Positions 1-64,000 of a DNA stretch of 64,000 bases are shown here, piece by piece. The stretch lies in assembly GCA_004298015.1 (NCBI GenBank), contig SCSE01000083.1:1-64000 (forward strand), read 5' to 3'. The notes beneath the pieces were generated by a model that saw nothing but the letters and a program-made list of their open reading frames with translations, ran no database searches and had not been told where the DNA came from. Made by a program: the position numbers and the translations under genes. The stretch comes from Rhodanobacter sp. (lineage in GTDB: Bacteria > Pseudomonadota > Gammaproteobacteria > Xanthomonadales > Rhodanobacteraceae). Numbering within the stretch: the first letter of the stretch is position 1; each line of letters starts with the position of its first letter.

Positions 1-115
1 GTCGACGAACCGATCTGACTACCGATACGATGAAACAGCACCGAGGGCCGTCGCCCTCGGCTTCCATCCCTGGTCAATTTTCAATCGGCAGAGATGGTCA
101 ACTTTCAGTCGGCAG
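1..115 (+). mobile_element. Probable right end of an IS21-type insertion sequence
   Basis: Two copies of a 21-bp motif, 71-91 and 95-115, match at 19 of 21 positions and are spaced 24 bp apart; the core reads TGGTCAAYTTTCARTCGGCA. Before them a perfect hairpin (41-47 with 54-60, CCGAGGG/CCCTCGG) follows a short open frame ending in TGA at 16-18. Repeated TGGTCAA-type motifs at the tips are typical of IS21-family elements, and the short frame could be the very end of an istB-like gene. The transposase itself lies outside the window, so the family assignment is inference. The ATG of the following helicase gene lies inside the second repeat. Confidence 0.5.
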
Positions 116-3100
116 CAACAGCTCCGGGGTTCAGTAATGCCGTAGATATCGCGAAACGCCAGCTGACAGACGAAGACTTCGTGATGGCAGTCGACGTGCG
201 CCGAGCTCGCATGCAGAAGCTGCGCCCGCTCACGGCCGCAGCAAAGATCATCGGCGAGACACTTGGCGAGCAAGTTCAAAAGGTCAGCGAAGCGCTGGAA
301 GCTGCCCCTCAACTGCCGGCCTTTGATGTCGAAGTCGAGGATGAGCCCGTCACTGCAGCTGACAAGCTGGAACTGTGGCAGCGGAAGCTACTTGATTTGA
401 CCACACGGAACCGTCTGCTTCACCTGCCTGGAAGCGCCAAGGCGATTCGCCTTCTGTGCTCGGACCCCGCGGGTCTGGAGGACATACTTGCGGCCAACAA
501 GAGCGTGCGAATCGTCCATATGCCCGATCTGGAAGTGGGCGGTCGAGACAGCGAAATCTACGAGAAGCGCAATCGTGAAAACCTTGAGGAGGAAGCTGCG
601 CGTCAGGCCATGACGCGTAACGAGGTGCTCTCACGGATGGAGAAAGGAAAGCTCGAGGCCGCACTTGTCGACCTTTACCGCAAGGCCCGCCTGGATCTCG
701 AAGAGGGCGGCTCCAACACGCTCTTTCTCGCCATTGGTTTCTTGCGCTGGAAGAAAGCTGAAGACGACCCGAAGAGCTACTTTGCGCCTCTGATCCTGCT
801 GCCGGTAAAGCTGGAGCGGCGTAGCGTTCTATCCGGGGTGAAGATGTCCATGCTGGATGACGAGCCACGGTTCAATTTGACGCTTCTGGAACTTCTGCGT
901 CACGACTTCCAGCTCAACATTCCAGGTCTGAGTGGCGATCTTCCGATAGATGAAAGTGGCATTGACGTTGAACAGATCTGGAATATTGTGCGCCGCGCGG
1001 TGCGCGACATTCCCGGCTTTGAGGTCACCACCGACATCGTGCTCGGAACGTTCTCGTTCTCGAAATACCTGATGTGGCGCGACCTGATCGACCGTTCCGA
1101 ACAGCTGACGCAGAACGATGTTGTGCGACACCTGCTGCACCACAAACTCGGCGGGTCATCCCTGGAGTCAGCGGGTGAATTTCCCGAACCCAGGAAACTT
1201 GATGTCACGGTCGAGCCAGGCGAGCTTTTTACGCCGCTTCCCGCCGACTCCTCGCAGTTGGCGGCCGTTGTCGCGTCTGCCACGGGTCACAGCTTTGTGT
1301 TGGACGGGCCGCCGGGTACGGGGAAATCGCAGACCATCGCCAACATGATCGCGCACAACCTCGCGTTGGGACGACGCGTGCTGTTCGTGGCCGAAAAGAT
1401 GGCCGCACTGGATGTCGTGAAGCGACGACTGGAAGACAAGGGCATCGGCCAGTTCTGTCTGGAACTGCATTCCAGCAAGTCCTCCAAGATGCACGTGCTT
1501 CAGCAGTTGGACCGGGCGTGGACATCTCGCAACACGCTGACGGAGGTACAGTGGAAGGCGCAGGCGGAGAAGGTACGTTCGCTCCGAGACCGGCTAAATG
1601 AATTGGTACTGGCGCTCCACAAGCGTTGGCCCAATGGTTGGTCGGTCCATGAGGCCATTGGTCGCGTCGTGAAGGATGCGACGCCGATGACGCCTCGGCT
1701 CTCGTGGCCTGAGGGGACGGAGCATGACGCGGCCCAGATGGAACATTTTCGGGATATTGCGCGGCGCCTGGATCTGAATCGCGCTGCTACCGAAGATGTC
1801 CGTGCACGGATGACGCTCGTGATCCGGACCGAATGGTCCAACGCTTGGCAAGAGTCCATGGTGGGCGCGGCGCGTAAGGTGCTTGCGGCGCTCGAGGCAT
1901 GCGATAGCGCCTGCGCGCAGGTCGTACTGGGCACTGGGTTGTCGATAGGCGCAGGGACGCCTGTTGCCGCCAAGTTGCTCAACTTTGTCCGGCTCCTGCC
2001 GGACGCCCATGGTGTGGACCTGCGTTTCGCATTCTCGCCAGTGTTGAAGACGATTCGCGCTGCGGCTCAACAGGCGTCATCCGCACTGAAGGAGTACGAG
2101 GCGCTGGAGAAACGCTTGTCGCAGACCTATGCGTCGGAGGCCGTCCGCCGCATCGACATTGGCATGCTGAGACGTGAATGGACTGAGGCTTCCGGGAAAT
2201 TCTGGTTCCTTGCCACGCTGGCCAAGAAGAAAGTAGCCAAGGCGCTGGCGGCAACTGCAGGGACGCCTGCTCTTCCCAACGTGGAGGCTGATCATTCCGT
2301 GCTTGCAGCCATGAAGGACCTCGTGGCCATCATCGACGCCCTGGGCCGCGACCTGCGGGATGTTCCCGGGTGGTCTGCCCTGGGCACCGATGTGACGCGC
2401 ATGGCCTTTGCGACCAACCTGGCCGAAAGCCTTCGTGCACACCTCATTCCACTGGCCAGCGCACCTGAGCAACTGGTGAAGCTTCGTCATGAAGCGCGAA
2501 AACTGTTGGTCGACGGTAATGACCTCTTGGCGTCAGATGGCGCCATCGTCGAAGCCATCGGCGAGCTGACGAGTCGGTACAAGGCGCTGTTGGACGCCAC
2601 CGAGCAGTTTGCCAAAGCGGCAGGCAGTGAGGTCGATCTCAACAAGCAGGTGCCGGAGCTCTTCGCTAACGCCCAGGCCGTCATTGACAGCGAAAAGGCC
2701 TTGAATGCCTGGTGCAGTTGGCGGCGCGTCCGTCAGGAAGCCATCGCTTGCGGCCTGCAACCCATGGTTGAGGCCGTGGAACAGGGTGCGCTGCCCGATG
2801 GCTCGGTCGCCCATACCTTCGAGGTGGCGTATGCGCGTTGGTTTGCTTCCAAGGCGATCGATGCGGAGCCGCTGCTATGTCATTTCGTGCCAGCGGAACA
2901 TCAGAGCGACATCGACGCGTATACCAAGGCAGTTGATGAGCTGGGCTCGCTTACGTCGGCCTACATCCGCGCCAAGCTTTCAGGCAACATCCCGGACAAG
3001 AACGGAGTTACCAAGCGCAGCGGATTCGGCATTCTCAAACATGAGCTGCAGAAGCAGCGCCGTCACAAGCCAGTACGTCAGCTGACCCAGGAAATGGGTG

Positions 3101-5151
3101 AGGATTTCACTGTCCTTGTGCCTTGCATGCTCATGAGCCCGCTGTCGATCGCTCAATACCTGCCCGCCGATCATGAGCTGTTCGATCTGGTCATTTTTGA
3201 TGAGGCCTCGCAGATAGCGCCATGGGATGCGGTGGGTTCCATCGCTCGTGGCAAACAAGTAGTCATCGCGGGTGATCCGCGGCAAATGCCACCCACCAGC
3301 TTTTTCAACCGCGGTACGACCGCTGGTGAAGACGATACCGACGAGGATCTGGAGAGCATCCTTGACGAATGTATCGGTGCTGGCGTGCCGCAGCACAGCC
3401 TGACCTGGCATTACCGCAGTCGGCACGAAAGTCTGATCACCTTCTCCAATTACCGCTACTACGATGCCAGCCTGATCACGTTCCCGGCCGCCGACACCCG
3501 CCCAAGTGCCGTTTCCTGGCGCAAGGTGGACGGCGTCTACGCGCAAGGGAAAGGCGGGCGCCGGAATCAGCTGGAAGCCAAAGCCATCGTGGCGGAGGTG
3601 GTCAAACGACTCACTGACCCGGAATTCATCGCATCCGGCCAATCCATCGGCATCATTACCCTCAATGCCGAGCAGCAACAGCTGGTGGACGACCTTCTCG
3701 ACCAGGCGCGGCGCGATCATCGCGAGATCGAACCGTTCTTCAAGGACGACATGGCTGAACCCGTGGTGGTCAAGAATCTGGAGACCATGCAGGGCGATGA
3801 GCGTGACTTGATCATGCTGGGCATCGGTTTCGGCCCCACGGAGCCGGGTGCAAACGTCATGTCCATGAATTTCGGGCCACTCAATCGCGAAGGCGGTTGG
3901 CGTAGGTTGAACGTTGCCGTGACGAGATCGCGCCGCGAGATGATGGTCTTCACTTCTTTCGATCCCTCGATGATTGATCTCAACCGCACCTCGGCGCGGG
4001 CCGTGCATGATCTGCGTCACTTCATCGAGTTTGCCGACCAGGGACCGAAGGCCATTACCGCCGCGGTGCGCGGTTCCGTGGGTGACTACGAGTCCCCCTT
4101 CGAGCAGTTTGTTGCCGAGGGACTACGGGCAAAGGGCTGGGAAACCCATCCGCAGATTGGTGTTTCCCGATTCCGTATCGACCTGGGCGTCGTGCACCCG
4201 GATCGACCAGGCGACTACCTTGTCGGCGTCGAGTGCGATGGCGCTACGTATCACAGTGCGGCGACAGCGCGCGATCGCGACAAGGTCCGAAGCGAGATTC
4301 TGCGTGGCCTCGGTTGGCGGCTGGTGCGTGTCTGGTCAACGGCATGGTGGGTTGATCGCGACGGCGCCCTGGAACGCCTGCATCAGGCCATCAGCGCCGA
4401 GCTCGAAGACCAGCGTTCCAAGGAAGCCGAACTGAAACGAGCCCGCGAGATCGAAGCTGCAAATGCAGCGAAAGCGATGGAAGCCGAAGGCACTGCCATT
4501 GTGGAACGGGACACGGAGCATGACGAAGAAGTAGGGGATATGCCCGGTTCCGAAATCGTGGTCGCGAAGGGGGTGACAAGCCCAAATCTCGAACCCATGC
4601 GCTTGGTTGCTCGCGGTCCGACCGATGACAGCACATCTGCCACAAAACGTACCTACCGCGTGGCTGATCTCTCCAACCTGGAATTGCCACTAAAGCCGGA
4701 CAGCTTCCATGACGCGTCATACGATTCCACACTTGAGGAGTGCATCCGCGAAGTTCTGGAGCAAGAGGCCCCGATTCTCGACAAGGTTCTCGTCGATCGG
4801 ATTGCTCGTGCGCATGGGTTCAAGCGATCCGGCCATCTCATTCGAGAGCGTGTTCTCGAGCTCGCGGAGCGCCACTACCATTTCCAGCCCGACCCGGAAC
4901 CCGAACATGGGCATTTCGTGTGGCTGACTGCGGATGATCCTGATCGCTGGAACATTTATCGCGTCCCGGAGCGGGAGGAGGACGTTCGCTTCATCGAGGA
5001 GCTTGCCCCTGAGGAAATCAGTGCTGCCGCGCGATCGCTCCAGAGCGATGACGCCGTAACCGATATTGCGAGGACCTTCGGAATCCGCAGGCTTTCAGCG
5101 GCGGCCAGGGGCCGGCTCATGAAAGTTCTCGGAGCAGATGGCGGGTTCTAG
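94..5151 (+). CDS. DUF4011 superfamily 1 helicase with nuclease and DUF3320 domains
   Basis: A 1685-residue multidomain protein. A DUF4011-type region (about 50-220, with LLDLTTRNRLLHL near 75) leads into an SF1 helicase: Walker A GPPGTGKS at 405-412, DEAS with GDPRQMPPTSF near 1035-1070, and late helicase motifs ending in NVAVTRSRREM. About residues 1332-1430 resemble a Vsr/DUF559-type (MTES_1575) PD-(D/E)xK nuclease, with RIDLG followed by GVECDGATYH. A DUF3320 domain covers about 1540-1620. Large proteins of this build occur in defence islands, so DNA or RNA unwinding plus cleavage of foreign nucleic acid is a reasonable inference, unproven here. The first six or seven codons come from the IS repeat, so the native 5' end may be lost; Met31 is an alternative start. 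It converges with the RloC-like gene. Confidence 0.8.
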   Translation: MVNFQSAATAPGFSNAVDIAKRQLTDEDFVMAVDVRRARMQKLRPLTAAAKIIGETLGEQVQKVSEALEAAPQLPAFDVEVEDEPVTAADKLELWQRKLLDLTTRNRLLHLPGSAKAIRLLCSDPAGLEDILAANKSVRIVHMPDLEVGGRDSEIYEKRNRENLEEEAARQAMTRNEVLSRMEKGKLEAALVDLYRKARLDLEEGGSNTLFLAIGFLRWKKAEDDPKSYFAPLILLPVKLERRSVLSGVKMSMLDDEPRFNLTLLELLRHDFQLNIPGLSGDLPIDESGIDVEQIWNIVRRAVRDIPGFEVTTDIVLGTFSFSKYLMWRDLIDRSEQLTQNDVVRHLLHHKLGGSSLESAGEFPEPRKLDVTVEPGELFTPLPADSSQLAAVVASATGHSFVLDGPPGTGKSQTIANMIAHNLALGRRVLFVAEKMAALDVVKRRLEDKGIGQFCLELHSSKSSKMHVLQQLDRAWTSRNTLTEVQWKAQAEKVRSLRDRLNELVLALHKRWPNGWSVHEAIGRVVKDATPMTPRLSWPEGTEHDAAQMEHFRDIARRLDLNRAATEDVRARMTLVIRTEWSNAWQESMVGAARKVLAALEACDSACAQVVLGTGLSIGAGTPVAAKLLNFVRLLPDAHGVDLRFAFSPVLKTIRAAAQQASSALKEYEALEKRLSQTYASEAVRRIDIGMLRREWTEASGKFWFLATLAKKKVAKALAATAGTPALPNVEADHSVLAAMKDLVAIIDALGRDLRDVPGWSALGTDVTRMAFATNLAESLRAHLIPLASAPEQLVKLRHEARKLLVDGNDLLASDGAIVEAIGELTSRYKALLDATEQFAKAAGSEVDLNKQVPELFANAQAVIDSEKALNAWCSWRRVRQEAIACGLQPMVEAVEQGALPDGSVAHTFEVAYARWFASKAIDAEPLLCHFVPAEHQSDIDAYTKAVDELGSLTSAYIRAKLSGNIPDKNGVTKRSGFGILKHELQKQRRHKPVRQLTQEMGEDFTVLVPCMLMSPLSIAQYLPADHELFDLVIFDEASQIAPWDAVGSIARGKQVVIAGDPRQMPPTSFFNRGTTAGEDDTDEDLESILDECIGAGVPQHSLTWHYRSRHESLITFSNYRYYDASLITFPAADTRPSAVSWRKVDGVYAQGKGGRRNQLEAKAIVAEVVKRLTDPEFIASGQSIGIITLNAEQQQLVDDLLDQARRDHREIEPFFKDDMAEPVVVKNLETMQGDERDLIMLGIGFGPTEPGANVMSMNFGPLNREGGWRRLNVAVTRSRREMMVFTSFDPSMIDLNRTSARAVHDLRHFIEFADQGPKAITAAVRGSVGDYESPFEQFVAEGLRAKGWETHPQIGVSRFRIDLGVVHPDRPGDYLVGVECDGATYHSAATARDRDKVRSEILRGLGWRLVRVWSTAWWVDRDGALERLHQAISAELEDQRSKEAELKRAREIEAANAAKAMEAEGTAIVERDTEHDEEVGDMPGSEIVVAKGVTSPNLEPMRLVARGPTDDSTSATKRTYRVADLSNLELPLKPDSFHDASYDSTLEECIREVLEQEAPILDKVLVDRIARAHGFKRSGHLIRERVLELAERHYHFQPDPEPEHGHFVWLTADDPDRWNIYRVPEREEDVRFIEELAPEEISAAARSLQSDDAVTDIARTFGIRRLSAAARGRLMKVLGADGGF

Positions 5152-5402
5152 CGTGACTCTCAGGACTTCGCGACACTCTGGGGTTAGCCATTGTTATCGG
5201 CGTAAGGAGAGCAAGCTTACGACCCATTCCAGCCAGTCTCGACAGTCCGCTTCCAAGAAAGCCGGTGGATGCTCCACCGTGTAGCGCGGCGAGCCAAGTG
5301 CAGTTGAGCAGACGCAAGTCGCTTCGGCAACGTTTGAGCTCACAGGTGTTCAGCCAGAGTCGCGCGAGCTGGGGGTCTGAGGGTGCACTTTATTCACCGT
5401 GG

Positions 5403-7634
5403 CTACTCCGTGGCCGTGGCAACAACCTTGCCCTCATGAGGGCCAACGGGTTCGTTGTGCATCATCATCAAGTAGTGTCCAGCCTGCCCGGATTCTTCGA
5501 AAATCATTTGGAAGACCCGCAAATAGCTTTCCACGGAAACGTCGCTGGGTGTCACGTAAAACGGATCAAGGATGTTGTGTGACCCCGCGTTCGTCCACGA
5601 TATGAGCGATTGGCAGATCAATTTGTCTTGGCCGTCAAACTCTTCGCACAGCTGGTCAAGCCGCTTGCAGCCAATGACCTTGAAGTAGTACTCCAGAATC
5701 CGGCGCAGCGTATTCTCCAAACCAGGGTTCTCGGGGTCGGCTCGGCGCACCTCGTGCCAGAGCAGCTCGTAGGACGTCTTGATCGGGTTCTTGCGGTGCT
5801 CTTCGACTACGGAGGAGGCGACTCGCTTGCGAACCACCCAGAACGACTCGTCCGCACGTGCGTCACCGTTGGGCCCCTGCCAAAACGTCACCTCGCGATG
5901 GAAGTACACGTTGTGGGTAAGGACAAAAACTTGCTTGATATGCTTGGTGTTTGCGCGCGCCTCCTCGCAAATTTCGCGAATCAGGCTGCTGACGATGAAC
6001 AGGATATCGCTGTCCAGGCTTGAAACCGGGTCGTCGAACACGACGATGCGATCTGCGGTGACGCCAGTTTCCGTGATGCTCCCACGGAGCAAGTGATAGA
6101 AGTACAGGAAGACGACGAACGTCTTCTCGCCCTCACTCAATGTATTTCCCGCGTCCTCGCCCGTTGGCCGAATCAGTTTGTAGGACCGCTCGTCGTCGCC
6201 AATCGCCAGGCTGAAGCTCGTAAAGCCAAACTTCTTCAAGATGGTGTTGATGTAGGCGACGGTTGGTCGGACGCTGGTGGCTTGCTTTTCAAGCTTACGA
6301 ATCTCGGCTACCTTGACATCAATGCTCGCGTCGGAAGCCGAAATTTGCTGTCCGAGGCTCTGTATGGCCTTGTTCAACGCCAATTTCATTTTGTCATACG
6401 AAGTCAAATCCAGATCGAGTTCATGCAGCACATAGCGCCACACCTGCGCTTTCAACGCGGCTTTTTCGGAATCGAAATTGCGGACCGTATGGTTGTGCTC
6501 GGCCACCTTGGTGTTGGCGGCGTCGATCAGCTGCTTGATGGTTGCCATGACGCCAGTGAGTGACTTGAGCGCAACGACCTGGCTGGATGCTCGCTGCTTG
6601 CCCTGCAGGATCAGCACGTTCTCGCGGACTAGCCCGTCCAAAATATCCTTCTGTGCCTGAAGCTTCTCCGCGTCCACAAACTCACTAGGCGCGGCAAGAA
6701 CGTCAGCGACTGCCTGCTGTACGGCCTGGGCGTCCACGTTATAGCTGGTCAGCAGCTCGTCGATAGCCTGCTTGTCAGCAGCGTAGGTCTCATCAAAATA
6801 CGCTTCAAGGCTGGCCGCGAAAGCCTCGCTGGTCTGCTGCTGGCAAAACGGGCATGTGCCGTCGTTGCTATCGTAGAAGGCGCGCCCTTGCCGCACCCAG
6901 TCGCTATTGCCCAGTTTCTCGATCATGGCGGTAATATCCACGTCCCTCTTGCCGATGACCGGTTTCTTCAGAACCGGTGCGTCCTCATGTGCCAACAACG
7001 CAGCGACATCAATCGCGGAAACCGCGACCCGCTCCACCGGCCTGTCGCCGAAGACGGTCTCGGCGCGCGCCGCCAGCTCCTCGTAAGGATGCAATTCGGC
7101 GGCGTTGCTTGTGTGTTCTGTGAGTACCCTCGCCTTGAACTTGTCCTTGTGGTTGCGAGCGGGAACAAATGCGTCCATGAACACGGCATCGTGTTTGACC
7201 TTCTGCGTCCAGCACTTCTCCTTGAATTCATTCTCGAGCTGTGCGAGCGCGGCCTTCTTGCCGCCGTCGCCATGCTCACCTTCCAGCGTTTGGCGCGACC
7301 GCTCGCGTTTCTCGCGTTCAATCTGAATTTCGCCTCGGGCGGCTTCAATCTGCTCCTGTGCCCCCTTCTGCTTCTCGCCAAGCGTGAAAATGCCTTTCAA
7401 CTGCCCGAAATTTTCGTCAATGAAGTCTCGATTCAAGACAAGTGTCTGGAGAGGCTGGCCACCATGCCACTTCACCGCACATTTTGGATACGCGTCAGCT
7501 TGGTCGATGATGCGGCTGATCGTAGTCTTGCCTACGCCGTTTGCGCCGAAGACGAAGTTCAACGTACGCGCTCGCAGTGTTGGCTGTGCACCAACGAACG
7601 GCACGGTATCGTTAATCGTGATGGATTCGATCAC
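5403..7634 (-). CDS. RloC-like AAA/ABC ATPase, probable anticodon nuclease
   Basis: A 743-residue SMC/Rad50-like ATPase. Walker A GANGVGKT is at 30-37, an ABC signature LSEGE near 499 and Walker B VVFDDPVSSLDS near 530-541. Between them are coiled coils interrupted by a zinc-hook-like CPFC at 261-264. The C-terminal domain carries R644-x3-E648 and H686 (in AGSH), the same order as the Arg-x3-Glu...His catalytic triad of the PrrC/RloC anticodon nucleases. Hook, nucleotide-binding domain and triad together fit RloC, whose known members are of similar length and cleave tRNA when activated by DNA damage or phage infection. It is a single gene with no restriction-modification genes left next to it. 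A plain AAA_13 ATPase without nuclease activity is the alternative. Confidence 0.7.
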   Translation of the reverse strand: MIESITINDTVPFVGAQPTLRARTLNFVFGANGVGKTTISRIIDQADAYPKCAVKWHGGQPLQTLVLNRDFIDENFGQLKGIFTLGEKQKGAQEQIEAARGEIQIEREKRERSRQTLEGEHGDGGKKAALAQLENEFKEKCWTQKVKHDAVFMDAFVPARNHKDKFKARVLTEHTSNAAELHPYEELAARAETVFGDRPVERVAVSAIDVAALLAHEDAPVLKKPVIGKRDVDITAMIEKLGNSDWVRQGRAFYDSNDGTCPFCQQQTSEAFAASLEAYFDETYAADKQAIDELLTSYNVDAQAVQQAVADVLAAPSEFVDAEKLQAQKDILDGLVRENVLILQGKQRASSQVVALKSLTGVMATIKQLIDAANTKVAEHNHTVRNFDSEKAALKAQVWRYVLHELDLDLTSYDKMKLALNKAIQSLGQQISASDASIDVKVAEIRKLEKQATSVRPTVAYINTILKKFGFTSFSLAIGDDERSYKLIRPTGEDAGNTLSEGEKTFVVFLYFYHLLRGSITETGVTADRIVVFDDPVSSLDSDILFIVSSLIREICEEARANTKHIKQVFVLTHNVYFHREVTFWQGPNGDARADESFWVVRKRVASSVVEEHRKNPIKTSYELLWHEVRRADPENPGLENTLRRILEYYFKVIGCKRLDQLCEEFDGQDKLICQSLISWTNAGSHNILDPFYVTPSDVSVESYLRVFQMIFEESGQAGHYLMMMHNEPVGPHEGKVVATATE

Positions 7635-7675
7635 GGTGGTTTCCCCTGACTTGCGAAAGATGGTGGTGGCTGGTC

Positions 7676-7966
7676 CTACCCTTGTTCGAATACGCTCCAG
7701 TCCAGCAGTGGTCGCCTCCCTCGTCGAGGTGGAAGATGGTGGCGTGACACATGGATGTGCGTGAGACGGGACCGCCTGGTCGGATTCTGAGCGCGACAGC
7801 TCTGATTGTCCGTCCTCGGCTCACCGTTACCCTTGCGCCGACTGAGGACCGCGGCCTCATTCCCGAACCACGCGTCCAGTACCCCGCCGCTGTCGTCGTA
7901 AAGAATTTCCGTCAAGTAATGGTCGGGGTAAGTCTCGTTTTCGTTGAAGATACCGACGAAGCTCAT
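7676..7966 (-). pseudogene. 5' remnant of a YhaN-linked gene, possibly a DNA methylase
   Basis: The start codon overlaps the stop of the YhaN-like gene as ATGA (7963-7966), as expected for the third gene of a coupled operon. The first 40 or so residues look like genuine protein (MSFVGIFNENE..YPDHYL..ILYDD). After about residue 43 the reading turns into low-quality Arg/Pro/His-rich sequence and stops at 7676. The opening resembles, from memory, the start of large Eco57I-type class I DNA methyltransferases found beside SbcC/SbcD-like pairs; that family match needs a search. The frame therefore seems to be a stump left by a deletion that also brought the RloC-like gene close. Confidence 0.45.
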
Positions 7967-10608
7967 GCAGTCGCCGCCTTCAGCGTCTGCAAGTCGCGCG
8001 CGGCGACGCCGAGGTCACGCCAGTTGTCCGGATGGCAGGAAAACAGCAGCACCTGATGGCGGGTCGCGGCATCAAACAAGATACGTTTCATCTGTGCCAG
8101 ACGGTCGGCGTCGCTGTGGACCAGTGCATCGTCCAGAATGATAAGCGTGGGTTTGCCAGCTTCGCGCAGTAGATCGGCATAGGCAAGGCGGCTGATGAGG
8201 CCCATCTGTTCGCGCGTGCCGTAACTCAGGTTTTCGACGTCGCCATTTTCCGTCCCTTCTGTCGGCCGGCGGGTGAGCATTTGCGGCATGAGGTTTTCAT
8301 CGACCGTGAGGCTGGCGTGTGGAAACAGCAGCTTCAGGTAATGGTCGAGGTGCTTTTGCAATGGGGCCTGCAATTGTCGGGTCAGCGCCTGGCGCTTGTC
8401 CTTCAGCAGACTCAGCAACAGGTTGAGCGCGGCGGTGCGACGGGCCAGCTCGTCACGCCGGCGTTCGCTGGCCTCGACTTCCTGTTGCAGCGTGTCGCGC
8501 TTTTCGTCCAGACCTTGCGCGCCGAGGGTTTCGAGTGTTGCCTCAAGGCGGTCGATAGCTTGTCTGCGCTCGATTGCGGCACGCTCCATCGCCTCGGCGG
8601 ATCGGGTGTGTCGTTCGACATCCTGTTGCAATACCTGCGGCTGCGCCGCGTCGATTTGCTGTTGACGCGCGACGATGGCGTCTTGAAGGCTGGCGGCCTC
8701 GGCGTTGAGATTCGTCAATTGGTCGTTGGCGCTCTTGATACGTGCCTTGTGTTCGGGTGACTCCAGCTCGTTGTTGAGCTGTTCCCATTCCTCGCTGGCC
8801 CTGGTGAGCTCCTGTTTGGCCATGGCCAGCGCCTGTTTGAGCTCGGTGGCGGCCTGCTCGGCAGCCTTCAGCTTGGTCTGCGCGGTTGCAAGTGCTGCTT
8901 CGGCCATTGCTTCATCGCCGGCATCCGGAAGTGCTTCAGGCAATTGCTCCAGTTTGCCTGCCAACCCTTGCAAACGCGCAGCGTCCGAGTCGCATTGAAG
9001 AGATAGGGTATCCACACCTTGTGGCACCATGCCTTCCAATCGTGCTGCTTCGCGTTCAATTTGGCCCGCGATGTTCTTGTTGGCCGTGACTCGTTGTTCA
9101 CCCTCGGCCAGGGTCGCGATGCCGAGTTGCACCAACAGGCCGTCGTGTTGCGCCTGCACGCGTTCCTGATCACGCACGAGCTCGGCAATATCGGTGCCGC
9201 CCGGTTGCAGACGCAAGATGCCGACCTTGGGGATGGCAAGCTCGGTGGTTTCCAGCAGCAGGCGCTCGCCCTTGCCGGTCACGCTTTCGGTGCCTATGGT
9301 CAGACTCTTGTCTGATAGCAAATCGAATTGCACGCGGGTGGCAAGGGACTCGCGGCGAATGGCTAGCTCGTCCAGCTTGGCGCGGTGGCGCTTGAGCTTG
9401 GCCAGCGCTTTTTCGTCGATGGCGCTGGCTTGACGTTGTTCGTGCAAACCGCCCAGCGCCTTTTGTAGTTCATGCGCCTGCTTCAGTGTCTTCCCACTGG
9501 TGACCAGGTTGGCCTTGAGTGCGTCGTGGTCAGCTTGCAGTCGCGCGCGGCCGGCCTGCTGGCGCGCTTGTGTTGCGGCAGCGCTGGCCTCGACATAGGC
9601 AGTGTTTGCCTGCGTGAGCCGCGCTTCAACTTGCGGCAGACGTGCCTCGAAATTGCCAACTTCTTCGTGTGCCTTTGCTTTGGTCGCAGCGCGCTTGGCA
9701 AACCGTTTGGCGTCGGCGTCAAATCCCTGAATCTGCTGCCGACAGAGCTCCTGACTGCGCTCGAATGTCTTCAGTTTGCCTTCGTCCAGCCGCTGCTCGC
9801 TTTGCCATCCACGCACTTCACTGAGGTGGTTTTGCGCATCGCCAGCCAATGCCCGTTCGGCCTGCCACGGCTGCGGTTGGTCGATGGTTCGACGCTGCTC
9901 GCGCAAGCGACCCAGCTCGTCAACCTGGGCGTGGTACCCGGTGATCTGTGCATCCAAATCGGCAAGTGCGCTGCGACCGAATTCAGACGCATCTATGGCA
10001 GTCTTGTAATCTCCGGTCGGCTTTCCCGTGCGCGTGAGCCACTGTCCCCGTTGCTTTTCCAGCGTATCGGTCAGTTCGTCGCCGGCGCTCGCGGCGACTT
10101 CGCCAAGGCTCGTGCCTAACGCTGATTGCAGTTGATCGCCGGCGTAGCCGACCGGACCGCGGATTTCCTGGATGGTGCCTTGTTGTACCCACAACAGGCC
10201 CGGGATCCCCTGGACCTCGGGCCGACTGGCACCCTTGCCCGCGAACTGATAGCCGAACAGCCCGGCCAGTTTGTCTTCGGCATCGGTGTCGCTGAAGTGC
10301 TCGTTGCCAACTTTCAGGTCACAGCGCGGTTTGTTGAGGAAGCGCTTGTTGAGAACCCAGCGCTCACCCTGCCAGTCGAACGCGATTTCCACTTCGGGCG
10401 CACCTGAACTGTCACCCCAAGGCTGCAGGTAATCCACGCTGCCGGACTTGTAGCGTTCGAAAAACGCCGCGCGAATTGCATCGACCAGCGTGCTTTTCCC
10501 CGATTCGTTGGGGCCGACAAAGAGATTGATGCCATCGGTCAAACCGTCGAGGTGCAGCGACCGGCGAAATTGCTTGACCTCGGCGAGATGCAGATAGTCG
10601 AGCTTCAT
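7963..10608 (-). CDS. YhaN/SbcC-like SMC-type ATPase
   Basis: An 881-residue Rad50/SMC-like protein. It has an N-terminal Walker A (GPNESGKS, 32-39), long Ala/Gln/Glu-rich coiled coils through the middle, and a C-terminal half with YGTREQMGLISRL (signature-like) and LIILDDALVHSDADRL (Walker B and D-loop). No CxxC zinc hook is visible, unlike classical SbcC and unlike the RloC-like gene downstream. The stop of the phosphoesterase gene overlaps its start as ATGA (10605-10608), so the two are surely co-translated and should form an Mre11-Rad50-type nuclease-ATPase pair acting on DNA ends. The arrangement matches YhaO-YhaN of Bacillus more than SbcD-SbcC. A role in repair or phage defence is inferred from family and position. 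Confidence 0.75.
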   Translation of the reverse strand: MKLDYLHLAEVKQFRRSLHLDGLTDGINLFVGPNESGKSTLVDAIRAAFFERYKSGSVDYLQPWGDSSGAPEVEIAFDWQGERWVLNKRFLNKPRCDLKVGNEHFSDTDAEDKLAGLFGYQFAGKGASRPEVQGIPGLLWVQQGTIQEIRGPVGYAGDQLQSALGTSLGEVAASAGDELTDTLEKQRGQWLTRTGKPTGDYKTAIDASEFGRSALADLDAQITGYHAQVDELGRLREQRRTIDQPQPWQAERALAGDAQNHLSEVRGWQSEQRLDEGKLKTFERSQELCRQQIQGFDADAKRFAKRAATKAKAHEEVGNFEARLPQVEARLTQANTAYVEASAAATQARQQAGRARLQADHDALKANLVTSGKTLKQAHELQKALGGLHEQRQASAIDEKALAKLKRHRAKLDELAIRRESLATRVQFDLLSDKSLTIGTESVTGKGERLLLETTELAIPKVGILRLQPGGTDIAELVRDQERVQAQHDGLLVQLGIATLAEGEQRVTANKNIAGQIEREAARLEGMVPQGVDTLSLQCDSDAARLQGLAGKLEQLPEALPDAGDEAMAEAALATAQTKLKAAEQAATELKQALAMAKQELTRASEEWEQLNNELESPEHKARIKSANDQLTNLNAEAASLQDAIVARQQQIDAAQPQVLQQDVERHTRSAEAMERAAIERRQAIDRLEATLETLGAQGLDEKRDTLQQEVEASERRRDELARRTAALNLLLSLLKDKRQALTRQLQAPLQKHLDHYLKLLFPHASLTVDENLMPQMLTRRPTEGTENGDVENLSYGTREQMGLISRLAYADLLREAGKPTLIILDDALVHSDADRLAQMKRILFDAATRHQVLLFSCHPDNWRDLGVAARDLQTLKAATA

Positions 10609-11732
10609 TTCGCGACTCCCGCGCGGCGGTTCCGCAACATGCCTGCCAGGATCACCAGTGCATCGCGTGCCGTTTCCGCTTGTTCACCATCGGCTTGCTG
10701 CCGTTCGCGCAAGTCCGCAATGACGTCTCCCACATAGCCATCGGCTTGCAGGGACGCCAGATCGTCTTCGGTTGGCTCGATGCGCAGTGCGTCAAGGTGG
10801 GGCACAAGGCTGCGCTGACGGCCGCCCGCGGCACCCAATGCCTGCTGCAAATGCTCAAAACTGGCCAGATCCAGCTGACCATCCACGGTGACGTCCACGA
10901 CCGACTGGGCGGGTAGTGCGTCCAGTTCCTGCAAGGCCTGTTCAAGATCACTGGCTACCGCCAGGTGCTGGTGGAGTTTGATCCATCGATGCTGGCCTAC
11001 GGGGCACCGCGTGACTTTGGGCTCCGCCTTGGGATGGTCGATTTCGACGATCAATGCCTGACCGGCATCGTTGTCCTTGAAGCGTTCCTGTTCGGGCGTG
11101 CCGCTGTACCAGGTGCGCGCATCGATGCACTTGGTGCCGTGCCAGTCGCCGAGTGCGAGGTAGTCCAGCCGCGCCGATTCGGCACGGTCCGCGGCGATGG
11201 GGTTGGAGGAATCCGCGGCCTCGGGAAGCTGGCCTTCGATACTGCCGTGGGCGAGGCCGATGCGCAGCAACCCGCCGGGCGTCTGGGCGGTATCAAACCA
11301 CGCGGTCAAGTCGTCGTGGGTCTGGCGCTGGGTGAGCGGTGCCGCAAGGATCGCAAACCCAAGCTCAGCAAACTCGGTGACGCCTGGTTCAAGTAGAACG
11401 TGCGCGTTTTCGGGAATGGCGTGGAGGCGCGCGGCCTGCATCCAGATGCTTTCAGCCAGCGCGGCGTCGTGATTGCCGGGGATGAGAATCCACGGTCCGG
11501 CAAAGGCTGCCAGCGCATTGAACGTGCGGCGGATGGTGCGGTCGGCAAGGTTTTGCGCGTCGAACACATCGCCAGCGACGAGGATCGCATCAACTTTCTT
11601 GTCGGTTGCCAGTTGCGCCAATCGCTCGACAACCTTGAAGCGCGCCTCGGACAAGGCGGCTGCATCGTCAGCAGCAAACCTTCCGTACTGACGGCCCATC
11701 TGCCAGTCCGCGGTGTGCAAAAAACGTGGCAT
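10605..11732 (-). CDS. YhaO/SbcD-like DNA repair exonuclease (metallophosphoesterase)
   Basis: A 375-residue calcineurin-type phosphoesterase, first gene of a minus-strand operon with the YhaN-like ATPase. Motifs are in family order: HTADWQMG (6-13), AGDVFD near 53, PGNHD near 88, LAHGSI and LGDWHGT. These metal-ligand motifs are those of Mre11/SbcD nucleases, which bind two divalent cations. The first motif is D-x-Q where classical SbcD has D-x-H (DWH); this variant seems to occur in related annotated exonucleases, so activity is not excluded. The C-terminal 150 residues probably form the capping and ATPase-binding part. Upstream lies a gene-free stretch of several hundred bases holding a large palindrome. 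Confidence 0.75.
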   Translation of the reverse strand: MPRFLHTADWQMGRQYGRFAADDAAALSEARFKVVERLAQLATDKKVDAILVAGDVFDAQNLADRTIRRTFNALAAFAGPWILIPGNHDAALAESIWMQAARLHAIPENAHVLLEPGVTEFAELGFAILAAPLTQRQTHDDLTAWFDTAQTPGGLLRIGLAHGSIEGQLPEAADSSNPIAADRAESARLDYLALGDWHGTKCIDARTWYSGTPEQERFKDNDAGQALIVEIDHPKAEPKVTRCPVGQHRWIKLHQHLAVASDLEQALQELDALPAQSVVDVTVDGQLDLASFEHLQQALGAAGGRQRSLVPHLDALRIEPTEDDLASLQADGYVGDVIADLRERQQADGEQAETARDALVILAGMLRNRRAGVAK

Positions 11733-12017
11733 TCGCTTCCCCCTCCATAGCTTGTTTCTTCCACTTTTGCTTCAAGCTCGAACGTCAACACGCCCCAGTC
11801 TCATGGGTCGAGATAGGAGCCAGGCGTTCTATTCAGCTCGGGCGGCTCTCCTCTTCACGCATTACTTTAGCGGCATGGCGAACCGGATGACATTCAAGGC
11901 CTGCTCAGCTACCCGCTTCGAAATGCGCGAGCTGGAGTCTACTGTCAGATGGTCCGTCAAATTCGACCAATGCGTGAGCGAATATGAGCTGCGGCCAAAT
12001 TATGCCCGTAGATCCAT

Positions 12018-12046
12018 CATAAGTTGGCCAAGTTGGCCAATTTATG
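12018..12046. promoter_or_regulatory. 29-bp near-perfect palindrome, candidate operator
   Basis: The arms CATAAGTTGGCCAA and TTGGCCAATTTATG match as an inverted repeat at 13 of 14 positions around a central G. Each arm contains the self-complementary octamer TTGGCCAA. Such symmetric sites usually bind a dimeric repressor or activator. The nearest gene start is the exonuclease (minus strand, starting at 11732), about 290 bp away, so its target is unclear; it may belong to a lost gene. Confidence 0.4.
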
Positions 12047-12080
12047 CTCGCAGCCACATGGACTTCTTTGGACTGCTAAG

Positions 12081-12094
12081 TGGTGGCCCGCCAG
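12081..12094 (+). repeat. Possible distal attachment site of the satellite element
   Basis: TGGTGGCCCGCCAG here matches the last bases of the tRNA-Ile gene at 19435-19449 (TGGTGGGCCCGCCAG) apart from one missing G. Elements that integrate into a tRNA 3' end leave such a copy at their far end. The copy is short and imperfect, so it could be chance; its position just outside the left arm-type repeats supports the reading. Confidence 0.3.
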
Positions 12095-12153
12095 CAACCG
12101 CATTACATCCCGCAGCCCTTGTTCCATATGGGTGAAGCCCGTCGAATATGACA

Positions 12154-12179
12154 TTCTGACTCACATTTTGACTCACTTT
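12154..12179 (+). repeat. Left-end arm-type repeats of the integrated element
   Basis: Two TGACTCAC copies (12157-12164 and 12170-12177) make a 26-bp block that matches 19299-19324, next to the integrase gene, at 23 of 26 positions in the same orientation. Tyrosine integrases bind repeated arm sites just inside the element ends, and these blocks sit at both ends of the satellite. Confidence 0.55.
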
Positions 12180-12327
12180 CCGCGCCGTGACCCCTTCAAA
12201 TGCACCGTGGGTGCCAGGTCAGCCCGGGCATGGTGGGCGCCGCCTCGATTCGTCGCGCGCTTGGGGTGGGGACGGGGGAGCCATGCCGCGCCGCTTGGCC
12301 CTTGTCGGACGTTGCTGGACACCATTT

Positions 12328-12597
12328 GTCCCGGGTTGCGAACCTGCCCGGGACAAACCCGGGACGCGCAAACGTAGGTGGGGCGCGGTGTCCCGGGTGT
12401 CCCGAGTGTCCCGAGCGGATTTCGTCAGGGTGAAGGGTGGTGCAGGAATTCGCAGGCAGGAAGGCGGGCAAGGGAACGGGGGATCGCATCGGAACCTTTA
12501 TGTATTTACTCGGGACACTCGGGACACTCGGGACATTCAAGCGGGCAGCGGTCTGCGCTGTCCCGGGTTTGTCCCGAGTAGCCACGTTACCCGGGAC
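12328..12597. repeat. Iteron array, candidate replication origin of the satellite
   Basis: Eleven copies of a 9-mer GTCCCGRGY lie here. Plus-orientation copies are at 12328, a perfect tandem trio at 12390-12416, and 12560 and 12571. Minus-orientation copies are at 12357, a perfect tandem trio at 12508-12534, and 12589. The two trios face each other across 91 bp containing the only A+T-rich patch (about 12491-12508). Opposed iteron arrays around an easily melted segment are typical of origins bound by an initiator or primase-helicase, as in P4-type satellites. The plus-strand frames across this region are side effects of the repeats. No copy was noticed elsewhere in the window. Operator sites for a repressor are the alternative. 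Confidence 0.55.
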
Positions 12598-12625
12598 AAC
12601 TTGTGTCCGCCGTCGTCCTATGCGG

Positions 12626-13246
12626 TCAGGCGCCCGTCTCGTCGGTCGTTTCTTCCTCGCCTTCCGGGAAGTCGCGGCGGAATTCTTCCAGGTCGACCCC
12701 GTAGTACTCCACCGCCGAAAGTTCATCGAGCCAGCGCGTCAGCCGTCCAGCCTCGGCCGCTGCGCACCCTTTCGGCCAGCTCACTTGCAGCGCATCCGTG
12801 AAGCGGTCAAGTTGCCGGCCAGCCTCGTCATGCGCACGGAACCCCGCTGCCTGTTCGCGCAGATCGCCGCGCGCGCGCTCATTGGCCAGGGCGGACCGCA
12901 GCCGGGCAACTTCGTTTGCCAGGGCCTGCAATCGCTCGCGCAGCTCAGACACGGCCTCAGCGCCCGGTTTCAGGGCGCGCGCGCGAACCCGGGCCGGGTC
13001 GCTGTTAGCTATCCACTCACGCACCGCGCGCTTTGCATCGAACAGGCCATCCGGCCCAGGTGGGGAGATGGTGCCCCGCTTCACGGCCGCTGATACGGCC
13101 TGCCGCGATACGTCGAGCATCGCGCCCAGCTGCGCACCATTCAGCCGCAGGCCCAGCAGGTCGAGCGCCAGATCGCCCGAAGTTGACGCCAGCGCATCGC
13201 GGGTCGGTTTGGAGAGGTGTTCTTGTGCGTCTGTTACGTCTGTCAT
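12626..13246 (-). CDS. Nu1-like winged-helix DNA-binding protein (possible small terminase)
   Basis: A 206-residue protein read from ATG 13246; upstream in-frame sequence lacks protein character. Residues about 30-75 form a helix-turn-helix (LRLNGAQLGAMLDVSRQAV..AVKRG), followed by a Glu/Arg/Ala-rich coiled coil (about 95-145) and an acidic C-terminus ending in a run of glutamates. The order of winged helix, coiled coil and C-terminal helices is that of lambda Nu1-type small terminase subunits. If so, a satellite-encoded small terminase could steer a helper phage's packaging. It is the last gene of the minus-strand operon and lies directly beside the iteron array, so an origin-binding or regulatory role is equally possible. 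Confidence 0.5.
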   Translation of the reverse strand: MTDVTDAQEHLSKPTRDALASTSGDLALDLLGLRLNGAQLGAMLDVSRQAVSAAVKRGTISPPGPDGLFDAKRAVREWIANSDPARVRARALKPGAEAVSELRERLQALANEVARLRSALANERARGDLREQAAGFRAHDEAGRQLDRFTDALQVSWPKGCAAAEAGRLTRWLDELSAVEYYGVDLEEFRRDFPEGEEETTDETGA

Positions 13247-13399
13247 TTTTGATTGCCTGTCCGTCAATACACATTGGAAACAACTACTTACAGCGTTTTC
13301 GCGGCCGTGCAACCCGCACGCAAGGACGCTGGAAAGGACCCGCAAGGCCCAAGGTGCGCGCTGCCGGTCTCTTGCCCCGCCTGCCCACGCGCGCGCTGC

Positions 13400-13744
13400 T
13401 CACGGCTGCACCCGTGGCCGTGGGATAGGCAGGCCGGCTGCCCGGTTGAAGCACCACGGGCAGCCCAGCACGTGGCCGGGTGCGCCATGCCACAGCCACA
13501 CCGGGCCGCAGTGCGCGCAGGTGGCTGCCTGCCCCCAGCCGGCGGGCTGGTAGCCGTCACGGCGGTCGGCCGTCGCCAGCAGGGCGCGTGCGTAGGCTAG
13601 GCAGGTAGCATCGGACAGGCTCGCCAAGTAGTGCCAGTCGCCGCGCGCCAGCCGCAGCACGTCACGCGCTGGCAGCTCGGCGGCCTGCACAAGCCGAATC
13701 AGGCGCAGCCGCTGCGCTTCCTCCAGGGCGGCCGGGCTGCTCAT
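13400..13744 (-). CDS. Small zinc-ribbon protein of the satellite operon
   Basis: A 114-residue protein of unknown function. Its ATG overlaps the stop of the DUF927 gene as ATGA (13741-13744). The N-terminal half is helical (LRLIRLVQAAELPARDVLRL), and the C-terminal third has two CxxC pairs (CAHC and CPWC, about 20 residues apart), which should bind one zinc ion. Translational coupling to the replication ATPase suggests a replication accessory or DNA-binding role; that is inference from position only. Confidence 0.6.
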   Translation of the reverse strand: MSSPAALEEAQRLRLIRLVQAAELPARDVLRLARGDWHYLASLSDATCLAYARALLATADRRDGYQPAGWGQAATCAHCGPVWLWHGAPGHVLGCPWCFNRAAGLPIPRPRVQP

Positions 13745-15618
13745 TCGCCGCCCTCGCTGTCCTCGTCGCCGTCGTCGCTCCACAGCTCCGGCAGGATCAC
13801 GTAGACGCGCGCCTTGCGACCATCGGGCAGGCGCTCGCGCCGGGTGAATCCGCCGTTACTGTCCAGCCGCAGCGCACCGGCGAGCCCCAGCGTGCGGGCT
13901 ACCTGCCGGGCATCGAAACCGCTGCACACCTCAGCGCGGAACACTTCCGCCTCCACGTAGTAGGCGAGGCCGCCGCTATCGTCCCGGCCCTTGCGAAAGC
14001 CGGCCCGGTTGATCGTGCGTGGCTTGTGCGATTCGTCCGCATCGCGCCACGGACTGAAGCGCGCTTCACCATGCTGCGCCAGGAACAGGCGCACTTGCGT
14101 AAGCATGGCGGCAGGTTCCGCCGCGCCATCGGTGCCACGCGAGCGCAGCCAAGCGGCAAAGCAGACGCGGGCAGCGTTGTCGGCCTCACCTGCCGGCCAG
14201 CCAGTCAGACCCTTCACCGTCGCCAGCTCACCCGCAGCCGCCGCCAGTGCGAACCGCTGCGCCACCCGTCGCACCTGTCCGGCCGCGCCCTCACCGCACA
14301 AGGCGTCCGCCAGGCGGTCACGATGGGCCCGCAGGTGGTCGCGCGCGGTGCTGGCATCCGCAGTCAGGGCTGTGAGCCATTCGCGCAAGGCATGGCCATG
14401 GTGTTCGGATGCTGCCCGTTTCAGGCGGTCGGCGAAGTCGCCCGGTGCGCAATCGTCGGGGAGGTGCTCGAAGATACCGCACCCGCCTTCCACGTCCGCC
14501 GGAACATCGATCACGCGCACCTCGTGCCCTGCGCGCGACTTGCCGCCGGATGCCGTCACCAGGTCGCCTAATCCCACCTCGCCCGCGCTCAAGAACAACA
14601 ATCGGAACCGAGCCGCCGCGCGGGCGCTGCCGTCGCGATGGCTGCGGCTTTTGCCTTGGCCGTTCGCCAACAGGTAGGCCGCCGACCCTGCATTGCGCGG
14701 GTCAAGCTGCCCGATCTCATCCAGCGGAAGCAGCAGGTCCGAATACAGCGAAGCCACCGCCTCCAGTGCGTTATCCGTCGCGCGCCAGGTGCGCATGTAG
14801 GCCGGTGGTCCGAACACGCTGGCGGCTACCGCGAGCGCCGTCGATTTGCCCGAGCTACTGGAGCCGCGCAGGTGAAACCCGCCGCCCTCCGCATCCAGCA
14901 GACCCAGGCACGGCCCCGCAAAGGCAGCGGATAGCGCCAGCACCAGCCGGCTGTTACCGATACACGGGCGGGCTACCTGCTCACGCCATGCCTCAATCGT
15001 TCCGGCCGTCGCCAAGGCCACGCCGTCCGCCGTAGCGCCTTGGAATATCACCGGCTCGCCCGGGTGTTCGCCATACGTGGTCATCGGCAGCACGAACGCG
15101 CCGTCGTGCCAGCCAGTGCGCAGGACACAACGGGCTTTGGCTTCGGGCCGGGCCTGCCCAATGTACTCCGTCAGTTTGCCCCGGCGCGTGGCGATGGTGG
15201 TCACCTCCAGCCCTTGCCGCAGCAGCTCGGCGCGCAGCTCCTCGCCACTGCCAGCCAGCATGGACATGGGCATGGACCATCGGTGTTCCTGCCCGTCGCG
15301 ATCCGGGAACACCAGCAGCCGGCCCCATTCGTTGCCGGCGGCGTCGCGGGTCAAGGCGGCCACGCTCAGCGGCGAGCAAACCCATTGCGGCTCGGCTTCC
15401 ATGGTTTCGCCGGTGCCGCGATCCTGCGCCGTGCCGATCCAGTAGACGCCCGGCCGGCCCATCGCCTCGCTCAAGGTGTTCACGAACCGCGCGCGCGCTG
15501 CCTCGGCGGCGGGCGACTTGCCGCCCTTGCCAGCCTTGGCGGGGGCCTTGGCTTTTGCCGCGCGCGCCTCTTGCATGCGAGCCAGATCGCGTTCCGCCTG
15601 TTCGTCAAGCGACGTCAT
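13741..15618 (-). CDS. DUF927-type replication ATPase/helicase of the satellite
   Basis: A 625-residue protein starting at ATG 15618, which overlaps the upstream stop as ATGA. A charged Ala/Lys-rich N-terminus (1-50) is followed by a DUF927-type ATPase: Walker A GSSSSGKS at 252-259, LLLPLDEIGQ as Walker B and an arginine-rich sensor region. The last 100 residues form a separate domain (LTQVRLFLAQHGEARF ... VYVILPELW). The family supplies the helicase part of satellite and plasmid replication, working with a primase; the zinc-finger primase piece is encoded just upstream. It probably acts at the iteron array 1.2 kb downstream. The C-terminal domain is a sequence relative of the separate 120-residue protein encoded at 16070-16432. 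Confidence 0.75.
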   Translation of the reverse strand: MTSLDEQAERDLARMQEARAAKAKAPAKAGKGGKSPAAEAARARFVNTLSEAMGRPGVYWIGTAQDRGTGETMEAEPQWVCSPLSVAALTRDAAGNEWGRLLVFPDRDGQEHRWSMPMSMLAGSGEELRAELLRQGLEVTTIATRRGKLTEYIGQARPEAKARCVLRTGWHDGAFVLPMTTYGEHPGEPVIFQGATADGVALATAGTIEAWREQVARPCIGNSRLVLALSAAFAGPCLGLLDAEGGGFHLRGSSSSGKSTALAVAASVFGPPAYMRTWRATDNALEAVASLYSDLLLPLDEIGQLDPRNAGSAAYLLANGQGKSRSHRDGSARAAARFRLLFLSAGEVGLGDLVTASGGKSRAGHEVRVIDVPADVEGGCGIFEHLPDDCAPGDFADRLKRAASEHHGHALREWLTALTADASTARDHLRAHRDRLADALCGEGAAGQVRRVAQRFALAAAAGELATVKGLTGWPAGEADNAARVCFAAWLRSRGTDGAAEPAAMLTQVRLFLAQHGEARFSPWRDADESHKPRTINRAGFRKGRDDSGGLAYYVEAEVFRAEVCSGFDARQVARTLGLAGALRLDSNGGFTRRERLPDGRKARVYVILPELWSDDGDEDSEGGE

Positions 15619-16073
15619 GCCAGCACCTCGCGCGCACCTTCGATGCGTTCCACGGCTACCCGCAGGCGGGCTTGATCGTCGTCCCCCAGCGGATGGCTTT
15701 CCGCCAGCTGGCGCGCAGCGATCAACACCACGGATGCTTCGCGAGCCAGCACGCCAAGCGCCGCCGCCCAGCCGCTTTGCCGCCATGCCTCGCGCGCCTC
15801 AGCCCGGCCCATGGGTGACTTGTCGGTGATGCGTTCCGGGAAAAGGTCGGCCAGCTCCAGCCCGACCGCGCGCGCGATGGTCAGCACCTCGCAGCCGGCG
15901 AAGCATTTCACCAGCGCGCGCCCGTCGCGTCCCTCGGCCAGGGATAGGCTGGCGCTGCGGTCAGTGTGCGCGGGACATTTGGCAACCCAACCGCGGCCGG
16001 ATGCACGCACGCCATCCAGACGCGCCAGCAGCGTGTCCAGTGGACCGCCGGCGGAACAGGTGGCGGCGGTCAT
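15615..16073 (-). CDS. CHC2-type zinc-finger primase component
   Basis: A 152-residue protein from ATG 16073, overlapping both neighbours by ATGA. Residues about 10-75 form a CHC2-type zinc finger: LDGVRASGRGWVAKCPAH, then SLSLAEG, then ALVKCFAGC and IARAVGLELADLFPER. This is the template-recognition domain of DnaG-like primases. The catalytic Toprim domain is absent, so the protein is either a split primase subunit working with the DUF927 ATPase or a helper that recognises DNA. The remaining helical part (AALGVLAREASVVLIAARQLAE) has no match I recognise. It shares the satellite's single coupled operon. Confidence 0.7.
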   Translation of the reverse strand: MTAATCSAGGPLDTLLARLDGVRASGRGWVAKCPAHTDRSASLSLAEGRDGRALVKCFAGCEVLTIARAVGLELADLFPERITDKSPMGRAEAREAWRQSGWAAALGVLAREASVVLIAARQLAESHPLGDDDQARLRVAVERIEGAREVLA

Positions 16074-16432
16074 GCTGCACCCGACTGTTCCGCAATACAC
16101 CATCCCGCGACGCCCAGCGGCTCGGGCTCGATGATGTACATGTACCTGACCCCACCGCTCGGCAACGTCATGCGGTGCTGAAAGCCATAGCCGTTCACCA
16201 GCCGCAGCACGCAGCGCCGCCCCAGCAGCCGCGCCACGCCGTCGGCGTCGAAGCCTTTGCAAAGCACGTTGCGGAATACTTGCGGCACCACGTAATAGGC
16301 CGAATCACCGGGGCAACAGTACGTGCCGGCGATCGGCGCGCCATGCCGAAACAGGCCAGCGCGTACCTGCGCCAGCACCTCATCTTCGGAAACTTCAACG
16401 CCGATACGGCGTGTCCGGCGATGGCCGATCAT
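16070..16432 (-). CDS. Stand-alone copy of the DUF927 protein's C-terminal domain
   Basis: A 120-residue protein, ATG 16432, with ATGA overlaps on both sides. Function unknown. It is clearly similar to the last 100 residues of the DUF927 protein encoded two genes downstream: LAQVRAGLFRHG against LTQVRLFLAQHG, CKGFDADGVARLLG against CSGFDARQVARTLG, and TLPSGGVRYMYII against RLPDGRKARVYVI. The two probably arose by duplication within the operon. A free copy of the domain might compete for, or bridge to, whatever the C-terminal domain binds (DNA, primase or host replisome). Confidence 0.65.
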   Translation of the reverse strand: MIGHRRTRRIGVEVSEDEVLAQVRAGLFRHGAPIAGTYCCPGDSAYYVVPQVFRNVLCKGFDADGVARLLGRRCVLRLVNGYGFQHRMTLPSGGVRYMYIIEPEPLGVAGWCIAEQSGAA

Positions 16433-16704
16433 GCCTGCGGCTCCGGCTGGCCGCCGCGTTCGATCCATGCTGCAACCTCAGACGCGCGCCAAGCGGTGCA
16501 GCGATCACCCAGCCTCACCGCCTGCGGGGCGCGCCCCTCGCGGACCAGCTTCCACCAAGTGGACTTGCTCACGCCTGCCAGCGGCAGCACCTGTGGCAAG
16601 CGCAGCAGGCGGTCAGCCTCCGGCGGGTTGGCGACGGGGAGGCGGTCGGCGGGTGTCGGCGTTTTCGGGATGGGCGCGGGCGGGGCCTTGTGTGTGTTGT
16701 GCAT
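16429..16704 (-). CDS. AlpA-family transcriptional regulator
   Basis: A 91-residue protein. ATG 16704 is preferred because GGACGAAG lies just upstream; a GTG at 16758 would add 18 residues but lacks a ribosome binding site. The C-terminal 55 residues are an AlpA/excisionase-type winged helix (LLRLPQVLPLAGVSKSTWWKLVREGRAPQAVRLGDRCTAWRASEVAAWI). The N-terminus is Pro-rich linker. AlpA proteins activate integrase or excision genes of P4-like and CP4-57-like elements. Here it is the first gene of the ATGA-coupled replication operon, so it could act as switch or excisionase. Confidence 0.8.
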   Translation of the reverse strand: MHNTHKAPPAPIPKTPTPADRLPVANPPEADRLLRLPQVLPLAGVSKSTWWKLVREGRAPQAVRLGDRCTAWRASEVAAWIERGGQPEPQA

Positions 16705-16815
16705 TGCTTCGTCCGATGCCGCACCAAAACGGCCGGCTTCGGATGCAGCAGTATTCACACGGTCGCTGCGAAGTCAGCGGGGCTGGGTTCAATAAACCCG
16801 GTCCGGGTCAGGGGG

Positions 16816-17460
16816 CTAGGTTTGGCCCGCAGGCGTTTTCGGGGCCCCGCCGGCCGGTTGCCAGTTCGCCACGGTCGCCACCCGCTCGCGTGCCTTCCTG
16901 CTCAGTTCCGGCTTGTGTTCTGAAAGCCACGCCGCCAGCGCCTGCCTCGGGCTTTTCTTCGCGAGCGCAGTTAAATCACCGTACACGGCGTTGTGCGCCT
17001 CCAGCGCCGCGCGCAGTTCTGCAGAGAGGTCGCCAAGATTCGCGAGCGCGCGCGAAGACGCTTCAGTGGGAGCGATGACCATAGCTCCAGCCGGGTAGAA
17101 GAACGCGGGCCGCAACCCCCTTTTATCGCACCACGCCTTCAGTGCGGTTTTGCTCACGTCGCCGTATTCGATCGAAGCAGCCGAAACCTGCCTACTGCCG
17201 ATCTTCCGCGTAACGAAGTTTTCAGTCCGCTCCCGCACCGCTGGATGCTTCGTGACCGATACACCCAGCTTTTCGGCATCGGCCTTAAGCGCTGCGGCCG
17301 CTTCATCGATCCGGCCTTTTTCTTCGCGCTGTTCGGGCGTGCAGTCTTGCAGCTTCGGATAGGGGCGGTGTAGCGGAATATCGGTGGCGATTCGCGCAGC
17401 TTCCGGCAAGGTGAAGGATTCGCGGGAGCGCGCGAGCGCGAACGGATCGGCAATGGTCAT
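16816..17460 (-). CDS. Hypothetical satellite protein, 214 residues
   Basis: Starts at ATG 17460 and is not recognised. The protein is hydrophilic and mostly helical, with a charged N-terminal segment (TPEQREEKGRIDEAAAALKADAEKLG), a central part with aromatic residues (RPAFFYPAGAMVIAP), and a C-terminal ALAKKSPRQALAAWLSEHKPELSRKARERVATVANW. No membrane segment or metal motif is seen. It sits between the AlpA-type regulator and the next small gene in the same direction, with gaps of 57 and 116 bp, so it may have its own promoter. Base and codon use match the rest of the element. Confidence 0.6.
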   Translation of the reverse strand: MTIADPFALARSRESFTLPEAARIATDIPLHRPYPKLQDCTPEQREEKGRIDEAAAALKADAEKLGVSVTKHPAVRERTENFVTRKIGSRQVSAASIEYGDVSKTALKAWCDKRGLRPAFFYPAGAMVIAPTEASSRALANLGDLSAELRAALEAHNAVYGDLTALAKKSPRQALAAWLSEHKPELSRKARERVATVANWQPAGGAPKTPAGQT

Positions 17461-17576
17461 TGAGTGCGCGCCTTCGCTGCGCCCTTCAAAGGGACGCCAC
17501 GGCAGCGGGTGAAGGTGTCCCGCGTTCGGCTGGCCGGCCTAGCCGTGGCGTGTTCTTTCAACTGGGTCGCGCGCTC

Positions 17577-17906
17577 TCAGGCAGTGGATCCGGTGTGGTC
17601 GAAGTTCAGCAGCTGGCAGGCCCTTTCGAACGTGGCTTCGGCCACGTCGGTTAGGACGCGGGCCGCCCCAATTGCGCCCATGATCGCATGCGTCGTGGCG
17701 GCATCGAGTTGCACCGTGTTCGCCGCCAGGACCTCCACCAGCCTATGGATGTCCCGCACATACATCCGCCATTGCAAAGCGTCCGTCAGCATCTCTTGGG
17801 GGTCCTCTCCGACCAACTCCAGCGGCGTGTTATCGATGACCGCATACAGCGCGCGCTTAGGCTCGGTGGCGGTCGTGGTGTCAGTTGGTATGCTTTGCTT
17901 TGCCAT
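17577..17906 (-). CDS. Hypothetical satellite protein, 109 residues
   Basis: Starts at ATG 17906, preceded by a good ribosome binding site (GAGGAAC, 6 nt upstream). It is not recognised. The N-terminus is Thr-rich; the rest is helical with alternating hydrophobic positions (LTDALQWRMYVRDIHRLVEVLAANTVQLDAATTHAIMGAIGAARVLTDVA). It may be a small regulator or host-interaction protein. Its stop is 116 bp from the next gene, and it lies downstream of the integrase gene on the same strand. Confidence 0.6.
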   Translation of the reverse strand: MAKQSIPTDTTTATEPKRALYAVIDNTPLELVGEDPQEMLTDALQWRMYVRDIHRLVEVLAANTVQLDAATTHAIMGAIGAARVLTDVAEATFERACQLLNFDHTGSTA

Positions 17907-18018
17907 GATCGTTCCTCGATTGAACGGTGGTGGAAGGCGTGGCCGGGTGCCTCTAACACCCGGCCGCGCCGCTTCGGGCGTGGCCCGAATCTCTACAGGC
18001 TGTCGCAGCGCGCGCGGC

Positions 18019-19233
18019 TCAGCCGGCCTTGCGCTTGATCGCAACCACGTTGCCCCCCACGCGCAGGTTGTCCAGATAATCGGCCCACGCCTGCATCATG
18101 CGGCGGCGCTCGGGCAGGTGTTGCGTGCGGTTGTAGGCCCGGCCCAGCGGGTCGCGCACGGCATGGGCCAACTGGTGTTCGATGTAATCGGGACGGAATC
18201 CCAGCACCTCATCCAGCACCGTGCGCGCCATGGCGCGGAAGCCATGGCCGGTCATGGTGCTGCCGTCGAAGCCCAGCGTCCGCAGGGCGGCGTTGATGGT
18301 GTTTTCGCTCATCGGCCGGGACCGCCCGCGCACGCTCGGGAACACGTAGGTGCTGCGCCCGGTCAATGGCTGCAGTTCGCGCAGGATCGCCACGGCCTGC
18401 GGCGCCAGCGGCACGATATGCGGCGTGCCGGTTTTGCTCGCCGTGAAGCGCCACTCGCCGGTCTCCAGATCGATATCCGCCCAGCACGCCTGACGTAGTT
18501 CGCCAGGACGCACGAACACCAGCGGCGCCAGTCGCAGCGCGGCAATCGTGACGGGCGAACCCGCGTAGCCATCGATGGCGCGCAGCAGCGCGGCGATGCT
18601 GGCCGGATCAGTCAGGCTGGCGAAGTGGCGCACTTGCGGTTGCTCCAGTGCGCCCGCCAAGTCGGCCGCCGGGTTACGATCAGTGCGGCCCGTGGCTATG
18701 GCGTAGCGGAACACCCGCCCGGCCAGCCCACGCGCGCGGTGTGCCGTTTCAACCACGCCACGGCGCTCCAGCTTACGCAGCGCGCCCAGCAGCGCAGGCG
18801 CGGTCACGTCGGCGACGGGAAGATCAGCCACGTCCGCCAGGTCTTTTTCGATCAGGCGACGCTCGCGCAGGATCGAGCCGGCGCCCATGCCTTCCTTCGC
18901 GCGCTTCGCCAGCAGCTCCAATGCCACGGCGGCGAACGTGTTTTCGATGCGCTCGGCCTGCGTCGCCTTCTGTATCCGGGCCACCTGCGCCGGGTTGGCG
19001 CCGCCCTTCACCAGAGCGCGCAGCCGGTCGCGCTCAGCGCGCGCACCGGTCAGCGACAAGGCCGGGTAGTCCGGGTCAAGCGTCACCATGCTGGCCTTGC
19101 CTGCGTGGCGGTAGCGGTAGCGCCACACCTTCGCGCCGCTTGGCCGCACCTCCAGGCACAAGCCCTGCGCATCGGAGACGCGATAGGCGCTGGCGCGCGG
19201 TTTCAGGCCGCGAATTTTCGTGTCTGTCAGCAT
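18019..19233 (-). CDS. P4-type tyrosine integrase
   Basis: A 404-residue site-specific recombinase. The N-terminal DUF4102 arm-binding domain (LTDTKIRGLKPRASAYRVSDAQGLCLEVRPSGAKVW) is followed by a core-binding domain (about 100-200) and the catalytic domain: R242 in FVRPGELRQ, K in SKTGTPH, HxxR in HGFRAMA, a second His in QLAHAVRD and the nucleophile Y367 in AYNRTQH. All expected catalytic residues are present. Its start faces the tRNA-Ile gene 200 bp away, the usual layout for P4-like islands that integrate at a tRNA 3' end. Four TGACTCAC-type arm sites lie between it and the tRNA. Confidence 0.92.
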   Translation of the reverse strand: MLTDTKIRGLKPRASAYRVSDAQGLCLEVRPSGAKVWRYRYRHAGKASMVTLDPDYPALSLTGARAERDRLRALVKGGANPAQVARIQKATQAERIENTFAAVALELLAKRAKEGMGAGSILRERRLIEKDLADVADLPVADVTAPALLGALRKLERRGVVETAHRARGLAGRVFRYAIATGRTDRNPAADLAGALEQPQVRHFASLTDPASIAALLRAIDGYAGSPVTIAALRLAPLVFVRPGELRQACWADIDLETGEWRFTASKTGTPHIVPLAPQAVAILRELQPLTGRSTYVFPSVRGRSRPMSENTINAALRTLGFDGSTMTGHGFRAMARTVLDEVLGFRPDYIEHQLAHAVRDPLGRAYNRTQHLPERRRMMQAWADYLDNLRVGGNVVAIKRKAG

Positions 19234-19255
19234 GATGGGTTGGCCCGTGTGAGCG

Positions 19256-19324
19256 AATGTGAGTCAGGCAAATGTGAGTCAGTGGCCTATTGCCGCAGTT
19301 CTGACTCACACTCTGACTCACATT
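19256..19324. repeat. Right-end arm-type integrase sites
   Basis: Four copies of the 12-mer CTGACTCACAYT or its complement: 19256-19267 and 19271-19282 (minus), 19301-19312 and 19313-19324 (plus). The last is identical to the left-end copy at 12156-12167. They fill the upstream region of the integrase gene and may also autoregulate it. Confidence 0.55.
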
Positions 19325-19364
19325 TCGTTCGGATTCAAGTGCACCAGATCGGACGACGCCGCAC

Positions 19365-19389
19365 AAAAAAGCCCAGGCAATGCGGGCTT
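19365..19389 (-). terminator. Terminator downstream of the tRNA-Ile gene
   Basis: Read on the minus strand, AAGCCC pairs with GGGCTT around a 9-nt loop, followed by a run of T residues (the A-run at 19365-19370). It lies 45 bp beyond the tRNA 3' end and probably ends the tRNA transcript; if the element entered at the tRNA end, the element brought this terminator. Confidence 0.65.
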
Positions 19390-19434
19390 CTCCGTGATTC
19401 TTAGGACCGCATCGGACAATGACGGTCTGTAATA

Positions 19435-19770
19435 TGGTGGGCCCGCCAGGACTCGAACCTGGAACCAAGGGATTCGCTTGTACCGGAGGTTTCCTTCCGG
19501 AGCGGACTATCTCTTCACCCTCCGCGCGATGCGTGCAGCATGCGCGCGGGTGGGGTGCGGGACGCTCGAGCCTGTGATCAAGGGCACTGCAGCCCTCAGG
19601 TAGTCTCTGCACCTTCCGGCGGTGTACCGCCGGCTTGGCTCAGGGTTGCCACCGTCCGCGCATCGCGCGCCGCTGAGGTTTCCCTGAATTCATCCCGTTC
19701 CCGTCCACGCATTCCTGCGTGGCGGCACCTTTCGATGAGTCCCCTGCTCTAACCATTGAGCTACAGGCCC
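19435..19770 (-). tRNA. tRNA with CAT anticodon (probably tRNA-Ile2), split by a group I intron
   Basis: The exons are 19735-19770 (36 nt, from GGGCCTG) and 19435-19474 (40 nt, to CCA). Joined, they give a 76-nt cloverleaf with an encoded CCA. The acceptor GGGCCTG pairs with CGGGCCC (one G-T pair). The D arm contains AGCTCAATGGTTAGAGC. The anticodon stem GGGGA/TCCCT carries loop CTCATAA, and the T arm is CCAGG-TTCGAGT-CCTGG. The anticodon CAT with this body and the precedent of Azoarcus suggests tRNA-Ile2, where TilS converts C34 to lysidine so that AUA codons are read; an elongator Met tRNA is the alternative. The intron lies between anticodon base 36 and base 37. The integrated satellite starts at the tRNA 3' end. 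Confidence 0.9.
19475..19734 (-). ncRNA. Group I self-splicing intron (IC3-like) in the tRNA anticodon loop
   Basis: 260 nt, no reading frame for a homing endonuclease. Conserved core elements on the minus strand are GAGCCAAGC (19633-19641), the P7 5' strand in AGAGACTA (19601-19608) and the P7 3' strand in GATAGTCC (19504-19511). The last intron base is G (19475), as group I introns require. The internal guide GTG, after loop CGAAAG, pairs with exon CAT to give a three-pair P1 with the expected T-G wobble at the splice site. The core order and motifs closely follow the Azoarcus tRNA-Ile intron (about 205 nt); the extra length is in peripheral helices. Splicing should need only guanosine and magnesium. 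Confidence 0.88.
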
Positions 19771-19882
19771 GTGCGCCTATGGTACCCGAGCCGGCCGCGT
19801 CCGGGGTGGCGATCCGGGCGGAAATCGCCTTCAACCGGCCCGGCTCCCCCCGACGTGTCGCGGCCTCGGTGGAGCGGTTGCT

Positions 19883-20845
19883 TCAGACCGGTTCTTCGCA
19901 CATCGGTTGTGCGGCACGCGCCGCGGATGCGGCGTGCTTGCGGCGACGATGCTGGGCGCGGATGGCATCGACGGTAACCAGCAGCAAGGCTACCCAGATC
20001 AGGGTGAAGCCGAACCAGCGCGATGGCGACATCGGCTCGTGCTCGATCATCACCGCGATCATGAACTGCAGGCTCGGACCGATGTATTGCAGCATGCCCA
20101 GGGTGCTCAAGGGCAGGCGGCGGGCAGCGGCGGCGAAGGTGATCAACGGGATCGTGGTGGCGATGCCGGTGGACATCAGCAGCAGGGCCGAGGTACTGCC
20201 GTGGACGGTAAAGTGCGACTGGCCGTGGGATGTGAGCCAGGCCAGTACGCCGAGCGCCAGCGGCGCCAGCACCAGGGTCTCTACCGTCAGGCTGGGAATC
20301 GGACCGACCGTGCGCCCGGCATACTTCTTGGTCAGACCGTAGAAGCCGAAGCTGAAGGCCAGCGCCAGCGCCAGCCAGGGCGGATGGCCCTGGCCGACGG
20401 CGATGATCACGATCGCCACCACGCCGATACTCACGGCCAGCCACTGCACCGGCCGCAGTCGCTCGCGCAACACCAGCACCCCCAGCATGATGGTCAGTAG
20501 CGGGTTGATGAAGTAGCCCAGCGAGGCCTGCAGCACCTGGCCGCTGTTGGTGGCGTAGACGTAGACCAGCCAGTTGCAGCCGATCAGCAGGGCCGCCAGC
20601 GCCAGCGCGCCGAGCTGGCGCGGGTTGCGCAAGGCCGCGGTAAATTCGCGCAGGCGCCCGGTCACGGCCAGCAAGCCCAGGCAGAGCAACAATGACCAGA
20701 TGATGCGGTGGGCGACGATTTCCAGCGCAGGGGCGAAATCCAGCTGCACGAAGTAGAGCGGAAACACACCCCACAAGGTGTAACAGGTGATGCCGAACAG
20801 CAGGCCGGCGCGGGAGGTTTCGGATTCGGCGGGATGCTGGCTCAC
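19883..20845 (-). CDS. rarD: RarD-type EamA/DMT family inner-membrane transporter
   Basis: A 320-residue membrane protein with about ten hydrophobic segments. It opens with GLLFGITCYTLWGVFPLYF and includes HRIIWSL, the typical RarD signature, and ATNSGQVLQASLGYFINPLL. It ends in a basic cytoplasmic tail (RAQHRRRKHAASAA). RarD proteins belong to the drug/metabolite transporter superfamily; the name comes from chloramphenicol sensitivity and the natural substrate is not settled. The gene follows rpoD on the same strand but a strong terminator separates them, so it has its own promoter. Confidence 0.88.
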   Translation of the reverse strand: MSQHPAESETSRAGLLFGITCYTLWGVFPLYFVQLDFAPALEIVAHRIIWSLLLCLGLLAVTGRLREFTAALRNPRQLGALALAALLIGCNWLVYVYATNSGQVLQASLGYFINPLLTIMLGVLVLRERLRPVQWLAVSIGVVAIVIIAVGQGHPPWLALALAFSFGFYGLTKKYAGRTVGPIPSLTVETLVLAPLALGVLAWLTSHGQSHFTVHGSTSALLLMSTGIATTIPLITFAAAARRLPLSTLGMLQYIGPSLQFMIAVMIEHEPMSPSRWFGFTLIWVALLLVTVDAIRAQHRRRKHAASAARAAQPMCEEPV

Positions 20846-20890
20846 GACTTGGACTCATTGGATGAGGCAGCCGTCGAGGACGGAATGCCT

Positions 20891-20925
20891 GAAAAAACGA
20901 CGCCCGCACAGGGCGGGCGTCGTTT
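20891..20925 (-). terminator. Rho-independent terminator of rpoD
   Basis: On the minus strand ACGACGCCCGC (reverse strand of 20913-20923) pairs perfectly with GCGGGCGTCGT over 11 bp around a 5-nt loop, followed by six T residues (20892-20897 complement). It lies 30 bp after the rpoD stop. Confidence 0.85.
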
Positions 20926-20953
20926 CGGGTGGTACCGGGCAGGTGCCCGACGA

Positions 20954-22819
<1,866 letters not shown>

Positions 22820-22851
22820 TAACCGACCGCCGCAGGGTGCAAGAACCGGAC

Positions 22852-22880
22852 ATTATAACGATGTGCTGCTTTTTTGACCA
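22852..22880 (-). promoter_or_regulatory. Sigma-70 promoter of rpoD
   Basis: On the minus strand a perfect -10 TATAAT (22852-22857) lies 17 bp from TGGTCA (22875-22880), a partial -35 match. It is 33 bp upstream of the rpoD start codon, in the only intergenic space between dtd and rpoD. Confidence 0.65.
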
Positions 22881-22987
22881 GTTTTCAAGTGGGATTTTTT
22901 CCGGCAGGTGTACGCAAAAATTGCGCCAAAACGCGACCTTGCAGCATACGCCGGATAGCGAAGAGACAGGTCCCTCCATGGACGTGT

Positions 22988-23428
22988 TCAACCGGTATCG
23001 AGCCGAAACGTTACCGGCCCGTCATTCACCAGATGGACCCTCATATGGGCACCAAAGCGGCCACTTTCCACCCCCGGGTGCGCGGCATGCGCGAGCGCCA
23101 GCAGACGTTCAAACCAGCACCTTGCCATCTCTGGCGCCGCCGCCGAGGTGAAGCTTGGCCGCATCCCGGCGCGGGTATCGGCGGCCAGGGTGAACTGGCT
23201 GACCAGCAGCAAGCCACCACCGGTGTCGGACAGTGAGCGATTCATGCGCCCAGCCTGGTCGGCGAATACGCGATAACCCAGCAGACGTTCGAGCATGCGT
23301 CGGGTCTGTGGCTCGCCGTCGTCCGGCTGCACCGCGACCAGCGCCAGCATGCCCGCGCCGATCGCGCCCACGACCTGGTCTTCGACTTCGACACGGGCAG
23401 ACAGGACGCGCTGGATCAGGGCAATCAT
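22988..23428 (-). CDS. dtd: D-aminoacyl-tRNA deacylase
   Basis: A 146-residue cytoplasmic enzyme that hydrolyses D-amino acids mischarged on tRNA. The start is ATG 23428 (MIALIQRVLSARVEV), which gives the normal family length; an upstream in-frame ATG adds 25 residues foreign to the family. The two active-site motifs are present: SQFTL near residue 77 and the Gly-Pro motif in NDGPVTF near the C-terminus, which excludes L-amino acids. It is transcribed towards rpoD and ends 168 bp before the rpoD start codon. Confidence 0.93.
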   Translation of the reverse strand: MIALIQRVLSARVEVEDQVVGAIGAGMLALVAVQPDDGEPQTRRMLERLLGYRVFADQAGRMNRSLSDTGGGLLLVSQFTLAADTRAGMRPSFTSAAAPEMARCWFERLLALAHAAHPGVESGRFGAHMRVHLVNDGPVTFRLDTG

Positions 23429-23545
23429 GGCGAGACGGCGGCATGGGCAGGCAACCAGCATAAATCGCACGGGGCGACCGGGGAAAGTGCGCCGGCGCGG
23501 CATCCAGCGGTCGTGGATTGGGTGGGCGCGCCTTAGACTGTATGG

Positions 23546-24427
23546 ATGCGCGCCGACATCTATCTCCTGTATCTGCTTTTACGCCTGCTCGGCCGACTAC
23601 CGTTGCGCGTGGTGCACGGCATCGGCAGCGGTCTGGGCCGCTGGGTACTGTGGCGGCATGGCCGCATGGTGCGCGATACCGCGGTCAACCTGCGGCTGGT
23701 TCGCCCGCAACTGGACGGCCGCAAGCGCGACACCCTGTTGCGGGAGGTGATGATCGAGAGCGGCAAGTCAGCCAGCGAGCTGGTCAAGGTATGGGGTGGG
23801 GGCGCCGAACGCGCACTGGGTCTGGTCCGCGAAGTGCATGGCGAGGCGCTGCTGGACACCGCACTGGCGAGTGGCAAGGGCGTGATCATCGCCGCACCGC
23901 ACCTGGGTTGCTGGGAACTGCTGAACTACTGGCTGTGCCGCAAGACCTCGATGGCGATTCTCTATCGGCCGCCGCGCATGGCTGCCATCGAGAGTTTGCT
24001 GCGCAAGGTGCGCGGCGCACTGGCCCCGGAGCAGGTGCGCGCCGACGGCGCCGGCGTCCGCGCGCTCTACAAGCGACTGGCAACCGGTGGCACGGTGGGT
24101 ATCCTGCCGGACCAGAAGCCGCGTGCGGGCGAGGGCGAATTTGCGCCATTCTTCGGCCGCGAAGCGTTGACCATGGTGTTGTTGCCACGACTGGCAGCAC
24201 GTACCGGCGCAACCGTGTTGTTCGCCTTCGCCGAGCGGCTGCCGCAGGGTGCCGGCTACCGCATACGGCTGCTGCCGGCACCGGCAGCTATTGCCGATGC
24301 CGACCTCGCCGTTGCCTGTGCCGCTCTCAATCAGGGCGTGCAGTCCTGCGTCGAACTGGCGTTCGCCCAGTACCAATGGCAATACAAGCGCTTTTCCGCC
24401 GACAACCGGCCCAGCCCGTACGACTGA
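23546..24427 (+). CDS. LpxL/HtrB-like lipid A or lysophospholipid acyltransferase
   Basis: A 293-residue inner-membrane acyltransferase with an N-terminal hydrophobic segment (YLLYLLLRLLG). The catalytic H-x4-E motif appears as HLGCWE near residue 118, and a downstream ILPDQKPRAGEG block resembles the family's substrate-binding motif (DQ.....G). Enzymes of this family transfer a secondary acyl chain to Kdo2-lipid A from acyl-ACP. It begins a run of surface-polysaccharide genes and is convergent with the small TPR gene. It could be specific for another acyl-acceptor lipid. Confidence 0.85.
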   Translation: MRADIYLLYLLLRLLGRLPLRVVHGIGSGLGRWVLWRHGRMVRDTAVNLRLVRPQLDGRKRDTLLREVMIESGKSASELVKVWGGGAERALGLVREVHGEALLDTALASGKGVIIAAPHLGCWELLNYWLCRKTSMAILYRPPRMAAIESLLRKVRGALAPEQVRADGAGVRALYKRLATGGTVGILPDQKPRAGEGEFAPFFGREALTMVLLPRLAARTGATVLFAFAERLPQGAGYRIRLLPAPAAIADADLAVACAALNQGVQSCVELAFAQYQWQYKRFSADNRPSPYD

Positions 24428-24439
24428 CGCCGGGGATGG

Positions 24440-24766
24440 CTACGGTGATGCTTGGTGCAGACGGCGCAGGAAAACGGTCATTTCTTTCTCGGCCTGCTTG
24501 TCACCACGCCGGGTGGCGACTGCGATGCCCTGGCGCCACGCCTCGGCGGCGGCATCCAGCTGGCGGGTCTGCAGACACAGCTTGCCCAGCAGTTTCCAGG
24601 CCGCCGAATAGTCGGGGTCAAATACCAGTGCGCGACGCAGCTCGACGATCGCCTCAGCGTTCTCGCCGTCGGCATGCAGGGCATTGCCCAGCGAAAAGCG
24701 CAGCAGTGCGCCATCGCGCGGTCCGCCGCACTGCTGGCGCAGGCTGGCGATCAGTGCGGCACTCAC
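24440..24766 (-). CDS. Small TPR-repeat protein
   Basis: A 108-residue protein made almost entirely of about two and a half tetratricopeptide repeats (LLRFSLGNALHADGENAEAIVELRRALVFDPDYSAAWKLLGKLCL, then QLDAAAEAWRQGIAVA). TPRs bind other proteins; the partner is unknown. Its start overlaps the stop of the GT39 gene upstream as ATGA (24763-24766), so the two are co-translated and may work together at the membrane. Confidence 0.75.
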   Translation of the reverse strand: MSAALIASLRQQCGGPRDGALLRFSLGNALHADGENAEAIVELRRALVFDPDYSAAWKLLGKLCLQTRQLDAAAEAWRQGIAVATRRGDKQAEKEMTVFLRRLHQASP

Positions 24767-26490
24767 GGCTGGCCACCGTAGCGCCAGTTGTCGGCTTGAT
24801 AGACCTGGGTCGGCTGCGGTGGTTCGGGTGGCGTATGCCCGGCACGCAGGTCGGCCAGCGACCGTGCCGGCCAGATCACCACCCAGCCGGTGCGAAACGG
24901 CTGCACCAGCAAGGCATACCGCAGGTCATCCGGGTCGAGCTTGTCGGTGTGCGCCACCACGACGCCGCGCGGATGGGCGCGGGCGAAGGCTTGCAGCGAC
25001 TCGCCTTCGTTGAGACGGACAATCGGGTGCCGCAGGCGGCCGGCGAAATGAAACTGGCCGGCGTAATCGCCCAGATAGCCGATCGGTTCATGCAGACTTT
25101 CCGCGTCATGCAGCAGACGCGCTGACGGCCGCAGGTCGTAACGCGGCCACAGCGTCAGCGTGAACAAGCTGTTGAGCGTCAGTGCGCCGATCAGGCCGGC
25201 AACCGCCAGTCGCCGCAATTCACCGCGACCGCGCAGCAGCAACAATCCGCCCAGCAGCAGGAATACCACGCTGAAATAACGGCTGTACGGTGCCGCGGCA
25301 TCCGGCCAGTCGCCGTGCAGGTGATTCCCGGCCACCAGCAACGGCAGCACAAATAGAAACACGGCCAGCGCGATCGCGCCCAGCGCCAGCGGCCAGGTAC
25401 CAAGCCAGCCGTTGGTGGCGAGCGCCGGCCGCCGCTCGCGCAATACCGCGATCGCCGCGGCCATCAGCAGGGCCACCCCACCGAGTTCGGGCAACGGGTA
25501 ATACAACTGTTTGCCGCTGATCAGCGAGAATGTCACCAACACCGGCAACAACCAGCACAACGCAAACCGCAGACCCGACTCCAACGGTCGTCGCAGGGTC
25601 GCCAGGGCCACCCACAGCCGTGGCCACAGGCTGAACGGAAACAGCAGCGCCGGCAGCGCCATCAGGTACCACCAGAAGGGCCGCGCGTGGCTCTGCAGAT
25701 CCTGCGCCTGCGGCAACCCGTCGACCATACGGCCAGCGGTCTGCGTGAAAAAGAGCTTCTGCCGATACGCCTCGCCGCCGGCAAAGCCGGCGGGCAACGC
25801 CCATGCCAACAACATCCCCGCACCGAGCAACAGCGACAGCGTACCCCGGCCGTACCAGCGGCCGCGATGCTGACGCGCCCAGTCGCTCCACAGCGGCCCG
25901 AGCAACCACGGAAACGCCACGTGCAGCAGCATCACCGGTCCCTTGGTCAACAGACCCAGCCCGAGGCACAGGCCGAACAGCCACCAGCGCGGCTCGACCC
26001 GGTGCGGTTTGGGCGTCAGACACAGCAGCGCCGCCAGCGTCCATGTCGACAACAAGGTGTCGTACATGATCTGCAGACCGAACAAAAACGCATAGCCCAG
26101 CGCCAGCAGCATCCACGGCGCCGCCCGCGCCATCCAGGGGCGCTGGGGAAACAGCCGCCGCGCCAGCATGGCGACCAGCACCAGCTGCGTGCCACCGAAG
26201 ATCACCTCCAGCAACCGCGGCCAGATGTCGTTGACGCCGAACACCGCCCAGCCGGCCTGGATCAACCAGAACAGCAGGGGCGCTTTCTCGCTGTAGGGCT
26301 GGCCATTGATATGCGGCACCAGCCATTCGCCGTGCGCCCACATCTCCCAGGCCACCGCCAGGGTGCGGGTGGAGTACAGCGGCATCGGGCCGTGCGAGAA
26401 AATCGCCAACAGGGCGGCCAGCGTCCACAGCGGCAACCACGGCCACAGCGCACGCAGGTGTTCGGAACGGCTATAGGTGGTCGGCAACAC
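24763..26490 (-). CDS. GT39/ArnT-like polytopic glycosyltransferase
   Basis: A 575-residue protein with about eleven to twelve hydrophobic segments and the ArnT/PMT layout: a first periplasmic loop with WEMWAHGEWLVPHINGQPYSEKAPLLFWL, and a hydrophilic C-terminal periplasmic domain. Family members move a sugar from a polyprenyl phosphate onto lipid A or protein in the periplasm. The acidic DE pair that usually begins the first loop (DETRYA in ArnT) is replaced by YS in YSTRTLA, so catalysis or substrate may differ. It is coupled to the TPR gene and neighbours lipopolysaccharide core genes. Confidence 0.8.
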   Translation of the reverse strand: MLPTTYSRSEHLRALWPWLPLWTLAALLAIFSHGPMPLYSTRTLAVAWEMWAHGEWLVPHINGQPYSEKAPLLFWLIQAGWAVFGVNDIWPRLLEVIFGGTQLVLVAMLARRLFPQRPWMARAAPWMLLALGYAFLFGLQIMYDTLLSTWTLAALLCLTPKPHRVEPRWWLFGLCLGLGLLTKGPVMLLHVAFPWLLGPLWSDWARQHRGRWYGRGTLSLLLGAGMLLAWALPAGFAGGEAYRQKLFFTQTAGRMVDGLPQAQDLQSHARPFWWYLMALPALLFPFSLWPRLWVALATLRRPLESGLRFALCWLLPVLVTFSLISGKQLYYPLPELGGVALLMAAAIAVLRERRPALATNGWLGTWPLALGAIALAVFLFVLPLLVAGNHLHGDWPDAAAPYSRYFSVVFLLLGGLLLLRGRGELRRLAVAGLIGALTLNSLFTLTLWPRYDLRPSARLLHDAESLHEPIGYLGDYAGQFHFAGRLRHPIVRLNEGESLQAFARAHPRGVVVAHTDKLDPDDLRYALLVQPFRTGWVVIWPARSLADLRAGHTPPEPPQPTQVYQADNWRYGGQP

Positions 26491-26550
26491 AGACAGGCTC
26501 GAAATGTGAAATCGCCGTTATTCTAGCGCCAGGGCGTGGTTTCCCCGTGA

Positions 26551-27594
26551 TCAGCGCCGCGTACCGGCTGGCCCCCAGTAGCCGATCCGTCGACGGATCT
26601 TCAGCTTGCGCCAGAAATTGCGCGGTTTGCGCCGTGGATTGCGCGCACCGGCGGCGATGAAGGCATCGATCGCCTCCAGCACCCGTTCACTGGAGCGGCC
26701 GTCGCGGCAGGGGTGGATCGCATCAGCGTAGTCGCGAATGGCCTGCAGCAGATCGGGCGGCCGAGCCAGCGCGCGCTCGATCGCCGGCTCGAACTGCTCT
26801 GGCGTGTCGATATCGATCAACTGCGGGCCAGGCCGGCGGTTCCTGAAGGTCACCACCGGCTTGCCGGTGAGCAGGAATTCGTTCAGCGCCGACGAGGTAT
26901 CGGAACACATCAGGTCGACCTGCGGGAACAGTTCGAGGATGTTGTCGTTTTCGGCAAAGCGCAGGTAGTCGTTCTGCAATGCCTTGAATTTCGCCACGGT
27001 GTCGGGATCCATCTTCGGATGGAAGCTGACGATCCAGCGCCAGCGGCCGCTTTGCGACAGCCGCTTGACCTCTTCGTACAAGGTTTCCGCGGCGCTCCAG
27101 GACGGCGAGAACGTCGAGTGATACAGGATCACCGGCGGCTGGCGCACGGCCGGTAGCGCCCCAGCGATCTCGCGCATGAACGGATCGAGCTTGGGCCAGC
27201 CGGTTTCCATCACCGCGAAGTGCCCGAGCCGGGCAGCCACCTCGCCGAACGCCTTGGTGTCACGCGGCCCGGTGGTGCAGTACAGGTCGAAAAAGCCGCG
27301 GATATAGATGTGCCGCGGTTTGCCCGCATCGAAGCCGTGGAAGGTCTCGACCTTTACCCCGGGAAAGAAATGCGGCACCGCATTGCTCGAGGTGATGACC
27401 GCGATCGGCTTCCAGGCGCGTACCTCGGCCACCGTCAGCAGGCGCTCGCCTTCGATCAGATCCTCGGCGCCGGGACCGTCGAAAAACCACGCCGCCGCGC
27501 CGCCTCGGGCGCGGATTGCCGCCTGCAGCGGGCGCAGGATCGCCAGTGCATAGCGTTCGGAACCGTACAGGAGGTAGTGCTTGTTGGCAGGCAT
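26551..27594 (-). CDS. CDP-glycerol glycerophosphotransferase-like protein
   Basis: A 347-residue protein starting at ATG 27594 (MPANKHYLLYGSERYAL); in-frame sequence further upstream has no protein character. It matches the Glyphos_transf family in outline: GFHGFDAGK-type loop (ETFHGFDAGKPRH), YHSTFSPSWSA, IVSFHPKMD, and DLMCSDTSSALNEFLLTGKPVVTF. Such enzymes transfer polyol phosphate units, best known from teichoic acids; Gram-negative members probably add phosphoglycerol-like groups to surface glycans. The C-terminus is strongly basic, suggesting contact with the membrane. It shares direction and setting with the WaaE-like gene. Confidence 0.75.
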   Translation of the reverse strand: MPANKHYLLYGSERYALAILRPLQAAIRARGGAAAWFFDGPGAEDLIEGERLLTVAEVRAWKPIAVITSSNAVPHFFPGVKVETFHGFDAGKPRHIYIRGFFDLYCTTGPRDTKAFGEVAARLGHFAVMETGWPKLDPFMREIAGALPAVRQPPVILYHSTFSPSWSAAETLYEEVKRLSQSGRWRWIVSFHPKMDPDTVAKFKALQNDYLRFAENDNILELFPQVDLMCSDTSSALNEFLLTGKPVVTFRNRRPGPQLIDIDTPEQFEPAIERALARPPDLLQAIRDYADAIHPCRDGRSSERVLEAIDAFIAAGARNPRRKPRNFWRKLKIRRRIGYWGPAGTRR

Positions 27595-27710
27595 GTGCGG
27601 CGGGGCGTCTTCAGCTGTTTCCGGGGAGTTTAGGGCAGGCGCCGATCGCTCGCCTCGATGCCACGCAGGGACCGCGCTGGCAACGCGGCCCGCAGCGGGT
27701 CGGTCGGTGC

Positions 27711-28526
27711 TCAGCGATCGAGACGATGCTGGTGCAATACCTCGGTGGCGTCCGCAACCGATCGGCGGTGGTTGACCATTTCGTAATAGCGCATGCGCTT
27801 GTAGATCGCATAGCTGGCCGCGGTGTGCGCGATCATGAAGCCGCGCCAGCCGTCGAACATCGCCAGCCGGAACACGTAGTCCTTGAGAAAGGCCAGCACG
27901 AATACCAGCGGGGTCTGCCACATCCGCACCGGCCTGCCCTGGTCGAGCCAGTCGCGACATTTCAGCTCGGCGTAGCGCAACACTTTCAGTTGCTTGTGCG
28001 CCAGCGTCGGATTGTTGAGGTGGTTGAACGGTGCGCGCAGGGTCGGCGCGGCGCCGTCGAAGCGCAACGACTCGTGCACCCGTGCATCGCTCCAGCGCGC
28101 GCGATCCCGATGATAGAGCCGCGCCAGTCGCTCGCCGACCGCCGGTCGGTACCAGCGCATCGGCCGTCCCATGTAGATCGTGCTGCGACGCAGCCAGACG
28201 GCCGGCGCCTCTCCCGCCATCAACCCGGGAAGGCGTTGCTGCAACTCGACCACCAGTTCCGGCGTGAGGTGTTCGTCGGCATCCAGCGCGAGGATCCAGT
28301 CGTGCCCGCACTGCATGGTGGCGAAATTGCGCTGCGGACCGAAGCCCAGCCAGTCCTGGTGGATCACGCGGGCGCCATGCGCGCGGGCAATCGCCACCGT
28401 GGCGTCATCGCTGCCGCTGTCGATCACCAGTTTCTCGGCAGCGAACGGCACGCTGTCGAGGCAGCGCGCGATATGGTCGGCCTCGTTGTGGGTGATGACA
28501 ACGAGGGTCAGCGGAAACGTCGGCAT
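27711..28526 (-). CDS. WaaE/KdtX-like family 2 glycosyltransferase
   Basis: A 271-residue GT-A enzyme. The nucleotide-sugar site shows LTLVVITHNEADHIARCLDSV, DSGSDD and the metal-binding DADEH. RNFATMQCGHDWILALDADEHL is typical of lipopolysaccharide-core heptosyl or glucosyltransferases of the WaaE type. The C-terminal part has a weakly hydrophobic helix (TPLVFVLAFLKDYVFRLAMF) that may anchor it to the inner membrane. It lies between the glycerophosphotransferase-like gene and the divergent O-antigen ligase gene. Confidence 0.85.
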   Translation of the reverse strand: MPTFPLTLVVITHNEADHIARCLDSVPFAAEKLVIDSGSDDATVAIARAHGARVIHQDWLGFGPQRNFATMQCGHDWILALDADEHLTPELVVELQQRLPGLMAGEAPAVWLRRSTIYMGRPMRWYRPAVGERLARLYHRDRARWSDARVHESLRFDGAAPTLRAPFNHLNNPTLAHKQLKVLRYAELKCRDWLDQGRPVRMWQTPLVFVLAFLKDYVFRLAMFDGWRGFMIAHTAASYAIYKRMRYYEMVNHRRSVADATEVLHQHRLDR

Positions 28527-28699
28527 GCCGCGGATTCTAGCTGACGCACGCCGCCTTGCTGCCCGGCCATGGAATATTCAGTCCAGGATTGTCATCATGA
28601 CGCCGCTGTCATCACCCGGATCGCAGCATCATGCGCCCGACACGCACGGAAGCGGGCTCGACAACTACCGTCGACGAACCATCAGGTGCCTGGAACGCT

Positions 28700-29923
28700 A
28701 TGGACATGACCGTGAAAAAGCTGCCGCCAGCTGACCTGCGCCGCCGGTGGATGGTGCCGGCCTATGGCCAGTACCTGCTGGGCGTTGGCCTTGCCTGGGT
28801 GATGCTCGGGATGCTGATCATGCCAGCCGGGGTGTCATTCAATCCCAGCAAGGCGTTTCAAAAGAGTCTGATCCTGCTGTTGTATCTGCCTGCGTTGTGG
28901 CTGATCTGCAAGCGCTTTGCACGGGTCCGCGCCGAACTGTGGCCGCAGGCCACGTTCCGGGTATTCCTGCTGCTGCTCGCCTGGGCGCTGCTTTCGTTGC
29001 TGTGGGCCGACCTGCGCCGCCCGGCGGATGAGTTGGGTCGCATCGTCAGCGTCACCTTGTTCGTGCTGGGCTGGTTCGTCTGGAACGACCCGGAGCAGCG
29101 TCGCGGCCTGACGCTGTTGCGCTATGTCACCTGCGGCACGGCCTTGTGCGCGGGATGGTTCGTGGCGTCATTCCTGCTGTCGTATCACAACGGCGAGCGC
29201 ATCGTCGGTGACGGCGTCGTCGCGACCGCCAACTACGCGGCGGCGGTGATGGGCGTGGCGACCGTCTGGGCGGTGCAGCTGGCGCCACCCTCAGCGCGCT
29301 GGAATGCTGTCCGCTGGGTCGCGGTGGCGCTGTTGCTCGGCTTCGTCGCACTGACCGATACGCGCAGCGTATGGCTGGCGCTGGCCCTCTGCATCGCATT
29401 GTCGCCACTGTGGAGTCGGCGCCTGGCGGCCAAGGTCGGCGCCGTGCTGGTTCTGCTGGGCGGCGCTGCCCTGGCGCTGTTCCTGCCTTCGCCGCTTGGC
29501 TCGCGCGGGATGTCGCTGCGACCGCAGATTTTCGAAGACGCGGTCGCGTTGATCCGGACCCATCCCTGGCTGGGCCTGGGCCAGGGCACGCCGTTCCAGC
29601 TTGAGGTGAACGGTCAGTATTTCACCCACAGCCACAACCTTTTCACCCAGGCGGCGATCGAACTGGGCCTGCCCGGATTGCTGCTGACGCTGGTCCTGTG
29701 GTTGCTGATCGGTTGGCAGGGATGGCGCCAGCGTGCCTTGCCGCAAGGACGCCTGCTGCTGTCGACATGGATCTTTGCCAGCGTGGTGCTGCAGTTCGAC
29801 ATGCCGCAGTTGCTGGACAGCCCGCGCCCGGGCTGGCTGCTGATCTGGCTGCCGCTGGGGCTGGCGCTTGGACTGGGTGCCAGGGCGCATGCGACTGCAC
29901 GGCGGCCCGAACCCTTACACTAG
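28700..29923 (+). CDS. O-antigen ligase/Wzy-type membrane protein
   Basis: A 407-residue polytopic protein with about eleven to twelve membrane segments. The Wzy_C-type periplasmic loop includes HPWLGLGQG and, later, [21 protein letters not shown], in which HSHN is the conserved His region of WaaL ligases. The enzyme should join undecaprenyl-linked polysaccharide to the lipid A core, or polymerise it. ATG 28700 is preferred (GGAA upstream); an ORF start at 28631 adds 23 residues of poor quality. It heads a plus-strand run leading to UDP-xylose synthase and two glycosyltransferases. Confidence 0.82.
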
Positions 29924-29964
29924 GATTTGTTGCGTCGCTGACGCGTTGTCGAGTCGGAATCCGC

Positions 29965-30903
29965 ATGAGCAGAGTGTTGGTGACCGGAGGGGCCGGCTTC
30001 CTCGGCTCGCATCTGTGCGAGCGGTTGTTGCGCGATGGCCACGACGTGCTGTGTGTGGACAACTTTTTCACCGGCAGCAAGCGCAACGTCGCCCAGTTGC
30101 TGAACCATCCGTATTTCGAGCTGATGCGCCACGACGTGACGTTTCCGCTGTATGTCGAGGTAGACCGCATCTACAACCTTGCCTGCCCGGCGTCGCCGGT
30201 GCACTACCAGCACGATCCGGTGCAGACCACCAAGACCTCGGTGCATGGCGCGATCAACATGCTGGGGCTGGCCAAACGGGTCAAGGCGCGGATCCTGCAG
30301 GCCTCGACCAGCGAGGTGTATGGCGATCCGGAAATCCACCCGCAGACCGAGGGCTACTGGGGCAAGGTCAATCCGATCGGCATCCGCAGCTGCTATGACG
30401 AAGGCAAGCGCTGTGCCGAGACGCTGTTTTTCGACTACCACCGCCAGCACCGGCTGGATATCAAGGTAGTACGCATCTTCAACACCTACGGCCCGCACAT
30501 GCACCCCAACGACGGCCGGGTGGTCAGCAACTTCATCGTGCAGGCGCTGCGCGGCGAGGACATCACCTTGTACGGTGACGGCAGCCAGACCCGCAGCTTC
30601 TGCTACGTCGACGATCTGATCGAGGCGATGGTGCGGATGATGGACACCGACGCCACGCTGACCGGACCGGTGAATATCGGCAACCCGCGGGAATTCACCA
30701 TCCGCGAGCTGGCCGAAAAGGTGATCGCGCTGGTCGGCGGGCGTTCGCGCCTGATCTACCAGCCGCTGCCGGCAGACGACCCCCGTCAGCGCCAGCCGGA
30801 TATCTCGCTGGCTCGCGAACGCCTGGGCTGGGAGCCGAAGATCGGTCTGGATGACGGATTGCAGCGCACCATCGCCTACTTCCGCCAGCTGCTGGAGGCC
30901 TGA
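29965..30903 (+). CDS. UDP-glucuronate decarboxylase (UDP-xylose synthase)
   Basis: A 312-residue short-chain dehydrogenase-fold enzyme starting at ATG 29965 ([21 protein letters not shown]). NAD is bound by GGAGFLG near residue 8; the catalytic Tyr-Lys pair is in [32 protein letters not shown] and [13 protein letters not shown] are typical of UXS proteins. It oxidises and decarboxylates UDP-glucuronate to UDP-xylose, a donor for surface glycans. The downstream glycosyltransferase starts 2 bp after its stop, so they are co-expressed and one of them may use xylose. Confidence 0.92.
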
Positions 30904-30905
30904 CG

Positions 30906-31835
30906 ATGCCGGTGCCGGTGCCGGTGCGCTTGTCGGTGGTGATCACCAACTACAATTACCGCGAGTTCGTCGCCGAGGCGGTGGACAGCGCGCTGGCGCA
31001 AACCCGGCCGCCGCTTGAGGTCGTGGTGGTGGATGACGGCTCCAGCGACGGCTCGATCGAGCTGTTGCAGACCCGCTACGCCGACGAGCCTCGGGTGCGA
31101 TTGCTGTGCGTGAGCAATGCGGGCCAACTGGCGGCTTTCCAGCGTGGCCTGGCGGCCACCGAGGGCGACGTCGTCTGCTTCCTGGATGCCGATGACCGCT
31201 GGAGCCCCACCTACCTGGCGCAGATTGGCGATCGCTACGACGCCAGCGCCGAGATCGACTTCGTGTTCTCCGACGTCACCCTGATCGGCAACGAAAGCGG
31301 ACGTCAGGGCTATGCCGCCGAAGCGCAGGATATCGGCTATACCGTGCTGGCGACCTGGGTTACCGGGCGCTGGTACGGCGCGCCGACGTCCGCGCTTTCA
31401 CTGCGCCGGGCGCTGGCAGACAAGGTGCTGGATCTGCCGGTGCAGATGCTGGCGAACTGGCGCATCAGCGCCGACAACTGCCTGGTGTTCGGCGCCAGCG
31501 TGCTCGGCGCGCACAAATACTTCCTGCCGACCGGGGCGGTCGACTACCGCATCCATGGGCGCAACGGCTGGTGGCACGACCAGGCCCGGGCCAGGCACTT
31601 TCCCGCCTTGCTCCGCTCGCGCTGCCTGATCAATTACTACGCCCAGCGCAGCTATCTGGACGACCACGCACTGGGATTGGCGAAACAGGAGTTCCTGACC
31701 CGTGCCAACCCGGACTGGGCCGAGGCGCGCCTGTATGCCGGAATCGCGATGCGTGCGCCGGCACCCTGGTGGAAGCGGCTCGAACGGGCGCTGGCGATCC
31801 TGCGTCGCGGCCGGCGGAGTAGGGGGCACCGCTGA
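30906..31835 (+). CDS. Family 2 glycosyltransferase
   Basis: A 309-residue GT-A enzyme: LSVVITNYNYREFVAEAVDSAL, VVVDDGSSDGS and the metal-binding FLDADD. The middle (SNAGQLAAFQRGLAATEGDVV) is typical of the family; the C-terminal third carries no further recognisable domain. The start lies in three direct copies of CCGGTG that encode Pro-Val repeats (MPVPVPVRL). It sits two bases after the UDP-xylose synthase stop and overlaps the next gene by one base (TGATG), so these three form an operon. The sugar and acceptor cannot be read from the sequence. Confidence 0.85.
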   Translation: MPVPVPVRLSVVITNYNYREFVAEAVDSALAQTRPPLEVVVVDDGSSDGSIELLQTRYADEPRVRLLCVSNAGQLAAFQRGLAATEGDVVCFLDADDRWSPTYLAQIGDRYDASAEIDFVFSDVTLIGNESGRQGYAAEAQDIGYTVLATWVTGRWYGAPTSALSLRRALADKVLDLPVQMLANWRISADNCLVFGASVLGAHKYFLPTGAVDYRIHGRNGWWHDQARARHFPALLRSRCLINYYAQRSYLDDHALGLAKQEFLTRANPDWAEARLYAGIAMRAPAPWWKRLERALAILRRGRRSRGHR

Positions 31836-32677
31836 TGCGCGTCTCGCTGGTGGTGCTCACCTATAACTGGCCCGCGGCACTGGAACGGGTGCTGCGCAGC
31901 GTGGCGGCGCAAACCCACCGGCCCGACGATATCGTGGTGGCCGACGACGGCTCGACCGCCGAGACCGCACAATTGATCGAACGGCTGGCCAGCGAGCTCG
32001 AGCTGCCGTTGCGTCATCTGTGGCAAGAAGATCATGGCTTCCGCGCCGCGCGCTGCCGCAACCGTGGCATCGCAGCGGCGCGCGGCGACTACGTGGTGCT
32101 GATCGACGGCGACATGCTGCTGCATCCGGCCTTCATCGCCGACCACCTGGCGCTGGCCGCACCCGGGGTGTTCCTGCAAGGTGGCCGCCTGAAGGCCACC
32201 GCGGCCGAATCGAAGCGTCTGCTGGGCGGTGGCCGGCCCCGGTTCGCCCCCTGGATGGCCGGGTGCTTCCACGACTTCGACGGCACCCGCCGGCTGTATG
32301 CGTTCCATCAGCTGGCGCTGGCGCGCTGGAAAGCCCGTGCCCGCAACGGTGGCCGGGTGATGAGTTGCAACATGAGCTTCTGGCGCGAGGATCTGCTGCG
32401 CGTGAACGGCTTCGACGAACGCATGGAAGGCTATGGTGCCGAGGACCGCGAGCTCGCCGCACGGCTGGAGAACGCCGGCCTGCAGCGGCGTCAACTGAAG
32501 TGGGCGGGGCTGGCAGTGCATCTGTGGCACCGCTCGCGCGCGCAGCCTGACGTGGATGACCTGCGCCTGCCCAACAACCGGCTGTTCCACATCACCCGCA
32601 CCCAGGCGGTCACCCGCTGCGCCCAGGGCATCGATGGCCACCGCGACCTGCTGCACGATCCGGACCTCCACGGCTGA
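31835..32677 (+). CDS. Family 2 glycosyltransferase with galactosyltransferase-type C-terminus
   Basis: A 280-residue GT-A enzyme with VSLVVLTYNWPAALERVLRSV, DIVVADDGST and DGDMLLHPAF. The second half contains CNMSFWREDLLRVNGFDERMEGYGAEDRELAARL, the glyco_transf_7C-type acceptor domain seen in chondroitin- and galactosyl-type polymerases and in lipopolysaccharide glucosyltransferases. Its ATG overlaps the stop of the upstream transferase by one base. It converges on the GT-B gene on the other strand. The acceptor is unknown. Confidence 0.83.
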   Translation: MRVSLVVLTYNWPAALERVLRSVAAQTHRPDDIVVADDGSTAETAQLIERLASELELPLRHLWQEDHGFRAARCRNRGIAAARGDYVVLIDGDMLLHPAFIADHLALAAPGVFLQGGRLKATAAESKRLLGGGRPRFAPWMAGCFHDFDGTRRLYAFHQLALARWKARARNGGRVMSCNMSFWREDLLRVNGFDERMEGYGAEDRELAARLENAGLQRRQLKWAGLAVHLWHRSRAQPDVDDLRLPNNRLFHITRTQAVTRCAQGIDGHRDLLHDPDLHG

Positions 32678-32696
32678 GGCGTGAAGACCAGCGGAC

Positions 32697-33668
32697 TCAG
32701 CGGCGATCGAGCAGCGCCTGCACCGCCTCATCCAGGCGCTGCGGAAAGGCCAGGGCTTCGGCTTCGTACCAGTGGCGTGCCGCCTGGCCCAGGGTTTCAG
32801 CCTGGTGCTCGCTCATCTGCACGCAGGCCTCCACCGCCCGGGCCAGCGAGTCCGGGTCAAACGCATACAGCGTGGCCAGATCCTGCTGCCCACAGGGATG
32901 CGCGTTTACCAGCATGCCGCGTTGCCGATTGACCAGCTCGTTCATCGGCTCGGCATCCAGCGTCACCACCACCGCCGCGCAACTCATCGCCTCGACCAGG
33001 TAGTGCCCGTAGCCCTCGGTCTGCGATGTGCACAGATGAAAGCGATGCCGGTTCTGCAACGCCCGGTAGGCAGCATCGTCGAGATGCTCGCGTATCCAGT
33101 GGATATTCGCCGGCAACGGCCCCGGGTCCACCCGCTTGCGCCGCCAGGCCACCGTCAGCAGCGGCCAGTGCGGATGCGCGGCCCATTGTTGCAGCAACGC
33201 CTCGGTACCCTTGTTGCCGCTGCGTCCCGGTCCGTGGAAAAAACCCGGTTGACGTATTACCTGTGGATCATGGCGATCAGGGCTGTGGAAGCCGATGTAG
33301 CGGCTCGGCATGCCGAGCCCGGCAAACAGCCGTTCGGCGTGGCGGGTCTTGGTCCAAACCGCATCCACGGTGCGCAGCGCGGCGCGATCGCGCGGGCGGA
33401 AATATTCCGGGTTGGGAATCAGCACGTTGTGCCGGGCGCTGCCGGCGAATTCCGGGCGGACCCGCTCCAGCATCAGGTTCAGCTCGAAGGCCGGCGGGCG
33501 TCCGGACTGACGCCACCGCGTCCACCATTCCGCCGCACGGCCGCGATGCGGCAAGCCCTGGATCACCGGGGTTCGGCCGGTTGCCGCCAGCGCAGCGGCC
33601 AGCAGATCCAGATCGCGACTGAGCCCGGCACCGTTGTCACGGCCGAGTAGCTGGATCGACGCGCTCAT
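32697..33668 (-). CDS. GT-B-fold glycosyltransferase-like protein
   Basis: A 323-residue protein with two Rossmann-like halves and no membrane segment. A family 4-like C-terminal pattern is visible: HLCTSQTEGYGHYLVEAMSCAAVVVTLDAEPMNELV, resembling the E-x7-E nucleotide-sugar motif of GT4 enzymes. The N-terminal half contains LIPNPEYFRPRDRAAL and VWTKTRHAERLF. It is the only minus-strand gene at the right end of the glycan block. Donor and acceptor cannot be predicted. Confidence 0.75.
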   Translation of the reverse strand: MSASIQLLGRDNGAGLSRDLDLLAAALAATGRTPVIQGLPHRGRAAEWWTRWRQSGRPPAFELNLMLERVRPEFAGSARHNVLIPNPEYFRPRDRAALRTVDAVWTKTRHAERLFAGLGMPSRYIGFHSPDRHDPQVIRQPGFFHGPGRSGNKGTEALLQQWAAHPHWPLLTVAWRRKRVDPGPLPANIHWIREHLDDAAYRALQNRHRFHLCTSQTEGYGHYLVEAMSCAAVVVTLDAEPMNELVNRQRGMLVNAHPCGQQDLATLYAFDPDSLARAVEACVQMSEHQAETLGQAARHWYEAEALAFPQRLDEAVQALLDRR

Positions 33669-33973
33669 ACGCCAGGTCCGTGCATTGGCAGGGCATTGCT
33701 CACACTGTATCTCGATGAACCGTCAAGGCCAGCAGCATAGCCCGCCCGCCACACCGCGGGGTTTGGAAAATCCGCCGCCAGACACTCAGAATATCGAACG
33801 CCGTAGCGAGAGCGTCGCCAGAGGGTTCGGGGGCCAGGAGTCGGGCTTTGCGTGGCCGGGCTGCGAAGTCGGCGAGTTCGCGGTGCCAAATGACCCGGAT
33901 TTGCCCGCAGCGTGCCGCCGGCACGGGCGCCTGACGGTGATCTCGCAGCAGGCGGGCGATTTTTCTCAGCCTC
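33669..33973. other. Noncoding gap beside rsmB
   Basis: About 305 bp with no credible gene; frames here are antisense or run on from neighbours without domain content. It must hold the promoter of the glycosyltransferase at its left edge and the end of the rsmB transcript at its right. No clear terminator hairpin or repeat was found. Confidence 0.5.
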
Positions 33974-35275
33974 TCAGGCTTGTTTGCGCAACACCGCGTA
34001 ATACATGCCATCGAGGTCACCATCGCCGGGCAGGATCTGCCAGCCGATCGCGGCGGCCTGACCGACCGGCAGGCTGAAGTCGACCGCCTGCGCATCGGCG
34101 TGAGCGGCAAGCAGTTCACTGACGATGCCCTCGTTTTCCGCACGCAACACCGAACAGGTGATGTAGACCAGCCGTCCGCCCGGCGCCAGCAGCGGCCACA
34201 GTGCCGACAGAATCCGCCGCTGCTGGGCATGCATCGCGGCAATGTCGCTTTCGCGGCGATGCAGCCGCACGTCCGGGCGACGCCGCAGCACACCGCTGGC
34301 CGAACACGGCGCATCGATCAGGATGCGATCGAACGGCTGGTGTTTCCACCAGCCGGCCGGCGCACCGGCATCGCCTATCACCAGCTTGGCATCCAGGCGC
34401 AGGCGCATCAGGTTCTGCCGGATGCGTTCGGCGCGGCCGGCGTCGAGCTCCAGCGCGGTCAGGTCGATCGCGGCACGCTCCAGCAAATGACAGGCCTTGC
34501 CACCGGGTGCGGCGCAGGCGTCCAGTACGCGCAGGCCATCGCTCAGGTCGGCCAGATCGGCCGCCACCTGCGCCGCACCGTCCTGTACCGCAAAGGCTCC
34601 CTCCTCGAAACCGGGCAGACGGGTGATATCCGTGCTGTGTGGCAACACCACGGCATCGGGCAACCACGGATGCGCGCTGGCGGCCTGACCGGATGCATGC
34701 AGTTGTTCGAGCATCGACTCCCGCTCGCTGCGCTGGCGATTGACCCGCAGCATCAGCGGCGGCTCCGCGTTGTCGGCCAGCATCACCGCCTCGGCCTGTT
34801 GCGGCCAGTCGCGGGCCAGCGCGGCGCCCAGCCAGGCCGGATGGGCATGGCGCGTCTGCGGCGTGGCATCGAGTCGGACGATCAGGGTCTCGCGTTCGCG
34901 TTGCCAGCGACGCAGCACGGCGTTGACCAGGCCGGCCAGCTGCGGGCGCTTCAGACTGCGCGTGGCTTCAACGGTCGCGGCAACCGCGGCATAGTCCTGC
35001 AACTGGAGAATCTCCAGTTGCACCAGTCCCAGCACCAGCAGGGCGTGAATCGCCGGGTCCTTGTGCCGCAGGGGTTTTTCCAGCAGCCCGTCGATCGCTG
35101 GATCGAAGCGCAGCCACCAGCGCGCGCCCTCGCTGAGCAAGGCCATCAGCAAGGCGCGATCACGGGAGTCACTCAGTTTGGGCGCATGGCGTTCCATCGC
35201 ATCGCGCAGCGAGGCACCGCGCAAGGCCACCTCAGCCAGTGCCCTGGCCGCGAGCGCACGCGTGTCGGCCTTCAT
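33974..35275 (-). CDS. rsmB: 16S rRNA (cytosine-967-C5)-methyltransferase
   Basis: A 433-residue enzyme that methylates C967 of 16S rRNA using S-adenosylmethionine. The N-terminal NusB-like RNA-binding domain (1-140) begins RALAARALAEVALRGASL. The catalytic domain shows the SAM site DACAAPGGKACHL, DAPCSASGVLRRRPDVR with its catalytic cysteine, and ITCSVLRAENE with the second cysteine. Family length and motifs are complete. It lies 81 bp downstream of fmt in the minus-strand def-fmt-rsmB order common in gammaproteobacteria. Confidence 0.95.
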   Translation of the reverse strand: MKADTRALAARALAEVALRGASLRDAMERHAPKLSDSRDRALLMALLSEGARWWLRFDPAIDGLLEKPLRHKDPAIHALLVLGLVQLEILQLQDYAAVAATVEATRSLKRPQLAGLVNAVLRRWQRERETLIVRLDATPQTRHAHPAWLGAALARDWPQQAEAVMLADNAEPPLMLRVNRQRSERESMLEQLHASGQAASAHPWLPDAVVLPHSTDITRLPGFEEGAFAVQDGAAQVAADLADLSDGLRVLDACAAPGGKACHLLERAAIDLTALELDAGRAERIRQNLMRLRLDAKLVIGDAGAPAGWWKHQPFDRILIDAPCSASGVLRRRPDVRLHRRESDIAAMHAQQRRILSALWPLLAPGGRLVYITCSVLRAENEGIVSELLAAHADAQAVDFSLPVGQAAAIGWQILPGDGDLDGMYYAVLRKQA

Positions 35276-35356
35276 CGCAACGCTCCGCCGCGCAGTGCAC
35301 TGCTGAGCCGGTTCAGGCAGACAACGGCAGCTACCTGGACGGTCGGCGTACGTCGG

Positions 35357-36328
35357 CTAACGCGCATGCTGGCCAACCGCGCCGGGTTTGAAAGCCCGCG
35401 ACAACTCGGGGCGCGCATTGAGGTAGTCCACGGCACTGATCCGCTTGCCACCGGCGCGCTGCACCGCCGTGACCCGCAATGCGCCATCGCCGCAGGCCAG
35501 CTCGATTCCCTGTCTTCCGGCAGCCAGCACGGTGCCGGGGACAGCATGATGATCCCGTGCCACGGCCAGTGCCGCCCAGATCCGCAGCGGCTCGTCCGCG
35601 ATCACGCCTTCGGCGACCGGCCACGGGTCGAGCGCCCGTACCTGGCGTTCCAGGGCGATCGCGGGCTGGCTGAAATCAAGCTTTGCCTCGGCCTTGTCCA
35701 GCTTGTGCGCATAGACCATGCCGGTTCCGGCCTGCGCGCGGGCCGGCAGGGAGGCGCCAGCCAGCACCCGGGCCAGGCCTTCCGCCAGCACCTCGGCACC
35801 GAGCAGCGACAGGCGATCGTGCAGCGTACCCCCGGTATCCTCGCGCCGGATCCGGATGCGCCGTTCGAGCAATACCGGACCGGTATCCAGGCCGGCTTCC
35901 ATCTGCATCAGGTCAATCCCGCTTTCGGTGTCGCCGGCCCAGATCGCGCGCTGGATCGGCGCCGCGCCACGCCAGCGCGGCAACAGGCTGGCGTGGACGT
36001 TCCAGCAGCCGAGGCGGGGCATCGCCAGCACCTTGCGCGGCAGGATCAGACCGTAGGCGACCACCACCAGCAGGTCGGGCCGGTAACCGCGCAGGGTCTG
36101 GCGTGCCTCGACGGATTTCAGCGACGGCGGCTGTTCAACCGCGATATTCGCCGCCCGTGCCGCCTGCTTGACCGGACTGGCGGCCAGCTTGCGGCCGCGA
36201 CCCGCCGGGCGATCAGGTTGGGTATAGACCGCGACCAGCTCGGCACCACTGGCGCGGCAGGCCTCCAGGCATGGCACGGCAAAGTCGGGCGTACCGGCGA
36301 AGACCAGTCGCAAGCCGGCGCCGCTCAA
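35357..36328 (-). CDS. fmt: Methionyl-tRNA formyltransferase
   Basis: A 323-residue enzyme that formylates Met-tRNA(fMet) from 10-formyltetrahydrofolate at the start of translation. [14 protein letters not shown] at the N-terminus and [16 protein letters not shown] with the catalytic Asn-His...Asp region are intact; a C-terminal OB-like domain follows. The start codon is TTG at 36328, forming a TTGA overlap with the stop of def (36325-36328), which is strong evidence for this start and for coupling with the deformylase. Confidence 0.95.
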
Positions 36329-36834
36329 GCACTCGCCGCCTGCTTGCGCTGCTTGTCGAGCCGCTTCAGCAACAAGGCACGCTTGAGCGACGACAGGTAG
36401 TCGACGAACACCTTGCCCTCGAGGTGATCCATCTCATGCTGGATGCACACCGCCAGCGGGCCCTCGGCCTCGACGATGATCTCCTTGCCCTCGGCATCCT
36501 GCGCTTTCACCTTGACCCGCAACGCCCGGGTGACATCGGCGTACAGGCCCGGAAACGACAGGCAACCCTCCTGATAGACCTGCGAGCCGTCCTTTTCCAG
36601 AATCTGCGCATTGATCAGCGCCAGTGGCTGCTTGCGATCGTCACTCATGTCGGCCACCAGGACACGCTGGTGCACGTTGACCTGGGTTGCAGCCAGACCG
36701 ACGCCGTTGGCCTCGTACATGGTTTCGAACATGTCGGCGACCAATTGCCTGATACCGGCATCGAAGCTGCGCACCGGCTCGGCCCGGGTACGCAGGCGGG
36801 GATCGGGAAATTCGAGAATGGGAAGTTGCGCCAT
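36325..36834 (-). CDS. def: Peptide deformylase
   Basis: A 169-residue metal-dependent enzyme that removes the N-formyl group from new proteins. All three motifs are present: GVGLAATQ (45-52), EGCLSFPG near 93 and HEMDHLEG near 135, supplying Cys and two His metal ligands plus the catalytic Glu. Length is normal. It is the first gene of the def-fmt pair and is divergent from the LysM gene, from which 189 bp with the shared promoter region separate it. Confidence 0.96.
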
Positions 36835-37023
36835 GGATTCACCTCAGCGTCGGAAAGTGCGGGCGAATTGGTAAAAGCCCACCCCCGACGGGATCTAGAA
36901 TGTTTCTCATTGTACGTCGCCAACCATGTGCGTGCAGTCGCTTTTTGCCAAGTTGCACCTGTTGCGCACCTTAACCATTCGGTTACACTCGGCCGAGCAT
37001 CTGGGGAAGGGGGATTCCCACCA

Positions 37024-38151
37024 ATGATCAGAAAAATTCTCGTGTTGTTGGCCGGCATGCTGGTGACCGTGACGGTCTACGCTGCCGGTGCCCAGCTGCG
37101 ATCCCATCATCCCGACAATTACACCGTGAAGCGCGGCGATACGCTGTGGGACATCTCGGCGAAGTTTCTCGCCAAGCCATGGCTATGGCCGGAGATCTGG
37201 CAAGCCAACCCACAGGTACGCAATCCGCATCTGATCTATCCGGGTGACGTACTCAACCTGTCCTTCATCGACGGCAACCGTCCGACCCTGGTACTGCAAC
37301 CGCGCGTGCATCCTGAGGGTGAGGCGGTGGCCGCCATCCCGCTGTCGCAGCTGCGCATGTTCCTCAAGGACATGCGGGTGATGGATGCCAAGGCAGTGAG
37401 CTCGGCACCGTATGTGGTCGGCTTCGAGGAAGCCCGGCTGCGCGGCACGGTGGGACAGAACATCTATGCGCGCGGTCTCAAGGGTGAGCCGGGGCAGCGC
37501 TGGGCGATCGTGCGGCCGACCCATATCTTCCGGGGCTATGATGAGGGCGACCCCGACGCGGCCGAGCTGATCAGCCACCAGCTCGATGACAACGTCGCGA
37601 TGGTCGATTCGCCGTGGAGCGAGAACACGCGGAACGACGGGCATTTCGGCAAGGGTGAGAATCTTGGCGTCGAAGTCACCGTGATCGGTACCGCCGAGAC
37701 CTTGCGCATGGGTGATCCGGCAACCTTGCTGTTACTCGATTCGACCAGGGAAATCCGTGCCGGCGACCGCATCATGCCCGTCGATACCACACCTTACGAC
37801 CCCTACTACTATCCCCATGCGCCGAAGTCGGTACCGAAGGATGCGCGGGTGATCGCCTTTACCGACGGCATGGACGCAGTGGGTCCACGCCAGGTGGTAG
37901 TGCTCTCGATCGGCGCGAAAGAGGGTGTCAACAACGGCCAGACCTATTCGATCTACCAGGCCGGCGAAACCATCCACGACGATGTCGCCAGCAACAGCTG
38001 GGACCGCGGCGTGGGCGAACGGGTCAAACTGCCGGGCGAGTACGTGGGACACGTGATGGTGTTCCGCACGTTCGACCGGGTCAGTTACGGCCTGGTCATG
38101 GACGGCTTGCGTCCGGTGCGCATCGGCAGCCATCTGCGGATGCCTGAATAA
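37024..38151 (+). CDS. LysM-domain envelope protein
   Basis: A 375-residue exported protein starting at ATG 37024. An N-terminal signal sequence (KILVLLAGMLVTVTVYAAGA) precedes a LysM peptidoglycan-binding domain (NYTVKRGDTLWDISAKFL, about 37-90). The long remainder, about 280 residues with mixed beta character, has no other recognised domain. Proteins of this type are regularly found just upstream of dprA in this order and are thought to act at the cell wall. A terminator follows. Confidence 0.88.
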   Translation: MIRKILVLLAGMLVTVTVYAAGAQLRSHHPDNYTVKRGDTLWDISAKFLAKPWLWPEIWQANPQVRNPHLIYPGDVLNLSFIDGNRPTLVLQPRVHPEGEAVAAIPLSQLRMFLKDMRVMDAKAVSSAPYVVGFEEARLRGTVGQNIYARGLKGEPGQRWAIVRPTHIFRGYDEGDPDAAELISHQLDDNVAMVDSPWSENTRNDGHFGKGENLGVEVTVIGTAETLRMGDPATLLLLDSTREIRAGDRIMPVDTTPYDPYYYPHAPKSVPKDARVIAFTDGMDAVGPRQVVVLSIGAKEGVNNGQTYSIYQAGETIHDDVASNSWDRGVGERVKLPGEYVGHVMVFRTFDRVSYGLVMDGLRPVRIGSHLRMPE

Positions 38152-38188
38152 GACCCCGAAAGAGACTTATCAGCCTTTTCCTACAGCA

Positions 38189-38213
38189 CGGCGCGGCCAT
38201 CACCGCGCCGTTT
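38189..38213 (+). terminator. Terminator after the LysM gene
   Basis: CGGCGCGG (38189-38196) pairs with CCGCGCCG (38203-38210) around a 6-nt loop and is followed by TTT. It lies between the LysM gene and dprA; the short T-run makes it moderate. Confidence 0.6.
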
Positions 38214-38244
38214 CTGTATGCGTACGCTCCGTACACTGCAGTAC

Positions 38245-39414
38245 ATGAATGAAAGTGACGAAGTTCGCGATTGGCTGATTGCGCTGCGCACGCCCGGGTT
38301 GGGACCGGGCGGCCTGCGTGAGCGACTGCAGGCAGCCGGCGGAAACATCGGCGTCACCCTGGCGCGATTGCGTGAATCTCCGGGCCCCCTGGGCGAGCCC
38401 GCGCGAATCTGGCTGCAGCGACCTGACCAAGCACGCCTGGCAAACGACCTGAGCTGGCTGACCGAGTCAGGCCACTACTTTCTGCGCTGTACCGACGTGG
38501 ATTTTCCGCCGCAGCTGGAGAACATCCCGCAGCCGCCGGCTGCGTTGTTCGTGGTCGGCGACCCCAGCCTGCTGCTGTACCCGCAAGTAGCCATTGTCGG
38601 CGCCCGCAGCGCCAGTAGCGCAGGGCTGGCGCATGCCCGCTCCTTCGCGCGCACATTGGCGCACGCGGGCTTTGCGATCACCAGCGGCCTGGCCGACGGC
38701 ATCGACGGCGCCGCCCACACGGCCGCGCTGGATGCCGAGGCGCCGACCCTGGCGGTGATCGGCACCGGGCCGGATCGGGTCTATCCGCGCAAGCACCACG
38801 CGTTGAGCACGCGGATTGCCGAACGTGGCGCGCTGGTCAGCGAGTTTCCGCCCGGCACCGGCGCCCGTGCCGATCACTTCCCGCGGCGCAACCGGATCAT
38901 TGCCGGGCTGTCCCTGGGGACGCTGGTGGTCGAGGCAGGTTTGCGCTCGGGTTCGCTGATCACCGCACGACTGGCCGCCGAACAGGGGCGCGAGGTCTTT
39001 GCCCTGCCTGGCTCGATCCACAATCCACTCGCGCGTGGCTGCCATCGATTGATTCGCGACGGTGCCCGACTGGTGGAAACGGCCGCCGAAATCGTCGAGA
39101 GCCTGGCACCGCCAGCGCGCATGCTCGGCACCGAGCTGGCCGCGCGGCTGCACGCCGAAGCGCCCCCGGACACGCCGAAAACCTCAACCGAAGGCCTGCC
39201 AAAAACACCCGACGGCGGGTCGTCAGGCCAGTTTCAAGATACCGAATATCAGCGATTATGGTGCGAACTTGGCCACGAACCAGCGACGATGGACGAACTT
39301 CTGCAACGGACCGGACAGTCCGCGGCGGCGCTGTCTTCGATGCTGTTGATGCTTGAACTGGAACGCCGGATCGAGAGTCTTCCCGGCAACCGCTATCAAC
39401 GCTTACCTGACTAA
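38245..39414 (+). CDS. dprA: DNA-processing protein DprA
   Basis: A 389-residue protein from ATG 38245; an in-frame ATG nine codons upstream is less likely. DprA binds incoming single-stranded DNA in transformation and loads RecA. The Rossmann-like core is intact: VAIVGARSASSAGL, FAITSGLADGIDGAAHTAAL, VIGTGPDRVYPRKH and FPRRNRIIAGLSLGTLVVEAGLRSGSLITA. An N-terminal SAM-like region (1-90) and a C-terminal winged helix (about 330-389) flank it, with a Pro/Thr-rich linker between. No smg (DUF494) gene lies between it and topA. Confidence 0.95.
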   Translation: MNESDEVRDWLIALRTPGLGPGGLRERLQAAGGNIGVTLARLRESPGPLGEPARIWLQRPDQARLANDLSWLTESGHYFLRCTDVDFPPQLENIPQPPAALFVVGDPSLLLYPQVAIVGARSASSAGLAHARSFARTLAHAGFAITSGLADGIDGAAHTAALDAEAPTLAVIGTGPDRVYPRKHHALSTRIAERGALVSEFPPGTGARADHFPRRNRIIAGLSLGTLVVEAGLRSGSLITARLAAEQGREVFALPGSIHNPLARGCHRLIRDGARLVETAAEIVESLAPPARMLGTELAARLHAEAPPDTPKTSTEGLPKTPDGGSSGQFQDTEYQRLWCELGHEPATMDELLQRTGQSAAALSSMLLMLELERRIESLPGNRYQRLPD

Positions 39415-39560
39415 AGTCGCCATCGCAGGTATCGTGACGCCTCCGCAGGGGCTGCCCTGTCGAGCGTGAACAGGCTTGACAGCCGACAGCACGGCGTGGT
39501 TTCAACTATATATATGCCCGTCGCCAGGCGGCGGCGTCCCGTCTTTGGAAATCCAGCTTC

Positions 39561-42056
39561 ATGGCAAAAAACCTGCTCATCGTGGAATCGCCGGCCAAGG
39601 CCAAGACGATCAACAAGTATCTCGGCAAGGACTTTCAGGTGCTTGCGTCCTACGGTCACGTGCGTGATCTGAGACCGAAGGAAGGCGCAGTCGATACCGA
39701 ACACGGTTTCACCATGGCTTACGAGGTGATCGAGCGCAACGAGAAACATGTCGACGCGATTGCCAAGGCCGCCAAGGCCGCCGATGACATCTATCTGGCG
39801 ACCGATCTGGATCGCGAAGGCGAGGCGATCAGCTGGCATATCAGCGAGATCCTGAAGGAACGCGGACTCACCGAGGGCAAGCAGATGCATCGGGTGGTGT
39901 TCTCGGAGATCACGCCGAAAGCGATCAAGGCGGCGGTGGCCAATCCGCGCGGCCTGTCGCACGACCTGGTCGACGCGCAACAGGCGCGGCGCGCACTGGA
40001 CTATCTGGTCGGCTTCAACCTGTCGCCGGTGTTGTGGCGCAAGGTGCAGCGTGGCCTCTCCGCTGGCCGCGTGCAGTCGCCGGCGCTGCGCATGATCGTC
40101 GAGCGCGAGGAGGAGATCGAGGCGTTTACCGCCCGCGAATACTGGAGCATCGAGGCACAACTGAAGCATGCAGACGGCGACTTCAACGCACGCTTGAGCC
40201 GCCTCAACGGCAAGAAATTCGAGCAGTTCGACCTCACCAACGAGGCCGATGCGATGGCCGCGCGCAGCGCGCTGAAGGCAGCGGCCAACGGTCAGCTCGT
40301 GGTCAGCAACGTCGGCTCGAAGGAGCGCAAGCGGCGTCCGGCGGCACCGTTCACCACCTCGACACTGCAACAGGAAGCGGCGCGCAAGCTTGGCTTCACC
40401 ACCAGCCGCACGATGAAGGTGGCGCAGGGGCTGTATGAGGGCGTGGCGCTCGGTGACGAGGGCAATGTCGGCCTGATCACCTACATGCGTACCGACTCCA
40501 CCATGCTCGGCAACGACGCGCTGGCCGAGTTGCGCGAGTTGATCGCCCGCGATTTCGGTGCCAAGGCGCTGCCGGAGGCAGTGCAGGTCTACAAGACCAA
40601 GTCGAAGAATGCCCAGGAGGCACATGAGGCGATTCGTCCCACCTCGGCGATGCACACGCCAAAATCGGTGGCCGCCTTCCTCAATGACGACCAGCGCAAG
40701 CTGTATGAATTGATCTGGAAGCGCACCGTTGCCTGCCAGATGATCCATGCCACCCTGAATACTGTTTCGGTCGAGTTCGCGCTCAGCGACGTGGCCGGAG
40801 GCGACGCCTCTTTCCGCGCCAGCGGTACCACCGTGATCGACCCCGGGTTTCTTGCCGTGTACGAGGAGGGGCGCGACCAGAAGAGCGCCGAGGATGACGA
40901 CGAAGGTCGCCGCCTGCCGCGACTCGCCGTGGGTGAGGCGGTACCGTTGCGGGAGATCGCCGCCGACCAGCATTTCACCGAGCCACCGCCGCGCTATTCC
41001 GAGGCCAGCCTGGTCAAGGCGCTGGAGGAGCACGGCATCGGCCGGCCGTCGACCTATGCCAGCATCATCCAGGTGCTGCAGAATCGCGAATACGTATATC
41101 TCGACAGCCGGCGCTTCAAGCCCAGCGATGTGGGTCGTGCCGTCAGCAACTTCCTCACCGCCCACTTCACCCGCTATGTCGACTACGACTTCACCGCGAA
41201 ACTCGAAGACGAGCTCGACGCCGTCAGTCGCGGCGAGGAGGCCTGGGTGCCGCTGATGGAGCGCTTCTGGAAGCCGTTCAAGCAACAGGTCGACGAAAAA
41301 ACCGAATCGGTCGACCGCAACGAGGCCACCGGCGCGCGCGAACTCGGCAGCGATCCGAAAACCGGCAAGCCGGTTTCGGTCCGGCTTGGTCGCTATGGGC
41401 CGTACGCCGCGATCGGCACCAAGGACGATGAGGAGAAGCCGACTTTCGCCTCGCTGCGCCCGGGTCAGAGCATGCATACGATCACCCTGGCCGATGCGCT
41501 GGAGCTGTTCAAGCTGCCGCGCAAACTTGGTCAGGCAGAGAACGGCGACGAGGTCTCCGTCGGCATCGGCCGCTTCGGCGCGTTCGTGAAGCAAGCCAGC
41601 ACCTATGCCTCGCTCAAGCCCGAGGATGATCCGTACACTATCGAATTGCCGCGCGCCTTGCAGATCGTCAGCGAAAAGCTGGAGATGCTGGCCAACCGCA
41701 TCATCCAGGACTTCGGCAATGGCGTGCAGGTGCTCAACGGACGCTATGGCGCCTACATCACCGACGGCGAAAAGAATGCGCGGATTCCCAAGGAGCAGGA
41801 GCCGAAGGAACTGACCGAAGCCCAGTGCCTCGAACTGCTCGCCGCCGCACCGGTAAAAAAGGGGCGGTTTGGCAAGAAAACCGCCACCAAGAAAGCCGCC
41901 GCGAAGAAAGCCCCGGCGAAAAAGGCCGCCACGAAAAAGACGACTGCCAAGAAGACGGCCAGCAAAAAAGCTGCGGCCCGGAAAACGCCGGCGAAAAAGG
42001 CCGCGGCCAGGAAAGCAGCCAAACCCAAAAACGTGGTGGCGAACCCCGGAGAGTGA
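39561..42056 (+). CDS. topA: DNA topoisomerase I
   Basis: An 831-residue type IA topoisomerase that relaxes negative supercoils. The Toprim domain starts LLIVESPAKAKTINKYLG and has DxDxE in TDLDREGEA; the active tyrosine is Y308 in GLITYMRTDST. C-terminal repeats (RYGPYAAIGTKDDE, IGRFGAFVKQA, NGRYGAYITDGEKNARIP) replace the zinc ribbons of the E. coli enzyme. The last 65 residues form an Ala-Lys-rich tail (KKAAAKKAPAKKA type) that should bind DNA non-specifically, as is usual in this order. The next gene starts at the base after its stop. Confidence 0.96.
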   Translation: MAKNLLIVESPAKAKTINKYLGKDFQVLASYGHVRDLRPKEGAVDTEHGFTMAYEVIERNEKHVDAIAKAAKAADDIYLATDLDREGEAISWHISEILKERGLTEGKQMHRVVFSEITPKAIKAAVANPRGLSHDLVDAQQARRALDYLVGFNLSPVLWRKVQRGLSAGRVQSPALRMIVEREEEIEAFTAREYWSIEAQLKHADGDFNARLSRLNGKKFEQFDLTNEADAMAARSALKAAANGQLVVSNVGSKERKRRPAAPFTTSTLQQEAARKLGFTTSRTMKVAQGLYEGVALGDEGNVGLITYMRTDSTMLGNDALAELRELIARDFGAKALPEAVQVYKTKSKNAQEAHEAIRPTSAMHTPKSVAAFLNDDQRKLYELIWKRTVACQMIHATLNTVSVEFALSDVAGGDASFRASGTTVIDPGFLAVYEEGRDQKSAEDDDEGRRLPRLAVGEAVPLREIAADQHFTEPPPRYSEASLVKALEEHGIGRPSTYASIIQVLQNREYVYLDSRRFKPSDVGRAVSNFLTAHFTRYVDYDFTAKLEDELDAVSRGEEAWVPLMERFWKPFKQQVDEKTESVDRNEATGARELGSDPKTGKPVSVRLGRYGPYAAIGTKDDEEKPTFASLRPGQSMHTITLADALELFKLPRKLGQAENGDEVSVGIGRFGAFVKQASTYASLKPEDDPYTIELPRALQIVSEKLEMLANRIIQDFGNGVQVLNGRYGAYITDGEKNARIPKEQEPKELTEAQCLELLAAAPVKKGRFGKKTATKKAAAKKAPAKKAATKKTTAKKTASKKAAARKTPAKKAAARKAAKPKNVVANPGE

Positions 42057-42629
42057 GTGTTGCGGTATTACACCCCCGACCAGCTCGATGCCGCCGCCGA
42101 GGCCTTGCATCGGGGCGGCGTCCTCGCCTACCCGACCGAAGCCGTGTTCGGACTCGGTTGCGATCCGCACGACCACGCGGCACTTGGCCGCCTGTTTGCG
42201 CTGAAGCAGCGGCCATCAACACAAGGCGTGTTGCTGATCGCGGCGACGTTTTCTCAGCTTGAGCAGTACATCGAACTGGCGCAGGTGCCGCCTGCGGCGA
42301 TGACGCAGATCCAGGCCAGCTGGCCTGGTCCTTCGACCTGGGTGTTTCCGCGTTCGGCCCGGGTGCCCGACTGGGTCGCCGGCAGCCACGCCGGGATCGC
42401 GTTGCGGGTCACCGCACACCCGGTCGCGTCCGCCTTGTGCCAGGCCTTCGGTGGCGCCCTGGTGTCGAGCAGTGCCAATCCTCACGGTTCACCACCGGCA
42501 CGCAGCGCACACGCCGCCGCGACGTATTTCGGTGCTGCGCTGGACGGTGTGATCGACGCGGCAACCGGCAACCGGGAGACACCCTCGACGATTCGCGACG
42601 CACTCAGCGGCGCTATCATTCGCGCCTGA
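42057..42629 (+). CDS. tsaC: Sua5/YrdC family threonylcarbamoyl-AMP synthase
   Basis: A 190-residue enzyme that makes L-threonylcarbamoyl-AMP, the first step towards t6A at tRNA position 37. GVLAYPTEAVFGLGCDP and LKQRPSTQG near the N-terminus carry the nucleotide-binding KxR and PTE motifs; SSSANPHG is the ATP/threonine site near 140. The start is GTG 42057, immediately after the topA stop, so it is translated with topA. The short form fits TsaC rather than the longer Sua5. Confidence 0.93.
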   Translation: MLRYYTPDQLDAAAEALHRGGVLAYPTEAVFGLGCDPHDHAALGRLFALKQRPSTQGVLLIAATFSQLEQYIELAQVPPAAMTQIQASWPGPSTWVFPRSARVPDWVAGSHAGIALRVTAHPVASALCQAFGGALVSSSANPHGSPPARSAHAAATYFGAALDGVIDAATGNRETPSTIRDALSGAIIRA

Positions 42630-42735
42630 ATGCGCGCGGCCGGAAGGCGGCTGGCGGTCGCGTTCACGCGAGCTTCCGGCCGCATGTTGTGAGCTTGTCC
42701 GGGCGACGCGACGGATCATCAAGGGAGATCACGGT

Positions 42736-44112
42736 TTGGCCATTGTCTACGGCACCTTTCAGCGCGAGTCACCCGCGTGTCTGCCGATGCTCGGCGCCGA
42801 TCCGGCACAGAGCATCGCCCGACGTGACGGGGCGGCGATCAGCAGGGGACAGTTTCTGGCCCACGTGAATGCGGTGGCGGCGCTGCTGCCACGCGCTCCG
42901 GCGGCGGTGAATCTTTGCGAGGACCGCTACGCGTTCACGGTCGCCTTCTGCGCCATCATGTTGCGCGGCCAGATCAACCTGCTGCCGTCCTCGCGCGCGC
43001 CGCAGGCGATCGACGAAGTGATGGCCTCGCACCCCGGCAGTTACGCGCTGGGCGACCAGGCGATAGTGCCTGCCCCGCCCGGGTACCGGTTACTGCCCGC
43101 ACTGGCATCGCATCCGGCGGCCGACGTCAGCGAGTTCCCGCCGGTACCGCAGATCCCTGCCTCGCAGGTGGTCGCGATCGGCTACACCTCCGGCTCGACC
43201 GGCAGCCCCACGGCGCATGCGAAGACCTGGGGCAACCTGCACGTTGGCACCACCGGCAACCTGGCCATGCTGGCGGCGACGTTGGGCGATCGCTTCACCG
43301 TGATCGCCACCGTACCCGCGCAGCACATGTACGGCATCGAGATGTCGGTGTTGCTGCCTTTGCTCGGCCGTATCGAGGTACACGCGGGACGACCGCTGTT
43401 ACCTGGCGATATCGCCGTCGCGTTGGCCGAGGTATCCGCGCCGCGTGTGCTGGTGACCACCCCGGTGCATTTGCGCGCCCTGGTAGAATCGGGCATCGAG
43501 CTGCCGCCGCTCACCGGCCTGGTGTCGGCCACCGCACCCCTGCCGGTAGCGCTGGCAAGCCTCGCCGAGCGACGCTTTGGTGCGCCCTTGCTGGAGGTCT
43601 TTGGTTCCACCGAGACGTGCGTGTTCGCCAGCCGCCGCCCCACGGTCGAGGAACGCTGGACGCTGTACGACGGGGTGCAACTGCACCCGCATCCGGACGG
43701 CACGGAAGTCACCGCGCCGCAGCTCGACACACCGGTCCAGTTGGCCGATATCGTCAGCCTGTCGGATGCGGGCCGACGTTTTGTCCTGCGCGGTCGTCAG
43801 GCCGACATGCTGGAAATCGCCGGAAAACGCGCCTCCCTGGGCGATCTCACCCGGCGCCTGCTGGCGATCCCGGGGGTCGACGATGCCGTGGTGTTCCAGC
43901 TCGAGGACGGGGATGCCATCGGTGTACGACGGATCGCCGCGCTGGCGGTGGCACCCGGGCTGGACGAGCAGCTGATCCTGGATGCATTGCGCCGCGCGGT
44001 AGACCCGCTGTTCCTGCCGCGACCTCTTCGCCTGGTCGACGCGCTGCCGCGCAACGACGCCGGCAAATTGCCACGCGAGGCACTGCTGCGCCTGCTCGCC
44101 CAGCACCGCTGA
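42736..44112 (+). CDS. AMP-binding acyl/aryl-CoA ligase-like enzyme
   Basis: A 458-residue ANL-superfamily adenylating enzyme. The start is TTG 42736, preceded by AAGGGAG. Family motifs are YTSGSTGSPTAHAKTWGN (P-loop-like), VFGSTETCVFASR, LRGRQADMLEIAGKRASLGD and the C-terminal lysine region ALPRNDAGKLPREAL. The usual lysine after PT in the P-loop is displaced a few residues. It resembles, in size and pattern, ligases of aryl-polyene pigment pathways such as xanthomonadin; no other genes of that pathway are near. It sits alone between tsaC and purD, so substrate and pathway remain unknown. Confidence 0.75.
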   Translation: MAIVYGTFQRESPACLPMLGADPAQSIARRDGAAISRGQFLAHVNAVAALLPRAPAAVNLCEDRYAFTVAFCAIMLRGQINLLPSSRAPQAIDEVMASHPGSYALGDQAIVPAPPGYRLLPALASHPAADVSEFPPVPQIPASQVVAIGYTSGSTGSPTAHAKTWGNLHVGTTGNLAMLAATLGDRFTVIATVPAQHMYGIEMSVLLPLLGRIEVHAGRPLLPGDIAVALAEVSAPRVLVTTPVHLRALVESGIELPPLTGLVSATAPLPVALASLAERRFGAPLLEVFGSTETCVFASRRPTVEERWTLYDGVQLHPHPDGTEVTAPQLDTPVQLADIVSLSDAGRRFVLRGRQADMLEIAGKRASLGDLTRRLLAIPGVDDAVVFQLEDGDAIGVRRIAALAVAPGLDEQLILDALRRAVDPLFLPRPLRLVDALPRNDAGKLPREALLRLLAQHR

Positions 44113-44190
44113 TCGCCGACATCCCGGCAGGTATCGCTACAATGCGTGCGGCGCCGGTTCACGACGTCGTCCCCATGTATCGGAGCAGGC

Positions 44191-45474
44191 ATGAAAGTTC
44201 TCGTTATCGGCAACGGCGGTCGCGAACACGCGCTGGCGTGGAAGCTCAAGCAGTCGCCGCGGGTCAGCGAAGTGATCGTGGCGCCCGGCAATGCCGGCAC
44301 GGCACGCGAACCCGGCATTCGCAACGCGGACGTGGCGGCGAACGATCTCGACGCTCTGCTGACGCTGGCCCGGCACGAAAAGATCGGGCTGACCGTGGTT
44401 GGCCCCGAGGTGCCGCTGGTGGCTGGTGTGGTCGATCGCTTTCGCGCCGCCGGCCTGCGCATCTACGGTCCGCGAGCGATCGCGGCGCAACTGGAGGGCT
44501 CCAAGGCCTTCGCCAAGGACTTTCTGCTCCGCCACAACATCCCGACCGCGCGCTACGCGGTATTTACCGAGATCGATCCCGCACTCGCCTACGTCCGCCA
44601 GCACGGTGCACCCATCGTGATCAAGGCCGACGGTCTGGCCGCGGGCAAGGGCGTGGTGGTCGCCTTGACGCTCGCAGACGCGGAACAGGCGTTGCACGAC
44701 ATGCTCGGCGCACACAGCTTCGGCGAAGCCTCTGCCCGGGTGGTGATCGAGGAATTTCTCGAGGGCGAGGAAGCCAGCTATATCGTGATGAGCGATGGCA
44801 GCCACGCCTTGCCGATGGCCAGCAGCCAGGACCACAAACGACGCGATGAAAGTGACCTGGGACCGAACACCGGTGGCATGGGCGCCTATTCGCCGGCACC
44901 GGTGGTTACCCGCGAAGTCGAGCAGCGCATCCTCAAGGAAGTCATCGAGCCCACCTTGCACGGGATGGCCGGTGAGGGCGCCCCGTTCATCGGATTTCTC
45001 TATGCCGGCCTGATGATCGACAAGTCCGGGGCGCCACGGGTGATCGAATTCAACGTGCGTCTGGGCGATCCGGAAACCCAGCCCATTCTGCTGCGGCTGA
45101 AGTCGGATCTGGTCGACCTGATCGACGCCGCCCTGGACGGCCGGCTCAAGGACACCCGCGCACGCTGGGATGCTCGGCCGGCAATCGGTGTGGTGATGGC
45201 CGCCGCCGGTTACCCCGGCAAGGTGCGCAACGGCGACGTGATCGATGGCCTCGATGGCGGCGCCGGCGCCGAGACCAGGGTATTTCACGCTGGCACCCGG
45301 CTTGATCCCGGTGGAAATGTCGTCACCGCCGGCGGCCGCGTGCTCACCGTGTGTGCGCTGGGAGACGACCTGGGCAGCGCGCGGGAACGTGCCTACGCAG
45401 CGGTCGCCAAGGTCCGCTTCGACGGCGCTTTCTACCGTCGTGACATCGCTCACCGTGCCTTGCGGCGGCCCTGA
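44191..45474 (+). CDS. purD: Phosphoribosylamine-glycine ligase
   Basis: A 427-residue ATP-grasp enzyme of purine synthesis, joining 5-phosphoribosylamine and glycine to GAR. The start is ATG 44191 (MKVLVIGNGGREHALAWKL). ATP-grasp features are seen in PIVIKADGLAAGKGVVVA, VIEEFLEGEEASYIVMSDG and IEFNVRLGDPETQPIL; TGGMGAYSPAPVV is diagnostic. Length is normal. It stands apart from other pur genes in this window. Confidence 0.96.
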   Translation: MKVLVIGNGGREHALAWKLKQSPRVSEVIVAPGNAGTAREPGIRNADVAANDLDALLTLARHEKIGLTVVGPEVPLVAGVVDRFRAAGLRIYGPRAIAAQLEGSKAFAKDFLLRHNIPTARYAVFTEIDPALAYVRQHGAPIVIKADGLAAGKGVVVALTLADAEQALHDMLGAHSFGEASARVVIEEFLEGEEASYIVMSDGSHALPMASSQDHKRRDESDLGPNTGGMGAYSPAPVVTREVEQRILKEVIEPTLHGMAGEGAPFIGFLYAGLMIDKSGAPRVIEFNVRLGDPETQPILLRLKSDLVDLIDAALDGRLKDTRARWDARPAIGVVMAAAGYPGKVRNGDVIDGLDGGAGAETRVFHAGTRLDPGGNVVTAGGRVLTVCALGDDLGSARERAYAAVAKVRFDGAFYRRDIAHRALRRP

Positions 45475-45679
45475 TCGCCCGGCCGGCCGGCGCTGCATCG
45501 ACCCGCGGGCCTTACCGATCCGCGCATGCATACGTTTGCGCATGGATAGACCATTGGCTCAGTTGACTTTTCTGTGGCGGGTTTTATGGGCTATGCTTGG
45601 GGCTTCCCCCGCGAACGTTACACGGCGGACAACCGCCTGCTCACTTTCGTGCTTGTTTTCACGCTGATGAGGTTTTCCC

Positions 45680-46558
45680 ATGCGCAAGATGGTATTGCCG
45701 CTGTTGTCGGTCGCCGCGCTCGCCCTGGCTGGTTGCAACTCTTCCTCCCCGTCCCAGCAGGCCGGCGCCGGTTCCCCGGCCAATGCCGCCAGCGCATCGG
45801 CCGCCAAGATCCCCAGTGATGTGAGCGGCACGATCTCGCTGCGCGCGGGCTCGGTGCAGCCCTCGTCGAAGGCGACCATGGTGATCAACCTGGTGGACGT
45901 TTCCTCGACCGCGGCTGGGGCCCAGCCGCTGGCGAGCAAGTCGGTGGTTCCGGTCGGCTCGTTCCCGCAATCGTTCCAGCTGTCGTTCGATCCGACGCAG
46001 GTGAAGACCAGCGACCTGTATGTGGTCAAGGTGGTATTGACTGACGGCGATCGCCATTACTCGATGCCGATCCAGGCACCGGTACTGACCAAGGGCAACA
46101 AGAACGTCGTGTCCATCCGCCTGGTCTCCGAGCAGACCCCGGGTGAAAAATTGCTCTCCGAATTCAAGGCCGAGCAGGCGCAACTCGGTGCGATGAAGGT
46201 CAGCCATGGCACCAAGCTCGAAAAGGACGCCTCGCGTGGCTGGCAGTTGTTCCGCCAGGACGGCAAGGTGAAGTTCATTCGTGAGCTGGTCGACTACGTC
46301 GACAAGCGCTTTACCAGTACCGACTACGCCTACAAAGACGGCAAGCCGTGGGTGATCGTGCAGGAAAGCCGTTCCGGTGGCCGCAACGGCAAGCTGGTCT
46401 CGATCGATCGCGCCGGCTGGGCCGACAACGGCACCCTGATTCTGAAGGAGCACCAGGTCGGCAAGGACGTGCAGGCGCTCGACTCCGACGCCGCCGCGAA
46501 ACTGCAGAAGCAGGCCGAGCAAATCCTCGACATTGCGACCCACGGCAAGAACAAGTAA
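45680..46558 (+). CDS. YbaY-like lipoprotein
   Basis: A 292-residue exported protein with a lipoprotein signal: MRKMVLPLLSVAALALAGC, the lipobox cysteine at residue 19. The linker that follows is Ala/Ser-rich. Residues about 45-140 form a YbaY/YscW-type beta domain (SGTISLRAGSVQPSSKATMVINLVDVS). The C-terminal half (KFIRELVDYVDKRF...WVIVQESRSGGRNGKLVSIDRAG) is a second soluble domain not recognised. Likely anchored in the outer membrane facing the periplasm; function unknown. It has a strong bidirectional terminator downstream. Confidence 0.8.
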   Translation: MRKMVLPLLSVAALALAGCNSSSPSQQAGAGSPANAASASAAKIPSDVSGTISLRAGSVQPSSKATMVINLVDVSSTAAGAQPLASKSVVPVGSFPQSFQLSFDPTQVKTSDLYVVKVVLTDGDRHYSMPIQAPVLTKGNKNVVSIRLVSEQTPGEKLLSEFKAEQAQLGAMKVSHGTKLEKDASRGWQLFRQDGKVKFIRELVDYVDKRFTSTDYAYKDGKPWVIVQESRSGGRNGKLVSIDRAGWADNGTLILKEHQVGKDVQALDSDAAAKLQKQAEQILDIATHGKNK

Positions 46559-46578
46559 GCCGCTCGATCCCGGGTCAC

Positions 46579-46613
46579 AAAAAAGCCGTCCGCATTTGCG
46601 GACGGCTTTTTTT
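46579..46613 (+). terminator. Strong bidirectional terminator
   Basis: AAAGCCGTCCGC pairs with GCGGACGGCTTT over 12 bp around a 4-nt loop, with six A residues before and seven T residues after. It follows the YbaY-like gene by 20 bp. Confidence 0.9.
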
Positions 46614-46738
46614 ATGCCTGGCAACCTGTGATCGAGGCGAGAGTCCGTCTGTGCAAGGACAGATGTCTGACGATTCGCCGGCCCATAGTGGTTCCAAGAG
46701 CCGGGAAGCGGCAGGCAGATGGACCGTACCGATAGTGT

Positions 46739-46773
46739 GGCAGCCCTGCCGGCCTTTGGCCGGCAGGGCTGCC
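46739..46773 (-). terminator. Perfect 16-bp hairpin behind the esterase gene
   Basis: GGCAGCCCTGCCGGCC pairs perfectly with GGCCGGCAGGGCTGCC around a 3-nt loop, 5 bp beyond the stop of the autotransporter gene. There is no clear T-run on the minus strand, so it may stabilise the mRNA 3' end rather than terminate by itself. Confidence 0.55.
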
Positions 46774-46778
46774 AGCAC

Positions 46779-48635
46779 TCAGAACTTGATTCTGACACCC
46801 ATGTTGAAACTGTTGTAGTTCTGGCTGCTGTCGCTGAAGCGGCCGTTGTAACCAATCCAGCTGGTCATGCTCGGCGTGAGCTGGGCTGACACCCCCAGAT
46901 CGACGCTACCCCAGGTCTTGTCGGGGATGAAGCCGGTCAGCGCGAAGCTGCCGTTCATGCTGTTCGATCCGGCCATGATCGCGCGGGGTTTCGCCTTGCT
47001 GTCGTGATTCCAACCGAGCTCCGCGTATGGCGAAAGCACCGTGTTGCCGACGTTCCAATGACCTTGCAAGCGCCAGCCGAGGGTGGAAATCAGTGCATCA
47101 CGCTGCTGCCGGCCGAACCACATCGCGGTACTGTCGTTGCCGCTCTCGTTGTAGCCGGCGACCTTGATCGTCTGCCATTCCACATTCGCGAAGGGACCGG
47201 TCCGCAGACCGCTGAAATCGAACCACCAGCCGCCATTGAGGCCGCCGCCAAGATGTGAGCCGTCCGCACTGCCGCTCTCGCTGCGCTGCATCGCGCCGAG
47301 CTGGATGCGGCGCTCGATGTTGCTGAAGTTGGACTGGCCGAAGTCGGCATAACCACCGACGTAACCGCCGCCCTGATGGTAGGTGAGGTAACCCAACCCG
47401 GTCAGGTCCTGCAGCTTGTAGCCGCCGCCACCGGAGAAGCTGGCGTTGGTCTGGCCTACACCCAGCGCAAGGCCGGCCGAGAGATGATCGCCGGCCCGCG
47501 CATCCACACCCAGGGTCAGGTTGAAATTGTTGCTGTTGGTCCGCGGCGAGCCGTTCACGGCATTGAAATGCTGGTGCCCGTAGTCGATGTTGACGAAGGT
47601 CCGTGTTTCGCCGCCCTCGCTGTCGGTCAGCATCTGCTTGCGCACGGCACGGGTCTGCGCCGTGGTCGCCGCCAGGGCGGATTCACCCAGCAGGGAAATC
47701 TGCTCCGGCGCGCGGATCACCGACATCACATACTGCCCCAGCAAGGCGTGCGCCGCCGTGGTCGGATGCACGCCATCGGCAAACACATAGCTTTGATCGG
47801 TGCCTGGCGCGTAGGTATAGGGCAGGCCGGACCCCTGCGGTCCGCACTGCACCGAGCTGGAGCCGGCACCGCACGCCGGTGCCGTGGCATTGGTGAAACC
47901 GTAGGCCTGCGGGTTGGCGATCACCTCGGAAAACAGGCTGTACGCATTGATCGGGATGATGCCGGTACCGAGCTGCGACAGACCGGCGTTGAGCTGGCCG
48001 TTGAAGATCAGGCTGAGGCCGGTCAGCGAGGCCGACGCTGCAGGGCCTTGCGCGGTACCCGACGGAGTCAGTCCGATGTTGGGCAGATTGAAGACCAGGA
48101 TGTTCTTGACCCCGGCGGCCTGCAACTGGCCGATCAACTTGACCTCCTGCTGTGCGGCAACCGCCGTGCCGCCCTGGGCCTGGGCCGAGGTTTCCTGCCC
48201 ATAGGCGACGGCGGTGGCGTGGTAGAAAATGTCGTTCGCACCACCCCAGATCGAATACAGCGCACGGCTGTCGACACCCGCGCCGCTGGCCAGATAACCG
48301 TTGACCTGCATGGTCAGCGTGGGTACCGACGCCGGGGTACCGGGGGAGTTGTTGTTGACGCCCGCACCACCCCACGCGTAGTCGGTGCCACCGAGCAGCG
48401 AAGGACTCAGCGTATAGCCCAGCTGACTGGCAACATTTTCGATCGCGACCTTGCCCGGATTGGTGGTGAAGCGCAGCGGTGGCTGGATATTCGGGGCAAC
48501 CGCCAGCGAAATGTTGCCGTTGTCGCTGAGGCTGTCGCCGAATACGACGACCTGACTGAAATCGGTAGCGGCGGCCGCGGCGCTGAACAACAAGCTGGCA
48601 GCAATGGCGCTGGCGAGGTGACGGGTGCGAAGCAT
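46779..48635 (-). CDS. GDSL esterase/lipase autotransporter (EstA-like)
   Basis: A 618-residue type V secreted protein. ATG 48635 is chosen because AGGAG lies 8 nt upstream; a GTG three codons earlier is possible. A signal peptide (LASAIAASLLFSAAAAATD) precedes a GDSL hydrolase passenger with the catalytic serine in FGDSLSDNGN, GGANDIFYH, and the Asp-His pair in DGVHPT. From about residue 350 a beta-barrel domain follows with alternating aromatic strands and a C-terminal Phe (NMGVRIKF). It should sit in the outer membrane with the esterase facing outside, acting on lipid esters. Confidence 0.9.
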   Translation of the reverse strand: MLRTRHLASAIAASLLFSAAAAATDFSQVVVFGDSLSDNGNISLAVAPNIQPPLRFTTNPGKVAIENVASQLGYTLSPSLLGGTDYAWGGAGVNNNSPGTPASVPTLTMQVNGYLASGAGVDSRALYSIWGGANDIFYHATAVAYGQETSAQAQGGTAVAAQQEVKLIGQLQAAGVKNILVFNLPNIGLTPSGTAQGPAASASLTGLSLIFNGQLNAGLSQLGTGIIPINAYSLFSEVIANPQAYGFTNATAPACGAGSSSVQCGPQGSGLPYTYAPGTDQSYVFADGVHPTTAAHALLGQYVMSVIRAPEQISLLGESALAATTAQTRAVRKQMLTDSEGGETRTFVNIDYGHQHFNAVNGSPRTNSNNFNLTLGVDARAGDHLSAGLALGVGQTNASFSGGGGYKLQDLTGLGYLTYHQGGGYVGGYADFGQSNFSNIERRIQLGAMQRSESGSADGSHLGGGLNGGWWFDFSGLRTGPFANVEWQTIKVAGYNESGNDSTAMWFGRQQRDALISTLGWRLQGHWNVGNTVLSPYAELGWNHDSKAKPRAIMAGSNSMNGSFALTGFIPDKTWGSVDLGVSAQLTPSMTSWIGYNGRFSDSSQNYNSFNMGVRIKF

Positions 48636-48741
48636 GGATGACACTCCTGGGCCGAAATGGCCTTGTTAGCTGGGCGTTACGTTAATCCACTCCATACGGA
48701 ACCGCATGCTGCGGCGCAATATGGCGCGGCAGCGCCGACGC

Positions 48742-51072
48742 TCATCGTTTGCCGGCGCGCGCCATGGCATCGGCAAACGCGCTGTTGAGAGGGGCCACAG
48801 CAGGCTTCGTCGCGGACGCACCGGTTTTTTCGTGGCGGCCACGCCGGTTGCCGGCCGCGGCTTCGCCGGCCTTGGCCGGGCCACGTTGAGCACGTGCCTG
48901 TCCGGGCTCGTCGTCCAGCCGCATCGACAGCCCGATGCGTTGACGCGGCAGATCGATTTCCATCACCTTGACCTTGACGATGTCCCCGGCCTTGACCGCG
49001 TCGCGCGGGTCCTTGACGAAACTGTGCGACAACGCCGACACATGCACCAGACCGTCCTGGTGCACGCCGATGTCGACGAAGGCACCAAACGCGGCGACGT
49101 TGGTCACGCGGCCTTCGAGGATCATCCCGGGACGCAGATCCTTCACGTCTTCCACGCCCTCGGCGAAACTCGGCGCGACGAATTCCGGCCGTGGATCGCG
49201 CCCGGGTTTCTCCAGCTCCTTGAGGATGTCGCGCACCGTCGGTACGCCGAAGCGCTCGTCGGTGAACTGCTCCGGCTTCAGTCCGCGCAGGAACGTGGCG
49301 TCGCCGACGATCGACCGCACCTCGCGGCCGCACCGGGCCATGATCCGCTCCACCACTGGATACGCTTCCGGATGCACCGCGCTCGCATCCAGCGGGTTGT
49401 CGCCACCGGCAACACGCAGGAAGCCGGCGCACTGCTCGAATGCCTTGTCGCCGAGCCGGGGCACTTTCAGCAACGCCTTGCGGTTGGAAAAAGGACCGTT
49501 GGCATCGCGATGCTTCACCACATTCTCGGCAACCAGCAGCGACAAGCCTGCAACGCGCGACAACAAGGCAGCCGACGCGGTATTGACGTCCACGCCGACC
49601 GCATTGACGCAATCCTCGACCCGGGTATCCAGCGCACGCGCCAGCTTGATCTGGTTCACGTCGTGCTGGTATTGACCGACACCGATCGCCTTCGGCTCGA
49701 TCTTCACCAGCTCAGCCAGCGGGTCCTGCAGGCGGCGGGCGATCGATACCGCGCCACGCAGGCTCACGTCCAGTTGCGGAAATTCCTTCGACGCCAGCTC
49801 GGATGCCGAATAGACCGAGGCGCCGGCCTCGCTGACCACCACTTTCGACAGCTTCAGCGCGGCATGCTTCTTGATCACCTCGGCGGCCAGCTTGTCGGTT
49901 TCGCGCGACGCGGTGCCGTTGCCGATGGCGATCAGGTCGACGCCGTGCTGCTGGCTCAATTTCGCCAATTGCGCAACGGATTCGTTCCACTGCTTGCGCG
50001 GCTCGTGCGGATAAATGGTGTCGGTGGCGAGCAGCTTGCCGGTGGCGTCGACCACCGCCACCTTGACCCCGGTACGGATACCCGGGTCCAGGCCCATCAC
50101 GGTCTTGGCGCCGGCCGGGGCCGCCAGCATCAGGTCCTTGAGGTTGTCGCCGAACACCCGGATTGCCTCGTCCTCGGCGCCTTCGCGCACGCGACCGAAC
50201 AGGTCCAGGGTCAAATGCAGATGCAGTTTGACCCGCCAGGTCATGCGCACGGTTTCGCGCAACCAGGCATCGGCCGGTCGGTCGCGATGCTGGATATTGG
50301 CGTGCGCGGCGACCCGCCCCTCGCCCTCGGCATGACCCTGCTCGCTGTCGGCAGCGGGCGCCAGCTCCAGCTCGATCACCCCCTCGTTGCGCGCACGCAT
50401 CAGGGCCAGCAGGCGGTGCGAGGGGATTTTTGCGATCGGCTCGAGATGATCGAAGTAGTCGCGAAACTTGGCCCCGGCCTGCTCCTTGCCTGCAACCACC
50501 TTGGCGCGGATCTGCCCCTGCGCCCACAACCAGTCGCGCAGCTCGCCGACCAGATGGGCATCCTCGGCGATCGATTCCATCAGGATCGCGCGTGCCCCAT
50601 CCAGCGCGGCGCGTACGTCCGCCACCCCTTTCGCCTCATCGACAAAGGTTTCGGCCAGCGCCTCGGGCACCTGCGTCGGGTCTTCACGCAGACCCAGCGC
50701 CAACGGCTCCAGCCCAGCCTCGCGGGCGATCTGCGCCTTGGTGCGCCGCTTCGGCTTGTACGGCAGGTACAGGTCCTCCAGTCGCGCCTTGGTCTCGGCA
50801 CCCTGCAAGTCGCGCTTCAAGGCCTCGGTCAGCTTGCCCTGCTCCTCGACACTGGCGAGGATCGCCGCGCGACGGTCTTCGAGTTCACGCAGATAGCGCA
50901 AACGCTCCTCCAGCAGGCGCAACTGAATGTCGTCCAGGCCACCGGTGGCCTCCTTGCGGTAGCGGGCAATAAACGGCACGGTCGCGCCGCCGTCGAGCAG
51001 GTCCACCGCGGCCTGCACCTGGGTCGGCTGGGCGGCGATATCCTGGGCAATGCGTTGTTCGATGCTGAGCAT
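48742..51072 (-). CDS. tex: RNA-binding transcription accessory protein Tex
   Basis: A 776-residue nucleic-acid-binding protein from ATG 51072 ([20 protein letters not shown]). Domains in order: an N-terminal helical Tex region, a YqgF-like RNase H fold ([23 protein letters not shown]), helix-hairpin-helix motifs ([21 protein letters not shown]) and a C-terminal S1 RNA-binding domain ([34 protein letters not shown]). The tail after S1 is basic and Ala-rich. It is a single gene; the family is related to Spt6 and implicated in stress tolerance and transcript handling. Confidence 0.95.
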
Positions 51073-51239
51073 GGGGGATTCACGATTCCTTGAAAACGGG
51101 TGACGCAATGCGCGAGCGGATGGCGCTCCAGGCGTTCGGGCCGGCGGCTGACCATGGATGATATCAAGACAGGATGGCGTTGCCGGAAATGAAAACGGCG
51201 CCGGATCGACTCCCCGGCGCCGTCGTAGCGAAACCAGGC

Positions 51240-52004
51240 TCAGGCGCTGAACGAGCCGCCGCCGGAACTCGGCCGGGTGGTCGCGCCATTGAACTCGTTG
51301 GCACGGCCATTCAACACCAGGGTGCCGGCGATCATGTCGTGCAGACCCTGTTTGCGCGGTGTCCAGGCGACCATCAGCACGCCGATATAGAGGATCAGGA
51401 AGCTCAGCATCTTGGCCGGGTAGCGACCCAGCGCCCGTGGCAGGCTGATGCGCTCACCCTGCAGGTCGGTCACCCGGATACCCAGGGCGAGCTTGCCGAT
51501 GGTGGCCTGCCAGGCCGAGCTTTCCAGCAACGCGAAGTACAGCCAGGTCACCACCGCACTGAGCAGCAACGCAGGCCACACGGCATGCAGGTACTGCGCC
51601 ATGGCGGCGAATGCCGCTTGCGGATCACCGGGCGAAGCAAGCTGGGCCTGGCGCATCACGGCCTCGGCGGCGCCGGCGCCAAACATCATGCCGATCAGCT
51701 TGCCTGGGATATACAGCACGATGTAATCGAGGATGAAGGCGGCCAGCCGCTTCCAGAAACCGGCGTAATCCTCCAGCGCAGCGACGGTGGTTTGCGGCAA
51801 TGGCGCGACCGGGGGTGGCACGCTCGACGCCGGCGCAGCGGCCGGCGCCTCGGGGAACAGCACCGACAACGGCTGCCAGTCGGCCAGACCCTCGTACCAG
51901 GCCAGATCCTCGCCGGTGACCTCGCCACTGCGCAGCCACTGGCGCACGTCCTCTTCCTTGTACGGGCCGTGCCGCTCGCCGTCCCGTCCGATCCAGATTT
52001 CCAT
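51240..52004 (-). CDS. RDD-family membrane protein with GYF_2 domain
   Basis: A 254-residue protein starting at ATG 52004 ([20 protein letters not shown]). The first 55 residues form a GYF_2 domain (GPY...W...LADWQPLS), then a Pro/Ala-rich linker, then an RDD domain with about four membrane segments: [21 protein letters not shown] contains the eponymous R...D pair, and later [13 protein letters not shown] and [17 protein letters not shown]. Function unknown; RDD proteins may transport small solutes or ions. It lies between tex and mnmG on the same strand. Confidence 0.85.
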
Positions 52005-52118
52005 CGTGGCTGCTCCCGCTGACTGCGTCGAAGCACGCATGATGCCACGAGCTGGACGGCGCGCGCAGGGGCGCGCCGGTGACACGGACAGCTTGCGTTC
52101 GCCGATCAGGCGCCCCGT

Positions 52119-53993
52119 TCAGGCGGCGCGACGTTTCAGATGTACCAGCAGCAGCGAGATCGCCGCAGGGGTGATGCCGCTGACCCGTGCCGCCTGACCC
52201 AGCGTGGCGGGCTGCGAGTGCTTGAGCTTCAACAGCACCTCGGCCGACAGACCGCGCACCTTGTCGTAGTCGAAACCGGCCGGGATCGCGGTGTGCTCGT
52301 TGCGGCGCTGGCGCTCGATCTCCTCGCGCTGACGCTCGAGGTAGCCGGCATACTTGATCTGCACCTCGACCTGCGCGGCCACGTCCTCGCGCGTCACCAT
52401 CGGGCCGAGCTCGGCTACGGTGGCTAGTTTTGCGTAGTCGATCTCGGGCCGACGCAGCAATTCCAGCGCGCTGGTCTCGCGGCTGACCGCCAGCCCCAGC
52501 TGGCGTTCGACCGCCGCGCCCAGCGCATTGGCCGGCCCGGCCCACAAGCTGGCCAGGCGCTGGGTTTCGCGCTCCACCGCCTCGCGCTTGATGCGCAAGG
52601 CGTCATGGCGGGCCGGCGGCACTACGCCCAGCGCATGGCCGATCCCGGTCAGGCGCAGATCGGCGTTGTCTTCGCGCAGGTGCAGCCGGTACTCCGCGCG
52701 CGAGGTGAACATGCGGTAGGGCTCGATGGTGCCGTTGCTGGTCAGGTCGTCGATCAGCACCCCGATGTACGCCTCGTCGCGACGCGGGTACCACGGCGCC
52801 TTGCCCTGCACCGCCAGCGCGGCGTTCAAGCCGGCAATCAGACCCTGCGCCGCAGCTTCCTCATACCCGGTGGTGCCATTGATCTGGCCGGCGAAGTAGA
52901 GACCCGCCAGCGCACGGGTTTCCAGCCACGGCTGCAGGCCACGCGGGTCGAAGTAGTCGTATTCGATGGCGTAGCCGGGGCGGGTGATATGGGCGTTCTC
53001 GAAACCCCGAATCGACTGCACCAGGGCCAGCTGCACATCGTAGGGAAGCGAGGTGGAGATCCCGTTCGGGTAGATCTCGAAGGTATCCAGCCCCTCCGGT
53101 TCGATGAAGATCTGGTGCGAGGACTTGTCGGCGAAGCGCACCACCTTGTCCTCGATCGACGGGCAGTAACGCGGACCCACACCCTCGATCTGGCCGCTGT
53201 ACAGCGGCGAGCGATGCAGCGCATCACGAATCAGTTCATGGGTGCGCTCGGAGGTATGAGTGATCCAGCAGCTGACCTGGGCCGGATGGGCATCGCGTGA
53301 GCCGAGGTAGGAAAACACCGGCGTGGGCGTGTCGCCGGGCTGCTCCTCGAGTCCGCTGAAGTCGATGCTGCGCCGGTCGATGCGCGGGGGCGTGCCGGTC
53401 TTCAGCCGATCCGCCGCCACCGGCAGCTCGCGCAGCTTGCGCGCCAGCGTGGTGGCCGGCGGATCGCCGGCGCGGCCACCGGCGTACTGTGCCGCGCCGA
53501 TGTGGATCTTGCCGGCGAGAAACGTGCCGGCGGTGAGCACCACGGCCCTCGCCCTGAACGACAGGCCCATTTGCGTCACCACCCCGCAAACCCGACCGTT
53601 CTCGATGATCAGGTCGTCCGCCGCCTGCTGGAACAGCTGCAGGTTGGGCTGGGTTTCCACCTGCTTCCGTATGGCAGCCTTGTACAGCGCGCGATCGGCC
53701 TGGCAGCGCGTTGCCCGCACCGCCGGTCCCTTGGAGCGATTCAGCGTGCGCCACTGGATGCCGGCAAGATCGGCGGCACCGGCCATCGCCCCGCCCAGCG
53801 CGTCGATCTCCTTCACCAGATGCCCCTTGCCGATGCCACCGATCGCCGGATTGCAGCTCATCTGGCCGATCGTCTCGATGTTGTGGCTGAGCAACAGCGT
53901 GCGAGCATCGCAGCGCGCAGCGGCCAAGGCCGCTTCGGTGCCGGCGTGGCCACCACCGATCACGATGACGTCATAGTGCGTGGGGTGTTGCAT
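52119..53993 (-). CDS. mnmG: tRNA uridine-34 modification enzyme MnmG (GidA)
   Basis: A 624-residue FAD enzyme that, with MnmE, adds carboxymethylaminomethyl groups to uridine-34 of certain tRNAs. The start is ATG 53993 ([26 protein letters not shown]), giving GxGxxG FAD binding. [36 protein letters not shown] and [20 protein letters not shown] are family signatures; the C-terminal helical domain is complete. Its upstream neighbour on the other side of 54,000 is a gene-free, structured region. Confidence 0.96.
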
Positions 53994-53999
53994 GGGTCT

Positions 54000-54521
54000 G
54001 CCCTGACGGTGCAAAAAGTGACGAATGAGGTCGCTATGGTAACGCCGGCAACGCTCCACCAGTCATGCTCAATGGATGGCATCGTTTTTGCTTTACCTTC
54101 TTTGCACTTCCATGGGCAGACGCTGCGCATACCGCGCGCCGAGATCGGACGGACAGGGGTCTGATTGCGTACCGGGGGAGGAAGCAAGACGGCATCCTTC
54201 GGGATGCCGTCGCCTTTTCAGGCCCTGAAACGTCAAGGCCCCGCGGCTGGAAAGCCTGCGGGGCCTTGGGTTGTACAGATCTGGCGCCCGGCGGTCTCAG
54301 GAACAGGGGGAATCCAGGATGACCGTATTGCCGAGCGCCAGAAACCGGAAAACTTGCGGATGAAAGAAGCTGCGTTTCCTCCGACGCAGGGCGATAATTA
54401 CTCCGCGCGCGTGAACATGCAGTGACTAAAACGGAAAATCGTGCCGGTTCACGGCAGCTGCTGACGTGCAGCGTCAGTCACGCGATAGAAGCCACCGACA
54501 CCTTGTGATTTAGGGCACACA
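54000..54521. other. Hairpin-rich noncoding region, candidate small RNA(s)
   Basis: No credible protein gene. Four hairpins follow one another on the plus strand: 54188-54211 (10-bp perfect stem, TTCG loop, then GCCTTTT, a good terminator), 54235-54267 (10-bp perfect stem), 54280-54342 (8-bp outer stem TCTGGCGC/GCGCCAGA with an inner CGGTC/GACCG helix), and 54370-54389 (6-bp stem). The mnmG promoter must be at the left edge. The first hairpin would end a short plus-strand transcript; the third looks like a folded RNA domain. Family unknown to me. Confidence 0.4.
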
Positions 54522-54539
54522 TTGGCATGGCCGTTGCAT
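54522..54539 (+). promoter_or_regulatory. Sigma-54 (RpoN) promoter
   Basis: TTGGCATGGCCGTTGCAT matches the consensus YTGGCACG-N4-TTGCW at all but one core position. The invariant GG (54524-54525) and GC (54536-54537) are exactly 10 bp apart. It lies 36 bp upstream of the small gene at 54576, which has a good ribosome binding site. Confidence 0.75.
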
Positions 54540-54575
54540 CCCTCTTTTCACGCAACCTTAAAGAGGGACGTCGAG

Positions 54576-54761
54576 ATGGACATGAGCATCAACTTTGAAC
54601 CGGTCTACCCGCGCCATGACCTGCTGGTCGAGCTGGGCCAGGTGGAAATGGCCATCGATCGCCTGAGCGAGCGTGACGATCATCAGCGCCGGGTACTGCA
54701 GCCGCGACTGGAGTCACGCATGAACAGCCTGCTGGAAGCCCTGAATCACCTGGACGTCTGA
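54576..54761 (+). CDS. Small 61-residue protein under sigma-54 control
   Basis: ATG 54576 is preceded by AAGAGGGAC, a strong ribosome binding site, and by a sigma-54 promoter. The protein is soluble and helical, with a probable two-helix hairpin (LLVELGQVEMAIDRLSERDDHQRRVLQPRLESRMNSLLEALNHLDV). No domain is recognised. Sigma-54 genes in this order serve pili, flagella, nitrogen and stress responses, so an environmental-response role is likely but unproven. A frame starting at 54522 would overlap the promoter and is not credible. Confidence 0.65.
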   Translation: MDMSINFEPVYPRHDLLVELGQVEMAIDRLSERDDHQRRVLQPRLESRMNSLLEALNHLDV

Positions 54762-54890
54762 ATCTGCTGGCGTCCCGATGACAACCACGCCACGTGCGTG
54801 GCATGTTGCGAGCAGGCCGATCCATCGCGCCCCGCAACAGCTCCGATCCAACAACCTGCCCGAACTACGGATGAGCCGTGGACTCGACGC

Positions 54891-57545
54891 TCAATGCACA
54901 AGCACACCGTCGACAATTTCCGCCAGGTTGCGTGAAAGCCCTTCGCGCGCGACCAGCTTGGCCAACGCGTCATGCGCGGCGCCACGGCGTTGCGGTTCCA
55001 GCCGCTGCCAGCCATTGAAGGCGGTCGCCAGCCGTGCAGCCAGCTGCGGGTTCAAGGCATCGAGCGTGACCAGCCGGTCCGCCAGAAAGCGATAGCCGGC
55101 CCCGTCGGCACGATGAAAGCCGCTCGGATTGCCGCGGACGAACGCGCCCAGCAATGCCTGCACCCGGTTTGGATTGCGCAGTGTGAATGCGGGGTCGGCC
55201 TCCAGCGCCAGCACCCGCTCCAGCGCGTTCTCGCCAGGCACCGTCGCCTGCACCGCAAACCACTTGTCCAGCGCCAGCGGGTTGTCAGCACGGTCGCGGC
55301 GATAAGCCTGCAAAATCTCCTCGCCCTCCGCACTGTGGCAGCGCAGCAGCACGCCCAGGGCGGTGATCCGTTCGGTCATGCCGCTTGCCGCCCGGTACAG
55401 ACCCGCCGCCATGCGGCAAGCACGCGCGCTGTCGATCAGCGACAGCAGCTCAAGCACCCGCCGCCTGAGCCGACGCCGGGCCTGGCTTGCCGCGTCCAGT
55501 GCCACGCCTTCGCTGCCGGGCAGGTTGCGATAGCACTGTTGCAAGGCCTCCATGCCCAGCCGCTCGGCCAGTCGTTGCTGCAGGCTCTGACGCAGGATGT
55601 GGATGCGTTGTGGGTCGACTTCGGTCTCGCGTTCCGCCAACTCGATTTCACCCGGCGGGGTCAGCAGATCCGCCAGCAAGGCGTGATCAAGCCCCGGGCT
55701 GTCGAACAACTGTGCCAGCGCGTCGCACCAGGCCGACAACGCGCCGCTGGTGGTACCGTCGCGCAACTCTTCGTAGGCCCGCGCCGCCAGCTGCTGGCCC
55801 GCCTCCCAGCGATTGAAGCCGTCGATATCGTGAGCCAGCAGCAGGGCCAACTCATCCGGCGCATAGTCGCACTCCAGAATCACCGGCGCGGAGAACCCGC
55901 GCAGCAGTGACGGAATCGGCGCCGCGTCGATACCGCAAAACACGAACTGCTGCTCGCCTTCGGCCAGCACCAGCACCCGCTCGTCGAGCGCATCCCCCGT
56001 TTCGCCCTGCAGCCGCAGGGGCAGCATGTCGCCACGACGCGAGAACAGCGCCAGCTTGACCGGAATCGGCAACGGTGGCGAAGCCTCCCGACCGGAACCG
56101 GCTGCCCGGGTCCGTTGCGACAGCACCAGGGTGTATTCCTTGCGCGCGGCATCGTAATGGCCACGCGCGATCAGCCGCGGTGTGCCCGGCCGGCCATACC
56201 ACGCCAGGTACGGCATCAGATCGATGTGGTTGGCCTGGCCCAGCGCGCCAAGGAAGTCCTCCAGCGTGGCAGCACGCCCGTCATTGCGCTCGAAATACCG
56301 ATCCATGCCGCGGCGGAAGCCGGCCTGACCGAGACGACCGGCCAGCATGCGCACCAGCTCGGCGCCCTTCTCGTAGACGGTGGCGGTATAGAAGTTGTTG
56401 ATCTCGCTGTACTGCGCCGGACGCACCGGGTGGGCCAGCGGGCCGGCATCCTCGGGAAACTGCGCGCGCCGCAGCAACGCCACATCCTCGATGCGTTTGA
56501 GCGGTGCCGAGTTCATGTCGGCCGAAAAACTCTGCTCGCGGAATACGGTGAGTCCTTCCTTCAGCGACAGCTGGAACCAATCGCGGCAAGTCACCCGGTT
56601 GCCGCTCCAGTTGTGGAAATACTCGTGCGCAACCACGGCTTCGACGTGCCGGTATTCATCGTCCGTGCTGCTGTCCGGGTCGGCCAGCAGGTATTTGGCA
56701 TTGAAGATGTTGAGACCCTTGTTCTCCATCGCGCCCATGTTGAAATCATGGGTGGCGACGATATGGAAGGTGTCCAGGTCGTAGTTGCGCCCGTAGGTCT
56801 GTTCATCCCAGCGCATCGAGCGCTCCAGCGCATCCATCGCGTAATGACAGCGCTCGATGACGTCGGCCTCGGACCAGATCTTCAGCGTCACCGCGCGACC
56901 TTCGGCGGTGACATAGTCGCGCGCGATGTGCTGCAGGCGACCGGCCACCAGGGCGAACAGGTAGCTGGGCTTGGGGTGTGGATCGACGAAACGTGCCCAA
57001 TGACGGCCATCCGCCAGCTCGCCGCAGCCATCGGTGTTGCCGCCGGCCAGCAGCACCGGAAAGCGCGCGCGGTCCGCGCGCAGGGTCACGGTATAGCGCG
57101 ACTGCACGTCGGGGCGGTCGGGAAAGAACGTGATATGGCGAAAACCCTCGGCCTCGCACTGGGTCAGCAAGAACCCGTTCTCCGGCGCACCGGACAGGTA
57201 CAACCCTTCCAGCGCGGTGTTGGCGGCCGGCTGCAGGCGCACGCGGGTTTCCAGTACGCTGCCGTCGGCGGCACCCTCAACCTCCAGCACCCCCCCCGCC
57301 TGGCGATACGCCGTACCGGGCAACTCCCTGCCGTCCAGCACGATCGACAGCAGTTGCAGATTTTCGCCGTCCAGGCGCAATACCTGATCTTGCGCGGGAT
57401 CGCGGCGCAGGTGCAGCCGCGCCGTCACTTCCGTGGTCTCGATGCCGAGGTCGAATACCAGTTCGACGGTATCCACCCGCCATGCCGGCGGTTGGTAGTC
57501 ACTGAGGTGGATCAGAGCGGGCTTTGACGCGTGCAGTACATTCAT
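54891..57545 (-). CDS. pepN: Aminopeptidase N
   Basis: An 884-residue M1 zinc aminopeptidase, cytoplasmic, acting on N-terminal residues of peptides. The exopeptidase motif GAMENKGLNIF and the zinc site HEYFHNWSGNRVTCRDWFQLSLKEG (His-Glu...His with Glu 19 residues on) are complete. The N-terminal beta domain, catalytic domain and the long C-terminal helical domain give the normal length of bacterial PepN. It is a single gene, divergent from the aldose epimerase-like gene with 72 bp between. Confidence 0.96.
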   Translation of the reverse strand: MNVLHASKPALIHLSDYQPPAWRVDTVELVFDLGIETTEVTARLHLRRDPAQDQVLRLDGENLQLLSIVLDGRELPGTAYRQAGGVLEVEGAADGSVLETRVRLQPAANTALEGLYLSGAPENGFLLTQCEAEGFRHITFFPDRPDVQSRYTVTLRADRARFPVLLAGGNTDGCGELADGRHWARFVDPHPKPSYLFALVAGRLQHIARDYVTAEGRAVTLKIWSEADVIERCHYAMDALERSMRWDEQTYGRNYDLDTFHIVATHDFNMGAMENKGLNIFNAKYLLADPDSSTDDEYRHVEAVVAHEYFHNWSGNRVTCRDWFQLSLKEGLTVFREQSFSADMNSAPLKRIEDVALLRRAQFPEDAGPLAHPVRPAQYSEINNFYTATVYEKGAELVRMLAGRLGQAGFRRGMDRYFERNDGRAATLEDFLGALGQANHIDLMPYLAWYGRPGTPRLIARGHYDAARKEYTLVLSQRTRAAGSGREASPPLPIPVKLALFSRRGDMLPLRLQGETGDALDERVLVLAEGEQQFVFCGIDAAPIPSLLRGFSAPVILECDYAPDELALLLAHDIDGFNRWEAGQQLAARAYEELRDGTTSGALSAWCDALAQLFDSPGLDHALLADLLTPPGEIELAERETEVDPQRIHILRQSLQQRLAERLGMEALQQCYRNLPGSEGVALDAASQARRRLRRRVLELLSLIDSARACRMAAGLYRAASGMTERITALGVLLRCHSAEGEEILQAYRRDRADNPLALDKWFAVQATVPGENALERVLALEADPAFTLRNPNRVQALLGAFVRGNPSGFHRADGAGYRFLADRLVTLDALNPQLAARLATAFNGWQRLEPQRRGAAHDALAKLVAREGLSRNLAEIVDGVLVH

Positions 57546-57617
57546 GGCAACAACGGACGTCGCTGGAAATGGGGTCTGTCAGGCTAACATGCAGCTTTCC
57601 AACAGCAAGGAAATCGG

Positions 57618-58616
57618 ATGACACGCTACACGGCAGAGTCGACCCGACTGGGCGAGCAGGAGATCGTGGTGTTGACCGATGGGTCCGGCCACCGAAGACT
57701 GCGTATCGCACGACACGGTGCCGTCCTGCTCGGCTTCGAGGTGCTGCGAAACGGCGCGATGCAGGATCTTGCCGACGGCTACCGTGACGCCGACGAGATC
57801 GTCCGCCGCCCCGGTTCGCGCTTCGCCATCATGGTGCCGTTTGCCGGACGCATCGGCGCAGCGCGCTACCGCTTCGATGGCCAGCTGCAGGATCTGCAGC
57901 CCGGCGTCACCGGGCCGGAACGGGCCAGCCGTCACGGCTTCGTGCGCGGTGTGGATTTTTCCATCGACACCCTGCACGCCGACGATGATGGCGCACGCGT
58001 CACCCTCAGCACCGCGGCGATCCGCCCGCAGCCTGGCTACCCGCATGCGATCGACCTCAGCGTCAGCTTCATCCTGGATGCCAAGGGGCTGACCCTGGAA
58101 ACCCTGATGCGCAACGTCGGCAATCAGGCGGCGCCTTGCTTCTTCGGCTGGCATCCGTATTTTCGCCTGTCCACGGGCGGCATCGAGGACTGGCAGCTGC
58201 AGATCCCCGCCCAGACGCTGATTCGCACCGACGCGCAGCTGATTCCGCTCGCCGGTGCCGCGGCCTACGTGCCGCTGGACGATGTGCCGGCGCTGGATTT
58301 TCGCGAACCGCGACGGATCGGCGACGCCATCATCGATCAGGAATACCGCGATCTCGATGCCGATCCGGACGGTCGCATCCGCACCCGACTGCGCGACCCG
58401 GCCAGCGGGCTGGGCATCGCGGTGTGGCAGCAGCACGGGGTGATGCATGCGTTCACCGCGGACACCGTCAGCCGGGATGTGCGGCGCGCGGTCGCGCTGG
58501 AGCCGATGGAGTGCATGGCCGATGCATTCAGTCGACCCGACTGTGCAGCGGCAATCCGCCTGCTGCCCGGTGCCGAGCGACGATTCCGCTGTGGCGTGGA
58601 GGTCGATCCCTCATGA
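57618..58616 (+). CDS. Aldose 1-epimerase-like sugar mutarotase
   Basis: A 332-residue enzyme of the galactose mutarotase fold. RFAIMVPFAGRIGAARYRFDG, RHGFVRGVDF and the catalytic region PCFFGWHPYFRL, with its His, are visible; C-terminal AFSRPDCAAAIRLLPGAERRF completes the fold. It interconverts alpha and beta forms of an aldose; the exact sugar is unknown. Its stop overlaps the ATG of the dehydratase gene (ATGA, 58613-58616), so they form a two-gene operon. RBS AAGGAAA precedes the ATG. Confidence 0.82.
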   Translation: MTRYTAESTRLGEQEIVVLTDGSGHRRLRIARHGAVLLGFEVLRNGAMQDLADGYRDADEIVRRPGSRFAIMVPFAGRIGAARYRFDGQLQDLQPGVTGPERASRHGFVRGVDFSIDTLHADDDGARVTLSTAAIRPQPGYPHAIDLSVSFILDAKGLTLETLMRNVGNQAAPCFFGWHPYFRLSTGGIEDWQLQIPAQTLIRTDAQLIPLAGAAAYVPLDDVPALDFREPRRIGDAIIDQEYRDLDADPDGRIRTRLRDPASGLGIAVWQQHGVMHAFTADTVSRDVRRAVALEPMECMADAFSRPDCAAAIRLLPGAERRFRCGVEVDPS

Positions 58617-59578
58617 AGATGCCGGAGAACAACGCGGCGCTGCCGGACATCGGCCAGATCCACGATGCCGCCGCTCGTATCGCACCGCACGCCCGGATCA
58701 CACCCGTATTGCGCAGCGCGGTGCTGGACGCACTGACCGGCGCCGAGCTGCATTTCAAGTGCGAGAACCTGCAACGTGGCGGCGCCTTCAAGTTTCGCGG
58801 GGCCTGCAATGCGGTATGGGCACTGAGCGAGGCGCAGGCAGCACACGGCGTGGTCACCCATTCGTCGGGCAATCATGGCAATGCACTGGCGCTGGCCGCT
58901 GCCACCCGCGGCATCAGCGCCCACGTGGTGATTCCCGAGGGCGCGGTGCAGGCCAAGGTCGCGGCGATCCAGCGCGCTGGCGCGATCCTGCACCGTTGCG
59001 CGCCGACCCAGGCGGCACGCGAGCAGGCTGCGACCGAGGTACAGCAGCGTAGCGGCGCGGTGCTGGTTCACCCGTATGCCGACACCCAGGTCATGGCCGG
59101 CCAGGGCACCGTGGCGCTGGAACTGCTGCGGCAGGCCGAAGGGCTGGACAGCTTGATCACCCCGATCGGTGGCGGTGGGCTGGCCAGCGGCACGGCCATC
59201 GTGGCGCATGCGCACGATCCGGCGCTGCAGCTGTTCGGCGCCGAACCGCAGGGCGCCGATGACGCGGCACAGTCACTGGCTCAGGATGCACGCCTCGACT
59301 CGATGACGCCCGACACGCTGTGCGATGGATTGCGCGCACTGATCGGCGCATCCAACTTCGAGGCCTTGCGCCAGCATCGCGTGACCGTGATCACCGTCAG
59401 CGACCGCGAGACGATTGCGGCGATGCAACTGCTGTGGTCGGAACTGAAAATGGTGGTGGAAGTTTCCAGCGCCACGGTGCTGGCAGCGTTGTTGAAAAAA
59501 CCTGCGCAGTTCGCCGGGCGGCGGGTCGGCGTGGTGCTCACCGGCGGCAACGTCGATCTGCAGGCGCTGCCCTGGTAG
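58613..59578 (+). CDS. PLP-dependent threonine/serine dehydratase-like enzyme
   Basis: A 321-residue fold-type II PLP enzyme starting at ATG 58613. The PLP lysine is in FKFRGACNA near residue 60; SSGNHGNALALAA binds the substrate carboxylate and GGGGLASGTA the phosphate. The sequence lacks the C-terminal regulatory domain of IlvA, so it resembles catabolic threonine dehydratase or serine racemase/dehydratase. It follows the epimerase gene by an ATGA overlap. The usual reaction would give a 2-oxo acid and ammonia. Confidence 0.85.
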   Translation: MKMPENNAALPDIGQIHDAAARIAPHARITPVLRSAVLDALTGAELHFKCENLQRGGAFKFRGACNAVWALSEAQAAHGVVTHSSGNHGNALALAAATRGISAHVVIPEGAVQAKVAAIQRAGAILHRCAPTQAAREQAATEVQQRSGAVLVHPYADTQVMAGQGTVALELLRQAEGLDSLITPIGGGGLASGTAIVAHAHDPALQLFGAEPQGADDAAQSLAQDARLDSMTPDTLCDGLRALIGASNFEALRQHRVTVITVSDRETIAAMQLLWSELKMVVEVSSATVLAALLKKPAQFAGRRVGVVLTGGNVDLQALPW

Positions 59579-59604
59579 CCGCGCAGGCGTTTCGCCTCAC
59601 CACA

Positions 59605-60720
59605 TCAACCCAACGCACCCTCCACCGAGGTGGCCTTGGTCGCGGGCGCGGCGGACTCGACGACGGTGTCGACGGGTGCTGCGTGCACCAAGGCATGCAG
59701 GTCGAGCTGGCCGACCGGAATCGGCCGGTAATTTTCACCGAAGGCCACCTCGCCCGGCGTCCAGCCGGCACGGCACCATACCGCGCCCCAGAAGCGCTTC
59801 AGCGCCACCCAGTGCAGGCCGACCAGCCCGTAGTTGTTGTCGGCGTCGACCAGCGGATCGCCGACGCCGGTGGGGCGCGGCGCCTCGCCGTACAACGCGG
59901 TGCCAAACAGCACGTCCCACACCGTGAACACCTGACCGTAATTGCAGTTGTGCAGCGTTGGCCGCTCCGGATCGACCAGCATGTGATGCAGGCGATGGAA
60001 CTTCGGGTCGACGAACACCCGCTCGAATACCCGACCGAAACCGATCCGCACGTTCGCATGCGAGAAATTCTGCGCCAGCTCACCGAGCAGCATCAGCCAG
60101 GCGAACTCGTCCGGCTGCACCCCGATCACCAGGCCGACCACGGCCAGGATCATCGACTGGATGAAGCCGTCCACCAGACTGCCGCGGTCGTTGGTCCAGC
60201 AGCTCATCTGACGCTGGCTGTGATGCATGCTGTGCAACGCCCACCACCACGGAATCGCATGCTGGGTGCGATGCATCCAGTAGTAGACGAAGTCGTAGAT
60301 CACGTAATAGAACAGGAACAGCAGCAACGGGTGCTGGTCGAACCACGGGATCAGATGAACGATCGCCAGCGGCGAACTGCTGGCGGTATTCGCGTCGGTA
60401 CCGCCGAACAGATGACTGAACGGCGTCAGCACCAGGTAGGTGAACAGCGGAAAGATGCCCAGCAGCATCATCAGCGTGTAATTGCGATCGACCCGGGTCA
60501 GCCGGCGGTCGCTCCAGCGCTCGGCCGGCACCCAGCTTTCCAGCGGCCGGAAGATGAAGCCGATGATCGACACCTGCAACGCGGCAATCAGCAGCGCCTC
60601 GGCAATCTGCCGTGGATCACCGGCCAGACCATTGACATGCAGCAACGTCAGCAGCGGGACGACCGCATGGTCGCTGAGCCAGGAAATCAGGGAAGGCCAG
60701 AGGTGGGAAAGATCAGGCAT
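59605..60720 (-). CDS. Sterol desaturase/fatty acid hydroxylase-like membrane protein
   Basis: A 371-residue polytopic protein, start ATG 60720. The di-iron histidine boxes of the family are present: HRTQH, HSMHH and HRLHH, separated as in sterol desaturases and fatty acid hydroxylases. About four to five membrane segments surround them. The C-terminal 70 residues form a soluble tail. Bacterial members oxidise lipids or related substrates; the substrate here is unknown. It converges on the dehydratase gene and is divergent from the prolyl oligopeptidase gene. Confidence 0.85.
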   Translation of the reverse strand: MPDLSHLWPSLISWLSDHAVVPLLTLLHVNGLAGDPRQIAEALLIAALQVSIIGFIFRPLESWVPAERWSDRRLTRVDRNYTLMMLLGIFPLFTYLVLTPFSHLFGGTDANTASSSPLAIVHLIPWFDQHPLLLFLFYYVIYDFVYYWMHRTQHAIPWWWALHSMHHSQRQMSCWTNDRGSLVDGFIQSMILAVVGLVIGVQPDEFAWLMLLGELAQNFSHANVRIGFGRVFERVFVDPKFHRLHHMLVDPERPTLHNCNYGQVFTVWDVLFGTALYGEAPRPTGVGDPLVDADNNYGLVGLHWVALKRFWGAVWCRAGWTPGEVAFGENYRPIPVGQLDLHALVHAAPVDTVVESAAPATKATSVEGALG

Positions 60721-60890
60721 GGTGGTGATGGTGTGGCATATCGATACGTCGAGCCGCCAATCCTGCACGCGCTTTCTTTCCCGACCGTTTCACCCTGGGG
60801 GCTGTCGGACGTTGCTCGGCCGGTCCGCGGATGCACGCGACGCGCGCCGGGGTTACCCTGCGCATTCGATTGATTGCCGGACTGTCGCTC

Positions 60891-63065
60891 ATGCGTAGCC
60901 TGCTGCCTGTTTTCGCCCTCGCGCTGTGGGTCCCGTTCGCCAGCCATGCCGGCCAGTTGCCGCCGCAGCCGGCCAACGCCAAACCCGAGCTGGCGCTGAT
61001 CGGCGCGGCGCGTACGCTGCCACCGGCCACACCGAAGCATGCCGCATCGAGCCGGCTGCACGGGGTCACCGTGAATGACCCGTATCGCTGGCTGGAGAAT
61101 CCGCGCAATCCGGCGGTACAGCGATGGATCAAGGCACAGAACGCCTACACCGAAACGGTGCTGGCGGCGATGCCGGACGGCTACGCGATCGCCGCGCGTG
61201 TGCGCCAGCTGGCGATCACCTCGACCACCCGCTCGTCGCCGCGGCTGGCCGGCGGCACGCTGTTCTACCTGCAGGAAACCCCGCCGCAACCGCAGCCGCA
61301 GCTGATGGCGCAGGCATGGCCCGACGGCAAGCCGCGGGTGCTGGTCAACCTGAACCGCGATCATGGCAACACCGCGATCACCGCCTACTGGCCATCGCCC
61401 AGTGGCCGCTACCTGGCCTACGGTACCGCCGCCGGTGGCAGCGAGTTGACCACCATCCACGTCCTCGACGTCGCCAGTGGCAAGCTGCTGCCCGATACCC
61501 TGCCATGGGCCGGGGGCGGCACCACCCCGCAGACACTGGCCTGGGATGCGGACGAGCACGGGTTCACCTACGCGCGATTCCCGCCGCCGCCTGCCGGCAA
61601 GCCGGTGCAGCAATTCCATGCCGCGCTGGTCCATCACCGGCTCGGACAGCCGGCGACAGCCGACCAGATGGTCTTCGGCCGGCACTATTCGCGGATCGCC
61701 GAATACCGGCTGCTGAATTCACCCGGTGCGCAACGGCTCGCGCTGCTGACCAATCTCGGCGATGGCGGCCCCGCCGAGGTCTATCTACACACCGACTCGG
61801 GCTGGAAGAAGGTGCTCGGCCAGGCTGCCAACGTGCGCCGTGCCGCCTGGATCGGCCAGCAACTGGTCGCGGTCAGTTTTGCCGGGGCGCCGCGGGGCAA
61901 GCTGCTGGCGGTCGGCGCGCAGGGCACCACACGCACCGTGCTGGCGCAACAGAAAGGTGCCGTGCAACAGCTTGCGCCGATCGCCGACGGCTTTCTGGTA
62001 GTACGCAGTTGGGGCCCGGACTGGTGGGTGGATCAATACCGCACAGCGCCGTCGCGCGGCCACGCCCGCTTCGTGCGCCGGCTGCCGTTGCCGGCCAGCG
62101 GCATCGCGATCACCGGCATCGCCGGCGAACAGGGTCGCAATCAGGCCCTGATCAGCTACAGCGGCTGGACCATTCCCTCCCGCTGGGCGGCGTACAACGC
62201 TGTCTCCGGCAGGCTGAAGACCGTGTTCGCGGTGAAGCCGGCCGCCGACTATGCGCGGATCGAGAGCTACCGGATCGATGGGGTGTCGAAGGACGGCACG
62301 CGTATTCCGGTGACCGTACTGGCGCGGCGCGGCATCACCCGCAATGGCCGGCGCCCCACCATCCTGTACAGCTACGGCGGCTTCGACATTCCGGTCCGGC
62401 CACACTTCGTCGGCGCCGAGCTGGCGTGGCTGGAGCGTGGCGGCGTGCTCGCCTTCGCCAACATCCGGGGCGGCAACGAGGACGGCGAACGCTGGCATGC
62501 GCAGGGTCAGCGGCGGCACAAGCAGAACGTGTTCGATGACTTCCACGCCGCCACCCTGGCGCTGTTTCACAGCCACTGGACCGACCGCGCGCACCTTGGC
62601 ATCCTCGGCGGCAGCAACGGCGGCCTGCTGATGGGAGCCTCGCTGGTGCAACACCCCGACGACTACCGCGCGGTGGTGTCGATGGTTGGCATCTACGACA
62701 TGATTCGCCATGAGACCCACTTCGACAACGGTGCCTACAATGTCACCGAATACGGCAGCGTCAGCAACCCGGCCCAGTTCAGGGCAACCCTGGCCTACTC
62801 GCCGCTGCAACAGGTGAAACCGCGCACCGCCTACCCGGCGGTGCTGATGACCACCGGCGCCAACGACCCCCGGGTGGCACCGTGGCAATCGCGCAAGTTC
62901 ACCGCGGCATTGCAGAACGCCACCACCTCGGGGCAACCGATCCTGCTGCTGACCCGAGTCGACGCAGGCCACGGCATTGGTGCCCCGTTCAGCCAGCGGG
63001 TGGGCAATACGGCCATCATGCTGACCTTCTTTGCCCACGAACTGGGGCTGCCGGCGGCGAAATGA
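60891..63065 (+). CDS. Secreted prolyl oligopeptidase-family serine peptidase
   Basis: A 724-residue S9-family enzyme; ATG 60891 gives a clean signal peptide (RSLLPVFALALWVPFASHAGQ). A seven-bladed propeller (about 60-430) leads to an alpha/beta hydrolase domain with the nucleophile S575 in GGSNGGLLM, the Asp in TTGANDPRV and the His in DAGHGIGAP. YPDDYRAVVSMVGIYDM-like sequence is typical. It should cleave short proline-containing peptides in the periplasm. The carboxylesterase gene follows in the same direction. Confidence 0.9.
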   Translation: MRSLLPVFALALWVPFASHAGQLPPQPANAKPELALIGAARTLPPATPKHAASSRLHGVTVNDPYRWLENPRNPAVQRWIKAQNAYTETVLAAMPDGYAIAARVRQLAITSTTRSSPRLAGGTLFYLQETPPQPQPQLMAQAWPDGKPRVLVNLNRDHGNTAITAYWPSPSGRYLAYGTAAGGSELTTIHVLDVASGKLLPDTLPWAGGGTTPQTLAWDADEHGFTYARFPPPPAGKPVQQFHAALVHHRLGQPATADQMVFGRHYSRIAEYRLLNSPGAQRLALLTNLGDGGPAEVYLHTDSGWKKVLGQAANVRRAAWIGQQLVAVSFAGAPRGKLLAVGAQGTTRTVLAQQKGAVQQLAPIADGFLVVRSWGPDWWVDQYRTAPSRGHARFVRRLPLPASGIAITGIAGEQGRNQALISYSGWTIPSRWAAYNAVSGRLKTVFAVKPAADYARIESYRIDGVSKDGTRIPVTVLARRGITRNGRRPTILYSYGGFDIPVRPHFVGAELAWLERGGVLAFANIRGGNEDGERWHAQGQRRHKQNVFDDFHAATLALFHSHWTDRAHLGILGGSNGGLLMGASLVQHPDDYRAVVSMVGIYDMIRHETHFDNGAYNVTEYGSVSNPAQFRATLAYSPLQQVKPRTAYPAVLMTTGANDPRVAPWQSRKFTAALQNATTSGQPILLLTRVDAGHGIGAPFSQRVGNTAIMLTFFAHELGLPAAK

Positions 63066-63123
63066 GCCAGCCCGAACCTCGGCCTCCGGCTTGCTGCCCA
63101 CTTACCCGCCACGGACCCCGCGC

Positions 63124-63801
63124 ATGACCCTGCCCGCCGTCGAACACGAAACTGCCGCCGATCCCGTTTGCAGCATCATCTGGCTGCATGGACTCGGCGC
63201 CGATGGCCACGATTTCGCGCCGATCGTGCCGCAATTGGTGGACAAGACCTGGCCGCCGCTGCGCTTCGTGTTTCCGCATGCGCCGGTACGGCCGGTAACG
63301 ATCAACAACGGCATGTCGATGCGCGCGTGGTATGACATCGCCGCGTTTGACCTCAACGCACGCCAGGACGAAGCGGGCATGCGCGCCTCGATCGCCGAGC
63401 TGGAAACCTTGGTCGCTCGCGAACACAGCCGCGGCGTGCCGAGCGAACGGATCGTGCTGGTCGGCTTCTCGCAAGGCGGCGCGATCGCACTGGCCGGCGG
63501 TCTGCGCCATGTGGAAAAGCTGGCCGGGATCGTCGCGCTGTCCACCTACCTGCCGTTGCAGGCGTCGCTCGCCAGTGAGCGCAGCATGGCGAATGCGTCG
63601 ACGCCGATCTTCTGGGGCCACGGCACGGCCGACCCGGTGGTGGCGCTGCAGCGCGGAATCGACTCGCGCGACCTGCTGCAATCGCTGGATTACACGGTGG
63701 ATTGGCACACATACCCGATGGCGCACGCGGTCTGCGCCGAGGAGATCGCCGCACTGCGCGATTGGCTCGGCCAGCAGCTGAAGCCGTTCACGCCGTCCTG
63801 A
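63124..63801 (+). CDS. Carboxylesterase/acyl-protein-thioesterase-like hydrolase
   Basis: A 225-residue alpha/beta hydrolase starting at ATG 63124. SIIWLHGLGADGHDF provides the oxyanion hole, the nucleophile is in VLVGFSQGGA, the Asp in GHGTADPVV and the His in YPMAHAVCAEE. MSMRAWYDI is diagnostic of the YpfH/Est-type family. It hydrolyses short carboxylic esters or thioesters in the cytoplasm. It lies 58 bp after the peptidase gene and 31 bp before the histidine kinase gene. Confidence 0.88.
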   Translation: MTLPAVEHETAADPVCSIIWLHGLGADGHDFAPIVPQLVDKTWPPLRFVFPHAPVRPVTINNGMSMRAWYDIAAFDLNARQDEAGMRASIAELETLVAREHSRGVPSERIVLVGFSQGGAIALAGGLRHVEKLAGIVALSTYLPLQASLASERSMANASTPIFWGHGTADPVVALQRGIDSRDLLQSLDYTVDWHTYPMAHAVCAEEIAALRDWLGQQLKPFTPS

Positions 63802-63832
63802 TCCACCACGCGCATGCGGCATACTTGAGCGC

Positions 63833-64000
63833 ATGCGCGTCCTTCCTGCCGCCCGCGGCCCACGCCGCACCGAACGCAGCCCGCTGCCGGATTTCTGTCG
63901 GCTGCCGGAGCTGTTCGCGCTGTTCATGGTCGGCGCACTGACGACCACGGTGATGTGGCTGGCGCGTGACAGCACCCACGACTGGCCCGCTTACAGCGTC
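63833..64000 (+). CDS. algZ: AlgZ-type sensor histidine kinase, N-terminal part
   Basis: An open frame from ATG 63833 that runs off the window after 56 codons. After a short basic Pro-rich leader, LPDFCRLPELFALFMVGALTTTVMWLA is the hallmark start of AlgZ/FimS-like kinases, which with AlgR control alginate and type IV pili. Only the first membrane segment is visible, so the kinase domain is inferred from family. Confidence 0.65.
   Translation, partial: MRVLPAARGPRRTERSPLPDFCRLPELFALFMVGALTTTVMWLARDSTHDWPAYSV

Follow-up and report, generated by a model that had tools for sequence, protein, structure and literature searches.

In Rhodanobacter sp., the gene for tRNA-Ile(CAU) is interrupted after anticodon base 36 by a group I intron of 260 nt; the gene occupies 19435-19770 on the minus strand of the window, i.e., of the whole stretch of 64,000 nucleotides analyzed here. 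Very probably, this intron is a ribozyme of the IA-type, phage-like kind and old in tRNA-Ile(CAU), and a satellite integrated later at the end of the 3' exon, leaving splicing unaffected. The case is largely ordinary; noteworthy are the two apparent intron lineages at one bond of this tRNA and the introns in putative phage tRNA genes.

The interrupted tRNA gene and its copy number

A search with RF00028, as proposed for the minus strand of 19435-19770 in an earlier note on this DNA, gives a match at 19764-19483 with 55.4 bits, above the cut-off of 50 (E 2.4e-11), and the exons joined without the intron form an intact, normal tRNA of 76 nt, so that the note's 260-nt group I intron between bases 36 and 37 of tRNA-Ile(CAT) stands. 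Its further details, i.e., a P1 of only 3 bp (CAU/GUG), the P7 strands, and the terminal G, can all be read in the sequence: P1 is formed by the CAU directly before the splice site and the GUG of CGAAAG-GUG directly behind it, the strands of P7 are GACTA and TAGTC, and the last base of the intron is G, which in the relatives is a requirement of the parser for intron ends and not an independent count. Judged from its sequence, this is a real and ordinary group I intron inside the gene of the AUA-reading tRNA. Without its intron option, ARAGORN finds zero tRNAs in the window; with this option, it reports the same gene ends, a junction off by one base, and the name Arg(ccg). An intron-blind tRNA finder misses the AUA-reading tRNA here. 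Features of the gene, the intron, and the adjoining satellite are collected in Table 1.

Table 1. Features of the tRNA-Ile(CAU) gene, its intron, and the neighboring satellite in the window.
Feature	Position	Strand	Basis
tRNA-Ile(CAU) 5' exon, bases 1-36	19735..19770	-	sequence, exon joining
Group I intron, 260 nt, terminal G	19475..19734	-	RF00028 55.4 bits; covariation; joined exons give intact tRNA
Internal guide GGUG; its GUG with CAU of the 5' exon forms P1, 46/46 rows	19726..19729	-	alignment, covariation count
P3 5' strand CGGGAUG	19691..19697	-	alignment, covariation count
CAGAGACUA, contains P7 5' strand GACUA	19601..19609	-	alignment, covariation count
Extra P7.1/P7.2-like hairpin, from P7 5' to P3 3'	19571..19600	-	covariation, Rfam insertion, comparison with short introns
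P3 3' strand CGUCCCG	19558..19564	-	alignment, covariation count
GAUAGUC, contains P7 3' strand UAGUC	19505..19511	-	alignment, covariation count
tRNA-Ile(CAU) 3' exon, CCA encoded, with the attachment site of the satellite at its end	19435..19474	-	exon joining, empty site
Terminator-like hairpin and T run, element sequence	19367..19389	-	read by eye
Tyrosine integrase	18019..19233	-	Pfam Arm-DNA-bind_3, Phage_int_M, Phage_integrase
int-alpA RNA	17482..17549	-	RF02996 58.9 bits
AlpA regulator	16429..16758	-	PF05930
Frame with primase N-terminal-like stretch	15615..16262	-	phrog_6088
Primase/helicase	13741..15786	-	DUF927; PHROG DNA primase
Terminase-small-subunit-like (TerS-like) protein	12626..13345	-	phrog_57, E 1.8e-6; no Pfam match
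Repeat near displaced end, 86% match to 19299-19327	12154..12182		repeat search
Decayed displaced tRNA 3' end, CUGGCGGGCCACCA	12081..12094	-	empty-site comparison

The intron is presumably self-splicing by the mechanism known for its family. The pre-tRNA would be a transcript of about 336 nt or longer, in which the intron would fold as a group I ribozyme with P1 to P9 and a P7.1/P7.2-like hairpin as in IA-type phage-like introns. By analogy with the family, a guanosine bound by P7 would attack after U36, the freed 5' exon would then attack behind the G at the intron end, and the ligated tRNA-Ile(CAU) would be modified by TilS, which is encoded in the genome, and so read AUA.

The tRNA-Ile(CAT) gene is likely single-copy in this genome. 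The three other CAT tRNAs are, by sequence, two elongator and one initiator tRNA-Met, and a separate intact tRNA-Ile(CAT), which the earlier note had regarded as evidence against its reading, was not seen by ARAGORN or pattern searches in the assembly, which is 99.64% complete and, with its 90 contigs, could miss one. Since tRNAs for Cys, Tyr, and Ile-GAT are likewise missing from the same ARAGORN run on this assembly, a second copy might have been missed, and the single copy is likely rather than proven. Two intron-bearing genomes of the genus, G032 (2 contigs) and G001 (4 contigs), have one tRNA-Ile(CAT) copy each. In G012 (contig C26), two intronless tRNA-Ile(CAT) genes with different anticodon stems lie on the same strand at 36622 and 57331, 20.7 kb apart, possibly with an island between them.

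Fold, lineage, and distribution of the intron

Covariation over 46 relatives supports the group I fold predicted for the window intron. The alignment (A1) holds 46 of 52 related introns chosen by script, L048, L049, L056, L078, L101, and L121 having been dropped by hand as more divergent. Over these rows, 95.4% of the cells of 71 pairs are paired and 29 pairs have changed on both sides; cells with double changes number 338, as compared to 100.7 (sd 11.3) in shuffles, none of 500 being as high. If the structure is slid by 1-3 columns, 34-46% of cells are paired, a comparison in which the counted structure, drawn from the window intron itself, is favored over the slid versions. The pairs of P1 and P7 are present in 46/46 rows and, as they never vary, are uninformative by covariation, whereas P3 is paired in 99.1% of cells. 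The intron thus shows the pseudoknotted core of P3 and P7 and, in P1, the U.G pair at the 5' splice site that characterize group I introns. The weakest helices are P5, with 73% of cells paired, and P2, whose two outermost pairs fail in 34 and 21 of the 46 rows. In the extra hairpin of about 30 nt, the outer CCUG/CAGG is invariant and three of five inner pairs show double changes (in 14, 19, and 1 rows). None of 200 shuffled sequences folds as well as the window intron (z -4.05).

The earlier note had called the intron IC3-like and close to that of Azoarcus tRNA-Ile, which is probably wrong in view of the hairpin of about 30 nt and the position of the intron among its relatives. In the Rfam alignment of the window intron, the hairpin between the P7 5' and P3 3' strands appears as an insertion, and the T4 nrdD intron, which carries the annotation group 1A, and the terL intron of Vibrio phage 11895-B1 each have an insertion at this position; the short tRNA-Ile intron of the Rhodoferax record L124 lacks it. 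Among the matches listed, the 97 parsed loci on genome contigs comprise 92 longer introns, all with the hairpin (73 by motif, and 19 by eye that had matches inside the hairpin and were missed by the motif test), and 5 of the short type, all without it, a number which undercounts the short type because at least L053, L084, L105, L114, L118, L143, and L150, which are unparsed, start short-like. Of 18 parsed viral loci, 6 are short. In a midpoint-rooted tree of 124 introns, from which 11 of the 131 parsed introns, those longer than 340 nt, were omitted and to which 4 of tRNA-Leu(UAA) were added, the latter and 11 short tRNA-Ile introns form a clade of 15 rows with a support of 1.0, outside of which the window intron is placed; this set had been named from length and core ahead of the reading of the tree. 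Its members serve as stand-ins for the IC3 introns of Azoarcus and cyanobacteria, the short tRNA-Ile type being presumably the Azoarcus type, and by this comparison, made in place of one with an Azoarcus sequence, the window intron is probably not of the IC3/Azoarcus type. Whereas IC3 introns should have no insertion between P7 5' and P3 3', the window intron has one, and P7.1/P7.2 at this position, which we take to be the hallmark of IA introns, is represented by the covarying hairpin at the same place as in T4 nrdD; the label IA stands here for this one hallmark together with the annotation of the T4 intron.

If the window intron belonged to the IC3 lineage of Azoarcus tRNA-Ile and had secondarily gained an insertion where P7 and P3 are joined, this would explain why short introns such as that of L124 share with the window intron the tRNA, the bond, and, as read by eye for both types, the 3-bp CAU/GUG P1, and the Azoarcus intron is termed IC3 in the title of a reference. 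Also, L078, which has the hairpin, adjoins the short-type clade, the hairpin-bearing rows do not form one clade on the midpoint-rooted tree, and the types are poorly separated by mean identity to the window intron (0.49-0.55 for the short type, 0.47-0.58 for tRNA-Leu introns, and 0.55-0.66 for distant hairpin-bearing introns). However, the hairpin is present in members from Gammaproteobacteria, Betaproteobacteria, and Bacteroidota as well as in the terminase intron of a phage, and the well-supported clade of short-type and tRNA-Leu introns does not include the window intron, so that we regard a secondary insertion as improbable. With an IA-type, phage-like ribozyme as the preferred reading, the likely lineage of the intron is corrected.

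Searches for relatives gave 186 loci, of which 131 could be parsed for intron ends (97 of 119 on genome contigs, 18 of 50 viral, and 16 of 17 others); the counts are lower bounds, as only tRNAs fitting the pattern are detectable, and among the 55 unparsed loci are truncated contigs, tRNAs of other kinds, and genes without an interruption. In the class, 16 of 274 genomes match, the window's own included. The 92 hairpin-bearing loci listed belong, by NCBI class, to Gammaproteobacteria (59), Betaproteobacteria (7), classes of Bacteroidota (8), Opitutia (1), a record labelled Actinomycetes (1), or none (16). The rpoD gene is found in the same locus in 61 of the 97 parsed loci and in 0 of the 5 short-type ones, among the matches listed. 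For the 64 loci having both, rpoD and intron distances are correlated (rho 0.60; 0/999 permutations), yet the nearest neighbor of an intron is within the five nearest by rpoD at 40 of 64 loci only, and the intron has therefore descended vertically for the most part, though not entirely.

Within the genus, the 5' exon pattern is present in 36 of 45 genomes, and a comparison among these, which the earlier note had also recommended, finds the intron in 15 and none in 21. On an rpoD tree with 30 of the 36 gene-bearing genomes and 3 outside rows, the intron state changes 9 times, 3 changes being forced by well-supported branches, and loss and gain are indistinguishable on it. This tree is poorly resolved, with two Dyella rows inside the genus, and clustering of the states is weak (60-65 of 500 shuffles as low). 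The intron has been repeatedly lost or gained within the genus, and probably it is an old resident of the tRNA-Ile(CAU) gene, one that would have been inherited largely, but not wholly, with its host.

The satellite at the 3' end of the gene

A satellite of about 7.3 kb (about 12.1-19.4 kb) lies between the 3' end of the tRNA and a displaced tRNA remnant. In G010 the site is empty, and matches to 19431-19796 (94.6%) and to 12094-11964 (77.6%) directly abut; aligned at this site, the remnant CTGGCGGGCCACCA of the window corresponds to CTGGCGGGCCCACCA of G010. The displaced end is short and gapped (14/15, one gap). A well-preserved direct repeat of the tRNA 3' end was sought several times without success, and the decayed copy, by itself a weak candidate, was settled by the empty-site comparison. 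The earlier note's view that this tRNA is the integration target of a P4-like satellite is supported by the empty site and the displaced copy. Integration would have occurred by recombination within the terminal 15-25 nt or so of the 3' exon, to which the exchange appears limited, restoring that stretch, displacing the original tRNA end, and supplying the satellite's own trailer. The repeats at 12154-12182 and 19299-19327, which flank both ends, would be arm-type sites of the integrase. A consensus scanner found no promoter or terminator. At the left end of the satellite, 12307-12618 contains a cluster of direct and inverted repeats, GTCCCGAG/CTCGGGAC, possibly its replication origin.

With P4-like and PICI-like satellites, the element shares the tyrosine integrase at a tRNA 3' end with its displaced copy, the int-alpA RNA, AlpA, a primase/helicase, and the short length, whereas a TerS-like protein sets it apart. 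Among the 8 satellite frames scanned, no match to P4-specific capsid-size or psu-type proteins was obtained. Next to the satellite, at 7963-11732, lies an SbcC/SbcD-like gene pair (domains Metallophos and AAA), whose SbcD-like protein has no match in 44 other genomes of the genus searched. A related integrase is found at the same tRNA in G002 and in Dyella monticola L086 and L142, all with the intron, and in the intronless G015. In a survey for the window's integrase family only, in which many flanks in the genus were about 1.5 kb long and one had 182 bases, such an integrase follows the tRNA gene in 2 of the 15 genomes of the genus that have the intron, in 1 of the 21 that lack it, and in 2 of 62 further loci whose downstream flank is 1.5 kb or longer.

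The earlier note had asked whether integration touches folding or expression of the intron, a worry that was not borne out. Since the integrase gene is directly downstream and in the same reading direction, the pre-tRNA now has a trailer that comes from the element, and the satellite might impair the intron or its expression, the tRNA being then a compromise site under selection. Against this, exchange takes place only at the end of the 3' exon, six relatives with the intron but no such integrase (G001, G008, G011, G022, G031, and G061) have the very same 3' exon, and integration is found with and without the intron. Furthermore, trailer and tRNA body form 5.4 expected pairs, less than the mean of 23.4 in shuffles (3/100 as low) or the 24.2 of the G010 trailer, as calculated with single-base shuffles, one length (90 nt), and one relative whose trailer starts 3 bases late. 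Impairment is thus quite unlikely; the satellite appears to have left the intron intact, and splicing should be unaffected. Still less credible is that the intron is a shield breaking attachment sites in the anticodon loop, as has been suggested in archaea for the tRNA introns of Sulfolobus and SSV viruses (PMC4090602), for although the intron does split this loop, the attachment site is the 3' end of the tRNA, undisrupted by the intron, the gene is occupied, and the sample is small (3 of 36 gene-bearing genomes of the genus with a downstream integrase of the window's family). With the satellite taken to be a later and harmless arrival, the case indicates that a self-splicing intron and a satellite attachment site are compatible in one tRNA gene because they use different parts of it.

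Viral tRNA introns and comparison with known systems

The 260 nt of the window intron leave no room for an endonuclease frame such as its longer relatives have. Inserts of 665-751 nt in tRNA-Ile(CAT) of L089, L103, L138, and L184 contain frames of 142-206 aa, of which only that of the viral L184 matches HNH_3 above the Pfam cut-off; the three Bacteroidota frames have no Pfam match over the cut-off and are HNH-like by eye only. The L184 insert has no Rfam group I match over the cut-off, and its stretch has no match among phages. From the 50 viral loci with the pattern, many of which are uninterrupted, 18 were scanned with Rfam and 11 exceed the group I cut-off (9/16 and 2/2). These IMG/VR loci with an interrupted tRNA-Ile(CAT) pattern are L167, L171, L177, L178, L181, L182, L189, L193, L199, L205, and L213; several intron-bearing ones lie beside other tRNA genes, and L171, L178, and L205 also have PHROG-matching proteins. 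In Acinetobacter phage AM101 (L286, 801-1543), halves of a tRNA-Ile(CAT) are separated at the same bond by an insert of about 670 nt with an annotated endonuclease frame; this frame is below the Pfam cut-off, and the insert has no Rfam group I match at E 0.01. Records such as Maestro match over an uninterrupted stretch of about 77 nt. A search of plasmids gave no match.

According to a 2014 review (PMC3984707), none of the phage introns known at that time lay outside protein genes. Phage tRNA genes may plausibly serve as a vehicle. We tentatively suggest, as a possibility that falls short of an even chance, that two unrelated group I lineages (IA-like and IC3) came independently to occupy the 36/37 bond of tRNA-Ile(CAU), both using the minimal P1 of CAU/GUG, and that they are spread between bacterial phyla by tRNA genes of phages, in whose introns endonuclease genes are present or have been lost. 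The literature searched, including passages of PMC11835236, PMC6125680, PMC3984707, PMC5423948, PMC8450103, PMC1524935, and PMC4090602, contains no statement on two lineages at this bond, which is not proof that none has been published. The loci provide a natural series at one tRNA bond, in which the intron is kept, absent, endonuclease-bearing, or on viral contigs.

A group I intron in tRNA-Ile(CAU) of Azoarcus was reportedly described by Reinhold-Hurek and Shub in 1992. Further group I introns have been reported in tRNA-Ile2 of Acidovorax and Burkholderia (PMC8450103), and these as well as the Azoarcus intron share host tRNA and anticodon loop with the window intron. The intron of Azoarcus, with a CAU/GUG P1 and a length of about 205 nt, is not known to have a hairpin between P7 and P3. 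The present genome itself contains a second group I intron, of 231 nt, in a tRNA-Leu(UAA) (G000 contig C16:1392-1709, minus strand; L002/L040), which belongs to the short-type, IC3-like clade and scores 34.2 bits with Rfam, under the cut-off; about 200 bp upstream of this tRNA is a stray 5' half of another tRNA-Leu(UAA). Introns of tRNA-Leu(UAA), which in cyanobacteria and plastids are IC3, resemble that of the window in residing in an anticodon loop but differ in clade, insertion point, and lack of the P7-P3 hairpin. In contrast, the introns of T4 nrdD and Vibrio phage terL, although located in protein genes and, in the case of T4, encoding I-TevII, have like the window intron a hairpin-bearing insertion between P7 5' and P3 3', and the core of the terL intron of phage 11895-B1 matches that of the window intron at 74.3% over query positions 76-176.
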